Origin: Clostridiaceae bacterium JG1575
GTDB taxonomy: Bacteria > Bacillota > Clostridia > Clostridiales > Clostridiaceae
Reading direction: 5' to 3'
NCBI GenBank assembly: GCA_002838815.1
Contig: LQGW01000034.1
Span: forward strand, 1-64,000
DNA length: 64,000 nt
Shown here: positions 1 to 64,000 of the stretch, piece by piece
Position numbering within the stretch: the first letter of the stretch is position 1
How the letters are laid out: the number at the start of each line of letters is the position of its first letter
Position numbers and translations under genes: made by a program
Notes under the pieces: model-generated
The model's input: the letters and a program-made list of their open reading frames with translations, nothing else
Told to the model about the DNA's origin: nothing
The model's database searches: none

Positions 1-1
1 G

Positions 2-184
2 ACCTTTTATACTTTTACACAATTATATGGACTTTATCATCCACTCTCACAGTTTTGCCTTAAGTTTTATCGTGATCGAATAAAAACGGCGTCCATCAAC
101 GATATCGATCCAATGGCCAAAAACCGGGAATTCTCGGTGAAAAATGAACGGTTTTATAATGCGAGCGTGATTTCGTTGAATTAG
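2..184 (+). CDS. possible C-terminal end of an unknown gene, cut by the window edge
   Basis: An open frame enters from the left edge and runs 60 codons to a TAG at 182-184. The peptide is rich in aromatic and charged residues (for example FYRDRIKTASINDIDP) and looks more like protein than random translation, but I recognise no family. The stretch is clearly more AT-rich than the rest of the window. A 63-codon antisense frame (238-47) overlaps it and is the main alternative. Both could be chance, or remnants of a decayed mobile gene. Confidence 0.25.
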   Translation, partial: TFYTFTQLYGLYHPLSQFCLKFYRDRIKTASINDIDPMAKNREFSVKNERFYNASVISLN

Positions 185-461
185 AACTAATGTGAACCTG
201 TTATTTGTATTGAATTGGTACCGGTTGATCGTCTTCAAAAATCAATTGCCAAATAAAGAAACTTTTAGGAAATAAAATATGAATCTGCAAGTCGTTTTCA
301 TGTAAAGTCAGGACAACACAAGTTGTATAGTGATGATTATCCAGTGTTTGCAAGCTTTGAAGCGGTTCTTAAGGGCTTGATAATCTAGCAATCACGCATA
401 GATCAATGTCTTTTTAGTGATTCGCAACAAAGCGGCGTTGCCTTTCTTTTTTCCTTTGAAA
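185..461. other. AT-rich spacer without a convincing gene
   Basis: No frame with a start codon and ribosome site is visible. One closed stretch of about 39 codons (about 258-388) lacks a start and could be a gene remnant. The AT-rich composition contrasts with the protease genes to the right. Confidence 0.5.
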
Positions 462-470
462 TGGTATATT
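462..470 (+). promoter_or_regulatory. extended -10 promoter of protease operon A
   Basis: TGGTATATT fits an extended -10 element (TGnTATAAT). The only -35-like hexamer, TTGCCT at 439-444, sits 20 bp upstream, so the -35 is poor. Transcription would start near 477-482, on the edge of the palindrome that follows. Confidence 0.5.
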
Positions 471-479
471 AAATGTAAT

Positions 480-525
480 CTCTGAAAGTATCTGCTCTAT
501 GATCATAGAGCAGATACTTTCAGAG
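480..525. repeat. 46-bp perfect palindrome at the 5' end of protease operon A
   Basis: The 23 bases 480-502 are exactly repeated in inverted form at 503-525, with no spacer and TGATCA at the centre. No T-run follows, so it is not an ordinary terminator. It ends about 20 nt before the ribosome site (GGAGGG, 545-550) of the first protease. As RNA it would form a very strong hairpin at the extreme 5' end of the transcript. As DNA it could be an operator. Confidence 0.85.
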
Positions 526-554
526 CCCAATTCATTATGTAACTGGAGGGACCA

Positions 555-3500
555 ATGAAAACAAGACTCGCAAGATGGACCATCTCATGTCTTTTGTTCC
601 TGGCTATCCTGACGCCACAATTTGTGGTGGCCCGGCCGGCTCAGGGTGCACCCGAAGCGGTGCGCTTGGATCAAAAGCTCCAAGAGGAACTGTCCAAGAA
701 CAAGGACACCTATGATGTCATTGTCTACTTTAAAGACGGTGCAGCCAACCATTCTCTGGAGCGCACCTTGCTCCAAGGAGGCGCCCTGCCCAATCGGGAG
801 GAACTCGTCAATCAGTACGTGGGAGACCTGAAGCAATCTGCAGCTATGGCCCAGAGCAATGCTTTAACGAAGCTCGCCTCAATGAAGCTTGCAGGTCAGG
901 TCCAAGAATATGAGTCGGCGTATATCGTCAACGCCATTCATGTCATTGCCAAGAAGGAAGTGATCACCCAATTGGCCCAGGATCCGGCGGTGGCGTCCAT
1001 CGCTTTGAATGAACGGCTTCAATTGATTGATCCTCAGGAAGTTCAGGAAGTGGATCCCAACGATCCGAACATTCCCTGGAACATCAAAAGCGTGAATTCT
1101 CCTGCCGTTTGGAAAGACTTTAAAGTCGATGGAACGGGAACGACCATCGGAATTATCGATTCGGGCGTGGAATTTGAACATCCGGCGTTGAAGACCAAGT
1201 GGCGGGGCTATGATGCTCAGACGGATACGGTCGTGGATCCGGAGAAAAACTGGTTTGAAGCCATTCCCAGCTATTTTCATCAGCAATCTCCGATTCCTCA
1301 AGATACCAAGCTCTCCCACGGAACCCACGTGGCGGGGATTATTTTAGGCTCTGAAGAATCCGGTCGCAATCAGATCGGGGTGGCCCCCGGAGCAAAATAC
1401 ATCGCCAGTCGCGCATTCTTAGAAGATGGAGGCTCCGAGGACTGGATTCTCATTCGGGCGGGGCAGTGGATGCTGGCTCCTGGTGGCGATGTATCTGCTC
1501 GTCCCGATGCAGTAAACTGCTCCTGGGCCGACGGTCGGCTGCAGCGTGAGTTTTACCTCAATATTATTAAGGCTTGGCGTGCGGCCAATATTGTTCCAGT
1601 GTTTGCAGCCGGAAACGCCCGGTCTACCGATAAAGTGATCGGTCCCTACTCCATTGAGAACCCCGCCAATCATAAAGAGGCGTTTGCAGTAGGGGCAACG
1701 GATTCTGAGAATCGATTGGCCGGATTCTCCAAAAGAGGTCCTTCGATCTTTGATAAGGATAAGGAAGTCAAAGGAATTAAGCCCGACGTCTCGGCGCCCG
1801 GGGTCGCCATTCGTTCTTCGATTTTCGGGAAAGGCTATGCCCTGAAAAATGGAACCTCCATGGCCGCGCCCCATGTGGCGGGTGCAGTCGCTCTGCTTCG
1901 TCAAGCCAACCCCAAGCTGACGGTGGAAGAAATCGAAACTATTTTAAAACAGACGGCTCGTCCGGGAATGGATCGGGAGTTCCATGAAAGTCCCAATATG
2001 GGATTTGGCTATGGAATCATTGATACTTATGCCGCTGTGAGCCGCGCCAAAAACCAAGGGAATGCAGCCATCACCGGCCGAGTATTGACGCAGGGAAGCG
2101 ATGGGGAAGCCCCTAGAGTTCATGTAACGTTGCCAGAGGGGACCTTCCTTCGCCAGGCAATGCCAATCACCATTAAGGCCCTCGATAATACAGGCGTCGA
2201 GTCTTTGAAATTTTTCTATACGCCAGCAGGAACCACTCAAAAGCAAGAGTTGGTACTCAAGCAAACCGACGGAGATTACAAAGAAGGAACCTATGAAGGG
2301 ACGATCCCGGCCAATCAGGTCAAAGCGGGTCTCATGACGTTTGAGTGGCTAGCGGTGGATAGTGTGGGAAACAAAACCCCAGGGAAGGCCACCCAAGAAA
2401 TTCATGCCGCCATTGATCCCGCCCAAGGATACAACAATGATTTTGAAAATCAAGTCGATGGGTGGGCCTTTAAGGATACCTTTGAACGAGGACTCTTAAA
2501 CAAATGGATGCTTCCGGACTGGTCGGGCGCACACTCTGGCGATCACATCATCGGAACGGATGTTATGAACTTCAGTGTGGGAAAAGGCAATACCGACAAT
2601 ATCGCCATGGCCCCTCCGATCGATCTGTCGAATCCGGCGCTCAAAAATCCCGCCTTTGGATTCTACGTCGTCAATGATGTCCAAGAAGCTTGGAAAAGCA
2701 CGGTTGAGGTTTCCATAGATGATGGAAAGAACTGGGAAGTGTTGAAAACCTTCCGGGAAAAAGCGCTTTCTTGGGTTTACCAACAAGTGGACTTAACGAA
2801 ATTTAAAGGTCAAGAACATGTGTTAGTCCGGTTCCACCTGGTTACGGACGATAATACCAACGGAAGAGGACTCTTCATCGATGATTTCCAGGTCCTGGAC
2901 AATCCTGGGAAAAAACCGGCAGCTCCTACGAAGTTCAAGGTCGAGCAAGCCTCTCGAGGACCCAAGCTCCTTTGGGAAGACCAAGGAACCTCGAAGGAAT
3001 ACGCCTTCTACCGCAGTGACGCTGAAAACGGAAGCTATAAAAAAGTAGGAAGCCGTCCTTCGGAAAAATATCTGTCGCCCTTGAAAAAGGAGTGGGTGGA
3101 TTCCAGTGCTGAAAACACAAAGCGTTATTATTACAAGATGACGGCTGTGGATTATTTTGGCAACGAATCGGAAGCCACTACGCCTCAATCCATCACCAAT
3201 ACGGTAATTCCTCCGTTGTACTTCTCGGAATTTGAAACGGATAATGGCGCGCTTAAGCCCGTCAGCCTCAATGGTAAAAAAGTGGACTGGGAATGGGGAA
3301 ATGCCCTCCATATCCCGGGCAACGATACCAAGCTTTGGGGAACAAATTTTGAAAAAGGGGTCACGCCCGGATCTGAATACGCTTTGGAACTTCCCAAGAG
3401 CCTAACCATTCCTGAAAAGGGGGCGAACATCAGCTTCCGTTCGTTCTCCACCATTCAATGGAGCTCGGACGAGACGCAATGCTTAGGGTACCTCTCAGCA

Positions 3501-6500
3501 GAAGTTAAGCCCGAAGGCGAAACGAATTGGGAAACCATTATTGAGCCCGCCACCATTCAAGAGTGGGGCATTCGAGGAACCTGGCAGCTGATGAGTGCTT
3601 CTCTTGAAAAATTCAAGGGAAAAACCGTTCAGCTTCGCTTCCACGTCATCATTAATGGAACCACCAACACCAATCCTTCATTCCCGGAGTATGGCTGGTA
3701 TATCGATGATTTGGATGTTTCGCCAATCACTGAAACCATCACCTCCTCCGGAGCGAAAAAAACGCCTCAAACCCAGGCTCAGGTTATGGCGTTGGCGAAG
3801 GAATATCTCGAGAAAAACGCCCAAGGCACGGAAGAACCATCGAATGCACTTCCGGCAGGAACGCTTCCTTTAGAAAAAGCCAAAATACAGATTAAGGAGA
3901 CCGGCGTCACGGCGCATGCGAACCAAATTGGGAAATACAGTCTGAATATTGCGGATCAGGATCGCAAATATACCATCACCGCAAGTAAATATGGATTCCA
4001 TTCGGAAACCAAAACCGTGGATGTGGTTAAAGGGAACGCTCTTTCTGTAGATTTTATCTTAAAGGCCAAGGCTAAAGTTAAGCTTTCAGGAACGGTTTTG
4101 GATGCTAAGGGCCAACCGTTGAAGGATGCTTACGTTCGTGTTTTAGAAGATGGCAGTCTGCCCATTCTTAAAACCGACGAAGCAGGGAGATATTCCTTCC
4201 CGGAGATTTACGAAGGGACCTATACCCTGCGAGTCATCGCTTCGGGCCACGCCGTGAAAGAAGTTGCGGCCGTGGTAAAAAACACCGGAGAGAATATCCT
4301 TGAGGTCAAGCTTGAGGCCGTTCAATCCTTTATGGAAGAAATTAAATACGACAACGGAGTGAAAACGGACACCATAGCGTTTAATACCGCAGGCTATGGA
4401 TTTGCGGTAGGGTTTACGTCCATGGGCGAAGGTCGGTTGAAATCCGGAAAGCTCTTCTTTGTGGATGATTGGCCCGACATGTTTGGGACTGAGATTAAAA
4501 TCGGCGTCATTGTTAAGGATCCCAAGACCGGCGTTGTGGAAAAGGTTGCGGATTTTGAGAACTACATCATCAAGCGCGGTCAATGGAACACCATCGATTT
4601 TGCCAAACTTGGGGTGGAACTCAAAAAAGGAGACGAGTTCTACATTGCCACGGAGCAGCTTTACCCAGGCGGCGCAAATCCGGCGCTGGGCATTGACTCC
4701 CAATCGCCATATGGCGATCGGTCCTTTGTTTGGAACGGATCCTTTGTCAAACTCAGGGACTTTAGTGACACGACTCCCGGCAGCCTGATGATTCGAGCGA
4801 ACGTGGAGTACATGAAAAAGGAGATTGAACCTCCTGTTCTTTTGGGACTCAACGACGAGAATTACACAAACAAAAAAGAACTCACCCTTGAAGGAACCAC
4901 GGCGGAAGACGGTATGGTTCACCTTTATAACAACGACAAGGAAGTTCATAAAGCCCAAACCCGTGAAATGAAATTTACGGTGAAGGCCCCTCTGACGGAA
5001 GGCATCAACAACCTGCACACCGTCCTCACGGCGGCAGGGGATCGCAAATCCATGCCCTCAAAAAATCATAAGATGATCCTGGATACCAAGCTCCCCACGC
5101 TCTCCCTTACGAAGCCGCAGGCGACCACAAGCAAGGATCGTCTGGTGATTCAGGGAACTGCGAGCGATGAGCATCTCGACCGCGTACTCATCAATGGCGT
5201 ACGGGCGAAGCTTACCTCCGGCGCTTTTGAAGAGACCGTCTTTTTGCAACACGGCGCCAACACCATTTTCGTGGATGCCTTTGATAAAGCAGGAAACCGG
5301 ACGCGTCAAACGCTGACGGTCACTTCCACAAACCCCATTCCGGCGTTAGAGGTTCAAGACCTTCGCCCGGACGTCAACAAAACCGTTCGCGCTGGAGAAT
5401 CGGTAACCATTTCCGCAAAAGCCAAGCCCGGATGCAAAGCCACCTTCATGGTGAGTTTGCCCAATGGCCTGGAAAGCGCGCCATCGCTGGAACTGCCGGA
5501 GGTTCGCCCCGGCGAATACCAAGCAGTTTGGATTGCTCCCAAGGACTTTGTGGCGGACGGCCTCGTCGTGGCCATGAACTTTACCCACGGACAATCCAAA
5601 GCGTCGGCGGTAGCGCCCGGTCGCATCAACGTCATCAACGATGACCTCGTGAAGCCGGATGTTCCCCACGCGGTGGATCGCATCCACGGCGCAACTCGGC
5701 ATCAAACGGCCGTTCTCCTAAGCCAAAAACAATTTGTTTCTTCGGATGCGGTTGTTTTGGTCAATGGACAAGCCATGGCCGATGCTTTGGTCGCTTCTCC
5801 CTTGGCTCAAACCTACAAGGCACCTGTGCTTTTGGTGGAGAAAAACCAAATGCCTGCTGAAACGTTGAAGGAAATCAACCGCTTGGGGGCAAAAAACATC
5901 CTAGTGGTGGGCGGCGAGCAGGTAATCTCTTCGCAGCTGTTGAAGAGCCTTTCCGGAAAATCCATCAAAAGGTTTGCTGGGTTCGACCGATACGACACGT
6001 CCCGCCTCGTGGCCGATGAGGTGGTCAAGCATTCTGGAACGTTATCCGCTTTCTTTGTTGGAGCCGATGCCTATGCGGATGCGGTGGCAGCGGGAGCTTA
6101 CGTGAAGGTCAGCGATAACTATGGCATCAGTCCTGTAGTATTGGTGAAAACTGGACGCATCCCGAAACTCACTACGGTGCGCCGGGCCTTCGTTCTGGGC
6201 GGTGAGAAGAGCATCTCTAAGGATCTTGAACAAGAGATTTATAACCGTGGATACGTCACCGAACGTCTCGCCGGAGCCGATCGCAATGAGACCACCCTGG
6301 TATTAGCCAAGCGATTCCTCGATTCGCAAAGCAACATTGTTTTAGCCAATGGGATGAGCCTTGTGGACGCATTGGTAGCCGGAGGATATGCTGCCTCGCA
6401 AAAAGCACCGCTCCTGACCGTCACCAAGGATGAGGTTCCCCAAGGAACACTCACCTATATTAAAGAAGCAAAAGTCACACATATTGACTTAATCGGCGGC

Positions 6501-6554
6501 GAGCGCGTCCTCTCGGAAGCCATCCGCAACCTTTTGCTCTACACCATCAAGTAA
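555..6554 (+). CDS. giant secreted S8 (subtilisin-like) protease with CWB2 wall anchor, copy A1
   Basis: A predicted extracellular, wall-bound serine endopeptidase of 1999 residues. It has a signal peptide (about 1-30) and an inhibitor/propeptide region (about 45-165). The catalytic domain (about 185-505) has Asp202 (IIDSG), His255 (SHGTHVAG), oxyanion Asn354 (AAGN) and Ser435 (NGTSMAAPHVAG). After it come a MAM/immune-inhibitor-A-like sandwich from about 624, a fibronectin-III-like domain (about 790-890) and a second MAM-like domain (about 895-1060). These are followed by a carboxypeptidase-regulatory-like domain (about 1160-1260), a further beta-sandwich and Ig-like repeats (about 1425-1600). 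Three CWB2 repeats (about 1705-1999) should hold it non-covalently on a wall polymer. The ATG follows GGAGGG. The next protease starts 10 nt after the stop, so the two are co-transcribed. The substrate is unknown. Confidence 0.93.
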   Translation: MKTRLARWTISCLLFLAILTPQFVVARPAQGAPEAVRLDQKLQEELSKNKDTYDVIVYFKDGAANHSLERTLLQGGALPNREELVNQYVGDLKQSAAMAQSNALTKLASMKLAGQVQEYESAYIVNAIHVIAKKEVITQLAQDPAVASIALNERLQLIDPQEVQEVDPNDPNIPWNIKSVNSPAVWKDFKVDGTGTTIGIIDSGVEFEHPALKTKWRGYDAQTDTVVDPEKNWFEAIPSYFHQQSPIPQDTKLSHGTHVAGIILGSEESGRNQIGVAPGAKYIASRAFLEDGGSEDWILIRAGQWMLAPGGDVSARPDAVNCSWADGRLQREFYLNIIKAWRAANIVPVFAAGNARSTDKVIGPYSIENPANHKEAFAVGATDSENRLAGFSKRGPSIFDKDKEVKGIKPDVSAPGVAIRSSIFGKGYALKNGTSMAAPHVAGAVALLRQANPKLTVEEIETILKQTARPGMDREFHESPNMGFGYGIIDTYAAVSRAKNQGNAAITGRVLTQGSDGEAPRVHVTLPEGTFLRQAMPITIKALDNTGVESLKFFYTPAGTTQKQELVLKQTDGDYKEGTYEGTIPANQVKAGLMTFEWLAVDSVGNKTPGKATQEIHAAIDPAQGYNNDFENQVDGWAFKDTFERGLLNKWMLPDWSGAHSGDHIIGTDVMNFSVGKGNTDNIAMAPPIDLSNPALKNPAFGFYVVNDVQEAWKSTVEVSIDDGKNWEVLKTFREKALSWVYQQVDLTKFKGQEHVLVRFHLVTDDNTNGRGLFIDDFQVLDNPGKKPAAPTKFKVEQASRGPKLLWEDQGTSKEYAFYRSDAENGSYKKVGSRPSEKYLSPLKKEWVDSSAENTKRYYYKMTAVDYFGNESEATTPQSITNTVIPPLYFSEFETDNGALKPVSLNGKKVDWEWGNALHIPGNDTKLWGTNFEKGVTPGSEYALELPKSLTIPEKGANISFRSFSTIQWSSDETQCLGYLSAEVKPEGETNWETIIEPATIQEWGIRGTWQLMSASLEKFKGKTVQLRFHVIINGTTNTNPSFPEYGWYIDDLDVSPITETITSSGAKKTPQTQAQVMALAKEYLEKNAQGTEEPSNALPAGTLPLEKAKIQIKETGVTAHANQIGKYSLNIADQDRKYTITASKYGFHSETKTVDVVKGNALSVDFILKAKAKVKLSGTVLDAKGQPLKDAYVRVLEDGSLPILKTDEAGRYSFPEIYEGTYTLRVIASGHAVKEVAAVVKNTGENILEVKLEAVQSFMEEIKYDNGVKTDTIAFNTAGYGFAVGFTSMGEGRLKSGKLFFVDDWPDMFGTEIKIGVIVKDPKTGVVEKVADFENYIIKRGQWNTIDFAKLGVELKKGDEFYIATEQLYPGGANPALGIDSQSPYGDRSFVWNGSFVKLRDFSDTTPGSLMIRANVEYMKKEIEPPVLLGLNDENYTNKKELTLEGTTAEDGMVHLYNNDKEVHKAQTREMKFTVKAPLTEGINNLHTVLTAAGDRKSMPSKNHKMILDTKLPTLSLTKPQATTSKDRLVIQGTASDEHLDRVLINGVRAKLTSGAFEETVFLQHGANTIFVDAFDKAGNRTRQTLTVTSTNPIPALEVQDLRPDVNKTVRAGESVTISAKAKPGCKATFMVSLPNGLESAPSLELPEVRPGEYQAVWIAPKDFVADGLVVAMNFTHGQSKASAVAPGRINVINDDLVKPDVPHAVDRIHGATRHQTAVLLSQKQFVSSDAVVLVNGQAMADALVASPLAQTYKAPVLLVEKNQMPAETLKEINRLGAKNILVVGGEQVISSQLLKSLSGKSIKRFAGFDRYDTSRLVADEVVKHSGTLSAFFVGADAYADAVAAGAYVKVSDNYGISPVVLVKTGRIPKLTTVRRAFVLGGEKSISKDLEQEIYNRGYVTERLAGADRNETTLVLAKRFLDSQSNIVLANGMSLVDALVAGGYAASQKAPLLTVTKDEVPQGTLTYIKEAKVTHIDLIGGERVLSEAIRNLLLYTIK

Positions 6555-6564
6555 GGAGACTGAA

Positions 6565-9500
6565 ATGAAATCAGGAAAAACCAAACAATTGATTGCCTTC
6601 CTGCTGTCTGCCTTCTTTGTTCTTTCCCTCTTGGTGCCCGCGATGCCTGCAAAGGCGTCGCCGGCCCTCCAGGGTCCCATGGCCTCCATGGACAAGGAAT
6701 TAAGAGAGAAGCTTTTGGCCGGCGGCCCTCAGGATGTCCTCTTAGCCCTGCGCGAACAACCCAATGTGGAGGGCGCTATTCAGACGCTCTCTAGTGCACT
6801 GGGCAGAGAACTATCCCCTTTGGAACAGCGCAAAGCCGTCATCGGGGAGTTGCAAAGCACGGCTCATGCCGCTCAGTTCTCCTTGATGCAGCAATTGCGC
6901 TCGGAGCAAAAAGCGGGTCGCCTCTCATTGGTTCAACCCTTCTACATCGTCAACGCCATTCACGTTCAAGGAGAGGCCAGCGCCATCTTAGCGCTTGCAA
7001 AGCATAAGGATGTGGCGGCGGTGTATCCCAATACGATCCGTCCCTTAGTTGAACCCACTCAACCCAGCAAAGAGGAAAAGGAACCGGTACATCCGGACAC
7101 CATCGGCTGGAACATCAAGAAAATCTATGCCGACCGGGTATGGAACGAATTTAAGATTGATGGAAGCGGCGTGTTGGTCGGCGTCATTGACTCCGGGGTG
7201 AACGCAGCCCACCCGGCCCTTCGTAAGAAGTTCAAAGCGTACGATCCCACCACGGACCAATTTGATCCGAAAAAGTTCCCCGAGAGCTTCAAAGATTTCA
7301 ACAATAACAAAACGGAGCCCTACGATGACGACAAAGTGCCCCACGGATCTCACGTATCCGGAACCATCCTGGGGGGTGAAGACAATGGCACCAATAATAT
7401 CGGAGTAGCCCCTGGTGCGAAGTTTATTGTCGCCAAAGCCCTGACCGCCATGGGCGGCTCGGATGCTGCCTTATTGGGGGCGGCAGAGTGGATGCTCGCG
7501 CCCGGCGGAAAAGCAGAGAATGCTCCCCGAATCATCAACAACTCCTGGGGCGGCGGAGATGACGTCAATCCTTGGTTTGTCGACGTCATCACGAGATGGC
7601 GCAAAGCCGGAATTCTCCCCGTCTTTGCCGCTGGAAATCAACGCCCCGGACAGGCATCCCCTTGGCCCGGGTCCATCTCCAACCCCGCCAATGTTCTCGG
7701 ATCCTTTGCGGTTGCGGCAACGGATATCAACAATCGCCGTGGAAGCTTCTCCTTTTTAGGGCCTTCCAAATTTGACAAGACCGGAAAAATCATCAAACCC
7801 GATGTCTCCGCGCCCGGCGTAGGGGTTCGCTCCTCCGTTCTGGGGACCGACTACGTCTCGATGAACGGAACCTCCATGGCGGCTCCCCACGTCGCGGGGT
7901 TAGCGGCACTGCTTCTTCAAGCCAACCCCAACCTCAAGGTAGAGGAGCTTGAAGAGATCATGATTCGCACGGCGATGCCGCTGAAGGATCAACAGTTCCC
8001 TGAAACCCCCAATATGGGCTACGGACACGGAAACATCAACGCTTATGATGCAGTATCCGAGGCTCTTGGAGTCGGAACCGGCGTCGTTTCGGGCAAACTG
8101 CTCGAAGCCCAAAAAGACACGGTGGCTCCCGAAATGAAAATTTCGTTCCCCGAGACGCTCTATGCCGATCAGGACATCCCGGTGTCCATTTCCTTGAAGG
8201 ATAACGTGGGGATCACTTCTGCTGCATTAAAGTATAAAAAAGTAGGAGACACCGACTGGATTTTCCTTCCCTTGAAAAGAACCTCAGGGACTGTGAAGGA
8301 CGGCATTTATGAAGCGACGATTCCGGCTAAGGATGCCAAATACCCAGCGGTAGATCTTTTAGTCGACATTGAAGACTTTGGGAACCACAAAGACTCCCAG
8401 ATGATTCGACTGGATTTAAAGCTTGGAATCACTCCGGGGGAATACTTCAATGACTTTGAAGCGAACACCCTGGGTTGGAAGTTTGAGCGCACCTTCGGAA
8501 CCGGAGAACCCAAAGGCTCCCTCGAGCCGTCGGCGTTTTCGGGGAAAAAGGTTTTAGGCACCCACGTTGGGGAAAACTCTGCAGAGCCACATCCCGGACG
8601 GACCCCTGTTCCAGACCCGATCCCTCAACCCATTGATGATGGCGGAGTGGCGGATCCGGGAGTTTCGCATCCCAAAGGGGATTTTATCGCTGTAGCCCCG
8701 CCCATGGATCTTCGGGCGGCAAACGCAGAAAATGCAGTGATTTCTTTACACTACGTCTTCAAAAACAACCCCAAGACCGCAAAAGCCGTGGTCGAGGCGT
8801 CCACGGATCAAAAAACCTGGACTGTTTTGAAGGAATTGGACCGCACCACACTGGGGTGGAACGAAGCCAAAGTCAGCTTAGGGAAATTTGTTCCCTCCAA
8901 AGCACAAGTCTTTGTTCGCCTTCGGTTTACCACGGATGGCTCCGGCATGGCCATGGGTCTTTATGTAGAGGACTTTAGACTCGGCGGGACCGGTAAGGCC
9001 GCAACGGCCGCTGCCTCATCCGTTCAAGCAATAACGGACGGGGCTCACCCGATCTTGTTGCAGTTCCCCGATCAAACGACCCCTATTTCGGGAACCATCC
9101 GAATTCTTGAGACGGATCGCATCACCGATTCCGATGTTCTTGGCACCTATACGATGCGCCATGCTGTGGATCAGCAAGGAGCTCCCTATACTTTAGAAGC
9201 ATCCGCCTATGGCTACCACTCGGAACGTCGCGTGATTGACATTAAAAAACACAAAACCACCGAGGAATATTTTGTCCTCTCGCCCTTAGCGAAGGCCAAT
9301 GTGGTGATTCAGGTCAAAGATCGTCAAACCGGGAAGGTGCTCCCCAACGCAACCGTTCAGATTTTGGACGATTCCAATTACGGCGTCCGTTCCACGGATG
9401 ATCAGGGCTTGGTAACCTTTGAAAACGTGTTTGAAGGACCTCACGTGATACGGGCTGTGGTGCCAGGGCATGACTCCATCACCAAGACGTTCCGCGTTTT

Positions 9501-11814
9501 TGCCAAGGACAACGAGATCCTAAATCTTGAACTGAATCCCTTTGTGGGCCAAGAGTCCATCATCCAATACGGCCAAGAGTTCAGCCCCGGGTTCTCAGGA
9601 CTGGCCTTTGTCGATCCAGGTGCGGGAATCGCCATGCGCTTTACGGCTCAAAAGACCGGAAAGGTGATGGGAACCCGCATGGGCTTCACCGATCGGCGTA
9701 ACGATGCCAGAGGACGAGAAATCGGCGTCTTGATCTTGCGGGCGGGAGCTGATGGCGAGATCAAACCCGTCGCTCGGCCCAAGATCGTACAGATCGTACC
9801 CGGCGAGCTGGCCACCATCTCTTTGGAAGAATACGATGTGGTGGTGAAGGAAGGGGAAGAGTTCTACATCAGTACCTTCCAGGTTCATAAACGGTTTGAA
9901 AGTCCGGCAATTTCCACAGCCTACATGGGCAACGCCCAAGACCAAGAAGCCTACTCCCGTGCTTTCGCTTGGGCTGGTGTCTTAATTCCCTTCTCCGATG
10001 AAGCGGTGGGGATCAAGGATCAGTACCCCATCATCCATGCTGTAATGAGCGATGGAGAGCGTCAACCCGCCCCCATTGCGACCCCACAGCTGAAAAATCA
10101 CAGCTATTTGACGTATACGAAAGATCAAAAGGTGACCCTTGAAGGAACGGCGCCGGCAGGTTCTACCGTTCGAATTCTTGAAGGTGGAAAAGAGATTGCA
10201 AAAGCCCAAGCCAGTGACGGGAGCTTCTCGACGCAGCTGAACCTCTCGAAGGAAGAGACTCGCATCACGTTGCAGGCTCAAAAAGGTCAGGACGTATCGG
10301 ATGTTTCCTCCGCCTACTCCTTTGTTTTGGATCAACAAGCGCCCATGATTGCGCTGACGGCTCCGAAGGATCAAGAAAAGGTCACGAAACGGGAATTGGT
10401 GGTGCGAGGAACCGTCACCGAAGCCAACCTCCAGGAATTAACCCTCAATGGAGCAACGATTGCTGCTTTGGCGGGAAGATTTGAACAGCGTGTTGTGCTG
10501 ATCGAAGGCAAGAACGTCATCACCCTTTCGGCAAAAGACCGGGCCGGGAATGAAGTGAAGAAAACCCTAGAGGTCCACTACGAGCGAGAACCCGGAGAGG
10601 ATCCGGTATTGAGTCTTAGTGAAATGACGCCCGAGAAGAACCATCCGGTGAAAGCGGGAGATCGTGTGACCTTTTCCTTTGTCGGAACCCCTAAAATGAA
10701 TGCATTCTATGCGTTGGAAGCTCCCTTGGCGCTCTCTGGCGTTGAACCGACCTGGACGGCCATGCAGGAAGTAGCTCCCGGTCACTACAAAGCGGAGTGG
10801 ATCGTTCCTGAAAACTTGCATGGATCCTTTGCCGTGAAGTATCAGTTGCAAAAAGACGAATTCAAAGCCTTCGGTGAAGCCAAGGGGAAGATCGTGGCAG
10901 AAGGACCTGTCGCTGCAAAGGTTCGCCGAATCTTCGGATTGGATCGGTTCACAACAGCGGTGGAACTATCCAAAGAAGGCTTCCCAAAAGCCAATACCGT
11001 GGTGCTGGCTCAATCCTCGACCATGGCCGATGCCGTTTTGGCGGGACCCTTGGCCCAAGCTCTGAAGGCACCGATTCTACTGACCGAAAAAACGGCATTG
11101 CCCGAAGCGACAAAACAAGAGCTCCAGCGCCTCTCGGCGAAGAACATCATCTTAGTGGGGGGAGAAGGAACCATTGATTCCTCGTTGGAGAAGACCCTCA
11201 AAAAATCCTTCAACGTAGAACGCTTGGGCGGCAAGAGCCGCATCGAGACCTCCTTGGCCGTAGCTCGGAAAATCCAGCTTTTGACCAAAAATAACAGCTT
11301 CTTCCTTGTTAATGGAAACGCAACCGCAGATGCTCTCTCCGTGGGCGCCATCAGCGGCCGTGCCGGAGAGGGTACGACACCCATCCTTTTTGCCCAACAA
11401 AGCAACATCCCCACACAGGTCCAACGCTACCTTAGCGATGCGGCCTACCAAAAAGCCTTCGTCATCGGGGGCACCCTCTCCTTGGATGCCAAGGTCTTTG
11501 GTCAACTCAAAGCCTACCAACCCGAACGTATTTTTGGCGCAACCCGTGCCCACACTTCCTTGGCCATCGCCGATCGGTTTATGCCTCAAAGCACCCGTTT
11601 TGCCCTCACGGGGGGAGAACGTGGTATTGATGCTTTGGCCGCGGCTCCGCTCCTTGCTCAAAAGGGGATGCCCATTCTCTTAATTCAAAGAGATCGTCTG
11701 CCCAAGGAACTGCGTGCGCGGATCACACCCGACCTCTTTGAAGTTCTAATTCTTGGAGGGAATGGGGTCGTCAGCGAACAAGTCGAACAAGAGGTCCGCT
11801 CCCTCCTGAACTAA
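6565..11814 (+). CDS. giant secreted S8 protease with CWB2 wall anchor, copy A2 (shorter form)
   Basis: A 1749-residue paralogue of the preceding protease. Its AAGGAG ribosome site overlaps the upstream stop codon, so translation is probably coupled. It has a signal peptide (about 1-32), a propeptide and a catalytic domain with Asp209, His260, Asn358 and Ser437 (NGTSMAAPHVAG). It is about 250 residues shorter because it has one MAM-like domain where A1 has MAM, fibronectin-III and a second MAM. That single MAM domain carries a proline-rich insertion (PGRTPVPDPIPQP). Carboxypeptidase-regulatory-like, jelly-roll-like and Ig-like domains follow, then three CWB2 repeats from about 1450 to the end. 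The role is extracellular proteolysis at the wall; specificity cannot be read from the sequence. Confidence 0.92.
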   Translation: MKSGKTKQLIAFLLSAFFVLSLLVPAMPAKASPALQGPMASMDKELREKLLAGGPQDVLLALREQPNVEGAIQTLSSALGRELSPLEQRKAVIGELQSTAHAAQFSLMQQLRSEQKAGRLSLVQPFYIVNAIHVQGEASAILALAKHKDVAAVYPNTIRPLVEPTQPSKEEKEPVHPDTIGWNIKKIYADRVWNEFKIDGSGVLVGVIDSGVNAAHPALRKKFKAYDPTTDQFDPKKFPESFKDFNNNKTEPYDDDKVPHGSHVSGTILGGEDNGTNNIGVAPGAKFIVAKALTAMGGSDAALLGAAEWMLAPGGKAENAPRIINNSWGGGDDVNPWFVDVITRWRKAGILPVFAAGNQRPGQASPWPGSISNPANVLGSFAVAATDINNRRGSFSFLGPSKFDKTGKIIKPDVSAPGVGVRSSVLGTDYVSMNGTSMAAPHVAGLAALLLQANPNLKVEELEEIMIRTAMPLKDQQFPETPNMGYGHGNINAYDAVSEALGVGTGVVSGKLLEAQKDTVAPEMKISFPETLYADQDIPVSISLKDNVGITSAALKYKKVGDTDWIFLPLKRTSGTVKDGIYEATIPAKDAKYPAVDLLVDIEDFGNHKDSQMIRLDLKLGITPGEYFNDFEANTLGWKFERTFGTGEPKGSLEPSAFSGKKVLGTHVGENSAEPHPGRTPVPDPIPQPIDDGGVADPGVSHPKGDFIAVAPPMDLRAANAENAVISLHYVFKNNPKTAKAVVEASTDQKTWTVLKELDRTTLGWNEAKVSLGKFVPSKAQVFVRLRFTTDGSGMAMGLYVEDFRLGGTGKAATAAASSVQAITDGAHPILLQFPDQTTPISGTIRILETDRITDSDVLGTYTMRHAVDQQGAPYTLEASAYGYHSERRVIDIKKHKTTEEYFVLSPLAKANVVIQVKDRQTGKVLPNATVQILDDSNYGVRSTDDQGLVTFENVFEGPHVIRAVVPGHDSITKTFRVFAKDNEILNLELNPFVGQESIIQYGQEFSPGFSGLAFVDPGAGIAMRFTAQKTGKVMGTRMGFTDRRNDARGREIGVLILRAGADGEIKPVARPKIVQIVPGELATISLEEYDVVVKEGEEFYISTFQVHKRFESPAISTAYMGNAQDQEAYSRAFAWAGVLIPFSDEAVGIKDQYPIIHAVMSDGERQPAPIATPQLKNHSYLTYTKDQKVTLEGTAPAGSTVRILEGGKEIAKAQASDGSFSTQLNLSKEETRITLQAQKGQDVSDVSSAYSFVLDQQAPMIALTAPKDQEKVTKRELVVRGTVTEANLQELTLNGATIAALAGRFEQRVVLIEGKNVITLSAKDRAGNEVKKTLEVHYEREPGEDPVLSLSEMTPEKNHPVKAGDRVTFSFVGTPKMNAFYALEAPLALSGVEPTWTAMQEVAPGHYKAEWIVPENLHGSFAVKYQLQKDEFKAFGEAKGKIVAEGPVAAKVRRIFGLDRFTTAVELSKEGFPKANTVVLAQSSTMADAVLAGPLAQALKAPILLTEKTALPEATKQELQRLSAKNIILVGGEGTIDSSLEKTLKKSFNVERLGGKSRIETSLAVARKIQLLTKNNSFFLVNGNATADALSVGAISGRAGEGTTPILFAQQSNIPTQVQRYLSDAAYQKAFVIGGTLSLDAKVFGQLKAYQPERIFGATRAHTSLAIADRFMPQSTRFALTGGERGIDALAAAPLLAQKGMPILLIQRDRLPKELRARITPDLFEVLILGGNGVVSEQVEQEVRSLLN

Positions 11815-11941
11815 GGAAGGTCTCCCGAAGGATTACCGCATAAAGCAAGATAAAACCCGCCCGGAGGGAACGCTCCCGGAATTCCATCTTTGGAAGCCGG
11901 GGGCGATCCGGGCCCCTATTCATACCGCAAGAGGAGAAACC

Positions 11942-14900
11942 ATGAGAAAGAACATCCATAAAATTGTTTCCGCCGTCTTGGCTGTGTCCATCCTTTTACC
12001 TGGGAGCGGCGTCGCTGCCCAGGCGCAGGTTGTAAAAAAAGACTCGGTCTCGGACGCTCAGTACGCTCTGAAGCGAGCGAAGGATCTGGCTTTGGAACAA
12101 AGCCAGGCACCTAAGGTGGAAGCGGCTCCGGCCGTGACCCCCAAAGCCTCCGACCGCGTCCGTGTCATCATCGAATTCAAAGGTCAGCCCCTTCTTGCTC
12201 GCAAGGGAGAAGCCAAAGGAGAAGGCCTCCAAGCCATCCGCCGCGAGCAGAATCTTTTCATGGATCACGTTCGGGAAGCCGACATCCCTTTCCAAAGAAT
12301 TGATTCGTTCCGGGAAGTATTTAACGGCCAAAGCGCCAGCGTTCGCTATGGCGATTTGGATCAAATTCGCCGCATGCCTGGGGTGGCCAAGGTCACAATT
12401 GCGGATGAAATTCAGCGGCCGACCCCGCTGATGGCGGATTCGACTCCGCTGATTCAAGCCCCCTATGCCTGGACTCTCGATTATAAGGGCGAAGGTCTGG
12501 TGGTCGGAGTCATCGACTCGGGGTTTGATACCACCCACCGTGATTTTAAACTGACCCATCCAGAAAAGGCTCGACTCAAAAAAGAACGCATCGAAGGACT
12601 CAATTTGGAAGGCTTCTATGTCGATGCCAAATTCCCGTATGCGTACAATTACTTCGACCGCAACCACATCATCAAAGAGGATCGCGACAGCCATGGGCAA
12701 CACGTGGCTGGAACCATCGCCGCCAATGGCGATCCTAAAGTGGAAAAAAGCGTGAAGGGAGTGGCGCCAGAGGCCCAACTTTTAGCCTTGAGGGTCTTTT
12801 CAAACGATCCCCGAAATGCCACCACGTATTCCGATTTATACATCAAAGCCATGGAAGATGGCGTGCGTTTGGGGGCCGATGCGCTGAACCTTTCTTTGGG
12901 CGCTGCCGCAGCATTTTCTTCGACAGAACCCACCGCATTGGATCGTGCCGTGGAAAATTGCAGAAATTCAGGGATTTTGGTGGCCATTGCCGCCGGAAAC
13001 GACCGGAACGTCACCTATGGAGTGAAGGATCATCGGCATACGCCCGATGGCAAAAGAGCTCCGAGAACGGCCGCTTCCTGGATGCCCGATCAAGGGGTGA
13101 TGAGTTCTCCGGCCTTGACGCGCGAAGCGCTCACCGTTGCTTCTTCGGAAAAAATCCGTCACCTATATGAAGAAATCTTTTTTGAAGTGAACTTGGTGAC
13201 GGGGGCTCAGCATCGGGCCAACATTCTTCCGGCGCCGCTCTCACCGGATCCCCTAAAGGTTTTGGGCACTGAATTCCACGCCTTCCTCAGTGCGGGGCTT
13301 GGTAAAAAAGAAGACTTTGCCAAAGCCGATTTTTCGGGAAAGATTGCCGTTGTCTCTCGCGGGGAGATTGCCTTCACCGAGAAACTCGCCAACGCAGAAG
13401 AAGCAGGAGCCCTGGCCATCATCGTTTACGATCACGACAGCAGTGTGGATTTGATTCCCATGCCGGGCGGGGAAAATGCCAAGATACCGTATATTTTCAC
13501 AAGCCTACAAGATGGGCAGCTGTTAGCCAACCTGGATCCGGAACACCGCCAAGTCCGCTTTGGGGGCGTCCATGCGCAACACCCTTCGGTGAATATTTCG
13601 GAATTCTCGACTTGGGGAACGACCAACGATCTGCGACTGAAACCTGAAATTACCGCACCAGGCTCGAGCATCAATTCCCTGCAAAACGACAACCGCTATG
13701 CGGTTTTCAGTGGAACCTCCATGGCCACGCCTCATGTCGCTGGCGGAGCAGCCATCATCCGGGAATACCTTAATAAGAGCGAAACGTTCAAAAATTATTC
13801 GCCGTTAGAGAAAGCCAGCGCCTCAAAGCTTTTAATGATGAATGCTGCAGAAGTCCTCTATCAGGACAACATCGCTCGCAGCCCAAGGGTTCAAGGTGCA
13901 GGGCTCATGGACTTGAAAAACACCATCGAAACCCGCACGATGGTTTATGACCCTAGGACAAAGGAAGGAAAGATTGAGCTCATGGAAGTGGCTCAACCGA
14001 CCTTCGGATTGAACCTCACGGTGAAAAACTTTGGGAAAGAAGACAGAACCTATAAGACCAGTCTGATTCTTATCACCGATGCCATTAATGCGTATGGAGA
14101 CTATACGGAGCTTTCTCGAAACGTAACGCACACCGTGACGGGGAATCAGGATCTTACGGTCCAAGCCGGAAGCGAAGCTCCCTTGAACCTCTTTGTGGAT
14201 TTTTCAAAGGATCTCATCGGAAAAGAGCAGTTTATTGAAGGCTTTGTGGTCCTCACCGACAACAAAGGGATCGTAAGCTCCGTGCCCTTCACCGGATTCT
14301 ATGGCGATTGGTCCAAACCTAAGGTGGTGGACAATTTCATGGAAGCCCCCGGCATGGGACCGGATCCTGACGGCGTGACGTACTTCAATTACTCCGGCAT
14401 GATGGGTTCCTATCGCAAGGAACTTTGGCCCGGCGGACCCACGGCAGATAACTACGTGATGCGTAAAACCGCACGTCTTGAGCTCAATCCCGATACTGAA
14501 ATTGCAAAAACCACCGGGACGGGCAACCTCATTCCGCATTTATCCATGGCTCGCTCTGCGGAGGAATTGACCTTCTCCATACTGAATGAAAAGAAGGAAA
14601 GACTCTTCAAAATCGCGGCGATTCAAAAAGTGCCGAAAGTCAACAGCCTCGTGCGTGGGGCCCGTGCCGTTCGAACCTTTGGGGAAGCCCAATGGAAGGG
14701 AAATATGCAGAATGGGCAAATTCCCGATGGAAAATACTTCTATGAAATCCGCTCCCGAATCAACGCTCCCGGAGCGAAAGATCAGACCAAGATGCTGCCG
14801 ATTCTCGTGGACCGCAAAGCGCCCGTGGTCTCCGATGTGAAGGTCACCGGGAACATGCTGACCTTTAAGGCCACCGATGGGCCGGAAGATCTTGGGGTCG

Positions 14901-16600
14901 GGGTGAAGGAATTCATCATCTCCAACCAAAAAGAAAAGGGAGAGAACGACCTGAAAGTCGAAGCGAAAAAAGATGGAACCTATTCCGTAAATATTTCGCC
15001 GATCCTTGCCCAAGATACGCACGAAATCTACATTTTTGCCTTCGATCAGTTGCTGAACAGCGCGATGACCACGGCAGTGGCAAGACCCTGGCCGGCCGAG
15101 GAGACGCGTCCCACCATTTACCTTTACGCACCCGGAAACGTTCAGAAAACCGATGTGCCGGTGGAAGGATATGTCTATGGCGTTAAGAATTTGGATCGGG
15201 TGGAGTTCATCGTCAACGGACGCGTAACAAACTACCAGCCCGAATATGTAGCTCATGAGGTTATTCCTCACCCTCAGCTTCCCGGACAAAATATTTGGGA
15301 AGGACCGGTTTGGGTCATCAAAACTACCGTGAAGGCAGATCCGGGATACGTTCCCTTGAAGATCCGTGCGGTGGCTAAAGATGGAACGGAAAATTCCATT
15401 GTGCGGATGGTTTATGTCGATGACGGAGAGCCCTCGCTCAACATCCAGGTGAGGGATCGCCAGAAGGACTCCGATCGCGCCGTTTTGGACATCGAGATGT
15501 CTGATATCCTGCCGTATCTGCGCCTTTTGCAAAACACTGAAGAAATTTTTGTCTACAGTGGATGGAATGATTCCTTTGCTCCGGCAAAGAAATCCATCAG
15601 CCATGAAGTTCTGCTCAAGGAAGGAGTAAATCGCTTCCAATTTACCCTCATTGACTCTTTAGGCAACCAAGCCGAAAAAACCATTGAGATCCTCCGGGAA
15701 AAAGGTAAAAATGTAGAGCGGATCGAAGGGCCCACTCGTTACGACACTTCGCTCGCCATCAGCCGAAAAGCCTTTGGCGCCTCAGATTGGGTGATCCTGG
15801 TCGACGGAGAAAACTCCGTGGACTCCCTCTTGGCGGCTCCCTTAGCCGCTCAACTTAAAGCCCCAATCCTCCTTGTGAAGGATTCCCTTACCGATGGGCT
15901 GAAGGCTGAACTGAAGCGCCTTTCGGCAAATCGGGCCCTAATTGTTGGGGGGACGCAACGCGTTTCTGAACAAGTAGTAAAAGAGTTGCAAGCGGAAAAG
16001 CTCAGCGTAGAACGCATCAGCGGATCCTCTCGCTATGAAACTTCCCTTTTGGTTGATGCAAGAATCCGCACCATCTCCCGCGTGTACGATAAAGCCGTCA
16101 TTGCCAACGGATTCCGTACGGCCGATGCACTGACGATTGGTGCAACGGCAGGAAAGATGGGCGTGGGCATCCTCTTCAACGACGGAAAGAGCATCAATAA
16201 AATCAAAGCGGCCTTGAAGGATGTCAAAGAGGCGGTTGTCGTGGGCGGAAGCTTTGTTCAAAAAGAAAGCGTGTTGCAATCTCTTAGTGCTCTAGGGGTC
16301 CAAAGCAAGCGGATCAGTGGCGCCACCCGCTATGAAACGGCGGTAGCCATCGCGAAAGCATATACGCCCAACGCGAAGACCATTGTTTTAGCCAATGGGG
16401 AGAACTCATTGGATGCGCTCTCAGGATCCGTCCTCTCCACCAAGTACCAAGCGCCCCTGCTGCTCGGCAAGTCCAGCGAGTTGGAGCAGGCGGTGAAAGA
16501 TTATCTTGTGGAAATCAAGCCCGAACGGGCAATCCTGCTCGGTGGCTTGAAGGCGCTGTCAAAAGCGGTTCAAACCGACGTCGAAAATCTCTTGAAATAA
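11942..16600 (+). CDS. secreted S8 protease of lactocepin/C5a-peptidase type with PA insert and CWB2 anchor, copy A3
   Basis: 1552 residues with a signal peptide (about 1-28). The catalytic domain has Asp192 (VIDSG), His251 (DSHGQHVAG) and Ser593 (GTSMATPHVAG). The wide gap between His and Ser holds a protease-associated (PA) domain at about 390-540, a layout typical of lactocepin and streptococcal C5a peptidases and absent from the other four proteases here. Fn3_5-like and other beta-sandwich modules follow, then three CWB2 repeats from about 1257 to the end. The ATG follows AGAGGAG. A 127-bp gap separates it from copy A2 with no clear terminator, so it is probably still in operon A. It likely cleaves different substrates from the other copies (inference from the separate subfamily). 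Confidence 0.92.
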   Translation: MRKNIHKIVSAVLAVSILLPGSGVAAQAQVVKKDSVSDAQYALKRAKDLALEQSQAPKVEAAPAVTPKASDRVRVIIEFKGQPLLARKGEAKGEGLQAIRREQNLFMDHVREADIPFQRIDSFREVFNGQSASVRYGDLDQIRRMPGVAKVTIADEIQRPTPLMADSTPLIQAPYAWTLDYKGEGLVVGVIDSGFDTTHRDFKLTHPEKARLKKERIEGLNLEGFYVDAKFPYAYNYFDRNHIIKEDRDSHGQHVAGTIAANGDPKVEKSVKGVAPEAQLLALRVFSNDPRNATTYSDLYIKAMEDGVRLGADALNLSLGAAAAFSSTEPTALDRAVENCRNSGILVAIAAGNDRNVTYGVKDHRHTPDGKRAPRTAASWMPDQGVMSSPALTREALTVASSEKIRHLYEEIFFEVNLVTGAQHRANILPAPLSPDPLKVLGTEFHAFLSAGLGKKEDFAKADFSGKIAVVSRGEIAFTEKLANAEEAGALAIIVYDHDSSVDLIPMPGGENAKIPYIFTSLQDGQLLANLDPEHRQVRFGGVHAQHPSVNISEFSTWGTTNDLRLKPEITAPGSSINSLQNDNRYAVFSGTSMATPHVAGGAAIIREYLNKSETFKNYSPLEKASASKLLMMNAAEVLYQDNIARSPRVQGAGLMDLKNTIETRTMVYDPRTKEGKIELMEVAQPTFGLNLTVKNFGKEDRTYKTSLILITDAINAYGDYTELSRNVTHTVTGNQDLTVQAGSEAPLNLFVDFSKDLIGKEQFIEGFVVLTDNKGIVSSVPFTGFYGDWSKPKVVDNFMEAPGMGPDPDGVTYFNYSGMMGSYRKELWPGGPTADNYVMRKTARLELNPDTEIAKTTGTGNLIPHLSMARSAEELTFSILNEKKERLFKIAAIQKVPKVNSLVRGARAVRTFGEAQWKGNMQNGQIPDGKYFYEIRSRINAPGAKDQTKMLPILVDRKAPVVSDVKVTGNMLTFKATDGPEDLGVGVKEFIISNQKEKGENDLKVEAKKDGTYSVNISPILAQDTHEIYIFAFDQLLNSAMTTAVARPWPAEETRPTIYLYAPGNVQKTDVPVEGYVYGVKNLDRVEFIVNGRVTNYQPEYVAHEVIPHPQLPGQNIWEGPVWVIKTTVKADPGYVPLKIRAVAKDGTENSIVRMVYVDDGEPSLNIQVRDRQKDSDRAVLDIEMSDILPYLRLLQNTEEIFVYSGWNDSFAPAKKSISHEVLLKEGVNRFQFTLIDSLGNQAEKTIEILREKGKNVERIEGPTRYDTSLAISRKAFGASDWVILVDGENSVDSLLAAPLAAQLKAPILLVKDSLTDGLKAELKRLSANRALIVGGTQRVSEQVVKELQAEKLSVERISGSSRYETSLLVDARIRTISRVYDKAVIANGFRTADALTIGATAGKMGVGILFNDGKSINKIKAALKDVKEAVVVGGSFVQKESVLQSLSALGVQSKRISGATRYETAVAIAKAYTPNAKTIVLANGENSLDALSGSVLSTKYQAPLLLGKSSELEQAVKDYLVEIKPERAILLGGLKALSKAVQTDVENLLK

Positions 16601-16651
16601 AAAGGGCTGCATCGCCGGCATTTTGGCAAAGCAGAACCTTAGAACGAAGGA

Positions 16652-16687
16652 ACGGGAAGTGCCCAAGGGGGCGCTTCCCGTTTTCTT
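16652..16687 (+). terminator. rho-independent terminator of protease operon A
   Basis: A 12-bp stem with one wobble pair (16652-16663 with 16670-16681) encloses AAGGGG-like loop bases and is followed by TTTTCTT. It lies about 50 nt after the stop of the third protease. Confidence 0.85.
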
Positions 16688-16690
16688 ATG

Positions 16691-16897
16691 GACTGGGCAG
16701 AGCGTCGATTTCGTAAGATTCCCCCACGAGTAGTGGCCGGCCGGGCGCCGGGACCGCTCCCTTGTGCCGGAGGCCTGTGCCCAAAGGAATCTTGCTGCCA
16801 CCTGTCCCAACTCAAGTGCTGCTTAAGAGCCCAGTGTCGATGGTACCCACAAAAAGGGACTTGACGCCCGAGGGCAAAAGGAGAATAAATCTTCGGG
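16691..16897 (+). ncRNA. candidate structured RNA or leader upstream of the metal importer
   Basis: No credible protein gene lies here, yet the stretch holds nested complementarity. ACTGGGC (16692-16698) pairs with GCCCAGT (16829-16835). Inside that, a 10-bp stem with one wobble (16713-16722 with 16786-16795) encloses a GC-rich domain. TCAAGT (16812-16817) can pair with ACTTGA (16859-16864), which would make a pseudoknot. CCCGA (about 16867) can pair with TCGGG (about 16893). It matches no riboswitch consensus I know. It lies upstream of the promoter proposed for the importer, so it could be a separate small RNA. Chance pairing in GC-rich DNA is the alternative. Confidence 0.3.
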
Positions 16898-17000
16898 ATA
16901 ATCAAGAGGGTTGCGGTGAGGGTTCAGCCCACTCGTTATCATTGATTCAGGAATAATCCATCGAGTTTAAGGATTCAGCCATTCCCATAACACTCAATTT

Positions 17001-17009
17001 TGATATGAT
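17001..17009 (+). promoter_or_regulatory. extended -10 promoter of the metal importer operon
   Basis: TGATATGAT is a perfect extended -10 (TGn then TATGAT). No good -35 is seen, as is common for this class. The predicted start of transcription is near 17016, beside the palindrome at 17020-17037. Confidence 0.6.
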
Positions 17010-17019
17010 TCCTTCAGGG

Positions 17020-17037
17020 AGTTAGCAATAACTAACT
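17020..17037. promoter_or_regulatory. palindromic operator, probably for a metal-dependent repressor
   Basis: AGTTAG, six bases, then CTAACT form a perfect interrupted palindrome directly after the predicted transcription start. The TTAG...CTAA half-sites resemble DtxR/IdeR-type iron boxes. A repressor bound here would block the importer operon when the metal is plentiful (inference). The 33-nt gap to the TTG start contains the GGGAGG ribosome site. Confidence 0.5.
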
Positions 17038-17069
17038 ACAGGAAAGAGTTTGATTGGGAGGAAACTATC

Positions 17070-18044
17070 TTGAAAAAAACCATTAAGGTCTTAGGGACCC
17101 TACTTCTAACCCTTGCAATGGCGTCCGCCTGCAGTCCCCGTACCAGGGATTCGAGTTCATCCATTCCCGAATCAGCGGACCCTGGGCAAACAGATGCTTC
17201 GCAAGCGGCCCCATGGCCTCGAATCCTTACGGATGCAGGAAATCATTCCGTACAACTAAACAGTCCGCCTTTGCGCATTGCTATTTTGCATACCAATTAT
17301 TTAGAGTATTTCTTTGCATTGGGCATGCCGCCCATTGCCTCAGCAGGCGCTTCAGTTGGGACGGCTCAACAGGCATTGGAAACCTATGAAACCTTGGCGC
17401 CTTATCGCGATCGGGCCCAGGTGATTGATCTGGGCAGTTCACGGGAAATCAACCTAGAGGCGGTACTTGAGGCCAAGCCAGATGTGATTGTCACTTTTGC
17501 CGGACACGGTGGCTTGGATGGAATCTATGCTCAGTTGAATCAAATCGCTCCTGTCGTACTCTTGAATTTTGCCGATTCCTGGCAAAAACAAACCCGAGAC
17601 TGTGCCAAAATCATCGGCAAAGAGGAGGTTGCAGAGCAGATCATTGAGGAAACAGAGAGGGCCATTGCCGCCGCATATAAAGTCGTGAGCCTTCAGAATA
17701 AAACAGTGGCGTTATTCCGCACCAATGGGGGCAAAGCCTTTGTCGGACGGGGAAATGAAAGCTACTACAAGAGCTTTGGCCTTCAGGCGCCCAAGACGTA
17801 CACTTACGACTATGCTAGATTTTCCTTGGAGGCGGTGGCACAAATGAATCCGGATTATCTTATCTTCCAAGATTACAAAAAAACATCCCAAGGGTTTGTG
17901 AAGACGCTGGAAGCATCCTTCGTCTGGTTGAATCTGGCTTGCGTTAAAAATGAGAAGGTGCTTTATTTTGATGATTCTCTGAATACCTTCGGCCCCTTAG
18001 CCATGAGGCTTGCGGCGAAAAAGTTCGAGCAGCTGTTTCAGTGA
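17070..18044 (+). CDS. ABC importer substrate-binding lipoprotein (iron/siderophore/cobalamin type)
   Basis: A 324-residue periplasmic-binding-protein type 2 (FecB/BtuF-like) lipoprotein. The signal peptide ends in the lipobox ASAC, with Cys21 as the lipidation site, so the protein is tethered outside the membrane. It should capture a ferric-siderophore, heme or corrinoid and hand it to the two permeases encoded next. The start codon is TTG, set by GGGAGG eight bases upstream; no in-frame ATG fits the lipobox better. Its last four bases overlap the GTG of the first permease. The operator at 17020-17037 suggests repression by metal. The ligand cannot be decided from the sequence. Confidence 0.88.
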   Translation: MKKTIKVLGTLLLTLAMASACSPRTRDSSSSIPESADPGQTDASQAAPWPRILTDAGNHSVQLNSPPLRIAILHTNYLEYFFALGMPPIASAGASVGTAQQALETYETLAPYRDRAQVIDLGSSREINLEAVLEAKPDVIVTFAGHGGLDGIYAQLNQIAPVVLLNFADSWQKQTRDCAKIIGKEEVAEQIIEETERAIAAAYKVVSLQNKTVALFRTNGGKAFVGRGNESYYKSFGLQAPKTYTYDYARFSLEAVAQMNPDYLIFQDYKKTSQGFVKTLEASFVWLNLACVKNEKVLYFDDSLNTFGPLAMRLAAKKFEQLFQ

Positions 18045-19075
18045 AAAGCATCATTCCCCCAAAAATGAAGGATAGGCCCAAGCACAGCATCTCCAGTCGT
18101 GTGCTTGGGCTTATGGGCCTCACGGCAATCTTGCTTTTGATGGGCATTTCTGTCACAAAAGGAGCCGCCGACATCCCGTTATCCACACTGATTGATTCGA
18201 TTCGAAGGTTTGATAAGACGAATACACATCATTTGATGATGATTGACTTGCGGCTCCCTAGGGTACTGACCAGTGCATTGGTCGGATCAGCCCTTGCGGT
18301 GGCCGGAGCAATTATGCAGGGAACGACGCGCAATCCGATGGCCGATTCGGGCCTGATGGGGGTCAATGCAGGGGCTGGTCTTGCGATCGCTTTGTGTTTT
18401 GCTTTTATGCCGGGAATTCGATATGAGGCATTGATCGCCTGGGCCTTCTTAGGGGCTGCGATGGGGACCCTGATGATCGCAGGCATTGCGTTTTGGCCTC
18501 AGCGGGGGGCAACCCCCATGCGAATCGTGCTGGCTGGCGCAGCGGTCAGCGCATTGCTTGCGGCGCTGAGTCAGGGGATTGCCCTATCGTTCCACGTTGG
18601 GGTGGGGCTCCTTTTTTGGACGGTTGGTGGGGTGGTCCATGTAACCTGGTCGCAAGTTTACCTGATTGCCCCCTTGGTATTGATCGGACTCTTAGGGGCG
18701 TTGCTCCTCTCCCCTTTCATTTCCATGATGAGTATGGGGGAGGAGGTGGCCAAAGGACTTGGGATTCGTACGACACTTCTGCAATTTTTGTGCGGCCTTG
18801 TGGTTTTGGTGCTGGCGGGGACCTCCGTATCTTTGGTAGGCGCGGTGTCTTTTGTAGGATTGATGGTGCCTCACTTGGCGCGGTTTCTGCTGGGCGTTGA
18901 TTATCGAAAAATCATCCCCGGCTCCGCCGTATTGGGCGCTCTTTTGTTGATAGCGGCAGATCTTGGGGCAAGGACCATCAATCCCCCTTTCGAAGTTCCG
19001 TTAGGGGTCCTCACTTCATTGCTGGGCGTTCCTTTTTTTCTTTATCTTTCGCGAAAAACAAGGAGGGAGGGTTGA
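18041..19075 (+). CDS. FecCD/BtuC-family ABC importer permease, first subunit
   Basis: A 344-residue integral membrane protein of the FecCD family. It has many hydrophobic helices and the family motifs RLPRVL, GTTRNPMADSGLMGVNAGA and GAVSFVGLMVPHLAR. It forms half of the transmembrane channel that takes the ligand from the binding protein. The GTG start overlaps the upstream TGA by four bases and has no clear ribosome site, which points to translational coupling. An in-frame ATG at 18065 is the alternative but also lacks a ribosome site. Confidence 0.9.
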   Translation: MKSIIPPKMKDRPKHSISSRVLGLMGLTAILLLMGISVTKGAADIPLSTLIDSIRRFDKTNTHHLMMIDLRLPRVLTSALVGSALAVAGAIMQGTTRNPMADSGLMGVNAGAGLAIALCFAFMPGIRYEALIAWAFLGAAMGTLMIAGIAFWPQRGATPMRIVLAGAAVSALLAALSQGIALSFHVGVGLLFWTVGGVVHVTWSQVYLIAPLVLIGLLGALLLSPFISMMSMGEEVAKGLGIRTTLLQFLCGLVVLVLAGTSVSLVGAVSFVGLMVPHLARFLLGVDYRKIIPGSAVLGALLLIAADLGARTINPPFEVPLGVLTSLLGVPFFLYLSRKTRREG

Positions 19076-20113
19076 ATGGACTCGCACATTGGGAAATCAT
19101 ACCCAAGAAAAACCACGGGGCGCAATCTCCTCGTGATCGGAGGCGGGCTTGCCTTGCTTTTGATGTCGGCACTGGGGAGCATGAATACCGGTTACAGTAA
19201 AATATTGCCCATGGATACGCTACGAACCCTTTTGGGGGGCGGTCAGCCCAGGGAAGAGCTCATCGTCTTTTCATTTCGCCTGCCACGCATTGTTCTCTCG
19301 ATGCTCATTGGTGCGGGCTTGGCTGTTTCTGGGGGTATTTTGCAGGGAATCACGGGGAATCCGCTTGCCGATCCTGGCTTACTGGGACTCAATGCGGGCG
19401 CTGGATTGATGGTGGTATTGTATGTAATGTTTTATGGAATCGGCTCATCTTGGACGGTTTTCATGCTTCCACCACTCGCCTTGGCCGGGGCAGCAGCAGC
19501 GGCCCTTTTGGTCTGGGGACTCTCGTATCAAAAGGGCGCAGGAGTTTCTCCAGTTCGCATGACCATGACGGGGATTGCAGTGCAAGCCGGCTTTGTGGCG
19601 TTGACTACACTGCTTGTCGTAACGTTGGATGATACGCAGTACGGCTTTGTTTCTTCGTGGCAGCTGGGAAGTCTATGGGGCGCCAAATGGTCCTTTGTCG
19701 GTTCTCTTTTGCTCTGGCTTTGTATTTTGTTGCCTTTGACCTACCGCAAAGCGAAGATTCTCGACATCCTGCGACTGGGGGATGAAACGGCCCTAGGTCT
19801 TGGCCTTTTGGTGAGTCGAGAACGCAGAAGATTGTTGTTCCTTTCGGTCGCCTTGGCCGCGGCCTGTGTATCGGTGAGCGGGAGCATTAGTTTTGTAGGG
19901 CTGATGGCCCCGCATATGGCGAACCGTATCGTCGGTCCACGACAACATATTGCCCTGCCGGTGGGGGCTTTATTGGGGGCAGTCCTTGTTTCGGTAGCGG
20001 ATACGATGGCTAGAATGGTGATCCAGCCGTCGTCGCTGCCCACCGGAGTGATGGTATCGATCTTGGGCGCCCCGTATTTCATTTTTTTACTGTCCAAACG
20101 CGAAAAAGAGTGA
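19076..20113 (+). CDS. FecCD/BtuC-family ABC importer permease, second subunit
   Basis: A 345-residue paralogue of the preceding permease, with RLPRIVLSMLIGAGLAVSG, GITGNPLADPGLLGLNAGAG and SISFVGLMAPHMAN motifs and about nine membrane helices. It should pair with the first permease as a heterodimer. The ATG follows AGGAGGG and begins directly after the previous stop. Its stop lies inside the leader of the ATPase gene, so the operon is tightly packed. Confidence 0.9.
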   Translation: MDSHIGKSYPRKTTGRNLLVIGGGLALLLMSALGSMNTGYSKILPMDTLRTLLGGGQPREELIVFSFRLPRIVLSMLIGAGLAVSGGILQGITGNPLADPGLLGLNAGAGLMVVLYVMFYGIGSSWTVFMLPPLALAGAAAAALLVWGLSYQKGAGVSPVRMTMTGIAVQAGFVALTTLLVVTLDDTQYGFVSSWQLGSLWGAKWSFVGSLLLWLCILLPLTYRKAKILDILRLGDETALGLGLLVSRERRRLLFLSVALAAACVSVSGSISFVGLMAPHMANRIVGPRQHIALPVGALLGAVLVSVADTMARMVIQPSSLPTGVMVSILGAPYFIFLLSKREKE

Positions 20114-20124
20114 GGCGATCGGAA

Positions 20125-20910
20125 ATGAATGCAGTCATTACACAACAACTAAGACTTGCCTATGAAGAGCATACGGTGGTGCAAGGGTTGAATTTACAGA
20201 TTCCAAAAGGGAAAGTGACTTCGCTCATTGGCCCCAACGGATGCGGAAAGTCCACCATACTGAAAGCAGTCGGGCGTATCTTGAAGCCACGCAACGGATT
20301 TGTCTTACTCAACGGCAGCGACATCCGGACGTTGCCGACACGAAAAGTTGCTCAAAAAATGTCCATCCTACCTCAAACGCCGACGGCTCCGGCGGGATTA
20401 ACCGTCCGTGAATTGGTGTCCTACGGCCGCTTTCCACGGCGGGCGGGGTTTGGGTCCTTAAGCGAAGAAGACCAGTCGATGATCACGTGGGCTCTGGGCG
20501 TTACCAGACTTTTTGATTTGCAGAGCGAGGTCGTGGATCATTTGTCGGGCGGGCAACGGCAAAGAGCTTGGATTGCAATGGCAATCGCCCAGCAAACGGA
20601 CTTGATTCTCTTGGATGAACCAACAACATACCTCGACATGGCCTACCAACTGGAGGTGTTGGACCTATTAAAACAGCTCAATGAAGAACGAGGCAGTACC
20701 ATTGCCATGGTGCTTCATGATCTGAACTTGGCCTCCCGATTTTCTGATTGTTTGACCGCGATTCGCGATGGGGGCATCATCGCTCAGGGGACCCCGGAGG
20801 AAATCATGACCCCCAAAATCTTACGAAAGACTTTTGGCATTGATGCAGAAATAATTAAAGACCCGCGAACGGGCAGACCGGCATGCATCTCGTATCATTT
20901 GGTATCTTAG
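20125..20910 (+). CDS. ABC importer ATPase (FepC/BtuD type)
   Basis: A 261-residue nucleotide-binding subunit that powers the metal-complex importer from the cytoplasmic face. It shows Walker A (GPNGCGKST, about residues 36-44), the signature LSGGQRQR, Walker B LILLDEPT and the switch histidine in VLHDLNLA, all intact. The ATG at 20125 is chosen because GAGG lies nine bases upstream. A GTG at 20110 that overlaps the permease stop would add five residues. With the three preceding genes this makes a complete importer. Confidence 0.92.
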   Translation: MNAVITQQLRLAYEEHTVVQGLNLQIPKGKVTSLIGPNGCGKSTILKAVGRILKPRNGFVLLNGSDIRTLPTRKVAQKMSILPQTPTAPAGLTVRELVSYGRFPRRAGFGSLSEEDQSMITWALGVTRLFDLQSEVVDHLSGGQRQRAWIAMAIAQQTDLILLDEPTTYLDMAYQLEVLDLLKQLNEERGSTIAMVLHDLNLASRFSDCLTAIRDGGIIAQGTPEEIMTPKILRKTFGIDAEIIKDPRTGRPACISYHLVS

Positions 20911-20941
20911 AGAGAGGCCTTGATTCATGGAGGGAATCGCA

Positions 20942-21091
20942 ATGGATGGCAACGGCGGCAAGGGCAAAAAGCCACCGGAGGGGATTGTAGATCGGGAGGA
21001 GCCAATAGCGGAGTTCCCCCATTACTTTTCCTGCGCCAAGGATACGCTAGGGGAGACCGCATTAAAGACCCGGAACCTCTTTGGCCGTTGA
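20942..21091 (+). CDS. possible small protein of 49 residues
   Basis: A short frame 31 nt after the ATPase gene has an ATG preceded by GGAGGG at a good distance. The hydrophilic peptide starts MDGNGGKGKKPPEG and has one cysteine in PHYFSCAKDTLGE. It has no membrane segment and belongs to no family I recognise. Position and ribosome site support a small last gene of the importer operon; the short length leaves chance open. The rest of the spacer up to 21263 holds only a hairpin. Confidence 0.35.
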   Translation: MDGNGGKGKKPPEGIVDREEPIAEFPHYFSCAKDTLGETALKTRNLFGR

Positions 21092-21184
21092 GGCTTTTCA
21101 AAGCTCGGTTGCTGCGGTAAGATGAAGGGAGATTCTTTTTTCGGGGGGAGGGCGCATGGCCTAAAACCCTCCGGAATGCTCCCG

Positions 21185-21223
21185 AACGTTGCCCGAGGAG
21201 GCGAGCTCTCCGAGCGCAACGTT
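21185..21223 (+). terminator. hairpin after the importer operon
   Basis: AACGTTGC (21185-21192) pairs with GCAACGTT (21216-21223), with a further GGAG/CTCC pairing inside a symmetric loop. The T-run behind it is poor (TTTGATCTT), so termination is probable but not certain. Confidence 0.45.
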
Positions 21224-21263
21224 TGATCTTCAGGCGCATCGGCTCGTGGAAGGATAGTATTGA

Positions 21264-21887
21264 ATGTATCGTTTTTTTATCAAGCGGTGGCTTGACGCCA
21301 TGCTTGCGCTCTTGGCATTGATCGTTTTGTTCCCACTGTTGCTCTTTTTGATGATTCTTGGTGCGGTGAAAATGAAGGGGAATCCCTTTTTTAGGCAACG
21401 GCGTCCCGGGAAAAACGAAAAAATCTTCCACCTGCTTAAATTTCGAACCATGACGGACCGAAGGGACGAGAAGGGCAATCCGCTACCGGATGATTTTAGA
21501 TTGACAAGATATGGGAAGTTTTTAAGGTCCACGAGTCTGGATGAATTGCCGGAACTTTTCAATATTTTAAAAGGGGACATGGCGATTGTGGGCCCGCGAC
21601 CGCTCTTGGTGGACTATTTGCCTTATTATAAAGAAGAGGAACGAATCCGGCATACCGTACGCCCAGGGTTGACGGGACTTGCGCAGATTAACGGACGAAA
21701 TGCAACCAGTTGGGAAGAACGTTTTACCTGGGATTTGAGATATGTTCAAAACGTGAGCTTTCTTGGAGATGTGAAAATTATCCTAGGTACATTGAAAAAA
21801 GTGGTTCGACGCAGTGATGTTTTAGTGGGGAGCGAGATTCCGGCTGGACGCCTGGATCATTATCGCAGGAAAGTCAACCCCTCGTAA
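21264..21887 (+). CDS. monotopic phosphoglycosyl transferase (PglC-like)
   Basis: A 207-residue bacterial sugar transferase that moves a phospho-sugar from a UDP-sugar onto undecaprenyl phosphate, the first membrane step of glycan assembly. The N-terminal hydrophobic re-entrant helix (about 11-35) is followed by LKFRTM, TSLDELPELFNILKGDMAIVGPRP (with the catalytic Asp-Glu pair) and RPGLTGLAQINGRN. Its size fits the minimal PglC class rather than the long WbaP class. The ATG follows GGAAGGA. The acetyltransferase 16 nt downstream suggests that the sugar is an acetylated amino sugar (inference). It is a distant paralogue of the gene at 49570-50160. Confidence 0.88.
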   Translation: MYRFFIKRWLDAMLALLALIVLFPLLLFLMILGAVKMKGNPFFRQRRPGKNEKIFHLLKFRTMTDRRDEKGNPLPDDFRLTRYGKFLRSTSLDELPELFNILKGDMAIVGPRPLLVDYLPYYKEEERIRHTVRPGLTGLAQINGRNATSWEERFTWDLRYVQNVSFLGDVKIILGTLKKVVRRSDVLVGSEIPAGRLDHYRRKVNPS

Positions 21888-21903
21888 AAAAAAGGAGTCT
21901 GGC

Positions 21904-22449
21904 ATGATTCAAGGAGAAAAAGTATACTTAAAGCTTATGGAAGAGGCGGATGTCGTCAAGCGGGCTGAATGGATCAACGATCCGGAAATTCAAAAAACCC
22001 TCAATTATGATGTGCCCACTTCCGTGTCCAAAACACGGGCCTGGTTTCATCACATGCAGATGGACGCCACCCGCCGTGAATTTTCCATTTTCGATGCAGC
22101 CAACGATGAATACATCGGGTTTTGCGGCCTCTTTCACATCGAAGTTCCCGCAATGAAAGCTGAAATTCATTGCGTCATCGGCGAAAAAAGCCACCAAGGC
22201 CAAGGCTTTGGGACGGAATCGTGGAAGCTCCTGACGGACTATGGCTTCATGGAGTTGGGGTTGAATCGAATTTATGCCCATCAACTGGTGCATAACATCG
22301 CTTCCCAGCGCCTTACAGAGAAACTTTGCTGGACCCGGGAGGGCCTCTTGCGTAAGGATCTTTATTCTCATGGGAGCTTGAAGGATCGGTACCTGACCGC
22401 CATCTTGAGAGAGGATTGGCTAAAAGAGAGGCAATCTTTGGGACAGTAG
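21904..22449 (+). CDS. GNAT acetyltransferase, possibly acting on an amino sugar
   Basis: A 181-residue GNAT N-acyltransferase of the RimJ/RimL (acetyltransf_3) type. It has the acetyl-CoA loop HQGQGFGTESWKLL and the segment LNRIYAHQLVHNIASQRLTEKLCW typical of that group. It shares a transcript with the phosphoglycosyl transferase, which favours an amino-sugar substrate as in PseH-like or PglD-like steps, but a protein N-terminal substrate is not excluded. A terminator follows at 22531. Confidence 0.75.
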   Translation: MIQGEKVYLKLMEEADVVKRAEWINDPEIQKTLNYDVPTSVSKTRAWFHHMQMDATRREFSIFDAANDEYIGFCGLFHIEVPAMKAEIHCVIGEKSHQGQGFGTESWKLLTDYGFMELGLNRIYAHQLVHNIASQRLTEKLCWTREGLLRKDLYSHGSLKDRYLTAILREDWLKERQSLGQ

Positions 22450-22530
22450 TCCTCGCGGGAAGCCCAAACTATTTTTTCGCCTCTTTTGAGCGCAGGGAGG
22501 CCGATTCGGGGATCCGCTCATCCATCAAAC

Positions 22531-22567
22531 AAAAAAAGATTCTTCCATTTAGGAAGGATCTTTTTTT
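22531..22567. terminator. bidirectional rho-independent terminator
   Basis: Seven As, a stem GATTCTTCC/GGAAGGATC with one wobble, an ATTTA loop and seven Ts. It closes the sugar transferase/acetyltransferase transcript. Confidence 0.9.
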
Positions 22568-22967
22568 GTACCCTAAAAAGGGCATTCATTTGGGGGCAAG
22601 GCAACGGGGGCCCTCGGGAGGGGGAATCGGAAGAGGCCGAGAACCATAGGAAAGCACCTTTGAACGCTCCAGAGTGCAAAGAAGTCGGCCTGTCAATGAG
22701 GACGCCTGGGAGGAGGTCCGCCCTTTTCGTAGGGCGGCGATTGTGGGGACCTTTCTCCGCAGTGGGTCCATAAAGTCACACGCTCTTGAAAGGGCTAAGA
22801 TCGAAGCGAATGGGGTCCTATGGGCGATAAAAAGCAGCCTAAAGAGGGCCCCCTAAAGGAACAATAAGGGGAAGGATCCAGCAGGGCTCTTTTATTTATG
22901 CATTTTACACGCAGGTAAAACAGGCAAATATTAAACAGCAGTTAAATTGTATTGATAAAATTATGTG
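22568..22967. other. gene-free spacer upstream of protease operon B
   Basis: About 400 bp between the terminator and the next promoter. All frames are short and lack ribosome sites. The left two-thirds is GC-rich with runs of Gs; the last 100 bp is AT-rich and leads into the promoter. I see no RNA gene or repeat. Confidence 0.5.
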
Positions 22968-22996
22968 TTGACTTTATTTTTTTGCGGGATTATGAT
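22968..22996 (+). promoter_or_regulatory. sigma-A-type promoter of protease operon B
   Basis: TTGACT, 17 bp, then TATGAT, in an AT-rich setting. The start of transcription should be near 23003, giving an untranslated leader of about 320 nt before the protease ATG at 23323. Confidence 0.75.
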
Positions 22997-23322
22997 TATT
23001 GCAATCTCAGCAATCGATTATATGCAGCCGAAAATAGTATAAATATACGGTGCTTGCTGACCTTCTTTTTTATCTCACGGTAATGGAGTGGCCCTCTCCT
23101 TGTCCGACACGAATCGCTTCTCTTGGCGCATCGTCTGTCCCCTCTTTTGAAAAATCACAAACCACATCCCTTTGTCCTCGCTGTCGTTCTTTAGAAAATA
23201 AAGGAAGTGATCCACGCACTGCAATCGTTACCTTTAAAGATTCATGAATGCGCCCCCTCAGGGGTGAAGCAAAGCCCCATCAGTCCATCATCAATTCACA
23301 CGATCATTTGGAGGAGAACAAT

Positions 23323-26300
23323 ATGCTAAAACGACGTCTCTTGTCGGCTTTAGTCGGCATGACTTTATTGGCCTCAACGGTTCTTAACCCCGCCGTGTTA
23401 AAAGCGGCCCCCCAACCCCCCTTCCAGGAAGTAGAGCAACAAGGAACACCCTCCCACCTTGAGAAACTTGATGCGGATGTATTAAAGGAGATCCAAGAGA
23501 AGAACTCCCTTGGAGTCATTGTATTTTTAAGAGATCAATTATCTCCCGAACTTTTTAAAGCGTCCCCCAAAATTCGCTCGTTGAATCAAACGGATCCCGT
23601 CAAAGCCCGGGGGCTTTATCGCCGGGATTTTGTTGAGGCTTTAAAAAGGCATGCTCAAAAAACCCAGCGCCCGATCCTTTCGCTCGCGCAAAAAGAAAAA
23701 AAGGCCGGACGCATTAAAACCCTTCGATCCTACCACATCATCAACGCCCTTTTTGTGGAAGGCACTCCCGAGGCCATTCAGAGTCTCGCCAAAGACCCCA
23801 GCGTTTTGCGGGTTTATAAAAACCAGACGCATCAAATGGATCCTCTCGAGCAAAAAAAGCTGGAAAGAATCGAGGAAGATGGGGAGGTTCCATGGCACGT
23901 AAAAAACGTACAGGCTCCTGAAGTTTGGAACATTGGACTCCAGGGACAGGGCGTCGTCGTGGCCAATTTGGACTCTGGCGTTCAATGGGATCATCCCGCG
24001 CTCAAAGAAAATTATCGGGGGTATGATCCCAAAACGGGGACCGTATCCTCTAAGGGCAACTGGTTGGATACCCTTGAAGGATCGGAGCACCCTTCCGATG
24101 GGGATGGGCATGGAACGCATACCATGGGCAGCATGGTTGGGCGCGGGTCCAGCGATCATCCAGCCATTGGCGTTGCCCCCGGCGCCCAATGGATTGCAGC
24201 GAAGATTTTTAACGCCAAGGGGTTTACCACCGACGAAGTGATCTTAGGCGCTGGAGAGTGGCTTTTGGCCCCGGATGGGAATCCGGATTTGGCCCCGGAT
24301 ATTGTGAACAACTCCTGGGGTGGTTCGGCGGGGATGAACGATTGGTTTCGCGGGGTCGTCAAGTCTTGGGAAGCGGCCGGCATTTTCACCGTGTTTGCGG
24401 CAGGAAATCAAAGGCCCATGGAACCTTCCCCTTGGCCAGGATCCATCACCTGCCCTGCAAATTACCCGGAGTCTTTTGCGGTAGCGGCAGTGGATCAAAA
24501 AAACCAGCTGGGCTATTTTTCCAAGCTTGGTCCCTCTCCCTACAATCCTGAAATGATTAAGCCTGAGGTCTCGGCCCCTGGAGTGGATGTATTATCATCT
24601 CTCCCCGGCAATAAGTATGGTCTGATGTCTGGAACGTCCATGTCCGCGCCCCATGTGGCGGGCGTTGCGGCGTTATTAAAATCGGCCAATGAAACGATCA
24701 CTGTGACCCAAATGCGCGAGGCGCTGACTTCCAAAGCGACCCCGCTCACCAACAGAAAATTCCCCAACTCCCCCAATATGGGCTTTGGCTATGGAATCGT
24801 CAATGCCTTTGAATCGGTGAAAGCTCATTTTAAAAATATGAGCATCATCAAAGGACAGATTTTAATGCCGGGTATCGATGGCAAAGAGCCGGTGATTACG
24901 CATACCCCGCCTGTGACCCAAGTATTTTCAACCGATACCGTCCACCTTACGGCCCGTATTCAAGACGATGTATCCGTACCTGAAGCGTGGATTGAAATCA
25001 GAGAAAAGGATGTCGCCGGGATTAAAAAAGTAGCGATGGTTCGTACCAAGGGTACGTTAACGGATGGAACCTATGAAGGGTTTTTGAAGAATGAGGATCT
25101 AAAGGGACGCATCCTGCTTTATCGGATCGCGGCCAAGGATTTTGCTGGCAATGTTGTTTATACCCAGGAGCAGCCCATTGAGGTAACCTTTGGCTTCTTA
25201 GCCGATGCATATCACACGGACTTTGGCGAAAATGCACCGGGTTGGACGGCTCAAGGACATTGGAAACACACGAAACCCCAAAACTATTCGGCGCACTTAG
25301 GAGAGAAGGTTTTTGAGATCGGGTTGCCTAAAGACTTAGGAGAGTCTGACAACATCCTGCGCTCGGCCCCATTGGATCTTCGCAACAAGGATCTTCGCCA
25401 TGCAGTGGTGAAATTTTGGCATCAATTCAATCTAGAGAGCCCGAAGGTTATGGGAACGGTTTGGGCTTCAGCGGATTTTGGGAAAACCTGGGATTTGCTT
25501 TATTCCATGACGCGAAAGCAGTCCAGCGGTTGGGAACAAGTCGCGTTAAATTTGACCCCCTACCTCGGATCGTCGAATCCCATTCAACTGGCGTTCCAGT
25601 TCTCCCATACGGCTCCTGCTGAGAAAAGCTATTGGGTCGTTGATGATTTGTCCTTCATCAGCAAGGAGTCCGAGGCGCCGATGCCGCCGAAGAATTTGAA
25701 GGCAACTCAAACGATTCATGGCGTGTATTTGAACTGGAACCCGGTGGGGGCTCCCGATCTTTTGGAGTATCAGTTGCGTCGCTCCAGCGATGAGCAAGCG
25801 CCAATGGCAAAGTGGAAGGTTATCGGATCCACGAAACAGCCTTTCTTTAACGACGAGAAGCCCTTGGACGGGAAATCCTTCTACAAAGTCTTGGCCGTGG
25901 ATATGACGGGGAACCTCTCAGAGCCCAGCGAGGCGGCCGGGGTAACGGTGGGAAAAGTTCAACCCATTTACCATGAAGACTTTGAAAAAGACAATGGACA
26001 ATTCGTAACGGGAGTCATTGAGACCGGCAATTACAACAACAATTGGGAGTGGGGGGTCGCAACCTGCTATCCGTTTGGCAATCAAAAGCTATGGGGAACG
26101 GGGCTTGAAGCCGGGTATGATGATAATCACCGCGGGTACATCCAATCCCCCGAAGTGAAACTCCCCGAAAAGGTGCTCCCAGTGCTCAGCCTTCGCCAGT
26201 GGATCATGGCTGAAATCAATTCTATTGGAGAGTACATTGATTACGGATACGTTCAAATCTCGGACAACCATGGACTAACCTGGCGTCGAATCGGCGAAAA

Positions 26301-29300
26301 GTTTGGAGGAGATCGAGGGGTTTGGGAGGATATTGATATTCCCCTTCAAGGGTATGCGGGGAAGAGCGTCCTATTCCGTCTGGTTTTCATCACGGATCGA
26401 TCCGAAGAAAGATTGGGATGGTTTGTGGATGCTGTGACGGTGGCGGGACTTCCCGTAACCACAACCAACCTCGCCATGACGCATCGGCCCGCGCATGGAA
26501 TGAATCACAGCGTCGAGGCAAAGCAATCACGCCAACAGACGCTCCTGCCGATGAAGGATCTTAGCGCAAAACCTGAACTTAAAAGGGCAGACCGCTCCGA
26601 GAAAGAGCTTACCTCAAGCGTTCCTGCGCTTCACGGACGGATCATCGTTCCAGAAACGGGTCGTTCGGCGAAAGCGCGTCCAGAGGATGGGAAGTATTTG
26701 ATGTACCACATGGTTCCCGAGTCTGGAGAATTGACCCTTCGGGCGGAAGCCTATGGGTGTTATCCTTTGGAGAAAACCATTCAAGTTCATGCCGATGCTC
26801 CTATTGAAAGTCATTTTCTTCTAAAGAAAATCCCACAATCCAAGATTCGCGGCAAAGCCTATGACCGTTACTATAAAAATCCGGCCGTGAATGTTACCGT
26901 GCGATTCTTGGATGATCCATTGACCCCTGCTGCGACAACGGATGAACATGGATTCTTTCAGATGCCGGCCGTTTATATTGGGGAGCATACCTTGCGGCTT
27001 GAGGGCGATGGATTTGAACCTGAAACCAGAACCATTCAAGTTCGAGAAGGGGAAGAGTTAGTGCTTGACGTGCCGATGCCTCGTAAAGTCAGTCAAGAGA
27101 CAGTTCTTCAATACGATCAAGGCCCCGCCGTATCGGGCCTTCGTATGAATGATAAGGGGAGCGGATTTATGACCCTTTTCAAGCCCGTTCGTAAAGCACA
27201 TATTCAAAGCGCAGAGTTGTTTTTCCTCAACAACACTTCCTTGCCTCAGGACGCAAAAATTGGGGTAACGTTATACGAAGCCGATTCGCACGGAAGACCC
27301 CGCGAGCGTCTCTTTGATCCCCTGGTCATCACTGCGAAAAAGGGCGAATGGAATCGGGTAGATCTCTCCTCGTTCCAATTCACTACGGATCAGCCGTTCT
27401 TTATCGCAACGGTTCAGATGGGGGGGAAGAGCGATTCTCCTGCGCTAGGCATTGATGCTACCATTAAAGATCTTTCTCCTTACTATATGCACCTAAACGG
27501 AACCTCGTTCATCCGGATGAGCGACCAGTACGAAAAGGGGGGCCTTATGATGCGGGCCGCAGTGGAGTATTTTGTCCTCGCCCCCCAGATCACCAACCTT
27601 AAAGAAACGACGTACACCAAGGAAAAAGAAGTCCTGGTAGCAGGAGCAGTGGACTCCAATTGCTCGGTCAATCTTTATGCCGGCGATAAAATCTACCAAA
27701 TTGAAACCAAGGACAAAGTCTTCCAAAGAAGGGTCCCCTTACTGCAAGAGGTCACAAAAATTAAAGCCACTTGCGAAATTCAGGGGAAAGAAACGGAACC
27801 CTCTGCTGAAAAGACAGTGATTTATGATCCCCAATCTCCAAAGCTTCTTTGGAAGACTCCTGAAAATGGGGCCGCATTGCCTGGATTGGCAGCCCGCCTA
27901 ACCGGCGTGTTAAAGGAGAAAAATCTTGAGTCCCTTCAGGTCAATGGACAACCGATATCCCTAACCAGCGATGGATCCTTTGATCTAAAGCTCGTGATGA
28001 ACCCTGGAGAAAATCTAATGGAGATCGTGGCAAAGGACAAAGCGGGGAATGAGACCCGAGAAAAGCGGACCGTCACAGCTCCAGGAACAGGCCAGGAATC
28101 TTTGAAAGTGGTTGCTCCTTCAAGAGATGTTCTTCTTCGAGAAAAAGAGACGCTGAACGTCAAGGTTCAAGGCCCCCGCGGTCTGAAGGCTGAGGCTCAG
28201 TGGATCCGAGCCTTTGACGGCTCGGGCTTCGAAGGGCCCAAGGGGTTTGAACTCAAAGAAGGAACGCCGGGCGTGTATGAAGCTTTTTGGACCCGCGAGG
28301 CCAGTGCGCCCAAAGGAACCTATCGGTTGCGCATCCTCCTTAAAAAGACCGACGGGTCCCTCCTGCAGACATTGACCGATGCCCAAGTCCTCTTAGCGGA
28401 CCAAGTCAGCGAGGAACGTATCTTCGGAGCGACGCGAGTGGAAACCAGTCTTGCCATCGCTCAAGCGCTTTATAAAAAGGCCGATACGGTCTTGCTCGCC
28501 GGGGCCACCCATTATCCCGATGCTCTTTGCGCCGGTCCTTTAGCGTATGCGATGAAAGCCCCCTTACTCCTCTCATCGGGCGAAAGGGATCTTCCCGTGC
28601 TTCAAAAGGAACTTACGCGGCTTTCCGCCAAGAAAGTGATTTTACTGGGCGGCGAAGGGGTTCATAGCAAACCAGTGGAAGAACGCCTTCACAAGATGGG
28701 CTATCAAGTGGAGCGCATCGCCGGAGCTACTCGGTATGAGACCGGTCTTTTGCTGGCGGATGCCCTGCGAGCACTTCAACCCAAGGGAGAGGTTCTCCTG
28801 ATCTCAGGGGAAAGCTTTGCCGATGGATTGAGCGCAGGAGCTGTCGCAGCCGCTAAAGGACATACGATCCTTTTATCCACCCCGAAAGAGCTTTCCAAAG
28901 AAACCAAGGAACGCCTCCTAAGATGGAAGCCTCAAAAGGTTACGCTGGTGGGCGGGGAACAGAGTCTCTCCAAGAACGTCGAAGAAACCATCAGGCAGTT
29001 GGGCCTCTCGGTGGAACGCATTGCAGGAGCCAATCGCTATGAAACGAATCAACGGGTGATGGAGACCTATATGAAGGGGGCACCGCATCTTTTGATTGCA
29101 ACGGGTCAAAGGGTCCCCGATGCCCTTTGCAGTGCCTCCTTAGCCGCATTCCATGGAGCCGCTCTTTTCCTTACCGATCAAAAACTCTCGAAGGAAGATT
29201 CTCGGTGGCTCAAAGAGCAGTCGGTGCATCACGCCACGTTCCTCGGCGGAGATCTTTCGGTGCCGAAAGCGCTCCGCAGCCGCATTCTCAGCCTATTGAA

Positions 29301-29307
29301 TGAATAA
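23323..29307 (+). CDS. giant secreted S8 protease with CWB2 wall anchor, copy B1
   Basis: 1994 residues. The ATG at 23323 follows GGAGGAG and is followed at once by a signal peptide (about 1-29); an in-frame ATG 75 bases upstream has no ribosome site. After the propeptide comes the catalytic domain with Asp217 (NLDSG), His263 (GHGTHTMG) and Ser439 (GTSMSAPHVAG). Then follow a MAM-like domain, a fibronectin-III-like domain, a second MAM-like domain, carboxypeptidase-regulatory-like and jelly-roll-like domains and Ig-like repeats. Three CWB2 repeats run from about 1697 to the end. The order matches copy A1, so the two operons probably arose by duplication. It is predicted to sit on the outer wall. 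Confidence 0.93.
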   Translation: MLKRRLLSALVGMTLLASTVLNPAVLKAAPQPPFQEVEQQGTPSHLEKLDADVLKEIQEKNSLGVIVFLRDQLSPELFKASPKIRSLNQTDPVKARGLYRRDFVEALKRHAQKTQRPILSLAQKEKKAGRIKTLRSYHIINALFVEGTPEAIQSLAKDPSVLRVYKNQTHQMDPLEQKKLERIEEDGEVPWHVKNVQAPEVWNIGLQGQGVVVANLDSGVQWDHPALKENYRGYDPKTGTVSSKGNWLDTLEGSEHPSDGDGHGTHTMGSMVGRGSSDHPAIGVAPGAQWIAAKIFNAKGFTTDEVILGAGEWLLAPDGNPDLAPDIVNNSWGGSAGMNDWFRGVVKSWEAAGIFTVFAAGNQRPMEPSPWPGSITCPANYPESFAVAAVDQKNQLGYFSKLGPSPYNPEMIKPEVSAPGVDVLSSLPGNKYGLMSGTSMSAPHVAGVAALLKSANETITVTQMREALTSKATPLTNRKFPNSPNMGFGYGIVNAFESVKAHFKNMSIIKGQILMPGIDGKEPVITHTPPVTQVFSTDTVHLTARIQDDVSVPEAWIEIREKDVAGIKKVAMVRTKGTLTDGTYEGFLKNEDLKGRILLYRIAAKDFAGNVVYTQEQPIEVTFGFLADAYHTDFGENAPGWTAQGHWKHTKPQNYSAHLGEKVFEIGLPKDLGESDNILRSAPLDLRNKDLRHAVVKFWHQFNLESPKVMGTVWASADFGKTWDLLYSMTRKQSSGWEQVALNLTPYLGSSNPIQLAFQFSHTAPAEKSYWVVDDLSFISKESEAPMPPKNLKATQTIHGVYLNWNPVGAPDLLEYQLRRSSDEQAPMAKWKVIGSTKQPFFNDEKPLDGKSFYKVLAVDMTGNLSEPSEAAGVTVGKVQPIYHEDFEKDNGQFVTGVIETGNYNNNWEWGVATCYPFGNQKLWGTGLEAGYDDNHRGYIQSPEVKLPEKVLPVLSLRQWIMAEINSIGEYIDYGYVQISDNHGLTWRRIGEKFGGDRGVWEDIDIPLQGYAGKSVLFRLVFITDRSEERLGWFVDAVTVAGLPVTTTNLAMTHRPAHGMNHSVEAKQSRQQTLLPMKDLSAKPELKRADRSEKELTSSVPALHGRIIVPETGRSAKARPEDGKYLMYHMVPESGELTLRAEAYGCYPLEKTIQVHADAPIESHFLLKKIPQSKIRGKAYDRYYKNPAVNVTVRFLDDPLTPAATTDEHGFFQMPAVYIGEHTLRLEGDGFEPETRTIQVREGEELVLDVPMPRKVSQETVLQYDQGPAVSGLRMNDKGSGFMTLFKPVRKAHIQSAELFFLNNTSLPQDAKIGVTLYEADSHGRPRERLFDPLVITAKKGEWNRVDLSSFQFTTDQPFFIATVQMGGKSDSPALGIDATIKDLSPYYMHLNGTSFIRMSDQYEKGGLMMRAAVEYFVLAPQITNLKETTYTKEKEVLVAGAVDSNCSVNLYAGDKIYQIETKDKVFQRRVPLLQEVTKIKATCEIQGKETEPSAEKTVIYDPQSPKLLWKTPENGAALPGLAARLTGVLKEKNLESLQVNGQPISLTSDGSFDLKLVMNPGENLMEIVAKDKAGNETREKRTVTAPGTGQESLKVVAPSRDVLLREKETLNVKVQGPRGLKAEAQWIRAFDGSGFEGPKGFELKEGTPGVYEAFWTREASAPKGTYRLRILLKKTDGSLLQTLTDAQVLLADQVSEERIFGATRVETSLAIAQALYKKADTVLLAGATHYPDALCAGPLAYAMKAPLLLSSGERDLPVLQKELTRLSAKKVILLGGEGVHSKPVEERLHKMGYQVERIAGATRYETGLLLADALRALQPKGEVLLISGESFADGLSAGAVAAAKGHTILLSTPKELSKETKERLLRWKPQKVTLVGGEQSLSKNVEETIRQLGLSVERIAGANRYETNQRVMETYMKGAPHLLIATGQRVPDALCSASLAAFHGAALFLTDQKLSKEDSRWLKEQSVHHATFLGGDLSVPKALRSRILSLLNE

Positions 29308-29324
29308 TGAGAAGGAGAAACAAT

Positions 29325-32300
29325 ATGAAACATCATCCGATTCCTCGGTTGCTTTCCCTGTTCTTCGCTGTAGTTTTCCTCATTTCGCTGGTTCCCGGGA
29401 CGGCTTTTGCCGCCCCGGCGACCCCCCTTTTTCATGGGACGGTCCCCCATCCGGTTCAAAAAATGAACGATCCGGACCTCTTAAACGCATTGAAAGCAGA
29501 TCAAGAGGTTGAAGTGCTGCTGACCCTCCAGGACCAATTGGATACGGCGTCTTTTGAAAAGAAAGCTCAGGCCAATACCCTTTCTTCCCCTCGAGTGGCG
29601 CTTCGCTCGTTGATTCATTCCGAATTGATGCGCCACAGTGCGAAGACGCAGGCGCCCATTTTGGATCTTCTACAAAACGAGAAGACCAAGGGCGAAGTCT
29701 CTGAGGTGACCTCCTATCACATCGTCAATGCCATCTTTGTCAAGGCGAAGCCTCACGTCATTGAGGAGCTGGCGCGACGGACCGACGTTCGCTTTATTTA
29801 TCCCAATAGAACCTTGACGTTAGACCTTCCCGTGAAGACCCCGGAGAGCCCCTTGGAAACGGATGAGGTCGAATGGAACCTTAAAAAAGCAGAAATCGAA
29901 GCGGTTTGGGCCCAAGGGTTCAAGGGAGAAGGCGTTGTCGTAGCCAATATGGATTCCGGGGTCCAATGGGATCACCCGGCGTTAAAGGAAAAATGGCGTG
30001 GATTTGATAAAACAACCGGAGTGATTCATAGTCCTGGCAACTGGTTCGATCCTTCAGAAGGGTCCAATCTCCCAAGCGATGGGAATGGCCATGGCACACA
30101 CGTCATGGGCACCATGGTAGGATCGACCTCCGATGGAAAGAAAAACATTGGCGCCGCTCCAGAAGCAAAATGGATTGCGACTAAAATCTTCGATCGCGCG
30201 GGCCGGACCAGCAGCCGCACGATCTTGGAGGGCGCTCAGTGGATTTTAGCCCCCAACGGCGTTCCGGCAATGGCCCCAGACGTCGTGAATAACTCCTGGG
30301 GCGGCTTGGACGGAATCGATGATTGGTTCCGTGAGGCAGTGATCAATTGGCGCAACGCTAAAATATTCCCGGTCTTTGCTGCGGGCAACCAAAGGCAAGG
30401 GGAGCCGGCGCCTTGGCCGGGGTCGATCTGTGTCCCCTCCAATTACCCCGAAAGCTTCGCCGTGGGGGCCTTGGATTTTCGGGACGCGTTGGCGCCTTAC
30501 TCGAAACTAGGGCCTTCGGCCTACGATCCGAATCTTGTGAAACCAGAGGTCAGTGCTCCAGGCTCAGGGGTGTTCTCCTCCATCCCCGGCGGGGGCTATG
30601 GAAAAAACTCAGGCACCTCCATGGCCTCTCCGCTGGTTTCTGGTGTGGCGGCACTTATGGTTTGTGCCAATCCCGCGGTTACCGTGAATGAAATTTCCAG
30701 TGCCCTTTGTGAAGGCGCACGTCCCCTTACCGACGAACGATATCCCAAATCCCCCAACATGGGTTATGGGTACGGGTGCGTGAACGCAAAAAAATCAGTG
30801 GAATTGGTTCAAAAGGGAACTGCGACAATCAAAGGACAGATTACCCGTCCGGGAGAAGATCACGAACCCCCGAAGGTCCTTTTTAACCCCGAGACGACGT
30901 CCCTTTATTTAGGAAATCCCTATCAAGTACTGGTTACGGCATCGGATGATTCATCTTTGGTTGAAGTCACAGCCCTAATCCAAAACGAAGGGGACGACAC
31001 GTGGCAAGAATTCCCGATGAATAAGGTTAAGGGGTCTTGGAGTGCTGGAGATTTTCTTGGCATCATCCCGCCTGAAGTGATGAAGGTTCCGGCGTTTCAG
31101 CTGAAGGTACGAGTGAAGGATTTTGCGGACAACAAGGTGGAGTCAAAGGTTCATACCATCAAGGTTGAATTCGGATATTCCATCGATCAAGTGCAAAACG
31201 ACTTCGAAACCCAAATTAACGATTGGAGTCTTGAGGGGTCCTGGGCATGGGGGGTTCCAGATCCTAAAACAAAACCCCAGGCCTACAGTGGCCAAAAATG
31301 CATGGCGGTTGCATTGACGGGGAATTATTCCGACGCAAACGTCAGTACGCTCATTTCTCCGCCGATTGATCTTCGCAATACGAAAGACTTTAAGAACCTA
31401 AGCGTTCGTTTCTTCCAATGGGTTCAGTTTAATGACATCACAGATCAAGCGGATGTGTACATTACGAAAGACTTTGGCAAAACATGGGAAAAGCTTGCAA
31501 CCTACTCCGCCTACGCTCCGGAATGGCGAGAGGCCGTATTGGATCTTTCAAAGTATAAGGGCTGTCCCACGCCGGTGCGCTTTGGGTTCGAGTTTCACTC
31601 CAATGGTGCTGGGAATGAACGCGGATGGTTTATCGATAACTTCCGCTTGGTGGGCAACGATACCGAAGCGCCCGGGGCTCCTAAAGAGGTCTTGCACAAG
31701 CAAAGTGCCGTCGGAACGAGACTGGCCTGGACGCCGCCAGAGGATGGAGATATTCTCCATTTCGTGGTGCTTCGCTCCAAGAGCTTTGAGGGAGGGTATG
31801 AAACAATCGCTTCGCCGATATTCCCTTATTATTTAGATAGTGAGCCCTTGGAGCCGGGGGTGGAGTATTTTTATAAAATCCAAGCCGTGGACACGGCAGG
31901 GAACAAAGGGCCACAAAGTCAAGCGGTTTCAATCCGTAGCCTTCACAGCACAGTGCTTTTCCGCAGTGACTTTGAGGCCGATAATGGGGGCTTAACACTC
32001 GATAAGGATACGGATCGCCCCTTCTATGAAAATTCCTGGGAATGGGGGAAACCGGAAAACAATCCAAATTTGGATGCGGGCTTCCTAGGGCCTGAGCGAG
32101 CAGCATCTGGTGAAAAACTTTGGGGAACCCAGCTCAAAAAGCCCTATCTTGGCTGGGATCGCGGTTGGATTGAACTGCCCTCCATGACGATTCCAAAGGA
32201 TGCCAGCGCAGAGCTTGGCTTTATGTCGTGGATCAATTCAGAGCCACGGTCGGACTGGGGTCGGGTCGATATCTCCATTGACAATGGCGAAAATTGGAAT

Positions 32301-35300
32301 CCCCTCACCGAGAAGTTTGAAGGGCTGGATCGGACTTGGCGGATGCGGGTCGTTGATTTGACTCCATTTGCGGGGTATACCATTAAACTTCGCTTCTACT
32401 TTTTCTCGGACTTCGGCATCAGCTTGGGGGGATGGTTTGTCGATGACATTACCGTTCGCTGGGTCCCAAAATCTGATCTTGCAAGTCTCGCTGAAACTCC
32501 GTGGAGGTCCAAGGACACCCCCAAATCACCCTTGTTGGCGCCGACAAAAAAACAGGGCAAAACCCCAGAAAAAATGACGGGCCAAAAGCTCCGAGGAAAT
32601 CCCATCAACGAATCCCCCGCCCAAGCCCCTTCGGGACGTTCAAAAAAGGGAATTCCGGCGATTCATGGGGCCGTGCGGGTATTGGAGACGGGACGCACCA
32701 CCCCAGCCCAAGAACGGGATGGATCCTTTAGCTTGCGTCACCCCGCTTCAGGCGATGGCAAACCCTACACCCTGGAAGCTACGGCGTATGGGTGCTTCCC
32801 GAAACAAGAAAAAGTTCTCTTAAAGCCGGATGAGGTGTTTATTCAGGATTTTTATCTGGACTATAAAGGCTCCGCCCCCCTCTTTGGAAAAGTGGTTTCA
32901 AAAGAAGGAAAGCCCATAGAAGGGGCCACCGTCCTTTTGGTGGAGGATGGATACCTGAAGCCTCAAAAGTCCAATGCCCAAGGGGAATTCAAATTCTCCA
33001 GCGTTTATGAAGGAGAATACACCCTCTACACCATTGCCTTTGGCTACGACCCCAGTGAACTCAAGGTCACGGTAAAGCCCAATGAGGAATCTAAAGTGAA
33101 CCTGGTTCTCAATCGCTTTGCCGGCTATGATGCAGAGATTGCCTACGATAAGGGAGTAGCTAACAATGCGTTAGCCACTCCAGGGATGGGCAGTGGATGT
33201 TACGTTAAATTCACCCCGGCTCGCTTTGGAACCCTTACGCATGCCAACCTATACTTCTTTAATGAGACGTTCCCCAAACCGGGAGGGAATCGAGTGGCCG
33301 TTGCCGTCTATCGCGCCGACGCCAATGGAATGCCCGGGGAATTGGTGGGCACCCCCAAGGAAATCAAGGTGGTGCGTGGCGATTGGAACCGCGTTGATTT
33401 AAAGGAATATCGCCTGGCGACTAAAGAAGAGTTCTTCATTGGCACCTGGCAGTTGATCGAAGACCCGGAAAAAAATCCAGCCATAGGCATTGACACTCAA
33501 AACAAGCAGCCTGGGCGCTCATACATTAAAGTCGGCGATTCTTTTGAACCCTTGGCCAAAAAGCTTCCCAACGGTGGATTTATGATCCGGGCGATTATGG
33601 AGTATGGAGCTGCCATTCCAGTAATTACCACGCCGCAGCAACAGATCAGCTACCAGGCTCAAAAGGAGCTTATGGTCCGCGGAACCACCAATGAAGATCT
33701 CCCCGTCCTAGTTTACGTCAATGGAGAAAAAACCAAGACCCAGGCGAAGGATCAGGTCTTTGAAGCGTCAGTAACCTTAAAAGATGAAGTCTCCACCCTT
33801 GAGGCGGCGATCCTAACGAACGGCAGAGAAACCGAACACTCCCAACCGGTGAAGGTCATCTGGGATCAAAAGGCTCCAATCATCGCCTTGAGCGAACCGC
33901 AAGAAGGGCAAACGGTGGCCCAAGAGGTCATTACGCTAACCGGACGAATCGAGGAAAAATACCTCGAGTCCTTCATGGTGGGTACAGAGACGGTCTCTGT
34001 GGGCGCTGACGGAAGCTTCCGTCACGCGATTGCCCTTTATGAAGGGAAAAATACACTTCATTTGAGGGCAAGGGATCGAGCCGGCAACGAAACCACGATT
34101 GAACGGATCGTCCACTACCATCAAGAAGGAACCCACACCCTAGAGGCCTTTCCCAAGACGGATTTATGGACAGGGCCCAACGAGCGCATCACCTTGCGTG
34201 TGATTTCGAATCTTCAAGGGGCCAGTGCCCGTTTTGAGATGCTGCACTCCCTGAATGTGTCTTCTGCGGGCTCCTTGGCCACGCTGATGAAAGAAGTTCG
34301 CCCGGGCGTCTATGAAGGCGAATGGGTGATTCCCGCACAGATTCCAAAGAACGGGTTAACCGTTTATTATACCTTGCAAAAAGGAGAGCAAGTGCTGCAC
34401 GCCACCGCCAAAGGGCGCATCCTCAATAGCTCCTTTAGTCTTGGGAGAATCTGCGGCGCCACACGCTATGAGACCGCAGCCAAGAGCTCGCAGGCGTGCT
34501 ATGCCAAAGCCTCTGAAGCAGTCCTTGTCAATGGAGGGGCCCCCTTCGACGGCCTTTGCGCAACGCCATTGGCTCATGCCTTGAAGGCGCCTTTGCTCTT
34601 CACTCAAAGAGATGCTTTAACCCAAAGCACGAAGGAGGAACTCAGGCGCTTAGGCGTTCAACGAGTGAGCTTGATCGGTGGAGAACAAAGTCTTTCGCAA
34701 CGGCTGGAGAAGGAACTTCAAGCGATGAAGATTCAGGTTGTTCGCATCAGCGGGACCACACGGTATCAAACAGCTGTGGCGGTGGGCGTTGCGCTTCGCA
34801 AGCTGACCAATACCACCAAGGTCTTCCTCGTTTCAGGGACTGAATTTGCCGATGCCTTGTCTTCTAGTGCCATCGCGGCGCAAAAGGGAATGCCCATTTT
34901 GCTGACGAAGCCTTCGCATCTTAGTGAGGCCTCCAAGAACGCACTGAAAGAATGGAAGAGTAAGGAAGTCATCACTTTGGGCGGCCCGCTTGTGATCTCA
35001 AAGAAGGTTCAAGAAGAATTAAAAGCTTTGGGTCTATTGACTCAAGGATTTGCCGGCGTCAATCGCTACGATACCAACGCTCAGCTTTTAAAGGCCTACG
35101 CCCCGAAAGGAAGCCCGCTCCTCTTTGCCCAAGGCCGGGAATTCTCAGACGGATTAGTTGGCGGATGCATGGCGGCTCATCTGGGCGGACACCTAGGGTT
35201 GACGCCAAAAGACAGGTTGGATGAATCGATTAAACCCCGCCTCAAGGCCATTGCGCCTCAAAAAATCGTCCTGATGGGGGGCCGCTTATCCATCGCCCCT

Positions 35301-35336
35301 CGTGTTGAACGAGAATTGAGGGATCTATTGCACTAA
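29325..35336 (+). CDS. giant secreted S8 protease with CWB2 wall anchor, copy B2
   Basis: 2003 residues, starting 17 nt after copy B1. The ATG at 29325 follows AAGGAG with a 7-nt gap; an earlier ATG at 29307 overlaps the upstream stop and lies before the ribosome site. It has a signal peptide (about 1-30) and a triad of Asp210 (NMDSG), His256 (GHGTHVMG) and Ser432. The segment after the serine reads SGTSMASPLVSG, where the other copies have PHVAG. Downstream domains follow the B1 plan (MAM, fibronectin-III, MAM, carboxypeptidase-regulatory-like, Ig-like), with a charged low-complexity linker before the regulatory-like domain. Three CWB2 repeats run from about 1706 to the end. Confidence 0.93.
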   Translation: MKHHPIPRLLSLFFAVVFLISLVPGTAFAAPATPLFHGTVPHPVQKMNDPDLLNALKADQEVEVLLTLQDQLDTASFEKKAQANTLSSPRVALRSLIHSELMRHSAKTQAPILDLLQNEKTKGEVSEVTSYHIVNAIFVKAKPHVIEELARRTDVRFIYPNRTLTLDLPVKTPESPLETDEVEWNLKKAEIEAVWAQGFKGEGVVVANMDSGVQWDHPALKEKWRGFDKTTGVIHSPGNWFDPSEGSNLPSDGNGHGTHVMGTMVGSTSDGKKNIGAAPEAKWIATKIFDRAGRTSSRTILEGAQWILAPNGVPAMAPDVVNNSWGGLDGIDDWFREAVINWRNAKIFPVFAAGNQRQGEPAPWPGSICVPSNYPESFAVGALDFRDALAPYSKLGPSAYDPNLVKPEVSAPGSGVFSSIPGGGYGKNSGTSMASPLVSGVAALMVCANPAVTVNEISSALCEGARPLTDERYPKSPNMGYGYGCVNAKKSVELVQKGTATIKGQITRPGEDHEPPKVLFNPETTSLYLGNPYQVLVTASDDSSLVEVTALIQNEGDDTWQEFPMNKVKGSWSAGDFLGIIPPEVMKVPAFQLKVRVKDFADNKVESKVHTIKVEFGYSIDQVQNDFETQINDWSLEGSWAWGVPDPKTKPQAYSGQKCMAVALTGNYSDANVSTLISPPIDLRNTKDFKNLSVRFFQWVQFNDITDQADVYITKDFGKTWEKLATYSAYAPEWREAVLDLSKYKGCPTPVRFGFEFHSNGAGNERGWFIDNFRLVGNDTEAPGAPKEVLHKQSAVGTRLAWTPPEDGDILHFVVLRSKSFEGGYETIASPIFPYYLDSEPLEPGVEYFYKIQAVDTAGNKGPQSQAVSIRSLHSTVLFRSDFEADNGGLTLDKDTDRPFYENSWEWGKPENNPNLDAGFLGPERAASGEKLWGTQLKKPYLGWDRGWIELPSMTIPKDASAELGFMSWINSEPRSDWGRVDISIDNGENWNPLTEKFEGLDRTWRMRVVDLTPFAGYTIKLRFYFFSDFGISLGGWFVDDITVRWVPKSDLASLAETPWRSKDTPKSPLLAPTKKQGKTPEKMTGQKLRGNPINESPAQAPSGRSKKGIPAIHGAVRVLETGRTTPAQERDGSFSLRHPASGDGKPYTLEATAYGCFPKQEKVLLKPDEVFIQDFYLDYKGSAPLFGKVVSKEGKPIEGATVLLVEDGYLKPQKSNAQGEFKFSSVYEGEYTLYTIAFGYDPSELKVTVKPNEESKVNLVLNRFAGYDAEIAYDKGVANNALATPGMGSGCYVKFTPARFGTLTHANLYFFNETFPKPGGNRVAVAVYRADANGMPGELVGTPKEIKVVRGDWNRVDLKEYRLATKEEFFIGTWQLIEDPEKNPAIGIDTQNKQPGRSYIKVGDSFEPLAKKLPNGGFMIRAIMEYGAAIPVITTPQQQISYQAQKELMVRGTTNEDLPVLVYVNGEKTKTQAKDQVFEASVTLKDEVSTLEAAILTNGRETEHSQPVKVIWDQKAPIIALSEPQEGQTVAQEVITLTGRIEEKYLESFMVGTETVSVGADGSFRHAIALYEGKNTLHLRARDRAGNETTIERIVHYHQEGTHTLEAFPKTDLWTGPNERITLRVISNLQGASARFEMLHSLNVSSAGSLATLMKEVRPGVYEGEWVIPAQIPKNGLTVYYTLQKGEQVLHATAKGRILNSSFSLGRICGATRYETAAKSSQACYAKASEAVLVNGGAPFDGLCATPLAHALKAPLLFTQRDALTQSTKEELRRLGVQRVSLIGGEQSLSQRLEKELQAMKIQVVRISGTTRYQTAVAVGVALRKLTNTTKVFLVSGTEFADALSSSAIAAQKGMPILLTKPSHLSEASKNALKEWKSKEVITLGGPLVISKKVQEELKALGLLTQGFAGVNRYDTNAQLLKAYAPKGSPLLFAQGREFSDGLVGGCMAAHLGGHLGLTPKDRLDESIKPRLKAIAPQKIVLMGGRLSIAPRVERELRDLLH

Positions 35337-35376
35337 CGAGCAATCCCTCGCTTGAAGGACCCCGAGTGTATCAAAA

Positions 35377-35426
35377 GAACCCGAAGGATTTTGGAGCGCT
35401 GCGTCGCTCTAAAATCCCTTGGGTTC
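35377..35426 (+). repeat. 22-bp near-perfect hairpin after protease operon B
   Basis: 35377-35398 pairs with 35405-35426 around a CTGCGT loop, with only a few wobbles or mismatches. No T-run follows. It could protect the 3' end of the protease message or act as an atypical terminator. A second, weaker hairpin (GCATC...GATGC) follows to about 35455. Confidence 0.65.
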
Positions 35427-35499
35427 AAGCATCCTGAGCCTCAGCGGCTGATGCAATGGCAGATAAAGGGAGGAATCTGTCCCTTGAAAGGAAATTGCC

Positions 35500-36597
35500 A
35501 TGAATATTCAAATATACCCCCAACAAAGCCGGGTGGTCGAATTTTGTGCCTTGCCTGTACTAATGGGCTATGATCGTGAGGGGGTGCCCTTTGGAACGCT
35601 CGTTCGTTCGTTACTCCCCCAAAGCTCCCAAGATCGCTGGCGCATCATTTCTGAGGAGCTTCGCCCTTATGAGAAAGACTTTGAAGAATTTCGCTTGGCC
35701 GGTATGAATTACTATTTTCGACTTTGCTTTCGGCTGTTGCCCCAGACGTTCTATGACGAGGGGTCGTACCTCGAGGTGCTCTCTGAGCTAAGTCATGAAG
35801 ACCTCCATGATTATTTGGAATGGTTTTTGGATGAAGAGCTGGACATTCATCTCCCCGAATTTATGAGCGCGGAGGAATCCATCCGGGAAACCCTGGACCT
35901 CATCCGAGGCATCGCGTTGGATGCTGCCGACAAATGGAAAATCCTCACGCTATTGGATCATCCATTAGCGCATCGAGACCGGTATGTGGCCTTCATGCGA
36001 TCGATTCTGCCGATTTTCCAAAAACACTACCAAACGGTCGCCTACGCACTGCCCCCCTTCGCCAACGCGTTCCGGGCGGGGCTTGAGGGAAAGGAGCCCA
36101 TGCTCTTGGAGCCCATTTTTGAAGAATTCCTCGCCAAAGAAGCCGTGGCCACCTATACCCAGGCAAGAAAATGGAATATTTTCTTTTTGGTTCTTCTCGA
36201 CCACAGCTTTTTTTTCCATCGGGCAGAGGAACCGGCCCTGCTCTTGGGCGTCGGCGTCCTAGATTATCTGGAACGGCTGAGAAAATATCAGGTGGAGAAC
36301 AAAGAAGACCGCATCACGGTCTTTAAGAACCTTTCGGACAGAACACGCTACGAGGTGCTCAGCCTCATCGCCCAGGGAGAATCCTCCACCAAGGTGTTGG
36401 CTGAGCGCACAGGCGTCACCAGCGCGGGCATTTCCTACCATTTGAAGCAGCTGATGAACGATCGCCTCATTGTCATGGATGGCAGACAACACAAAAAGGG
36501 CTACCGCATCAACGAGGCCCGGTTGCAGGAGGTTTTCAATGGGTTGATGCAGGATTTACACCTAAAACATCCCGGGGAGGAAAACGGGACGTATTAG
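35500..36597 (+). CDS. ArsR-like winged-helix transcription regulator with large N-terminal domain
   Basis: A 365-residue cytoplasmic protein. Its C-terminal part (about 265-345) is a winged helix-turn-helix of the ArsR/HTH_20 group, with LSDRTRYEVLSLIAQ, the recognition segment GVTSAGISYHLKQL and a wing at GRQHKKGYRI. The first 260 residues are acidic, probably helical and of no family I recognise; they may sense a ligand or mediate dimer formation. The ATG follows AAAGGAAA. It lies between protease operon B and the PrcB-like gene, so either could be its target (inference from position). Confidence 0.75.
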   Translation: MNIQIYPQQSRVVEFCALPVLMGYDREGVPFGTLVRSLLPQSSQDRWRIISEELRPYEKDFEEFRLAGMNYYFRLCFRLLPQTFYDEGSYLEVLSELSHEDLHDYLEWFLDEELDIHLPEFMSAEESIRETLDLIRGIALDAADKWKILTLLDHPLAHRDRYVAFMRSILPIFQKHYQTVAYALPPFANAFRAGLEGKEPMLLEPIFEEFLAKEAVATYTQARKWNIFFLVLLDHSFFFHRAEEPALLLGVGVLDYLERLRKYQVENKEDRITVFKNLSDRTRYEVLSLIAQGESSTKVLAERTGVTSAGISYHLKQLMNDRLIVMDGRQHKKGYRINEARLQEVFNGLMQDLHLKHPGEENGTY

Positions 36598-36650
36598 AAC
36601 CAAAGACAAGCAATTCCCGACGATTTCCGGTTCCGCAATAAACCCCCACA

Positions 36651-36659
36651 TGCTATGAT
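36651..36659 (+). promoter_or_regulatory. extended -10 promoter of the PrcB-like gene
   Basis: TGCTATGAT is a perfect extended -10. A weak TTCCGC lies 17 bp upstream of the TATGAT hexamer. It shows that the ATG at 36655 is not the start of the following gene. Confidence 0.55.
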
Positions 36660-36684
36660 GATCAAAAGAGACAAGGAGTGCATC

Positions 36685-37059
36685 ATGAACGGTAAAGTCA
36701 TCCAAGAGTATAGTCAAGAGATTCTGCAGGCGATGGACGGGTACAAAAGCGGCCGCGGCACGCACTACTTTAAGGACCTCGGGATTTTTGCGGTCTTTAT
36801 GGGGGAGCGCTCCACCGGCGGATACAGCCTTGAACTGGCGGGGGTGGCGGCCGACCACGAGGGGGCGGTGATCTGTGTGCAGGAAGATATCCCTGGGCCG
36901 GACGCCATCGTTACTCAAGCCTTTACCTATCCTATGCTTCTTTTGGAATGGACGGGGGAGCCCCCGGTGAGAGTATGCACAAAGGAAGGGGAACTATTCC
37001 AAGAGAATCCAGGCGGCGCTCCTCGCGTGGATTTCCCCGGGGGATTTTTCGAGCGCTGA
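36685..37059 (+). CDS. PrcB_C-domain protein
   Basis: A 124-residue protein whose residues about 20-110 fit the PrcB_C domain: GIFAVFMGERSTGGYSLEL and the spaced PGPDAIVTQAFTYP segment. The domain is named after PrcB of Treponema denticola, a partner needed for the subtilisin-like dentilisin complex. Many Firmicutes carry the same domain without a known role. No signal peptide or membrane segment is seen, so this protein should stay in the cytoplasm, unlike the proteases. The ATG at 36685 is set by AAGGAG. It has its own promoter and terminator. A link to the five S8 proteases is suggestive only. Confidence 0.7.
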   Translation: MNGKVIQEYSQEILQAMDGYKSGRGTHYFKDLGIFAVFMGERSTGGYSLELAGVAADHEGAVICVQEDIPGPDAIVTQAFTYPMLLLEWTGEPPVRVCTKEGELFQENPGGAPRVDFPGGFFER

Positions 37060-37077
37060 GCAATTCAAAAAAAAAGA

Positions 37078-37124
37078 ACGCAAGGCTTCCTCCGCGGATC
37101 ATGGCAAGGGGCCTTGTGTTTTTT
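37078..37124 (+). terminator. terminator of the PrcB-like gene
   Basis: ACGCAAGGC (37078-37086) pairs with GCCTTGTGT (37111-37119) and is followed by a T-run to 37124. It lies between two convergent genes. Confidence 0.75.
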
Positions 37125-37143
37125 CGTGTTCCTTATTTGGAGG

Positions 37144-37383
37144 CTAAATATCTACGCCATAGCCGCGAAGAATTTTCATTCCATTTTGATAAGAGCCAAA
37201 GCCTAAGATGTCTTCGGAATCAAAAAGCACATCAAAATGATCTTCCAATTCGGAGATCAACTGTAGATGCGCCATGGAGTCCCAGTTGTCATGGTCTGCA
37301 AAGGTATAGTCGGATTCGAAGTCTTTATCTTCGAGCATAAAAAGCGAGCGAAAAATGCGTTCATAGATTGCTTGATTGTTCAT
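37144..37383 (-). CDS. stand-alone acyl carrier protein
   Basis: A 79-residue acidic acyl carrier protein. The phosphopantetheine site is in DNWDSMAHLQLISELEDHF, the DS(M/L) pattern of the family, so Ser in DSM should carry the prosthetic arm. The ATG at 37383 follows AAGGAG; a longer frame reading through the leader is not supported. No fatty-acid or polyketide genes are nearby. The likely partner is the AMP-forming ligase at 45497-46903, because this gene and that operon have almost the same promoter (TTGCAA or TTGCGA, 17 bp, TAGAAT). It would hold an acyl or aminoacyl group destined for a surface sugar (inference). Confidence 0.85.
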   Translation of the reverse strand: MNNQAIYERIFRSLFMLEDKDFESDYTFADHDNWDSMAHLQLISELEDHFDVLFDSEDILGFGSYQNGMKILRGYGVDI

Positions 37384-37476
37384 GAAGAGCTCCTTAGGGG
37401 GGATCGATGAAGTGGGGCAACGGCCTGGGCTCAAAAATCCTGTTTTTATTAAGGGGTTGAAAAAACCCACCTGTCG

Positions 37477-37505
37477 ATTCTAGCCTCTTTCTTCGCGACT
37501 TGCAA
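37477..37505 (-). promoter_or_regulatory. promoter of the acyl carrier protein gene
   Basis: On the minus strand: TTGCAA (37505-37500), 17 bp, TAGAAT (37482-37477). The -10 is preceded by GGC, as in the promoter at 50238-50210. Confidence 0.65.
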
Positions 37506-37587
37506 GAAGCGACGCTCCTTGAGCGTAGGATCCTGGCGCAGGGAAAAAACGAGGGATCAGGGATCGGCTGTTTGTTGTTCAAAGATT

Positions 37588-37617
37588 TTGACCCAGGGGG
37601 CATGGATTTAGTACAAT
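37588..37617 (+). promoter_or_regulatory. promoter of the PAP2 phosphatase gene
   Basis: TTGACC, 18 bp, then TACAAT, about 50 nt before the start codon. Confidence 0.65.
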
Positions 37618-37667
37618 GGGGCCACTGCCTTTGATAAGGGCAAGAGATTAGAAAGGAAAGAAAGAGG

Positions 37668-38333
37668 ATGTCTTTTGAAAAGAAGAAACCGCTAGGAGTG
37701 GATTGGAGCTCCTTTGGCGGATACCGGACGTGCGTCCTTCTTTTGGGGTTGTTTTTATTGTTGGCGTTCTTTGTGAAAACGGGACGAACGCAGGCCTTGG
37801 ATGAAGCTGTGTTAGCCACGCTGTATCAACACGCTACGCCTAGGGGGAACCGTTTTTTATCAGAGGCGACCGCCTTGGCTGGCGTTCGCTGGATCCTCAT
37901 CTTCGGTTCGACTGCGGGGGTCTGGTTGCTTTTGAACAAAAAGTTTTGCTCTGCACTTTATGTGGTCCTGGTTTTGGCTGGCGGAGCCCTCTTCAATCAC
38001 GGCTTGAAGCTCTTATTTGTGCGCTCCAGGCCGTCGCTTTGGGTGCCGCTGGCTTTGGAAACCTCTCACTCGTTTCCTTCAGGGCACAGTATGATCGCAA
38101 TGAGTGCCGCAGGCATCCTTGCCGTGCTGCTTTGGCACACCAAGGCCCGATGGGCTGCTTTGGGGATCGGCATCGTATACACCTTACTCATCGGCCTCTC
38201 CCGCATGGTGCTTTTTGTCCATTATCCTTCGGACGTAGTAGGGGGCTACTTGGTGGGGGCCTTTTGGGTTCTTTTGATGATGCAGCTTCTGCGCAGGGGC
38301 TTGGATTTGGATCGTCAAACAAAGCCTGATTAA
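37668..38333 (+). CDS. PAP2-family membrane phosphatase
   Basis: A 221-residue integral membrane lipid phosphatase. All three PAP2 motifs are intact: KLLFVRSRP, PSGHS and SRMVLFVHYPSD. Enzymes of this family dephosphorylate undecaprenyl pyrophosphate (BcrC type) or phosphatidylglycerophosphate. The nearby wall-glycan genes favour carrier-lipid recycling, but this is inference. It has about five or six membrane helices. The ATG follows AAAGGAAAG. A terminator follows. Confidence 0.85.
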   Translation: MSFEKKKPLGVDWSSFGGYRTCVLLLGLFLLLAFFVKTGRTQALDEAVLATLYQHATPRGNRFLSEATALAGVRWILIFGSTAGVWLLLNKKFCSALYVVLVLAGGALFNHGLKLLFVRSRPSLWVPLALETSHSFPSGHSMIAMSAAGILAVLLWHTKARWAALGIGIVYTLLIGLSRMVLFVHYPSDVVGGYLVGAFWVLLMMQLLRRGLDLDRQTKPD

Positions 38334-38335
38334 GG

Positions 38336-38374
38336 AAGGGATCCGGTGGGGTTCCCCCGAATCCCTTGATTTTT
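38336..38374 (+). terminator. terminator of the PAP2 phosphatase gene
   Basis: AAGGGATCCGG pairs with CCGAATCCCTT with one mismatch, and GATTTTT follows. Confidence 0.7.
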
Positions 38375-38426
38375 AGACAAAGCCTTGGCCCAACGAGGGG
38401 GGGAGGGATCCTCCATAAGAGGCGGC

Positions 38427-38927
38427 CTACGAGCGCCATTGCTCGGCGAGAAGTCCGTAGGCATAGACGTCTTCGAAGGAATCCCCTCGGCGCAGCTCTT
38501 CCCGAAATATGGCTTCCCGATGAAAGCCAAGGTCCCTCAAAAGGTCCAAAAGAGGTCTCTCAGAGGCGGGCAGATTCATCGTGCATTTATGAAGGGCAAG
38601 ATCGTTAAAACTATGGCTGAGCAAGGCGCCAAGACCTCTCGAGAGGGTCTGCTTGGAGGCGTTACGGTCCGTCATGAGGTGAAGGATTCCCAGACGGTCT
38701 TTATAACGAACCGAGATGGAAAACCAAGCGATTACCTCGCCTTGGACCGCTAAAAAGCCTTGATGAGCCTCCTGGGTCTGGGGCGCTAAAAGACGGGAAA
38801 GGAGGGCTTCATCCCCTAGGGGAAGGACGGGATCGGGATCAAAAAAGGCCCAGGGCCTTTGGGCCAACAGCCGTTTCAGTGCGGGCAGTTGGTTGCGGTT
38901 TGGGGAAAGGATGCCAACTGAATTCAT
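38427..38927 (-). CDS. GNAT-type acetyltransferase
   Basis: 166 residues with a weakly conserved GNAT fold. The central strand QGFLAVQGEVIAWFSISV and the later DRNASKQTLSRGLGALL segment correspond to the acetyl-CoA region, and LRDLGFHREAIF matches the usual C-terminal motif. The substrate is unknown. Its start overlaps the stop of the upstream acetyltransferase gene by four bases, so the two are translated together. Confidence 0.65.
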   Translation of the reverse strand: MNSVGILSPNRNQLPALKRLLAQRPWAFFDPDPVLPLGDEALLSRLLAPQTQEAHQGFLAVQGEVIAWFSISVRYKDRLGILHLMTDRNASKQTLSRGLGALLSHSFNDLALHKCTMNLPASERPLLDLLRDLGFHREAIFREELRRGDSFEDVYAYGLLAEQWRS

Positions 38928-39469
38928 GATGGTACCTGCCTTTGCTTGGAGGCGTATTCTCGGTCTAAAAGACTGAATAAATGCTGGGCCTCATAGCGGC
39001 CCTTGCGGTAGACGTGCTTTTTAAAGGTGCCATCCTTTTGAAAGCCCATTTTCTCATAAAGGGCTTGAGCGGCCGTGTTGGTTTCATAAACCTGGAGGCT
39101 GACCTTATGAAGGTTCAGCTCCTGAAAGGCTAGGTCCAACAAAAGAGTCAAGGCCTCTTTCCCGTAGCCTTTGCCCTGTGCTTCTTTTAAAAAGATGATG
39201 GATAAGAACGCATTGGCTCGCTGGGGCTGGATGTCCCGAAGCTGACAGGTGCCTAAAAGCGTTCCGGTTTCATTCAGGGCGATGGCGAAAGTCAATAAAT
39301 TCGGTCGCAGGGCGCCTTCCAGCCAACGAGCTTGGAAGGCCGCGCTTTTGGGGAGGGGCGGCGACTCGGTGAAGGGCGAATAGGTCTCGTAGTCGTTGAC
39401 GTAGGAAAGAATTCGGGGGAGATCCAGGGGGTCTAAAGCCCGAAGCTGTATGCGTGGTCCAAGGTACAT
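38924..39469 (-). CDS. GNAT acetyltransferase (RimJ/RimL or SpeG-like)
   Basis: A 181-residue GNAT enzyme with IQLRALDPLDLP at the N-terminus, the acetyl-CoA loop KEAQGKGYGKEALTLLLDLAFQELNLHKV and YEKMGFQKDGTFKKHVYRKGRY near the end, all typical of the acetyltransf_3 group. The ATG at 39469 follows GGAGG; 53 upstream in-frame codons lack support. It forms a two-gene unit with the downstream acetyltransferase. Possible substrates are a ribosomal N-terminus, a polyamine or a small amine. Confidence 0.82.
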   Translation of the reverse strand: MYLGPRIQLRALDPLDLPRILSYVNDYETYSPFTESPPLPKSAAFQARWLEGALRPNLLTFAIALNETGTLLGTCQLRDIQPQRANAFLSIIFLKEAQGKGYGKEALTLLLDLAFQELNLHKVSLQVYETNTAAQALYEKMGFQKDGTFKKHVYRKGRYEAQHLFSLLDREYASKQRQVPS

Positions 39470-39693
39470 GGCAACCTCCTTTGGATCGTTCCTGGAAGCA
39501 TCCAAGAGACGGTCTTGTCTTTTCTGATTATAGCACGGAACGGGACCCACCCCCCTGACGCGGGCATCGCTCGTTGTTGGACGGATACCTATGAATAATC
39601 GGCAAAACTTTTGAAAGCATTGGGGCAAAGGCGGTACGGGCCAAAGATCTATTGTAGAATAGAAGCAAATCCACCCATGAAAGGAGGATTCCC

Positions 39694-40809
39694 ATGGACA
39701 GGGAAGAGAGGAACGAGAAGAATGCGCAGCAGGGGAAAAGGCCCGATTTCCTCAAAGAACGCGCGAAAAAAGAGGAGCCCCACGACGTGGCAGAAGCTTT
39801 TGACGTCCAGGAGCGCCAAGAGCGGCCGCCCAAACAAGAGGGATTTTTCCGCACGCTTTTTTCAGGCAGAGAAGAAGAGCATACCCATTTTGAGGAGCCC
39901 ATGCCCCGAGAGGACGCTCATCATGCAGACCAGGAGGCTCCGATCGTTCCTTTGTTTCGCGAGGATCAAGACCGGGTCTTAGCCAGGGAATCCACCAAGC
40001 ACCTGCCTGAGGAAATTCTCGATCGCGACCGCGATGAGGGGCGCCTCCAGGCGCGGGAGATGGAACGCTCCGGGGTCATTGGGGCCAAGGAGGCAAGACG
40101 TGGGGAAAAGGAAGCGTCGCTCAGCCCGTCTGCGCAAAAAGATTGGGCCGGGAGCGGCTCGGCGCTCTCGCGCAAAAGAAAGCGGATGGTTTTGGGCGCG
40201 CTGGTGCTTTTGGCCGTTCTTTTGGTGCTCTTTGCGCCCCATCTTCAAAAAGCGATGTTTGCGTCCAAGGACGTCCTCTTATTCGTCCCCGGCAAGGGTC
40301 TGTTCGGCCCCAGGGCGGCCTTGATCGAAATCGCTCTGGGGATCTTGGGGGTTGCCATAACCCTCAACACCCTTTGGCGTGCCAGAAAAAGTCCGAAAAC
40401 GAAACAGGCCGCGGGCAAGACTGCGAAAAATCCCTTTCTCATTGCGGGGCTTGTGCTGGGGATCCTTTTGCCCATCGGGCTTGCGGGTTTTCTTGGGTAT
40501 ACCGAATTGCGGCAGGGGGACCTTCGCTTCTCCACGATCTTCAACAGCAACCAGGTCTACGGGTACCAGCGGGTGACGCGCCAGGACATTACTAAAGAAG
40601 GGAAGTCGATTTACTATACCCTGACCCTGGACAATGGCATTAAGAGCAGATGGGCCATTGCAGGATATCCCAAGGAAGCCATCCGATCTTTGGATGCTAA
40701 ACTTCCGGTCTCTCGCAACGTCGGGCTGACCTCCGACGTCATCCAGGCCTTGGTGGAGGAGAAGCTTTATACCAACGAAGAAGTCTTGCGCATTTTCCTC
40801 AAACGCTGA
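39694..40809 (+). CDS. membrane protein with a long charged N-terminal region, function unknown
   Basis: 371 residues. About the first 165 are highly charged (many EE, RE, KK and DR pairs) and probably disordered or coiled. Three hydrophobic helices follow (about 168-188, 200-225 and 247-265), then a C-terminal domain of about 105 residues containing YGYQRVTRQDITKEGKSIYYTLTLDNG. The topology would place the charged region and the C-terminal domain on opposite sides of the membrane. I recognise no family. The ATG follows AAAGGAGG. It is a single gene that ends at a very long hairpin. Confidence 0.75.
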   Translation: MDREERNEKNAQQGKRPDFLKERAKKEEPHDVAEAFDVQERQERPPKQEGFFRTLFSGREEEHTHFEEPMPREDAHHADQEAPIVPLFREDQDRVLARESTKHLPEEILDRDRDEGRLQAREMERSGVIGAKEARRGEKEASLSPSAQKDWAGSGSALSRKRKRMVLGALVLLAVLLVLFAPHLQKAMFASKDVLLFVPGKGLFGPRAALIEIALGILGVAITLNTLWRARKSPKTKQAAGKTAKNPFLIAGLVLGILLPIGLAGFLGYTELRQGDLRFSTIFNSNQVYGYQRVTRQDITKEGKSIYYTLTLDNGIKSRWAIAGYPKEAIRSLDAKLPVSRNVGLTSDVIQALVEEKLYTNEEVLRIFLKR

Positions 40810-40843
40810 TCGGCCCGAAGGAGGGAACAAAGTCCCCCTCCAT

Positions 40844-40908
40844 AAACCCCCTGCCGCATTAACGGCGCCCTTAGCCTAAGGGCGCCGTTAATGCGGCAGG
40901 GGGTTTTT
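40844..40908. terminator. 30-bp perfect-stem bidirectional terminator
   Basis: 40844-40873 and 40877-40906 are exact inverted copies around a GCC loop. Ts follow on the plus strand and on the minus strand, so it serves the two convergent genes on either side. The stem is about twice the usual length. Confidence 0.9.
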
Positions 40909-40936
40909 AGGGTTTGTTTTGGCGGCTCGCTCTTTT

Positions 40937-41758
40937 TCAAGGGTGCTTCATTGGATCCTGGAAGGGGGCGGTGGCTCTTTTGGCGCTCTGCGAGAGCAGG
41001 CGGCGCGAGAGCGCCTCGAAGGAGGCTGGATGGTCGGAGCTTTGAAGGATGACCTCGCCGGGCCCTGGGCCCGGGTTTCGAAGATTTCTTTGGGTGAGAA
41101 TCCGTTCCAAGTGGCGGGATATGCCCTCGGCGCCATCAAAAATCAGAGGGGCTGGACCCAAAATACGCTCCAGGGTGGGCCGGATGAAGGGATAGTGAGT
41201 GCACCCTAAAACGACGGCGGCAATCGATTCATCCTTCAAGGGGGCAAAGCGCTCCCGAAGATAGCTCTCGATGCGGGGATCCGCAAGATCCCCCGCCTCA
41301 ATGAGCTCCACAAGACCTGGACACATCATGGGGTATACCGTGCGTTCTCGGGCCACAAGCGTTGAGAGGCGAGAGAATTTTTTTTCGCTCAGGGTGCGCT
41401 CCGTGGCCATGACGACAATGGTTCCCGAGCGGGTGGCTTCCACCGCGGGCTTTAGCGCCGGTTCGATGCCCAAGATGGGCAAGTCAGGATAGAGGGTGCG
41501 CATCTCATCGATGGCGGCTGAAGTAGCAGTGTTGCAGGCAACCACCAGCGCCTTAATGTTTTGCGCCAAAAGGTGGGCCACGGCAAGATTCGTCAGGCGC
41601 CGCACCTCTTTGAGGGGTTTGGAGCCGTAAGGGGCGTGGGCCAGATCCCCATAGTAAATGTAGTTTTCATTCGGCAAAAGTTCCAAGGTGTGCTGCAGAA
41701 CACTGAGTCCGCCCACGCCGGAGTCAAAAAAACCAATGGGTTTTTGTAAATCATTCAT
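40937..41758 (-). CDS. murI: glutamate racemase
   Basis: A 273-residue cofactor-independent racemase that makes D-glutamate for peptidoglycan in the cytoplasm. It has the motifs IGFFDSGVGGLSVL (acid/base Asp region), ALVVACNTATSAAIDEM (first catalytic Cys) and VLGCTHYPFI (second catalytic Cys). The start at 41758 is chosen because GGAG lies nine bases upstream; in-frame ATGs at 41764 and 41773 are too close to it or contain it. It is divergent from the glutamine synthetase-like gene. Confidence 0.93.
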   Translation of the reverse strand: MNDLQKPIGFFDSGVGGLSVLQHTLELLPNENYIYYGDLAHAPYGSKPLKEVRRLTNLAVAHLLAQNIKALVVACNTATSAAIDEMRTLYPDLPILGIEPALKPAVEATRSGTIVVMATERTLSEKKFSRLSTLVARERTVYPMMCPGLVELIEAGDLADPRIESYLRERFAPLKDESIAAVVLGCTHYPFIRPTLERILGPAPLIFDGAEGISRHLERILTQRNLRNPGPGPGEVILQSSDHPASFEALSRRLLSQSAKRATAPFQDPMKHP

Positions 41759-41932
41759 CGTCATACACTCCATATCATGGTAATGATAGCAAAAAAATCG
41801 GAAAGAACAAACCGCGAAGCCCGAGATTTATACGTTGTCAAGGCATAAAGATGCAGGATAATTCGGCGAAAAAGCCGAAGCGATCACCGATGAAAAAAAG
41901 ACTTTGGCAATGATTTCAGAAAGCTCGCTGCA

Positions 41933-41962
41933 TTGACGGCGGGTTTCTTGTCATTTTATGAT
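41933..41962 (+). promoter_or_regulatory. promoter of the glutamine synthetase-like gene
   Basis: TTGACG, 18 bp, then TATGAT. The leader is about 75 nt. Confidence 0.7.
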
Positions 41963-42043
41963 AATAAGAGAAATGCGTAAGCCATCCCAGAACCCCTTGG
42001 CTCCCGACTTGGTCTCGGAGCACACGAAATATGGAGTATAAAA

Positions 42044-43936
42044 ATGAATGAATATGAGCGGCGATTTATATCAGTAGGCGAACAGACGGCACAGGGCCTT
42101 CGGAGCATCCTTTGCGAACATCCTGAAATTCGCTTTGTCTCCATCGCAGGCGTCGACCTCATGGGGCATGAGACCGATGAAAAGATCCCCGTTTCGGTCT
42201 TTTTAAAGGATTTGGAGCTTTTTTTGCAGGGGACTGCGGTGCAGACCGATGGCTCTTCGGTGATTCTGCCGGGGATTGCGACCTTAAACAACGCAAAAAT
42301 CGACATGCAGGTGGATGGATCCGTCAAATGGTGGTTGGATGTCAATGAAGAACTAGTGGATGAAAAAACCCAACGTCCCGTCACCACCCTAAAAATTCCC
42401 TGTACTTTGATTCACGATGGGTTAGCCGTGGATTCACGCTCCATCTTGAAACGAGCGGTGACGGCCTTTGAACAGACACTCTTCGAACTTTTGAAGGAGC
42501 ATCCCGAGGCTTTGGCCCTTTTTGATTTGGGAGACGACGCCATAGAATCGGTGAGCTTGTCTGCGGCGACGGAGCTCGAATTCTGGGTAAAAACCCCTGA
42601 GGAACACCGAGATCTCTCCGAGCTTTCAGCATCCCAGGAGTTGAAAGAGCAGTACTGGGCTCGCACCCAAGGGGAAGTGCGGTGCGCCTTGGAAGAGACG
42701 CTGATGATTATGGAAGAGTACGGCCTGTCCCCAGAGATGGGGCACAAGGAAGTGGGTGGGGTGAGATCCCGGCTCAATCAGCGAGGGAGCCTCCATGGCA
42801 TCATGGAGCAGTTGGAAATCGATTGGAAATACGACAATCCCCTGCAAAGCGCCGACAACGAATTAATGGTGAAGCTCTTGGTGAAGGAGACCTTTCGCCA
42901 CCACGGCATGGAGGTCACGTTCTTAGCCAAGCCCTTAGAGGGGGTTGCGGGCTCCGGGGAGCACACCCATGTGGGGGTTATGGCCAAAACGCAAAGCGGT
43001 CGAACGCTGAATCTCTTTCACGGCGGGTCCGCGCAATTTCTCTCGCGCATCGGCTACGGCGCCGTCATGGGTCTTTTGAAAAACTACGAGGCGGTGAGCC
43101 CTTTTGTGGTTCAAAGCAACGACGCCTTTCGCCGATTGAAAAAAGGGTACGAAGCCCCCATCTGTATCGTGACTTCTTTGGGCCATAGTGTGGAGGTCCC
43201 ATCGCGCAACCGAACGATTCTGGTGGGGCTGATTCGGGACATGGAAAACCCCATGGCTACGCGCTTTGAGCTGCGCTCACCCAACCCTCATACGAACACG
43301 TACCTTGCCTTGGCCGCCATGCTTATGACCATGCTGGACGGCATCACTTATGCCGTTTCTTCAGGCGTCAGCGAAGAAGATCTTTTAAAGGAGCTGTCCA
43401 AAAAACCCCAGGAGGAAGGCGCCTATCTTGAAGTGGGGCGGATGTATCGTTCGGAGGAGGACGTATTTTTGGCGTACACCGATGCCCAGCGTGAGGCTTA
43501 CTTTGGGACGGTGCCAGAAACGGTTTGGGAAAACGTGCAAGGCCTAAAGCAGCATCGGGAAAAAGCAAACGTTCTTTGTCGGGGAGATGTATTTACCCCC
43601 AACTTGATTGATTCGTTTGCTCATGCCGTCACTGAAAAATGGCGTTTGGAAATGGAGCATCGCATCATTCCTCGTTTCGTGCAGGAGATTCGAGCCATGC
43701 GCAGGATGCACGACGGAGGAAACCCCCTGGATGAGAGTCGTTGGCGGTGCATTGATGAATTGAGAAGATCCCTCATGGTGGACGAGCCGGAGCATAGTTG
43801 CGTCGTGGGCCAAATCTTGAATGCCTTTGCCGAAGGGGCCTACGAGGACGCTTCCCGTTTGCAACTGCATCTTTATGAAGCTATGGAGGACTTGCGTAGC
43901 GCCTATCGAAGATACCGAAACAATCTGCTGCAGTAA
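42044..43936 (+). CDS. glutamine synthetase family protein, long form
   Basis: 630 residues. The catalytic core of the glutamine synthetase fold is present: SAATELEFW (metal ligands), MGHKEVGG, GSGEHTHVG (ATP/glutamate His region), NRTILVG and FELRSPNPHTNTYLALAAML. The likely reaction is glutamate plus ammonia plus ATP to glutamine. It is longer than classical GlnA (about 440 residues): the core is followed by a helical extension of about 150 residues. A related ligase activity cannot be excluded, because several core motifs deviate from the standard ones. The ATG follows GGAG. Confidence 0.82.
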   Translation: MNEYERRFISVGEQTAQGLRSILCEHPEIRFVSIAGVDLMGHETDEKIPVSVFLKDLELFLQGTAVQTDGSSVILPGIATLNNAKIDMQVDGSVKWWLDVNEELVDEKTQRPVTTLKIPCTLIHDGLAVDSRSILKRAVTAFEQTLFELLKEHPEALALFDLGDDAIESVSLSAATELEFWVKTPEEHRDLSELSASQELKEQYWARTQGEVRCALEETLMIMEEYGLSPEMGHKEVGGVRSRLNQRGSLHGIMEQLEIDWKYDNPLQSADNELMVKLLVKETFRHHGMEVTFLAKPLEGVAGSGEHTHVGVMAKTQSGRTLNLFHGGSAQFLSRIGYGAVMGLLKNYEAVSPFVVQSNDAFRRLKKGYEAPICIVTSLGHSVEVPSRNRTILVGLIRDMENPMATRFELRSPNPHTNTYLALAAMLMTMLDGITYAVSSGVSEEDLLKELSKKPQEEGAYLEVGRMYRSEEDVFLAYTDAQREAYFGTVPETVWENVQGLKQHREKANVLCRGDVFTPNLIDSFAHAVTEKWRLEMEHRIIPRFVQEIRAMRRMHDGGNPLDESRWRCIDELRRSLMVDEPEHSCVVGQILNAFAEGAYEDASRLQLHLYEAMEDLRSAYRRYRNNLLQ

Positions 43937-43952
43937 TAAAAAACGGGAGCTC

Positions 43953-44000
43953 AAGAATCAAGGGTCCTATAAGAGTGATCTTATAGGACCCTTGATTCTT
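43953..44000. terminator. 22-bp perfect-stem hairpin between convergent genes
   Basis: 43953-43974 and 43979-44000 are exact inverted copies around GTGA. No clear T-run follows on either strand, but the position between two convergent genes fits a shared terminator. Confidence 0.7.
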
Positions 44001-44011
44001 AAGCAGGGGTT

Positions 44012-45124
44012 CTATGGGCGAGGTCCTCTACGGGCAAGCAACAAGGAAGCGTCGAGGATTTCTTCGAGCCTTTGGGCCACCTTTGGAGCTTGGTAGGCCG
44101 TAACGGAAGGGGCCGAGGCGGCTTGAAGAGCTGCGCGTTTGGGGGCCTCCATCTGAAAAAAGTGCACCAAAGATTCGCTCAGTGCGCCAGAATCCTTGGG
44201 GGGGAGCAAAAAGCCATTGTCCCCATCCCTTAGGTACTCTTGAATCCCCCCGATGCGACTGGCAAGCACTGGAGTACCACAAGCCAAGGCCTCCACCCCC
44301 ACCATGCCCAAGGATTCTTCAAGGTGGGTCGGAAAAAGAAAGACCTCAAGGCTTCGGTAAAACGCCGCCATCTGATGATGAGGCAAGGCGCCCAAAAAAA
44401 CAACCCGGCCCTGAAGCCCCAAGGCTTCGCTCTCCCGCCAAAGGGCCGGCGCATCGACCCCGGTGCCCACAATGGCAAGCCCTGCATCTTCCAACCCCCT
44501 CTGAGAAACAGCTGCAGCAAAGGCCTGAAGGCAAGTGCGCCAGCCCTTACCCTCCACCAATCGGCCGGCGAACCCCACCCAGGGACGAGCAGGATCCAAG
44601 GCATTGAGGCGGGGGCCCTTGGGGGAAAACACTTCAGGGTCATATCCGCCAGGCGGGCAGACCCAAACGCGCTCTGGAGGGAGGGGGTAGCGCTGGAGCA
44701 ACTTCTCCCGGAAAAACCGTGAGGGAACCACAATGCTGTGGCTTCGGGCCAAAAGGGCGGCCGTCGCGGGGCCCATGAGTTTTTTGGAGAGGCTGTCCCC
44801 AAAAACATCGCTGCCGTGAACGTGGGTAACCAGGGCCGTATGATTCAGCGGCAGGCGGCGCATGGCCGGAGCCGCAAGGTAGGGATAATGAACGTTGACG
44901 ATATCGTAGGCTCCGGACCGCAAAGGTTCTTTCGATGCCCAAAGGGATCGGTAAAAACGGAAAAGATGGCCCATCTTTTGAATTCGCGAGCCTTCCCGGA
45001 GAAACGCCAGGCGATCAACGCAGTGGCCTTGGGACTGATAAAGCTGCGCCACAGCGGCCACAAACGTTCCGTAGTTGGGGTGATCGGCGGTGGGATAAAT
45101 GGTGGTGATGAGCAGGAGGTTCAC
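44012..45124 (-). CDS. GT4-family glycosyltransferase
   Basis: 370 residues in two Rossmann-like halves. It has VTHVHGSDVF and CPPGGYDPEVF in the first half and the donor-binding VGFAGRLVEGKGW and HLEESLGMVGVEALACGTPVLAS in the second, the EX7E signature of retaining GT4 enzymes. It should add a sugar to a lipid-linked glycan on the cytoplasmic face. The start codon is GTG, preceded by GGAAAGG. It is a close paralogue of the enzyme at 50457-51572 on the other strand. It lies last in the leftward glycan unit but 372 bp behind the ligase gene, so it may have its own promoter. Confidence 0.9.
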   Translation of the reverse strand: MNLLLITTIYPTADHPNYGTFVAAVAQLYQSQGHCVDRLAFLREGSRIQKMGHLFRFYRSLWASKEPLRSGAYDIVNVHYPYLAAPAMRRLPLNHTALVTHVHGSDVFGDSLSKKLMGPATAALLARSHSIVVPSRFFREKLLQRYPLPPERVWVCPPGGYDPEVFSPKGPRLNALDPARPWVGFAGRLVEGKGWRTCLQAFAAAVSQRGLEDAGLAIVGTGVDAPALWRESEALGLQGRVVFLGALPHHQMAAFYRSLEVFLFPTHLEESLGMVGVEALACGTPVLASRIGGIQEYLRDGDNGFLLPPKDSGALSESLVHFFQMEAPKRAALQAASAPSVTAYQAPKVAQRLEEILDASLLLARRGPRP

Positions 45125-45496
45125 TAGGAGGCCTTTCCTCTAAACAAGGCGAGGGGAGAAAACTGCGGATCGCTGGGGCGGCCATAGGGCAGGCGTCGGG
45201 ATCCAGGCTGATGTCGGGGCGAGGAGAAACCCCAGAAGGGGCTTTAGCGGGACTTTGGCAGCAAAATTCCTTGGATGTGTTCTTTAAGCGTTGCAAGGGA
45301 GAGCGCTGGAGAATATACGGCGTGAACAAAGCAAACTAAAAGCTCCTATCGTATGGCCCCAAAAATGAGAGGGCCCGAGGGCTTTCCCGTGGGGGACCTT
45401 GCCCTAGCATCGTTCCATGAGGGAGAATTTAGGGCCCTTTGCTTGGGGGGGATGATTCGCAGGGGCTAGTCTTTAAAATGAGCCAAGGGTCATTAA
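45125..45496. other. gene-free spacer inside the leftward glycan unit
   Basis: About 370 bp with no frame that has both a start and a ribosome site, and no clear promoter or T-tailed hairpin on either strand. A TATATT hexamer on the minus strand near 45312 could be a -10 for the glycosyltransferase, with no convincing -35. Confidence 0.4.
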
Positions 45497-46903
45497 TTAA
45501 AAGAGGTAGCGCTTCTCCAGTTCCCCGTAGCGGATTTTGCCAAAGGCGGTGCGCTCAAACTCAGGAATCACCTTGGCTTGAAATAAGCTGCGATGAAGGT
45601 TAAGCCATTGGGAGAGGCAAAGGGCAATGTCGCATTCGGGGTCTTTCGTGGTGAGGATTAAGAGGCAGTCGTCTTTGCCGATGCAGACGGCGGGCACCCC
45701 CAGTCGCTGACTCAACAGTTCCTGGCATTCATCAAGGCCAATGCGGTTGCCCAGCATTTTGATGAAGCGGCTCTTTCGGCCCAAAATGAAATAACGGCCG
45801 TCTTCGTCACGTAGGGCCAAATCTCCCGTGGCGTAGGTGCCTTGAAAGTCATCGCCGCGCATGAGATCCTCGGCGCATCGCGCATAGCCAAGGGTTACGT
45901 TGCGACCCGTGACAATAAGCTCTCCTTGGCGGTGGGGCTCGAGGATGAGCGTTCCTTTTTCATCCTGCAAGGATAAATGAACGCCGGGAATGGCCCGGCC
46001 AATGCTGCCCGGGGCAGTGAGGGCCTCCTCGGGGGGGAGGAGGGAACAGCGGGCAGCGGTCTCTGTCGTGCCATAGGTGGCGATGAAGCGCCAGCCTTTT
46101 TTTTGGGCGAGGGCCGCAAAGGATTTGAAATGACGCTCCTTCATTTTTCCGCCGCCTTGGGCAAAGCACGTCAGGTGAGGCAGCTCCATGCGCTCGATGT
46201 GAAGGCGCAGGAGAAGCTCAAAGGAGAAAGGGACTCCAGTGAAATTGGTGCCGCGCTCTTTTTTGACAAAGTCCCAAAAGCCCTGCTCCATAAGGTTCTG
46301 CTCGGTGAGGAGTACGCAGGCGCCGCAAACTAAATGGGACAGCAGCACGTTAAGGCCCATGACGTAGTGAATGGGCAGGCTCACGATGCCGCGCTCCATC
46401 TTTGGCCAACCAAAAGCCTCACGTACGTTTTGGGCGTTGATTTCAAGGGTGCCCTTGCCAAAACGCACAAGCTTTGCGCTGCCTGTGGAGCCGGAGGTAG
46501 AGAGCAAAAAGGCCAACTCTTTGAATAAGGGAGGCGACTTGAACCCGGTATCGAGGAGCGCACAACCCCATCCTCGCCAAAGCACCGGGTAGCAAAGAGC
46601 TTCGACCGCCTTATCAGTCGCCAAAATCCGGCAGGGGCGGTAGGTCTTGATGAGGGTCTGCAAAAGCCCCTCGTCAATAGTCGGGGAAAGCAAAAGAGGA
46701 ACGCAGTCCAACGAAAAAAGACTCAAAAAAAGGGAAACAAGGCCCGTTTGGTTGCCCCCTAGCACAAATACCAAAGAGCGAGGCGACACATAAGGAGAGA
46801 GAGTCGAGGGGAGGGCCGCCAAGTCCCCGTAGGTGATGCTCGTTCCGTGGGCATCCAAAAGGGCCAGATCCTCGGGCGGCCATCGGTCAAAATCTAAAAA
46901 CAT
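45497..46903 (-). CDS. AMP-forming acyl or aminoacyl ligase (ANL superfamily)
   Basis: A 468-residue adenylating enzyme with the core motifs LLSTSGSTGSAKLVRFGKG (phosphate loop), YGTTETAARC, YATGDLALRDEDGRYFILGRKSRFIK and a shortened C-terminal lid ending GKIRYGELE with the catalytic lysine. It activates a carboxylic acid as its adenylate and passes it to a thiol, probably the acyl carrier protein at 37144-37383. Its AGGAGG overlaps the stop of the upstream dehydrogenase gene, so it is the fifth gene of the unit. The acid cannot be named. DltA-like D-alanine, hydroxyacyl or other acids are possible. Confidence 0.85.
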   Translation of the reverse strand: MFLDFDRWPPEDLALLDAHGTSITYGDLAALPSTLSPYVSPRSLVFVLGGNQTGLVSLFLSLFSLDCVPLLLSPTIDEGLLQTLIKTYRPCRILATDKAVEALCYPVLWRGWGCALLDTGFKSPPLFKELAFLLSTSGSTGSAKLVRFGKGTLEINAQNVREAFGWPKMERGIVSLPIHYVMGLNVLLSHLVCGACVLLTEQNLMEQGFWDFVKKERGTNFTGVPFSFELLLRLHIERMELPHLTCFAQGGGKMKERHFKSFAALAQKKGWRFIATYGTTETAARCSLLPPEEALTAPGSIGRAIPGVHLSLQDEKGTLILEPHRQGELIVTGRNVTLGYARCAEDLMRGDDFQGTYATGDLALRDEDGRYFILGRKSRFIKMLGNRIGLDECQELLSQRLGVPAVCIGKDDCLLILTTKDPECDIALCLSQWLNLHRSLFQAKVIPEFERTAFGKIRYGELEKRYLF

Positions 46904-46911
46904 GAAGCCTC

Positions 46912-47658
46912 CTATTTGACGCTGCCGCCATCCACATCGAGAATCTGTCCTGTGACGAAGGCGGCGGCGGGGCTGGCAAAATAAAGACAGGCACCGGCGA
47001 TATCCTCAGGAGACGCCATACGGCCCATGGGAATCCGCTCTATGCGCTCCCTCAGCCGCTCCTGATCCGCCCCTTCCAGCATATGGGTTTGGGTGAGCCC
47101 CGGCGCCACGGCGTTGACCCGGATGCCTTTTGGGGCCAATTCCTTAGCGGCAGTTTTCGTCACGGCTTCCAAGGCCCCTTTGGTGGCCCCGTAGACCAGT
47201 TGTCCGGGATTGCCGAAGCGGCCCACCGTGGAGGTGATGTTGATGATGCTGCCGCTGCCTTTTCGCTCCATCAGTCGCGCCGCCAAGCTGATCAGTTCAA
47301 TGGGCGCCAGAAGATTCACCGACAGCATCTCTTCGGTGTGCTCCCGGGAAATCAACCCCAATAATTCGTTGTATTCCACGCCAGCGTTGTTGACCAGGAC
47401 GTCCAGGCCGTTTCCAGCCCGCTTGATGGTCCAAAGGGCCTCGCGGATCGCTTGGGCGTCCTGAAGATCAAAGGGCAGGGGAATAAAGCTCGGGTGCCCC
47501 TTCGTCCACGCCAGGGAGGCAAGGCTTCGGGCATTGCAGTACACGAGAGCCCCGGAAGCGGCAAAGGCTTGGGCAATAGCCTTGCCGATGCCCCCGCCCG
47601 TGCCTGTGACCAGGCAGATGAGATCCTTTAAGGGCCCATTTTCTGAAGAATTCATCAC
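46912..47658 (-). CDS. short-chain dehydrogenase/reductase (FabG-like)
   Basis: 248 residues of the classical SDR family. It has the NAD(P) motif TGTGGGIGKA, NNAG, the catalytic Ser in NITST, YGATK (Tyr and Lys) and the C-terminal TGQILDVDGG typical of 3-oxoacyl-ACP reductases. Its place between a sugar acyltransferase and an acyl ligase suggests that it reduces a 3-oxoacyl group on the carrier protein to a 3-hydroxyacyl group, or acts on a nucleotide sugar (inference). AAAGGAG precedes the tandem ATGs. Confidence 0.87.
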   Translation of the reverse strand: MMNSSENGPLKDLICLVTGTGGGIGKAIAQAFAASGALVYCNARSLASLAWTKGHPSFIPLPFDLQDAQAIREALWTIKRAGNGLDVLVNNAGVEYNELLGLISREHTEEMLSVNLLAPIELISLAARLMERKGSGSIINITSTVGRFGNPGQLVYGATKGALEAVTKTAAKELAPKGIRVNAVAPGLTQTHMLEGADQERLRERIERIPMGRMASPEDIAGACLYFASPAAAFVTGQILDVDGGSVK

Positions 47659-47721
47659 CGACTCCTTTCAAATAAACCAAACGGCAAAAAGTAAAAAGAA
47701 CAAAAGCATCCTCCCAAAGCA

Positions 47722-48366
47722 TCAAGGCTTCGGGGGGATTTTGCCCACGCATCGGGCCGGAACGCCGAACACCCGGTCGCCGGGCGCGACATCATGAAGA
47801 ACGATAGAGCCTGCACCGATGTAAGCATCATCGCCGACGTTCAACCCCTCGAGCACCACGGCGTGGCTGCCCACATAGACTCGTTTTCCCAAGGTCGCGG
47901 TGGTGGTGTTGGCAAAACCCGTCAAGGTGCAATAATCTCCGATCACTGCGTCAAAGGAAATGGTGGCCCCCATGACGGTGACGAAGTCGCCGAAGGCCGC
48001 CCCCGAGTCGATCACATGAGGGGTAAAGATGATGCACCCTTCTCCGAAGGTGACGTGGTCCCCCAAATCCACTTCCGGACCCAAAAGCGTTTCAAAATGC
48101 ACTCCTTTGGCCTTCATGATCTTGGCGAGCACTTCTTTTAAGCGGGGATCGGAAACCCCCAAGACAAAATGATCGCCTTCTTGAGGCTGGTAGTCCTTGA
48201 TGGAGTCGATCCAGGGGACTTCTAGGGAGAGGCCGTCCAAACAATGGGGATTGTCATCGAGGACCCCTTTGATGGTCCAAACAGGGTTCAGGCGATTGAT
48301 TTTTCGAAGTTTGGCGATGATTTTGCGGGCCATGCCGCCGCCGCCGACGATGATAAGATCTTTCAT
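47722..48366 (-). CDS. sugar O-/N-acyltransferase of the NeuD/PglD family
   Basis: A 214-residue protein. The N-terminal Rossmann-like part (LIIVGGGGMARKI) is followed by a left-handed beta-helix of hexapeptide repeats (about 95-205), ending GVPARCVGKIPPKP. Enzymes of this type acetylate 4-amino sugars on UDP, as in bacillosamine synthesis, or sialic acid. The dehydratase and aminotransferase of the bacillosamine route are not in this window. The start overlaps the ATP-grasp stop by four bases. A 63-nt gap leads to the dehydrogenase gene. Confidence 0.87.
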   Translation of the reverse strand: MKDLIIVGGGGMARKIIAKLRKINRLNPVWTIKGVLDDNPHCLDGLSLEVPWIDSIKDYQPQEGDHFVLGVSDPRLKEVLAKIMKAKGVHFETLLGPEVDLGDHVTFGEGCIIFTPHVIDSGAAFGDFVTVMGATISFDAVIGDYCTLTGFANTTTATLGKRVYVGSHAVVLEGLNVGDDAYIGAGSIVLHDVAPGDRVFGVPARCVGKIPPKP

Positions 48367-49577
48367 AGGGTTTCGTGCTCCATAATAATTTGCAGGCTCT
48401 CATCAGCAGATTGAGCCCAAGCCCAGGCCTGCGCTGCCGTTTCGGCTTGGACAATGATGTGTCCGAGGCGATCGTGGGATGATTTGAGCTCACCGATGAG
48501 GTGATTTTCCGGGAGGTTGATGTGAACGTCCAGCACCCCGGGCAGAGTTTGAACTTCGCCGAGGTTTTGCACGCGTTTATAGCGTCCGGGCCCTCGGTGG
48601 ATATAGCGGATGCAAGCCGCCCGGGGCACACTCTCGGGCAGTACGGGGTGTTCTCCCAGGGCCTCGCGGATGGTGAGTTCGGTCATATTGATGCCCGTAG
48701 AGAGGGGCACCAGATGCGTGGCGATAAAGTCGCCCCCCATGCGCGGGCCCACTTCCACGAGCTTGGGCCCTTCTTTTGTGAGAATAATCTCCACATGAGC
48801 AGCGCCCGTGGTCAGATTCAGCGCCCGGCAAGAGGCCTTGGCCAACGTGCGGATGGCCTCTTGGTCGGCCGGGGCAAGGGAGGAGGGCTGTACGTGGCAG
48901 GTTTCCACAAAATGCGGATAGCCCGTAGTGGTTTTGTCCGTGATGGCTAAAACATGCGGCTCGCCGGATAAAATCAGGATCTCCACGCTGACCTCGGGGC
49001 CTTCCATGAACTCCTCGATCAGCACCTCGCCGGTCCGGGCGAAGGTGGCGCTGTAGGCTAGGGCTTGCGGCCACTGCTCCTGGCTCCGGATCAGGACCAC
49101 GCCTCGGCTGCCCGAGGAATCCACCGGCTTGATAATGCAGGGGAGGGGAAGGTCCCGCACCATTTCAAGGGCAGGGGTTCGTCCGTTTACCAGAACGTAC
49201 CAAGGATGCGAGAGGCCGGCTTTTTCCAAAGCGCGGATCATGTCCAGCTTGTTGGTGGAGACGCAGGCCGCTTCGTAAGAGATGGAGCATAAATTCAGGG
49301 CCTCACTGGCGTAGGCCACCGAGCGCATGGGCCAATCGGTGCAAAGCGTCATGATGCCCGTCGCCTGGAAGGATCGTGCACAAGCAAGGACCGCTTCTGG
49401 ATTGTTGGTGGAGGCCAAAAAAAACCGATCCGCAAGATAGCGCCCTCGACAATGGGGATCATAATCCAAAACCGCAGTGGGAATGCCGAGGGCCCGGGCC
49501 TCTAAGATGGCAGGAATTTGTAAAATGGAACCGCCTAGGATCAAAAGGCGAGGTTCCATTGTGGAAGAATTAGTCAT
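48363..49577 (-). CDS. ATP-grasp ligase
   Basis: 404 residues of the ATP-grasp carboxylate-amine ligase superfamily. It has an N-terminal pre-ATP-grasp fold (LLILGGSILQIPAI), PCIIKPVDSSGSRGVV and VLIEEFMEGPEVSVEI for ATP, and HVEIILTKEGPKLVEVGPRMGGDFIATHL for the metal and catalytic residues. It joins a carboxylate to an amine or related group through an acyl phosphate. Here it probably adds an amino acid or similar group to a sugar or precursor (inference from the operon). Its start overlaps the phosphoglycosyl transferase gene by eight bases; AAAGGA lies nine bases upstream of the ATG. Confidence 0.85.
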   Translation of the reverse strand: MTNSSTMEPRLLILGGSILQIPAILEARALGIPTAVLDYDPHCRGRYLADRFFLASTNNPEAVLACARSFQATGIMTLCTDWPMRSVAYASEALNLCSISYEAACVSTNKLDMIRALEKAGLSHPWYVLVNGRTPALEMVRDLPLPCIIKPVDSSGSRGVVLIRSQEQWPQALAYSATFARTGEVLIEEFMEGPEVSVEILILSGEPHVLAITDKTTTGYPHFVETCHVQPSSLAPADQEAIRTLAKASCRALNLTTGAAHVEIILTKEGPKLVEVGPRMGGDFIATHLVPLSTGINMTELTIREALGEHPVLPESVPRAACIRYIHRGPGRYKRVQNLGEVQTLPGVLDVHINLPENHLIGELKSSHDRLGHIIVQAETAAQAWAWAQSADESLQIIMEHETL

Positions 49578-50160
49578 TATTGATGTCCTTTCGGCGCAGT
49601 ACGGAAGTAATGGTCTTTAAAATGATTTTGAGGTCTAGCCTAAAGCTGAGGGAATCCACATAAAGAGCATCCAACCGAAATTTTTCTTCCGCGGAGATCG
49701 CGTTTCGGTGATAGGCTTGACTGTAGCCCGTGATGCCAGGCCGAACGCGCAGGCGTTTTTTCTTTACAGCAGAGTAGGCGGCATAGTCGGCGGTAGCAAG
49801 GGTCGGGCGCGGGCCCACGAGGCTCATATCCCCTTTTAAAACATTGAGGAGCTGGGGCACTTCATCTAAGGAGGTCCGCCGAAGCACGCGACCTGAACGG
49901 GTCACCCGGGGGTCTTGGTTGGACGCTAAGGTCGATCCGTCAGCCGCTCGTAGGTCCGGCGCCTTCGGCGACATGGTGCGCAGCTTTAAAATATCAAAGG
50001 GTTTTCCATAACGCCCCCGCCTTTTTTGGACAAAAAAGATCGGGCCGCGATCCTCGAAATAAATGAACGGAGCGCAAGCCAGTAAAATGAGTGCCAACAA
50101 GGGCAAAAATATGAGTGATATTAGTACATCCAAAAGTCGTTTGCCAAATCGTTGATACAT
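49570..50160 (-). CDS. monotopic phosphoglycosyl transferase, first gene of the leftward glycan unit
   Basis: 196 residues. The N-terminal re-entrant hydrophobic helix (about 10-32) is followed by ILKLRTM, TSLDEVPQLLNVLKGDMSLVGPRP with the catalytic Asp-Glu, and RPGITGYSQAYHRN. It transfers a phospho-sugar to undecaprenyl phosphate and so starts a lipid-linked repeat unit. The ATG follows AAGGGGA. It is similar to, but clearly distinct from, the enzyme at 21264-21887, which suggests two glycans or two first sugars. Confidence 0.9.
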   Translation of the reverse strand: MYQRFGKRLLDVLISLIFLPLLALILLACAPFIYFEDRGPIFFVQKRRGRYGKPFDILKLRTMSPKAPDLRAADGSTLASNQDPRVTRSGRVLRRTSLDEVPQLLNVLKGDMSLVGPRPTLATADYAAYSAVKKKRLRVRPGITGYSQAYHRNAISAEEKFRLDALYVDSLSFRLDLKIILKTITSVLRRKDINND

Positions 50161-50209
50161 GATTGAATCCCCTTAGTAAGCATCAGATACCTGCTGTGCA
50201 ATCCCCTAA

Positions 50210-50238
50210 ATTCTAGCCGTTTTCATGGGGTTTCGCAA
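50210..50238 (-). promoter_or_regulatory. promoter of the leftward glycan unit
   Basis: On the minus strand: TTGCGA (50238-50233), 17 bp, TAGAAT (50215-50210), preceded by GGC. Almost the same arrangement drives the acyl carrier protein gene at 37505-37477. Confidence 0.65.
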
Positions 50239-50368
50239 GATGGTGCAGGGCAGGCAGCTCCAAGGCTCCTAAGCAAGGAGATTCCCCTAGACCTTGGGAG
50301 AAAACTTCAAAAAAGAGGGGATTTGCGGGAGGACCCATTCCAAAAGAGCTTCAGGGCTTCGTCAGGGT

Positions 50369-50397
50369 TTGGACGCACCGGCAATTGGCGCTATAAT
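50369..50397 (+). promoter_or_regulatory. promoter of the rightward glycan unit
   Basis: TTGGAC, 17 bp, then TATAAT, about 60 nt before the start of the GT4 gene. Confidence 0.75.
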
Positions 50398-50456
50398 AGG
50401 GAAAGAGCACGGCGGTCCTGTTGGAAATTACGCTGGTGCAAAGGAGCCGTCTCGTC

Positions 50457-51572
50457 TTGAAGCTTTTGATGATTACGTCAATTTTCCCCACCAAAGAGCA
50501 TCCCGATTACGGGACGTTTGTGGAGAGTATCTATAAAATCTACCTGGATCTTGGCTACGAAGTGGAGCTGGTTGCCTTTATGCGCGAGGGATCCAAACGG
50601 CAAAAATGGGCCAATTTAATGCACTTTTTTCGTTCCATCTTAAAAGCCCGTAAAAAAGCCGCACAAGGAGCCTATGATGCGGTGAATGTTCACTATCCTT
50701 ATACGGGGGCGCTGCCTCTTTGGCTTTTTCCCATGCCCCAAACGGTACCTCTTATCACCCACGTTCACGGAACGGATGTTTTTTACAACAGTCTTTCCAA
50801 AAAACTGATGGCCCCGGCTACGGCGGCTCTGCTGAAAAGAAGCGATCGCATTTTTGCTCCCTCGGACTTTTTTAAGAAAAAGGTCGCTGAAAAATTTCGG
50901 CTCCCGCTGGACCGGATTGTCTCTTGCCCCCCCGGGGGGTTTGATCCGGAAATTTTTCATCCTAAAGGGAATCGTCTTCCGGCGCTTTCCCCGGCGAGGC
51001 ATTGGATCGGCTTTGCCGGACGCCTTGTGGAGGGCAAGGGTTGGCGCGTTCTTTTAGAGGCGTATGCGTTTGCTCTGTCGGATGCGTCTTTGGCGAATAC
51101 CTCGTTGGCCTTGGTGGGCAGCGGCCCCGATGAAAAGGCCGTGGTGCAGACCATCCGCCGCCTGGGTCTTGAAGATCGCGTTGTTTTCCTCGGGGTGATG
51201 CGCCACGAAGAAATGGGGGATTACTTTCGCTCCCTGGACCTATTCTGCTTTCCGACGCTGTTGGAAGAATCCTTGGGCATGGTGGGCATGGAGGCCTTGG
51301 CTTCCGGTACGCCCGTGGTGGGCAGCGCCATCGGCGGCGTGAAGGAATATATGAAGGATGGGATCAATGGGTACGCGGTGGCCCCTGGGGGAGTCGCTGA
51401 ACTTCAAGCGGCGTTGCAACGCTTTTACCATCTGAGTCCTGAAAAAAGGCGGGACATGGAACAAAAAGCACACCAAAGCGTCGCGGCGTATGAGGCCTCC
51501 GCCGTGGCCCAAACCTTAGCGCAGACCTTTGAAAAAGGCGGCGCCCCAAACGCAAAACTGCCCTTGAACTAA
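50457..51572 (+). CDS. GT4-family glycosyltransferase, paralogue of the enzyme at 44012-45124
   Basis: 371 residues. The start is a TTG at 50457, ten bases after AAGGAG, which aligns with the start of the paralogue (KLLMITSIFP versus NLLLITTIYP); an upstream TTG at 50421 has no ribosome site. It shares REGSKRQKW, VNVHYPY, THVHGTDVF, CPPGGFDPEIF, IGFAGRLVEGKGW and LLEESLGMVGMEALASGTPV with that paralogue. It should add a sugar to the lipid-linked repeat unit. The two copies lie on opposite strands at the two ends of the leftward unit, so a duplication with inversion is likely. Confidence 0.9.
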   Translation: MKLLMITSIFPTKEHPDYGTFVESIYKIYLDLGYEVELVAFMREGSKRQKWANLMHFFRSILKARKKAAQGAYDAVNVHYPYTGALPLWLFPMPQTVPLITHVHGTDVFYNSLSKKLMAPATAALLKRSDRIFAPSDFFKKKVAEKFRLPLDRIVSCPPGGFDPEIFHPKGNRLPALSPARHWIGFAGRLVEGKGWRVLLEAYAFALSDASLANTSLALVGSGPDEKAVVQTIRRLGLEDRVVFLGVMRHEEMGDYFRSLDLFCFPTLLEESLGMVGMEALASGTPVVGSAIGGVKEYMKDGINGYAVAPGGVAELQAALQRFYHLSPEKRRDMEQKAHQSVAAYEASAVAQTLAQTFEKGGAPNAKLPLN

Positions 51573-51672
51573 AGCGGCTTCTCAAATAACGCGGCGCCTG
51601 TCGGAAGATCCAATGGCCTCTCCAAGAGGTTTTTGGGTCTTCTTTTGGTTGACGAAGAAGAGAAAGTCCTTG

Positions 51673-51681
51673 TGTTATAAT
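51673..51681 (+). promoter_or_regulatory. extended -10 promoter before the polymerase gene
   Basis: TGTTATAAT is a perfect extended -10; a TTGACG at 51649-51654 is 21 bp upstream of the hexamer, too far for a standard pair. It could start a second transcript for the polymerase-to-flippase genes. Confidence 0.6.
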
Positions 51682-51729
51682 CGAGGGGAAAAGGATAAAA
51701 AAGCATGGTCGTGGCAAGGAGAGCAGCAC

Positions 51730-53187
51730 ATGAGGAACATTCGGACATACCTTGAGGATAATCGATGGGAGGCGACCCTTTTTATTGGGCTGCTTTCATT
51801 GTTTTTTCTCGATCTTATTTGGGGGGATTTCCCCGTTTCCACGGGATACAATCTGTTGCTATTTCTGTTCCTCCTCTGGTTTAGTCTAAGACGGCTGAAG
51901 GCTCGCCTTGGACTGCTTTTTTTCAGTGCCTCGGTCTTCTTTTTTTTGGCCGCCCGGCCCCTTATGGATGTTTTAACCAATTTTCGCATGCATGTCCCCT
52001 TCAACTATCACTTTCCCGCCGCCCATCGGGCGAACCTGATGATTTCTTGTTCTATGTTGGCGCTGATTATGGGTCAGATGCTTTATGAGTGGTATTTCGG
52101 TGAAGGAAAAACAGCCCATGGGGCCCCTTGGCCCAAGGAGGGCGTGAGGCGCTGGATGGCGCCGGCTGCTTGGGGGCTGTTCGGCTTGAGTCTTCTGGCC
52201 CTTTGGACTACCTCTTTGGAGCGAGTGGCGTTTCGAAGATCGCACAGCTATACGGCCTTGTATGCGGCGTTTCGCTCCCAGCTGCCTTTTGTGATTTTGG
52301 GCCTTTCGGCCCTTTGCGTGGGCTTTTTCCTGGTTGTGCTTTGCACGAGCAAAAGCCGGAAAGCCTTTTATTGGGCTTTGGGCCTTTATACCGCATCCAC
52401 CGGAATCGTCCTTTTTGCCGGGGTGCGCGCCAATTTCATCAAAAGCTTGATGGTGGCCCTTTTTCTTTGGGTTGGCCGCGATGTTTTGAAGCGGAAGCTC
52501 TCTTGGAAGGATCAGGGGCGCCTCTTGCTGGCGTTTTTAGTGGTTGCCAGCCTTTTGGTGGGGATCCTCACTGTTGTGGGCAACAGCCGCAACGAACTCA
52601 AGCGACGTGGGCAGTTTTCCCTGCCGGTGCAGTTTTTCTACGATCAAAGCATCAGTTACATCGCTTTGACCCGCGGGCAGGAAATGAAAGCGGCCCCCCT
52701 TAGTGCGTCGCCAAAGCACTATACCTTCGGGCCCTTCATCGATACCTTGACGAGGAAAAAAGCCCTGGGCGCCTATTCCTTGGACTATGTGAAGCAGGGC
52801 AACAGCTTTGCCGCCGACATTGCCTATTATCTTTACGGGGAGAATGCCCTCAAAGGGGTCGGTCTGGGTTCCTCCTATATTATTGAAACTTACCTTGATT
52901 TTGGGTACGTAGGGCTCGGATGCTACAGCCTGCTGTTGGGGGGGCTTTTGGCGTCGCTTTCCGCCATCAGATGGCGCAATTACTTTTTGGATGCTGTGAA
53001 GTTACGAATTTTGCTGGAGATCTTCTATATTCCGCGCGCTCCGGCAACACAGATGATTCTAAACCTCGCCATGCCGCAATTTCTTCTTCCCATTGGCGGT
53101 CTTTGGTTGTTCGGGATGCTGTTGCATCGACTTCGCCCCCAAGGCCCAAAGCGGCTTAAGGGGCTTTGTGCCAAGGAGGGCTTATGA
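51730..53187 (+). CDS. Wzy-like repeat-unit polymerase
   Basis: A 485-residue integral membrane protein with about 10-12 hydrophobic helices and a large outer loop (about 295-380). The segment GNSFAADIAYYLYGE...GLGSSYIIETYLDFGYVGLG resembles O-antigen polymerase Wzy. It should join lipid-linked repeat units on the outer face of the membrane. The ATG at 51730 follows AAGGAG; the frame is open for another 39 codons upstream but crosses the promoter. Its stop overlaps the next ATG (ATGA), so translation is coupled. Confidence 0.8.
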   Translation: MRNIRTYLEDNRWEATLFIGLLSLFFLDLIWGDFPVSTGYNLLLFLFLLWFSLRRLKARLGLLFFSASVFFFLAARPLMDVLTNFRMHVPFNYHFPAAHRANLMISCSMLALIMGQMLYEWYFGEGKTAHGAPWPKEGVRRWMAPAAWGLFGLSLLALWTTSLERVAFRRSHSYTALYAAFRSQLPFVILGLSALCVGFFLVVLCTSKSRKAFYWALGLYTASTGIVLFAGVRANFIKSLMVALFLWVGRDVLKRKLSWKDQGRLLLAFLVVASLLVGILTVVGNSRNELKRRGQFSLPVQFFYDQSISYIALTRGQEMKAAPLSASPKHYTFGPFIDTLTRKKALGAYSLDYVKQGNSFAADIAYYLYGENALKGVGLGSSYIIETYLDFGYVGLGCYSLLLGGLLASLSAIRWRNYFLDAVKLRILLEIFYIPRAPATQMILNLAMPQFLLPIGGLWLFGMLLHRLRPQGPKRLKGLCAKEGL

Positions 53188-54386
53188 AAAAAGGACTTCG
53201 CGGGTTGTTTTTGGTGTTGGTCGTTTTGCCCAGCCTGCTTTTTATCCGAGATGCCAGAGATCACCGCATGAATCTACGGGAGGTAAAGGGCCGCCGCGAT
53301 CGCTACGCTCTTTTGACGCGCATTCCCTACACCATGGCGCCCATACTCAGCAAAGATCGCTTGCTGGGGCTTTCCATGACCGATCCTTACCTATACGAAT
53401 TTGAATACCTCCATGGCGTACAGATGCCCGGCAGGGTCTTCGTCGGAGGCAAGGAGAAACTCTGGCGTCGCGTGGGGGACCGACTGCAAATCGCCTTTCA
53501 AAAAGAGGGGATGCTGGTGAGCACCCTACACCTGGTGGAAGTGGATTTAAGGGAAAAAACCGTTCGGCCCCTCATGGACCCGTTAGAGGTGGAGGGGCGT
53601 CTTTCTCAAAACGCCTGCGCAGCCAAAGAGGGGCTCTATCTTTGCGGAAAAAACAAAGAAGGCCTTGTCAGTGCCTGGCGTTGCGAGGATCAGGGCGTAA
53701 CGGCTCTGAGCCTGCCCGAGTGGATGCAAGGGGGCGTAGCGCCGCATTTTCAGGCGGGCGCCAGCAATCTGTATGGCCTGCCATGGCTGACGAAGTCAGG
53801 GGGCGAAACGTCGCGGACTGTGGCGCTTTCGGAGCACCCGGTGCAAGAGACTGAAGGCCCCTTGCCGGGCTTTCTTGAATCGGAGGCTGGCCGGGCGCTG
53901 TTAAAAGAATCCAAAGATCTTCGATGCATCCTTTGGGGGGATGTTCTCGTACGGGTGCAAGGAGCCGTCGCTGATCCTGCGGATCCCACCGACGTCCGGG
54001 TCCGATCCCAAGCCGACCTTCAGAGGCAAAATCAGCGAGGGGGCCTGGAGCATTCGTTCTCGCTGGAGTATGTTCAAATCCCCTCCCTGCGCCCCCTCAA
54101 AAAAGAAACCCCCCTTCGCTACCATCTATTCGGCGTGCGAGGCGAAGAGGAGGGCCTGCCGGTTTTTTGGCCGCAAGAAGCGGCGTATCAGGCTACAAAA
54201 ACCGTTCGATCCTTCTATGCCAACGCCCTGGCCAAAGAAGAGAAGACCCTTCGTGATGGTGTCGGCTATAGAACCAGCACTGCCTTTCTTCAAACCCCCA
54301 CCGCATGGGTCCTGGCGCTGACGCAGCTTTTGTTTCTCATGGCCGCTGGGCGCATACTCAAAAAAAAGGAGGATTCAAAGGAATGA
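53184..54386 (+). CDS. membrane-anchored outer-face protein of unknown function in the glycan unit
   Basis: 400 residues with a hydrophobic helix at each end (about 6-24 and 372-392) and a long soluble middle of about 345 residues that should lie outside the membrane. The middle contains spaced WRRVGDRLQIAF and YLCGKNKEGLVSAWRCEDQG segments that could be strands of a beta-propeller. I recognise no family. The ATG follows AAGGAGG and overlaps the polymerase stop by four bases; its own stop overlaps the next start the same way. Strict coupling on both sides suggests that it works with the two membrane proteins, for example as a polymerase partner or length regulator (inference). Confidence 0.75.
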   Translation: MKKGLRGLFLVLVVLPSLLFIRDARDHRMNLREVKGRRDRYALLTRIPYTMAPILSKDRLLGLSMTDPYLYEFEYLHGVQMPGRVFVGGKEKLWRRVGDRLQIAFQKEGMLVSTLHLVEVDLREKTVRPLMDPLEVEGRLSQNACAAKEGLYLCGKNKEGLVSAWRCEDQGVTALSLPEWMQGGVAPHFQAGASNLYGLPWLTKSGGETSRTVALSEHPVQETEGPLPGFLESEAGRALLKESKDLRCILWGDVLVRVQGAVADPADPTDVRVRSQADLQRQNQRGGLEHSFSLEYVQIPSLRPLKKETPLRYHLFGVRGEEEGLPVFWPQEAAYQATKTVRSFYANALAKEEKTLRDGVGYRTSTAFLQTPTAWVLALTQLLFLMAAGRILKKKEDSKE

Positions 54387-55711
54387 ATGGTCAACCATCC
54401 AATGGAAGAGCTCCTTTACCGCCGGCGCCGCAAAGGGTCCCTCGAGGTCGGCGCGTTGGCCGGTTTCTTGACGGGCTGCTCTTTGATCTTCAGACGGTCT
54501 TTCTAAACGAGGAGCAGCCCGTAGACTCTATGCACCACATTCTTTCGGCTCTTTTGGTGCTCTGGGCGGTCAACCCTGAATCCATCTACTATCGCTGGAG
54601 CCTTTGGGCGGTCCTCATGGGGATCTGGTTGCTTTTCGCTCTTTACCAAACAAAGGGACGGATCCTTTTTCGCTTTTTGAAAAGCGGGGCATGGTTTTTA
54701 GCTCTTTGGCCGGCGTATACGCTTTGCGTTCGCTTTTTTCTTCAGGGCACCATCCATCGAAAATACCTAGCGATTGCTGGAACGCTATTGATTGGCTCAT
54801 ATTATCTGCTAGAGAAAAAATACAAAGCATTCAAGGTCCTCGCCTTTGTAGGCGTTTTTTGGATGAGTCTTGTGGCCCTGACTACGAGTCTGACCTATCT
54901 TAGTTTGCCCAACATCGCGCGGGAGCTTGCCCCCGGGCGGGGTCAGGGAAACCTCCAGGCCAGCGCCCTATTGGGGAATTTTCAAGCGGTCTATTCTGCC
55001 TTGCCGCTGCTGGTGGCGCTTTTGGGCGCGGGCGCTCTTGCCGCAGGGAAGGGCCCCCGTTGGGTTTTATGGGGACTTGCCCTGGGGCAAATCCTCTTTG
55101 TGGCCTTTTCTCGCTACGACATCGCCGTGCTGCTTTTGATCGTAGTCGTCTTGGCGTTTTTGGGGGTGGGGCTTTGGCAACGAAGACACCCGCTTCGCCA
55201 AGAGAGAACGGCCCGGGCCCCCATGGTGCTTCAAGCCGGTGCCCTTATGGCGATCGCTCTAGCCCTCATTGCTTCGCGTCCCACGATCCTGCAGGCCATC
55301 CGGCGGATGGATTTAGGGCTTTTGTCCTTTGGGGGCAAACTCTTTTCGCGCATTTGGGTCTATCTTCGCTCCTTGATGCTGTATTTTCAGTATCCACTTT
55401 TGGGCTTTTCTCAAAAGGTGCGTCCTAATGGGCTGCTCTTGGGGAAACACTCAGAGTTCTTGGATCTGTTGGCCGAATACGGCATCATAGGCTTTGGCGT
55501 GTTCCTCCTCTCGTGGTTTGGCGTGCTGTATTTCATCGGCAAGCATTTGAGCGATAAAGAAAGAGGATTTTACCATCTGGCGCTGTGGTTGTTCCACGTC
55601 GTGTTTTTGGTGAACCCCGTCTGGGAAGTGTCCTCCGTGATGGTTTTGACGGTGATTGTCCCCGGCGTGCTCATGACGATTGATTCAGAGGGAGGAAGAA
55701 GCAAAAGATGA
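54383..55711 (+). CDS. O-antigen ligase/polymerase-like membrane protein
   Basis: A 442-residue integral membrane protein with about 11-12 helices. The late segment GLLLGKHSEFLDLLAEYGIIGFGVFLLSWFG matches the (H/N)xEFLxxxxExGxxG motif of the WaaL/Wzy_C superfamily. It may attach finished polymer to another acceptor or polymerise a second unit. The ATG at 54383 overlaps the previous stop by four bases and follows AGGAGG; an upstream frame extension lacks support. With the Wzy-like protein at 51730, the unit has two polymerase/ligase candidates. Confidence 0.78.
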   Translation: MNGQPSNGRAPLPPAPQRVPRGRRVGRFLDGLLFDLQTVFLNEEQPVDSMHHILSALLVLWAVNPESIYYRWSLWAVLMGIWLLFALYQTKGRILFRFLKSGAWFLALWPAYTLCVRFFLQGTIHRKYLAIAGTLLIGSYYLLEKKYKAFKVLAFVGVFWMSLVALTTSLTYLSLPNIARELAPGRGQGNLQASALLGNFQAVYSALPLLVALLGAGALAAGKGPRWVLWGLALGQILFVAFSRYDIAVLLLIVVVLAFLGVGLWQRRHPLRQERTARAPMVLQAGALMAIALALIASRPTILQAIRRMDLGLLSFGGKLFSRIWVYLRSLMLYFQYPLLGFSQKVRPNGLLLGKHSEFLDLLAEYGIIGFGVFLLSWFGVLYFIGKHLSDKERGFYHLALWLFHVVFLVNPVWEVSSVMVLTVIVPGVLMTIDSEGGRSKR

Positions 55712-57279
55712 GTGCCAAGGTACCCCCGCTGCCCATGAAGAAAAACTCCTCTAAAAAAACCGTGGCGGCCTTGATGCTCGTCACCGCGGGCACCAAGATT
55801 TTTGGCTTTGCACGGGAACTGATCATGAGCCGCCTCTACGGCGTCGGCGAAATCACCGAGGCCTTTCGCATCGCCCAAACGATTCCCATGCTCTTGCTGC
55901 TGATTGCGGGCACGGGGATCTCTACAGGGTTTATCCCCGTCTACACCCGAATCCAAAAGGAGAACGGCGAAGAAAAGGCCGACCGGTTCCTCGCAAACCT
56001 TATGAACCTTCTCGTGGTGGGGAGCCTGATTTTTTGCCTTTTGGTGACGCTATTTCCTGGGGTCTTCGTCAAGCTCTTTGCCGGAGGCTTCACCGGCGCC
56101 AAGTATGAACTGACGGTGCTTTTTACCCGCATCGCCGTTTGGGGGGCCGTGTTTAACATCGCCACCTACCTTTTGGCTCCCTATCTGCAAGTTCACGGAC
56201 GCTTTTTGCCCCCGGCCCTCATGGTGGTGCCGGGAAATCTTGTCTTCATCCTTTGCTTTTTTCTCGGGCGCCGAACGACGCCGGTTCTTGTGGGCGCCAG
56301 CATTCTTTTGGCCATTGTGGTGCAGCTTTTATGGATTGTCCCCTTTGCGCGTCGCGCCGGCTTTCGCTGGTCGGCGGTGTTTGCGCCCAAAGACCCTAGC
56401 TTTACGCGCTTCGTTGCTCTGGCGGCCCCGGTAATCTTGGGGGTGGCGGTGAACCAGATCAACGTCATGGTGGATAAAAACATCGCTTCCCAACTGAGTT
56501 TTTCGGGGGTCTCCATTTTGGATTACGCGTTCCGTATGACCAGTTTTGTCCAAGCCATCTTCATTTACCCGGTCTCTGCGGTCTTTTTCCCACAGATGGC
56601 AAGCTTTGTTGTGGAACGAAACTATAAAGAGGCCGGACGCATTACGGAAAATTCCTTGGTGCTGTTGCTGCTGGTCGTGCTGCCTTGCATGGCGGGACTG
56701 ATGGTGCTGGCCGAGCCCATCATCACCCTGGTGCTGGGGGGCGGAAAATTTGATCGATATGCCGTAGTCACCACAAGCCAGGCGATGTTTTGGTATGCTG
56801 CAGGCCTTTTTTGGCTGGCATGGCGCGACATCTTGGTGCGCATTTTTTACGCCATGGGCAATACCGTGCGGCCCACGGTCAACGCCGTTATCGGCGTGAC
56901 GGTGAACATCACCTTGAACCTGTTGCTTTCAAGATGGTTTGGGCTCAACGGACTGCCCATGGCCACCTCCGTGGCGGCCTTGGTCAGTTGTCTTTTAATG
57001 GCTCGGGATTTTAAGCGGCAAAAGGAATTCTCTTTAAACGAGGGCCTCTTGCTCAACCGAGTCTTAAAAATCGGCGCTGCGGCTCTTTTCATGGCGTTGG
57101 TCGCCCGAAAAAGCTTCGATTATTTTCATGCAACCATGGCCTCGGCTTTGGCGTTACTTTTGGCGATTGCCTTCTCCAGCGCCGCTTACGCCCTTTGCAT
57201 TTTTAGCTTCAGGATCCCCGAGGTTCAGTGGGCGCTTCAAAAACTCCGCAAACACCCTTCGAAGTCGGACGCCTCTTGA
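55708..57279 (+). CDS. MurJ/MVF-family lipid-linked glycan flippase
   Basis: A 523-residue membrane protein of the MviN/MurJ (MOP exporter) family with about 14 helices. Family-typical features include the start KTVAALMLVTAGTKIFGFARELIMSRLYG, the middle VNQINVMVDKNIASQL and FIYPVSAVFFPQMA. It moves lipid-linked saccharides across the membrane. Its place as the last gene of a coupled glycan unit suggests that it serves this polymer, though it could also be the cell's lipid II flippase. The ATG overlaps the previous stop by four bases. Confidence 0.88.
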   Translation: MSAKVPPLPMKKNSSKKTVAALMLVTAGTKIFGFARELIMSRLYGVGEITEAFRIAQTIPMLLLLIAGTGISTGFIPVYTRIQKENGEEKADRFLANLMNLLVVGSLIFCLLVTLFPGVFVKLFAGGFTGAKYELTVLFTRIAVWGAVFNIATYLLAPYLQVHGRFLPPALMVVPGNLVFILCFFLGRRTTPVLVGASILLAIVVQLLWIVPFARRAGFRWSAVFAPKDPSFTRFVALAAPVILGVAVNQINVMVDKNIASQLSFSGVSILDYAFRMTSFVQAIFIYPVSAVFFPQMASFVVERNYKEAGRITENSLVLLLLVVLPCMAGLMVLAEPIITLVLGGGKFDRYAVVTTSQAMFWYAAGLFWLAWRDILVRIFYAMGNTVRPTVNAVIGVTVNITLNLLLSRWFGLNGLPMATSVAALVSCLLMARDFKRQKEFSLNEGLLLNRVLKIGAAALFMALVARKSFDYFHATMASALALLLAIAFSSAAYALCIFSFRIPEVQWALQKLRKHPSKSDAS

Positions 57280-57307
57280 TGCTCCATAGGACTCGATGCA
57301 AAGATTA

Positions 57308-57364
57308 GGATCCGTCGCTTCGGTTTTAGAGGCGCTGGGATCCTTGTCTTTGGGTCTTTTTTAG
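57308..57364 (+). terminator. possible terminator after the flippase gene
   Basis: AGGATCC (57308-57314) pairs with GGATCCT (57349-57355) over a long loop, with a T-run a few bases later. This is a weak candidate. Confidence 0.3.
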
Positions 57365-57492
57365 GAACGGAGCGTTCAGAACTTGTTCATCCATAAAGGC
57401 ACATTCATGACCTATAATAGGAAAAGGGAAGAAGCTTAGACAAAAGAAAAAGCGCCTCCCTAAAAATCAGCCAATTCCCCAAGGAGGAAGCA

Positions 57493-58005
57493 ATGAATCC
57501 CAAAGCGATTATTAAACTACAAAGCGGTGAAGACATCCACGTGGAGCTTTACCCGGACAAAGCGCCCAATACCGTAAAAAATTTCGTGAGCCTGGCCAAA
57601 AAAGGATTTTATGACGGCGTCATTTTTCATCGGGTGATCCCCAACTTTATGATTCAAGGCGGTGATCCCCACGGCACCGGCGTAGGCGGTCCCGGCTACA
57701 GCATCCGGGGCGAATTCTCCGGCAATGGATTCCGCAATGATTTAAAGCATGAGCGTGGCGTTCTCTCCATGGCTCGCTCCATGCAACCCAATTCGGCCGG
57801 TTCCCAGTTCTTCATCATGGTGGCGGACGCTCCGCATCTTGATGGGCAATATGCCGCTTTTGGCAAAGTCACCGAAGGCATGGCCGCCTGTGACGTCATT
57901 GTGGCAAGCCCCAGAAGTCAAATGGACAAGCCCCTCATGGATCAAGTCATCCAAAGCGTGGTTATTTTGGATGGGGACGATCTGGGCGAGCCCGAGGTAC
58001 TGTAG
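57493..58005 (+). CDS. ppiB: cyclophilin-type peptidyl-prolyl cis-trans isomerase
   Basis: 170 residues, cytoplasmic (no signal peptide), catalysing proline isomerisation during folding. The cyclophilin core is complete: FHRVIPNFMIQGGDPHGTGVGGPGY (with the catalytic Arg), MARSMQPNSAGSQFFIMVADAPHLDGQYAAFGKV. The ATG follows AAGGAGG. A TATAAT at 57413-57418 could be its -10, without a clear -35. The DUF3783 gene starts 2 nt after the stop. Confidence 0.93.
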   Translation: MNPKAIIKLQSGEDIHVELYPDKAPNTVKNFVSLAKKGFYDGVIFHRVIPNFMIQGGDPHGTGVGGPGYSIRGEFSGNGFRNDLKHERGVLSMARSMQPNSAGSQFFIMVADAPHLDGQYAAFGKVTEGMAACDVIVASPRSQMDKPLMDQVIQSVVILDGDDLGEPEVL

Positions 58006-58007
58006 TC

Positions 58008-58457
58008 ATGGATGCTCAAAAAAGGAACCCGCGTCGGGTTCTTTTGACCCATGCACTGGACCCAATGGACTTGGCCAAGCTTGAGGTCCTGGGGCATGAA
58101 ATTCTAGTGGTCAATGATGCGAACGGCGGGGCTACGTTGAAGGAGCTTTTGGAGGCCAAGGCCGCCCCCACGAAAAAGCCCTTGCCTTTGGAAAAAGTGG
58201 TGATTTTCAATGGATATTCCGAGGCGGACTTGAAACAAGGCGTTTTAGCCATCCGTGAGAGCTTTCCCGTTCGCCCCATCATCGCTGCGGTGACGGATCA
58301 TTCCTATCTTTGGAGCTTTGAATTTTTGCTCACCGAGCACCTCATTGCCGATCGGGACTGGAATCTTCGAAACGCCGCAGAGTATCAAAACAACCTGCAA
58401 AAAGAAAAGGCAGCCCGAGCCGATGGGGCGTCGGCCGCTTCATCCGTCGAGGGATAA
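58008..58457 (+). CDS. DUF3783-domain protein
   Basis: 149 residues; the segment KVVIFNGYSEADLKQGVLAIRESF...AAVTDHSYLWSFEFLLTEHLIADR fits DUF3783, a short domain common in Firmicutes with no known function. The N-terminal part (PRRVLLTHALDPMDLAKLEVLGHEI) is a small alpha/beta segment. It is co-transcribed with the cyclophilin gene. Confidence 0.78.
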   Translation: MDAQKRNPRRVLLTHALDPMDLAKLEVLGHEILVVNDANGGATLKELLEAKAAPTKKPLPLEKVVIFNGYSEADLKQGVLAIRESFPVRPIIAAVTDHSYLWSFEFLLTEHLIADRDWNLRNAAEYQNNLQKEKAARADGASAASSVEG

Positions 58458-58474
58458 AAACCGATAAAAACAGC

Positions 58475-58527
58475 AAAAGGGCCGTCGCCGGGCACATAGG
58501 ATCCGGGGGAGGCCCCTTGGCTTTTTT
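58475..58527 (+). terminator. terminator of the cyclophilin/DUF3783 pair
   Basis: AAGGGCC (from 58477) pairs with GGCCCCTT (58511-58518) with a bulge and a CCGG/CCGG inner stem, followed by CTTTTTT. Confidence 0.7.
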
Positions 58528-58765
58528 GCGGCGAGCCCTCACAGCAAGATCATCGAAGGCGAAGCGGCGCTCAAGCCGTTATAGAGCGCTTGAGAACCCA
58601 AGACCGTTTCTCTTGCATAGAAAGCAGACAGCTGGGATTTTTATGCAATCGCTCCTTTAAAATTTCATGAATGGGAACTGCGGCCCGTTGAACTTTTTGA
58701 AGTTTGTATTTTCCAGGACCTTTAGAATCAAATTGCCAATCCGCGGGAAAAAACATGCAGGATTT
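58528..58765. other. gene-free spacer before the DnaA-box cluster
   Basis: No supported frame. It contains an inverted repeat CTCAAGC...GCTTGAG at about 58571-58595. A 154-codon minus-strand frame over 58571-59035 has no ribosome site, reads through the DnaA boxes and is treated as chance. Confidence 0.45.
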
Positions 58766-58879
58766 TGTGGAAAACCCCTGGGTTATCCACAGAAAATGTG
58801 GACAACACCCCTCAAATGTGCATAACTTCGTGGATAAGCTGGGGAAAGCCTTGGGAAAGTCACGGTTTTCTGGGGACAA
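58766..58879. promoter_or_regulatory. cluster of DnaA-box-like 9-mers
   Basis: Six boxes lie in 114 bp: TGTGGAAAA (58766-58774), the perfect consensus TTATCCACA (58783-58791), TGTGGACAA (58797-58805), TGTGCATAA (58817-58825), CGTGGATAA (58829-58837) and TGGGGACAA (58871-58879). All but the second read TTnTnCACA-like on the minus strand. The four central boxes are 5-11 bp apart. Such spacing is typical of DnaA-binding regions. The following gene encodes an ATP-cone protein, so DnaA control of that gene is a possibility. Confidence 0.7.
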
Positions 58880-59018
58880 CTCCCCTGGAATCGCTTCAAG
58901 GGGCCCTTTGGCAAGACGCTTCAATTTGTTAACAATCATTGAAATCGATCTTCGCCCAAGGCGGGTCTTGTTCGGTAGGTTGTACAATAAAACCAAAGAA
59001 AATGTAGGAGGCCAGCGC

Positions 59019-59453
59019 ATGATTACAGTAATCAAACGAAATGGGAATCAGCAGCCCTTTGACGAACATAAGCTTCGGGTCAGTATTCTAAACGCCGCCC
59101 GCGATGCCGGGGTCCAAATGAGCGACAAGGAAACCAAATTGGTGGCCGAGGACGTGGAGCATTTGCTCAAAGCGCTTCGAGGCGAGGAGGCCGTGACCTC
59201 CTCCATCGAAATCCGCTCCTTGGTTCGCACCTCCCTTGTGAACTTTGGCTACTCTCAGGTCGCCGAGCTCTTTGAGCGTGGAAAGCTTGCCGATATTACG
59301 GACATCGAGCGCCACAGAAAGGCCTTGGAGGAGCATCGGAAGGCCTTGGAGACGTTAACCAACCAAAAGATCGTTGTGGTGAAGGAAAAAGACGCTCCCG
59401 ACGAGGAGACGGACGATAAGACGCATCTGCATCAGTCCAAGAATCCCTGGTAA
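59019..59453 (+). CDS. stand-alone ATP-cone domain protein
   Basis: 144 residues. The ATG at 59019 follows TAGGAGG; the longer open frame upstream crosses the DnaA boxes and is not used. Residues about 1-90 form an ATP-cone (VIKRNGNQQPFDEHKLRVSILNAARDAGV...VAEDVEHLL...SIEIRSLVRTSLVNFGYSQVAELF), the nucleotide-sensing domain of ribonucleotide reductases and of the repressor NrdR. The zinc-finger region of NrdR and any reductase domain are missing. A helical charged tail follows (about 95-144). It may sense ATP/dATP and regulate a partner. The partner is unknown. Confidence 0.8.
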   Translation: MITVIKRNGNQQPFDEHKLRVSILNAARDAGVQMSDKETKLVAEDVEHLLKALRGEEAVTSSIEIRSLVRTSLVNFGYSQVAELFERGKLADITDIERHRKALEEHRKALETLTNQKIVVVKEKDAPDEETDDKTHLHQSKNPW

Positions 59454-59590
59454 GCCCCACGGGGCGTCCGTAAAAAAGACCCCCCAAAATGCCCTCTGAA
59501 ATAAGAAAGCAAGAGAAAACCAAGTAAAATCAATGCTTTTTTAAGGGCAAAGGGCAAACAGGTTGTCTGGAAAAACTGAATAACCGAGCG

Positions 59591-59627
59591 AAAAGGATGT
59601 TTCTATATGGGACATCCCTTTTCATTT
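59591..59627 (+). terminator. terminator after the ATP-cone gene
   Basis: AAAAGGATGT pairs with ACATCCCTTTT with a one-base bulge; TTTTCATTT follows. Confidence 0.6.
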
Positions 59628-59640
59628 GGCCGAGGGGGGC

Positions 59641-59680
59641 GGACAAAAAAGCTGCGAGATCAATCTCTGCTTTTTTGTCC
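59641..59680. terminator. bidirectional terminator between convergent genes
   Basis: GGACAAAAAAGC (59641-59652) and GCTTTTTTGTCC (59669-59680) are exact inverted copies, with a further GAGAT/ATCTC stem inside. It serves the minus-strand radical SAM gene and possibly the ATP-cone gene. Confidence 0.8.
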
Positions 59681-59717
59681 AACTTTAAGTGGTCATAGCA
59701 TTTCGGAGCTTTTTTTC

Positions 59718-60584
59718 TTAAAAATCTGGGGTAAAATCGCTGGACTGACTGGAGGCTTCTTGAATGAGGGCGTTGGTGATGCCAAGATCCATGGCGTACG
59801 CCACCACTTCGTCGTATTCCTCTTGCCTCAGGCGCTGGTGAAGGGGGGCGGGCAACAGTCGGTCCGAGGGCGGTGTGTATTGGTTCATGATTGAAAGGTA
59901 GATGTCGTCGCCAAAGGTTTTGTAGAGCCAGGCGAGAATCTTTTTGGAATCCTCGTTGCATTCGGGCAGTACTAGGTGGCGCACCACCAGGCCCGAGCGC
60001 AGTTCTTCGTTGTTAAAGCGGCAGGGGCCCACCTGGCGGAACATTTCCTGTAGGGCCTTTTGTGCCGTGGAGGGATAGTCGGGTGCGCCGGAGAAGCGCC
60101 CCGCAAGCTCTGGCGAAAGATATTTCATGTCCGGGAGGTAGATGTCGATGAGGCCGGCCAACTGCTGGAGGCTCTTTACAGTCTCATACCCTGAAGAGTT
60201 CCAGACCACCGGCAGATCCAGGCCCTGTTCTTTGGCCAGGCGCAGAGCTTTTGCAATGGGGCGTACGAAATGGGTGCCCGTGACGAGGTTGATGTTTTGG
60301 GCTCCCTTTTGAGCGAGATCGAAAAACAGATGGCAAAGTTCTTCTGGGGAGTAGCGCTGGCCCTTCATGGTGCGGCTGATGGCCTCATTTTGACAAAAAA
60401 CGCAGCGCAGGGAGCATCCGGAGAAGAACACGGCGCCGGATCCGCCCAAATCACAAAGAAAAGGCTCCTCCCAGTGATGGAGCATGGTTTTCGCCACGAT
60501 GGGGTCGCAAGGGGCAAGGCAAAAGCCGAGGGTTTTCTCGCGCTGCGCTCGGCAGGCTCTGGGACAATCTTCACAATAGGTCAT
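59718..60584 (-). CDS. radical SAM protein of the PflX/COG1313 group
   Basis: 288 residues. The 4Fe-4S site is SGCSLRCVFCQN (CxxxCxxC), preceded by a cysteine-rich N-terminus CEDCPRACRAQREKTLGFC. PflX-like proteins resemble pyruvate formate-lyase activases but their substrates are not established. It cleaves S-adenosylmethionine to a 5'-deoxyadenosyl radical (family knowledge). The ATG follows GAGGA. It is transcribed alone, divergent from the AI-2E-family gene. Confidence 0.87.
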   Translation of the reverse strand: MTYCEDCPRACRAQREKTLGFCLAPCDPIVAKTMLHHWEEPFLCDLGGSGAVFFSGCSLRCVFCQNEAISRTMKGQRYSPEELCHLFFDLAQKGAQNINLVTGTHFVRPIAKALRLAKEQGLDLPVVWNSSGYETVKSLQQLAGLIDIYLPDMKYLSPELAGRFSGAPDYPSTAQKALQEMFRQVGPCRFNNEELRSGLVVRHLVLPECNEDSKKILAWLYKTFGDDIYLSIMNQYTPPSDRLLPAPLHQRLRQEEYDEVVAYAMDLGITNALIQEASSQSSDFTPDF

Positions 60585-60642
60585 GACATCCTCTTTTTTT
60601 GGGGCGTCCCACCCAGGGGCGCCATTTTGCCGGGGGTCGGTA

Positions 60643-60651
60643 TGCTATACT
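60643..60651 (+). promoter_or_regulatory. extended -10 promoter before the AI-2E-family gene
   Basis: TGCTATACT fits an extended -10; the leader would be about 90 nt. Confidence 0.45.
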
Positions 60652-60744
60652 GGATATGCTGGATCCGTGCCCCAAATCCTTCCCATTATAACGCATTGAG
60701 AACGAGGTGGAAATTTACGCACCCAGCCTAGGGGAGACCTGTCC

Positions 60745-61815
60745 ATGACCGTCGAGAAAAAACGTCAATTCATTATCAAATTTCTCTATCTTTTGATCAT
60801 CGGCGCCATCGTTTTTGTGGCTGCGAAATATGTGGTTCCGCTTTTTGCCCCCTTCATTGTGGGCTTAATCATCGCAAGTCTTGTGCGCGGAATCGTCAAG
60901 CCCATTCAGAAGCGGACCCGTTGGACCAAAAACCAAAACCGCATGTTGATGGTCGTCGTCTTGGCCTTGGTGTATTTTGTCATTGTCCTCTTGCTCGTCT
61001 TCACTGGAAGTAAGCTCGTGGAAGTGGTGCGGAATTTCTTCAATCATCTGCCCACCATGTACACCAAGGACATCCAACCCGCCATCAATAAAATAACCGT
61101 GGCTCTGACGCAGCGGTTTCCGGCCCTTCAGCCCGCGGCGGAGGCCAGTTATCAAAGCATCAACCAAACCCTCTTAGGTCTTGCGGAAAAAGCGTCCAAT
61201 ACGGTGCTCTCGCGCATTACGGGCGTCGCAGGGACTCTCACCGGCCTGATTTTGCGCTTGCTTTTTACCATCATTTCCTCCGTCTTTTTCACCATGGATT
61301 TGGACCGCATCGAAGACTTTTTAAAACGTCAAATGGGGGATCGCACCCTGCACATCTACGAGAACGTGATTTACAACATCGGGCACACCGCCTTTCGCTT
61401 CATTCGGGCGTATTTCATCATCATTCTCGTGACCTTCACCGAGCTCTCCGTGGGGTTTCATCTCATTAAGATCCCCAACGCCTTCATTCTCGCCCTGGCC
61501 ATTGCGCTCATGGACGCGTTGCCCGTTGTGGGGACCGGTACCGTGATGGTGCCCTGGATTCTCTACCAGCTCGTCATGGGCAATTTCCCCTTGGCGCTGT
61601 CCTTGTTCATCCTGTACGTCATCATTTTTGTGGTGCGTCAAGCCATTGAACCCAAGGTGGTGGGTGATCAGATCGGTTTGCACCCCATCATCATTCTCAT
61701 GTGTCTTTTCGTGGGGGTTCAGCTTTTCGGCATTGTCGGTATGTTCGTTCTGCCGTTGGCCATCACCATCTTTAAAAAACTCAACGACGACAAGATCATC
61801 AACGTGCTCAAATAA
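60745..61815 (+). CDS. AI-2E/PerM-family membrane transporter
   Basis: 356 residues with about eight membrane helices, an N-terminal pair, a soluble middle (about 85-160) and the conserved C-terminal block DALPVVGTGTVMVPWILYQ...EPKVVGDQIGLHPIIILMCLFVGVQLFGIVGMFVLPL. Members are reported as exporters of autoinducer-2 or as sodium/proton antiporters. Which applies here cannot be told. GGGGAG lies about eight bases before the ATG. Confidence 0.88.
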   Translation: MTVEKKRQFIIKFLYLLIIGAIVFVAAKYVVPLFAPFIVGLIIASLVRGIVKPIQKRTRWTKNQNRMLMVVVLALVYFVIVLLLVFTGSKLVEVVRNFFNHLPTMYTKDIQPAINKITVALTQRFPALQPAAEASYQSINQTLLGLAEKASNTVLSRITGVAGTLTGLILRLLFTIISSVFFTMDLDRIEDFLKRQMGDRTLHIYENVIYNIGHTAFRFIRAYFIIILVTFTELSVGFHLIKIPNAFILALAIALMDALPVVGTGTVMVPWILYQLVMGNFPLALSLFILYVIIFVVRQAIEPKVVGDQIGLHPIIILMCLFVGVQLFGIVGMFVLPLAITIFKKLNDDKIINVLK

Positions 61816-61842
61816 AGAGTCCCCGCCACAAAAGGGGATCGG

Positions 61843-61883
61843 GCCGCTCTTTGGATCCCGTGCCAAAGGGCGGCGTTTTTTTT
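61843..61883 (+). terminator. terminator of the AI-2E-family gene
   Basis: GCCGCTCTTTGG (61843-61854) pairs with CCAAAGGGCGGC (61863-61874) with one wobble, and a run of eight Ts follows. Confidence 0.9.
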
Positions 61884-61946
61884 GCTGCGCCCGCATGGAG
61901 TATAATGACAAGGAAGAGAGGCGTTGGCCTTTTTTAGGAGGAATGC

Positions 61947-62741
61947 ATGAAGTTATTTTTTTTCGATGTGGATGGAACGCTGTTGGATTACGGATCCGGG
62001 ATCCGCACCCTCTCGGATGATTTATTGGGGGCGCTCTCCAAGATTCATCAGCAGGGGGATCGGTACTTCATCTGCACCGGGCGATCGCACGGCGCCTTGC
62101 CCCAAGTAATTCGCGCGTTGGGGGCCGATGGCTATTCTCTTTGCGCCGGCGCCTACGTTATGGTGGAGGGCAAAGAGGTCCGCAATGAATCTTTTCCCAA
62201 GCAGACCTTGCGCCTTATGTTGCGCCGTCTGGGCGCTTTGGATACGGTGATGTTCTTGGAGTGTGGGCTGAAGCTTTATACGAATCGCTTCGGCGATCCC
62301 CTCATGGAGGGGTATGCGCAGCACTTTGGCATGGATTTGGCACGGATTTTGCCGCTGGATCCCGAGGCGGACCTGAAGGTGAATAAAATTTCTGTGACGT
62401 TTTTCCATCGCGAGGATCTGTCGGCCATGGAGGATTTTTCCGATCATGGCATTACTGTTTTGATGCAGCCAGATCCCAACTCCTTTGATTTGACCTTGGC
62501 GCACTCCACGAAGCGTGACGGAATCAAAGCGGTGGAGGCCGCCTTGCAGGGGGAGTCCATCGAGGCCATCGTCGCCTTCGGGGACAACTACAACGACATT
62601 GAAATGCTGGAGTATGCGGATTTGGGCGTGGCCATGGGCAATGGGCCCGATGAACTTAAAGATGCCGCGGATGCTGTGGCCCGTCCGGTACAGGAGGATG
62701 GGGTTTATCATGCGCTTAAGGATTTGAAGCTGCTGCGATGA
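61947..62741 (+). CDS. Cof-type HAD-family phosphatase
   Basis: A 264-residue cytoplasmic HAD hydrolase of class IIB. It has motif I FFDVDGTLLD (nucleophile Asp), ICTGRSHGALP, and the late GDNYNDIEMLEYADLGVAMGNG with the magnesium ligands. Cof-type enzymes remove phosphate from sugar phosphates or cofactors such as FMN. The ATG follows AGGAGG; a TATAAT at 61901-61906 may be its -10. Its stop overlaps the next start by four bases. Confidence 0.9.
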   Translation: MKLFFFDVDGTLLDYGSGIRTLSDDLLGALSKIHQQGDRYFICTGRSHGALPQVIRALGADGYSLCAGAYVMVEGKEVRNESFPKQTLRLMLRRLGALDTVMFLECGLKLYTNRFGDPLMEGYAQHFGMDLARILPLDPEADLKVNKISVTFFHREDLSAMEDFSDHGITVLMQPDPNSFDLTLAHSTKRDGIKAVEAALQGESIEAIVAFGDNYNDIEMLEYADLGVAMGNGPDELKDAADAVARPVQEDGVYHALKDLKLLR

Positions 62742-63679
62742 ACCGGAGAAAACATTATCGAGGCCTCCCAGAGGCGCTGCAAGAGCGCTTTGGCGAAAAA
62801 ATCATGAAAATCAGTCTGGATGCTGGCTTTTCTTGTCCCAATCGCGATGGGACCTTGGGCTTTGGGGGGTGCACCTTTTGCTCGAGCCGTGGCTCAGGCG
62901 ATTTTGTGGCGGGGGGCAGTCCCTGCTTGGAGCAACAGTACGCTGCCGGCCGGGCCCTCTTACAAAAAAAGTGGGGGCGCCGTAAAACCATCGCCTATTT
63001 GCAGGCGTTTACCAACACCCACGCGCCCGTAGCGCAACTGAAAGCGGTTTACGATCGCGCCTTGGCCTTGGAGGGAGTGGTGGGCCTCGCCATTGCCACT
63101 CGCCCCGATTGCCTGGGGGAAGAGGTGTTGGATCTTTTGCAACGGGTGAATGAAAAAACGCATCTTTGGGTGGAGCTGGGCCTGCAAACCAGCAATGAGC
63201 AGAGCGCCCAAAGGATTCATCGGGGGTATCCCTTGGCCGTCTACGATGAGGCCATGAAAGCCCTGAAGCTACTGGGCATTGAGACGGTGACCCACGTAAT
63301 CTTCGGGCTGCCCGGTGAAGGGGAAGCACAGATGCTGGCCACGGTGGACCACGTGGTCCGCAGCCAAAGCGACGGCATCAAGCTACAGCTTTTGCACATC
63401 TTAAAGGACACGCCCTTGGCCGAGGAATACGCGCAAGGGACCTTTCGCGCGCTGGCGCTGGAGGAATACGTGCATCTGGTGGTGGAGGCCCTGCGGCGCC
63501 TCCCGCCCCAAATGACGGTGCACCGGCTGACGGGGGATGCGCCACGCGCGGAACTGGTGGCGCCCCTATGGAGCCTTGAAAAATGGAAGGTGCTCAATGC
63601 CATCGATCGAACGCTTGACGTGAAGAACCTGTGGCAAGGAGATCAGAGGATGAACGAAAATGAAGAAACAAACCGTTGA
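62738..63679 (+). CDS. TIGR01212-family radical SAM protein
   Basis: 313 residues. The cluster site CPNRDGTLGFGGCTFCSSRG, with its wide cysteine spacing, and LGLQTSNEQSAQRIHRGYP and THVIFGLPGEGE are typical of the TIGR01212 (YhcC-like) group, of unknown substrate. It probably uses a 4Fe-4S cluster with S-adenosylmethionine. It is coupled to the HAD gene (ATGA overlap), and its last 20 bases overlap the ComB gene. Confidence 0.9.
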   Translation: MNRRKHYRGLPEALQERFGEKIMKISLDAGFSCPNRDGTLGFGGCTFCSSRGSGDFVAGGSPCLEQQYAAGRALLQKKWGRRKTIAYLQAFTNTHAPVAQLKAVYDRALALEGVVGLAIATRPDCLGEEVLDLLQRVNEKTHLWVELGLQTSNEQSAQRIHRGYPLAVYDEAMKALKLLGIETVTHVIFGLPGEGEAQMLATVDHVVRSQSDGIKLQLLHILKDTPLAEEYAQGTFRALALEEYVHLVVEALRRLPPQMTVHRLTGDAPRAELVAPLWSLEKWKVLNAIDRTLDVKNLWQGDQRMNENEETNR

Positions 63680-64000
63680 TGTATTAACCAGTCGCTTGGC
63701 GGTACAGCCGGGCGCACTGGAAGACAAAGCCGTGGTGGTGATCGACACCCTACGGGCCACCACCGTCATGGTGACGGCTCTCTCGTACGGTGCGAAAAAA
63801 ATAATCCCCGTCGCCGAGGTGGAGGAGGCGTTTTCCCTGCGAGCGCAGGATCCCTCGCTTCTTTTGGGCGGGGAACGCCATGCGCTCTTCATTCCCGGGT
63901 TTGACTTTGGCAATTCGCCCTTGGAGTATACGAAAGTGCGGGTTAAGGATAAGACCCTCATCATGTCCACGTCCAATGGCACGCGGACCCTTTTAAGTGC
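63660..64000 (+). CDS. comB: 2-phosphosulfolactate phosphatase family protein (ComB), cut by the window edge
   Basis: The first 113 codons are present and the frame stays open at the right edge. The ATG at 63660 lies inside the end of the TIGR01212 gene and follows GAGGA. The segment VVVIDTLRATTVMVTALSYGAKKIIPV, the GERHALFIPGFDFGNSP block and MSTSNGTRTLL match ComB. ComB removes phosphate from 2-phosphosulfolactate in coenzyme M synthesis in methanogens. Its role in Firmicutes, where homologues are common, is unclear. It is the third gene of the operon starting at 61947. Confidence 0.85.
   Translation, partial: MKKQTVDVLTSRLAVQPGALEDKAVVVIDTLRATTVMVTALSYGAKKIIPVAEVEEAFSLRAQDPSLLLGGERHALFIPGFDFGNSPLEYTKVRVKDKTLIMSTSNGTRTLLS

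Follow-up and report, generated by a model that had tools for sequence, protein, structure and literature searches.

The window analysed here is the whole stretch of 64,000 nucleotides, bases 1-64000 of contig C34 in the 2.38-Mb draft genome G000. It holds a group of DnaA-box-like sites 182-253 bp upstream of the start codon (59019) of a gene for a free-standing ATP-cone protein. The upstream neighbours of the group are genes for a DUF3783 protein and a cyclophilin, and a radical SAM gene lies downstream of the ATP-cone gene in convergent orientation. Boxes were sought on both strands with the consensus TTWTNCACA, a good box having at most one mismatch, and the region was aligned with those of G001 and G002, the sole other members of the genus that our searches returned (n = 3 with the window genome; G002 is closed). 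The features are as follows.

58755..58761, plus strand: invariant ATGCAGG adjoining box 1 in the three-genome alignment
58766-58774, minus strand: DnaA box 1, TTTTCCACA, 0 mismatches; aligns with TTATCCCCA in G001 and G002
58783-58791, plus strand: DnaA box 2, TTATCCACA, 0 mismatches, perfect consensus; counterpart TTATCCCCA in G001 and G002
58797-58805, minus strand: DnaA box 3, TTGTCCACA, 1 mismatch; TTGTACACA in G001, TTATGCACA in G002
58817-58825, minus strand: DnaA box 4, TTATGCACA, 0 mismatches; TTATGCACA in G001, TTATACACA in G002
58829-58837, minus strand: DnaA box 5, TTATCCACG, 1 mismatch, 3 bp from box 4 on the same strand; not conserved, with no counterpart in G001 and G002 in the three-genome alignment
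58840, minus strand: weak site CTTTCCCCA, 2 mismatches
58871-58879, minus strand: weak site TTGTCCCCA, 2 mismatches
58928..58947, plus strand: block GTTAACAA-N4-TGAAATCG, about 80 bp upstream of the start codon, kept in the three genomes
58979..58988, plus strand: GTTGTAnAAT near -35 relative to the start codon, conserved in the three-genome alignment
59019..59453, plus strand: free-standing ATP-cone protein, 144 aa, Pfam PF03477 (E=1.5e-10); the same gene lies downstream of the boxes in G001 and G002

Five boxes with at most one mismatch, three of them perfect, fall within 72 bp (58766-58837), and this is the single place in the 64 kb window where at least four such boxes occur per 150 bp. 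When a perfect box was scored as 2 and a near box as 1 and the scores were summed over 72 bp, the cluster reached 8, a value attained by none of 400 first-order Markov windows of matching composition, whose maximum was 5. Isolated box matches in the window are near chance (108 observed against 94 expected), and thus the significance rests on the clustering; what lies here is a real DnaA-box cluster outside oriC, beyond chance. The preliminary description, made from the letters of the sequence, had claimed several clustered DnaA-box-like sites, mostly in one orientation, and both points are borne out, the minus strand predominating; its number of six comes down to five, the sixth (58871-58879) being one of the weak sites. 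Boxes 2 and 3 are convergent and separated by a 5-bp gap. Genome-wide box counts were taken from pattern searches, one of them comprising the first 100 of 214 places.

Another part of the window, 555-35336, holds a 35-kb cluster of five very large ORFs of 1552-2019 aa. Judged from their translations, they resemble proteases of the subtilisin type that carry cell-wall-binding repeats at the C-terminus, and what reads as an iron-siderophore-type ABC transporter interrupts the cluster. At least five other contigs begin with the same 38 bp as the window (1-38, GACCTTTTATACTTTTACACAATTATATGGACTTTATC), and a second, similar end sequence stands at the starts of five further contigs. These shared sequences, which account for many of the TTTTACACA matches, look like ends of insertion sequences, apparently of IS256 type, at which the assembly broke. 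An Rfam scan of the window gave no matches.

The 144-aa ATP-cone protein carries neither the remainder of NrdR nor a reductase domain, and NCBIfam gave partial matches to it that fall far under the cut-offs. Three further open frames in the window genome, of 179, 782 and 847 aa, have ATP-cone matches; by their size they are probably NrdR and two reductases. Aligned with the window protein, the relatives' proteins show identities of 51% (G001) and 45% (G002), and upstream of both genes four boxes stand in the same strand order as in the window (-,+,-,-), with start-to-start distances of 17, 14 and 20 bp that are identical in all three genomes. The boxes lie at -264 to -213 in G001 and at -270 to -219 in G002, so that across the three genomes the cluster begins -253 to -270 from the ATP-cone gene. 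The proposal of the preliminary description, a DnaA-titrating or DnaA-regulated site that could be checked by the conservation of the boxes upstream of the ATP-cone gene, is therefore supported, as four boxes and their exact spacing are kept in both relatives.

Aligning the three genomes leaves 30 of 36 box columns invariant (83%) against 4 of 24 spacer columns (17%) and 15-20% of the flanks, a difference whose Fisher p=5e-7 is only indicative because the alignment was anchored on the boxes. The exact spaced layout occurs once in each of the three genomes, in 0 of 191 other genomes of the family and never in reversed controls, by a pattern composed after the three genus sequences had been inspected. 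A contig search for relatives of the ATP-cone protein added the contig of G001 and otherwise only distant matches, most of them gammaproteobacterial or fragmentary. The cluster is absent from those homologues in other genera for which we read the preceding DNA. The DnaA of the window genome retains the DHTT motif, which has its role in the DNA-binding domain of the protein.

The relatives differ from the window in one gene. In both, an XRE-family gene (L009 2303-3013 and L010 2349-3056) follows the DUF3783 gene and precedes the boxes, its product being a regulator with a possible S24-like C-terminus. A search of the whole window genome found no homologue of this gene, and one of the window itself no remnant. 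The cluster is intact despite this absence, which indicates that the element goes with the ATP-cone gene, and an operator of the adjoining XRE protein is unlikely, as the boxes are still there in the genome that lacks the protein.

In G001 and G002, boxes 1 and 2 (both TTATCCCCA) form a stem of 15-16 bp with five T behind it (z -6.6 and -7.4), a hairpin that looks like a terminator of the XRE gene, and this makes the role of these two boxes ambiguous in the relatives. The same structure could mean that the whole cluster only mimics DnaA boxes, boxes 1 and 2 being a palindromic terminator and boxes 3 and 4 the site of another protein. We consider this improbable: the hairpin of the window genome is weak (z -1.9) and lacks the T-run, all four boxes are kept there in the absence of the XRE gene, box 2 of the window matches the DnaA-box consensus perfectly, and the stem does not take in boxes 3 and 4, which are the clearest putative DnaA boxes of G001 and G002. 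Moreover, TTATCCCCA lies inside clusters of the origin region of G002 (2817142, 2824155) and inside the cluster at an HD-domain-like gene of the window genome and G001 described below, which supports its reading as a DnaA-box variant in the genus. Its total in 420 kb of G002, 6 against a composition expectation with mean 2.55 and sd 2.79, is not unusual, so that this support comes from location only.

The preliminary description had also considered that the origin might have left the dnaA locus, a reading for which the clustered boxes alone speak. It was correct that dnaA is not nearby, since contig C34 has no DnaA-family match and the only full-strength DnaA gene of the window genome lies on contig C35. 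From ORF translations we take its neighbours to be rnpA, yidC, jag, mnmE, mnmG, rsmG and parAB-like genes on one side and dnaN, recF, gyrB and gyrA-like genes on the other. The dnaA/dnaN/rpmH neighbourhood by which an oriC is recognised is thus found on C35 and not at the cluster, and this canonical locus has perfect boxes of its own, six at C35:90069-90408 and five at 83246-83455. In G002, dnaA (2,816,040) and the ATP-cone cluster (2,550,627) are 266 kb apart, and the GC skew, taken from twenty 10-kb samples and noisy within 100 kb of dnaA, is positive over the stretch that starts at about 3.08 Mb and runs across zero to 1.2 Mb; it is negative at 1.37 Mb and stays so as far as the dnaA region, near which it reverses. 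At 2.55 Mb there is no lasting reversal, the site lying inside the negative-skew arm, nor was a clear reversal found at the cluster in the window. The dnaA locus on C35 together with the skew rules out a relocated origin, to which we give practically no chance. The cluster does share box variants with the oriC of the window genome, where TTATCCACA, TTATGCACA and TTATACACA recur (as TTATCCCCA does at the origin of G002), but it is unlike that oriC in lacking both the dnaA/dnaN neighbourhood and a skew reversal. Most likely, it is a DnaA-controlled switch or a DnaA sink and not a replication origin.

Two other clusters outside the origin are conserved in the genus.

G000:C56:8720-8774 and G002:2216105-2216138: second conserved extra-oriC cluster, between genes that we recognised as presumably rluB-like and ispF-like
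G000:C35:102605-102697, G002:2800173-2800443 and G001:C260:7423-7524: third conserved cluster, upstream of an HD-domain-like gene

In the ispF region TTATGCACA directly abuts TTTTGCACA, and TGTGGATAA follows after 6 bp. The cluster at the HD-domain-like gene, whose domain match is weak (E=0.0035, under the Pfam cut-off), lies about 12-17 kb from dnaA and has a convergent pair 5 bp apart in 3/3 genomes. Convergent box pairs within 24 bp were found in 188 of 194 genomes of the family, controls giving mostly 0-1, so extra clusters are ordinary there, and what is special is the fixed layout at the ATP-cone gene. Gaps in the 68 convergent family pairs listed were for the most part 14 bp (15 cases), 2-3 bp (18) or 5-6 bp (14), which suggests a few preferred box-pair geometries in the family.

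The cluster thus belongs to a known kind, the extra-oriC DnaA-box cluster, with a downstream gene that is unusual and testable. The clusters of B. subtilis resemble it as grouped boxes outside oriC, mostly intergenic or upstream of genes, several per genome and some near oriC; the DnaA-bound regions there lie near ywlC, ywcI, gcp, sda, trmE and yydA, genes that differ from the free-standing ATP-cone gene here. The six B. subtilis clusters act jointly on initiation, since their joint deletion leads to early initiation (PMC5295017), and at several such sites DnaA represses or activates genes (PMC4447404). E. coli has DnaA binding ahead of the nucleotide-synthesis genes nrdA, nrdD and purH (PMC11317965), and a nucleotide-linked DnaA target is in keeping with this. 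The resemblance is that DnaA boxes precede a gene with a link to nucleotide metabolism; the E. coli sites, however, serve biosynthesis genes and consist of a double box 2-3 bp apart, an arrangement that in our cluster only box 4 and the non-conserved box 5 share.

Upstream of the ATP-cone gene, GTTGTAnAAT is a candidate -10 promoter region, for which no well-conserved -35 element was found in the three-genome alignment, and the block GTTAACAA-N4-TGAAATCG is possibly the site of a second regulator. From the cluster to the presumed -10 downstream of it there are about 150 bp, a long way for simple repression, and titration accordingly keeps a place in our interpretation. Indeed, the cluster could be purely a sink that titrates DnaA after early replication, with the ATP-cone gene merely adjoining it. 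Its distance from the presumed promoter, its position 266 kb from dnaA in G002, its being one among several clusters, the joint action of the B. subtilis clusters and the experimental support for titration in E. coli (PMC12371093) are all in line with this. On the other hand, a pure sink need not keep an exact spacing, and in 3/3 genomes the cluster is found before one and the same gene, at -253 to -270, with further conserved blocks between it and the start codon; we regard a pure sink as unlikely. We favour regulation on account of the link to the gene, the similarity of the distance and the conserved blocks on the promoter side.

The convergent pair of boxes 2 and 3 also raises the question of a DARS-like site, at which the pair with its 5-bp gap would reactivate DnaA by promoting the release of ADP. 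The core of E. coli DARS1/DARS2 has a convergent 5-bp pair in common with the cluster, as in DARS2 (TTATTCACC-5bp-TGTGGATAG), and its head-to-head boxes I and II are essential in E. coli (PMC10380432); in the genus the 5-bp pair is present in 3/3 genomes and also at the HD-domain gene locus. DARS, however, requires box III 3 bp behind box II, and here no box has that spacing, box 4 lying 11 bp behind box 3 in all three genomes. In addition, among the listed family pairs gaps of 2, 3, 5, 6 and 14 bp are all common, and 5 bp forms no special peak. Because the third box is missing and the family has no special preference for 5 bp, we did not file the cluster as a DARS, a reading that we find very improbable. 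We found no example of an established DARS-like convergent pair in Gram-positives, and the existence in B. subtilis of regulators that balance ATP-DnaA and ADP-DnaA, like datA and DARS of E. coli, has been described as unknown (PMC13220808).

Our preferred reading, which we think probable, is that of an extra-oriC cluster at which DnaA binds boxes 1-4, regulates the ATP-cone gene and is also titrated; we infer this occupancy, the transcriptional effect and its direction, and the titration from the sequences. DnaA would bind the four boxes cooperatively in a fixed geometry, in which the convergent pair 2/3 with its 5-bp gap is flanked by boxes 1 and 4, and expression of the ATP-cone gene would be tied to the amount or the nucleotide state of DnaA. 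The product of the gene should sense ATP/dATP, and the cluster, as one of at least three conserved outside the origin, would draw DnaA from oriC. We counted against this explanation the hairpin of G001 and G002, the roughly 150 bp between the cluster and the -10, the small sample of three genomes for the genus and the homologues of other genera that lack the cluster.

A more specific version, which we offer as doubtful, is that DnaA directly controls a free-standing ATP-cone sensor in a conserved circuit. Initiation would then be coupled to nucleotide pools by way of this dedicated sensor, in place of NrdR or ribonucleotide reductase, and a DARS-like pair may take part; our literature search found no paper joining 'ATP-cone' with 'DnaA box'. 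If DnaA does control the ATP-cone gene, the replication initiator would be linked to a small nucleotide-sensor protein, and the three-genome set of conserved clusters provides a test bed for titration versus gene regulation in Clostridia.
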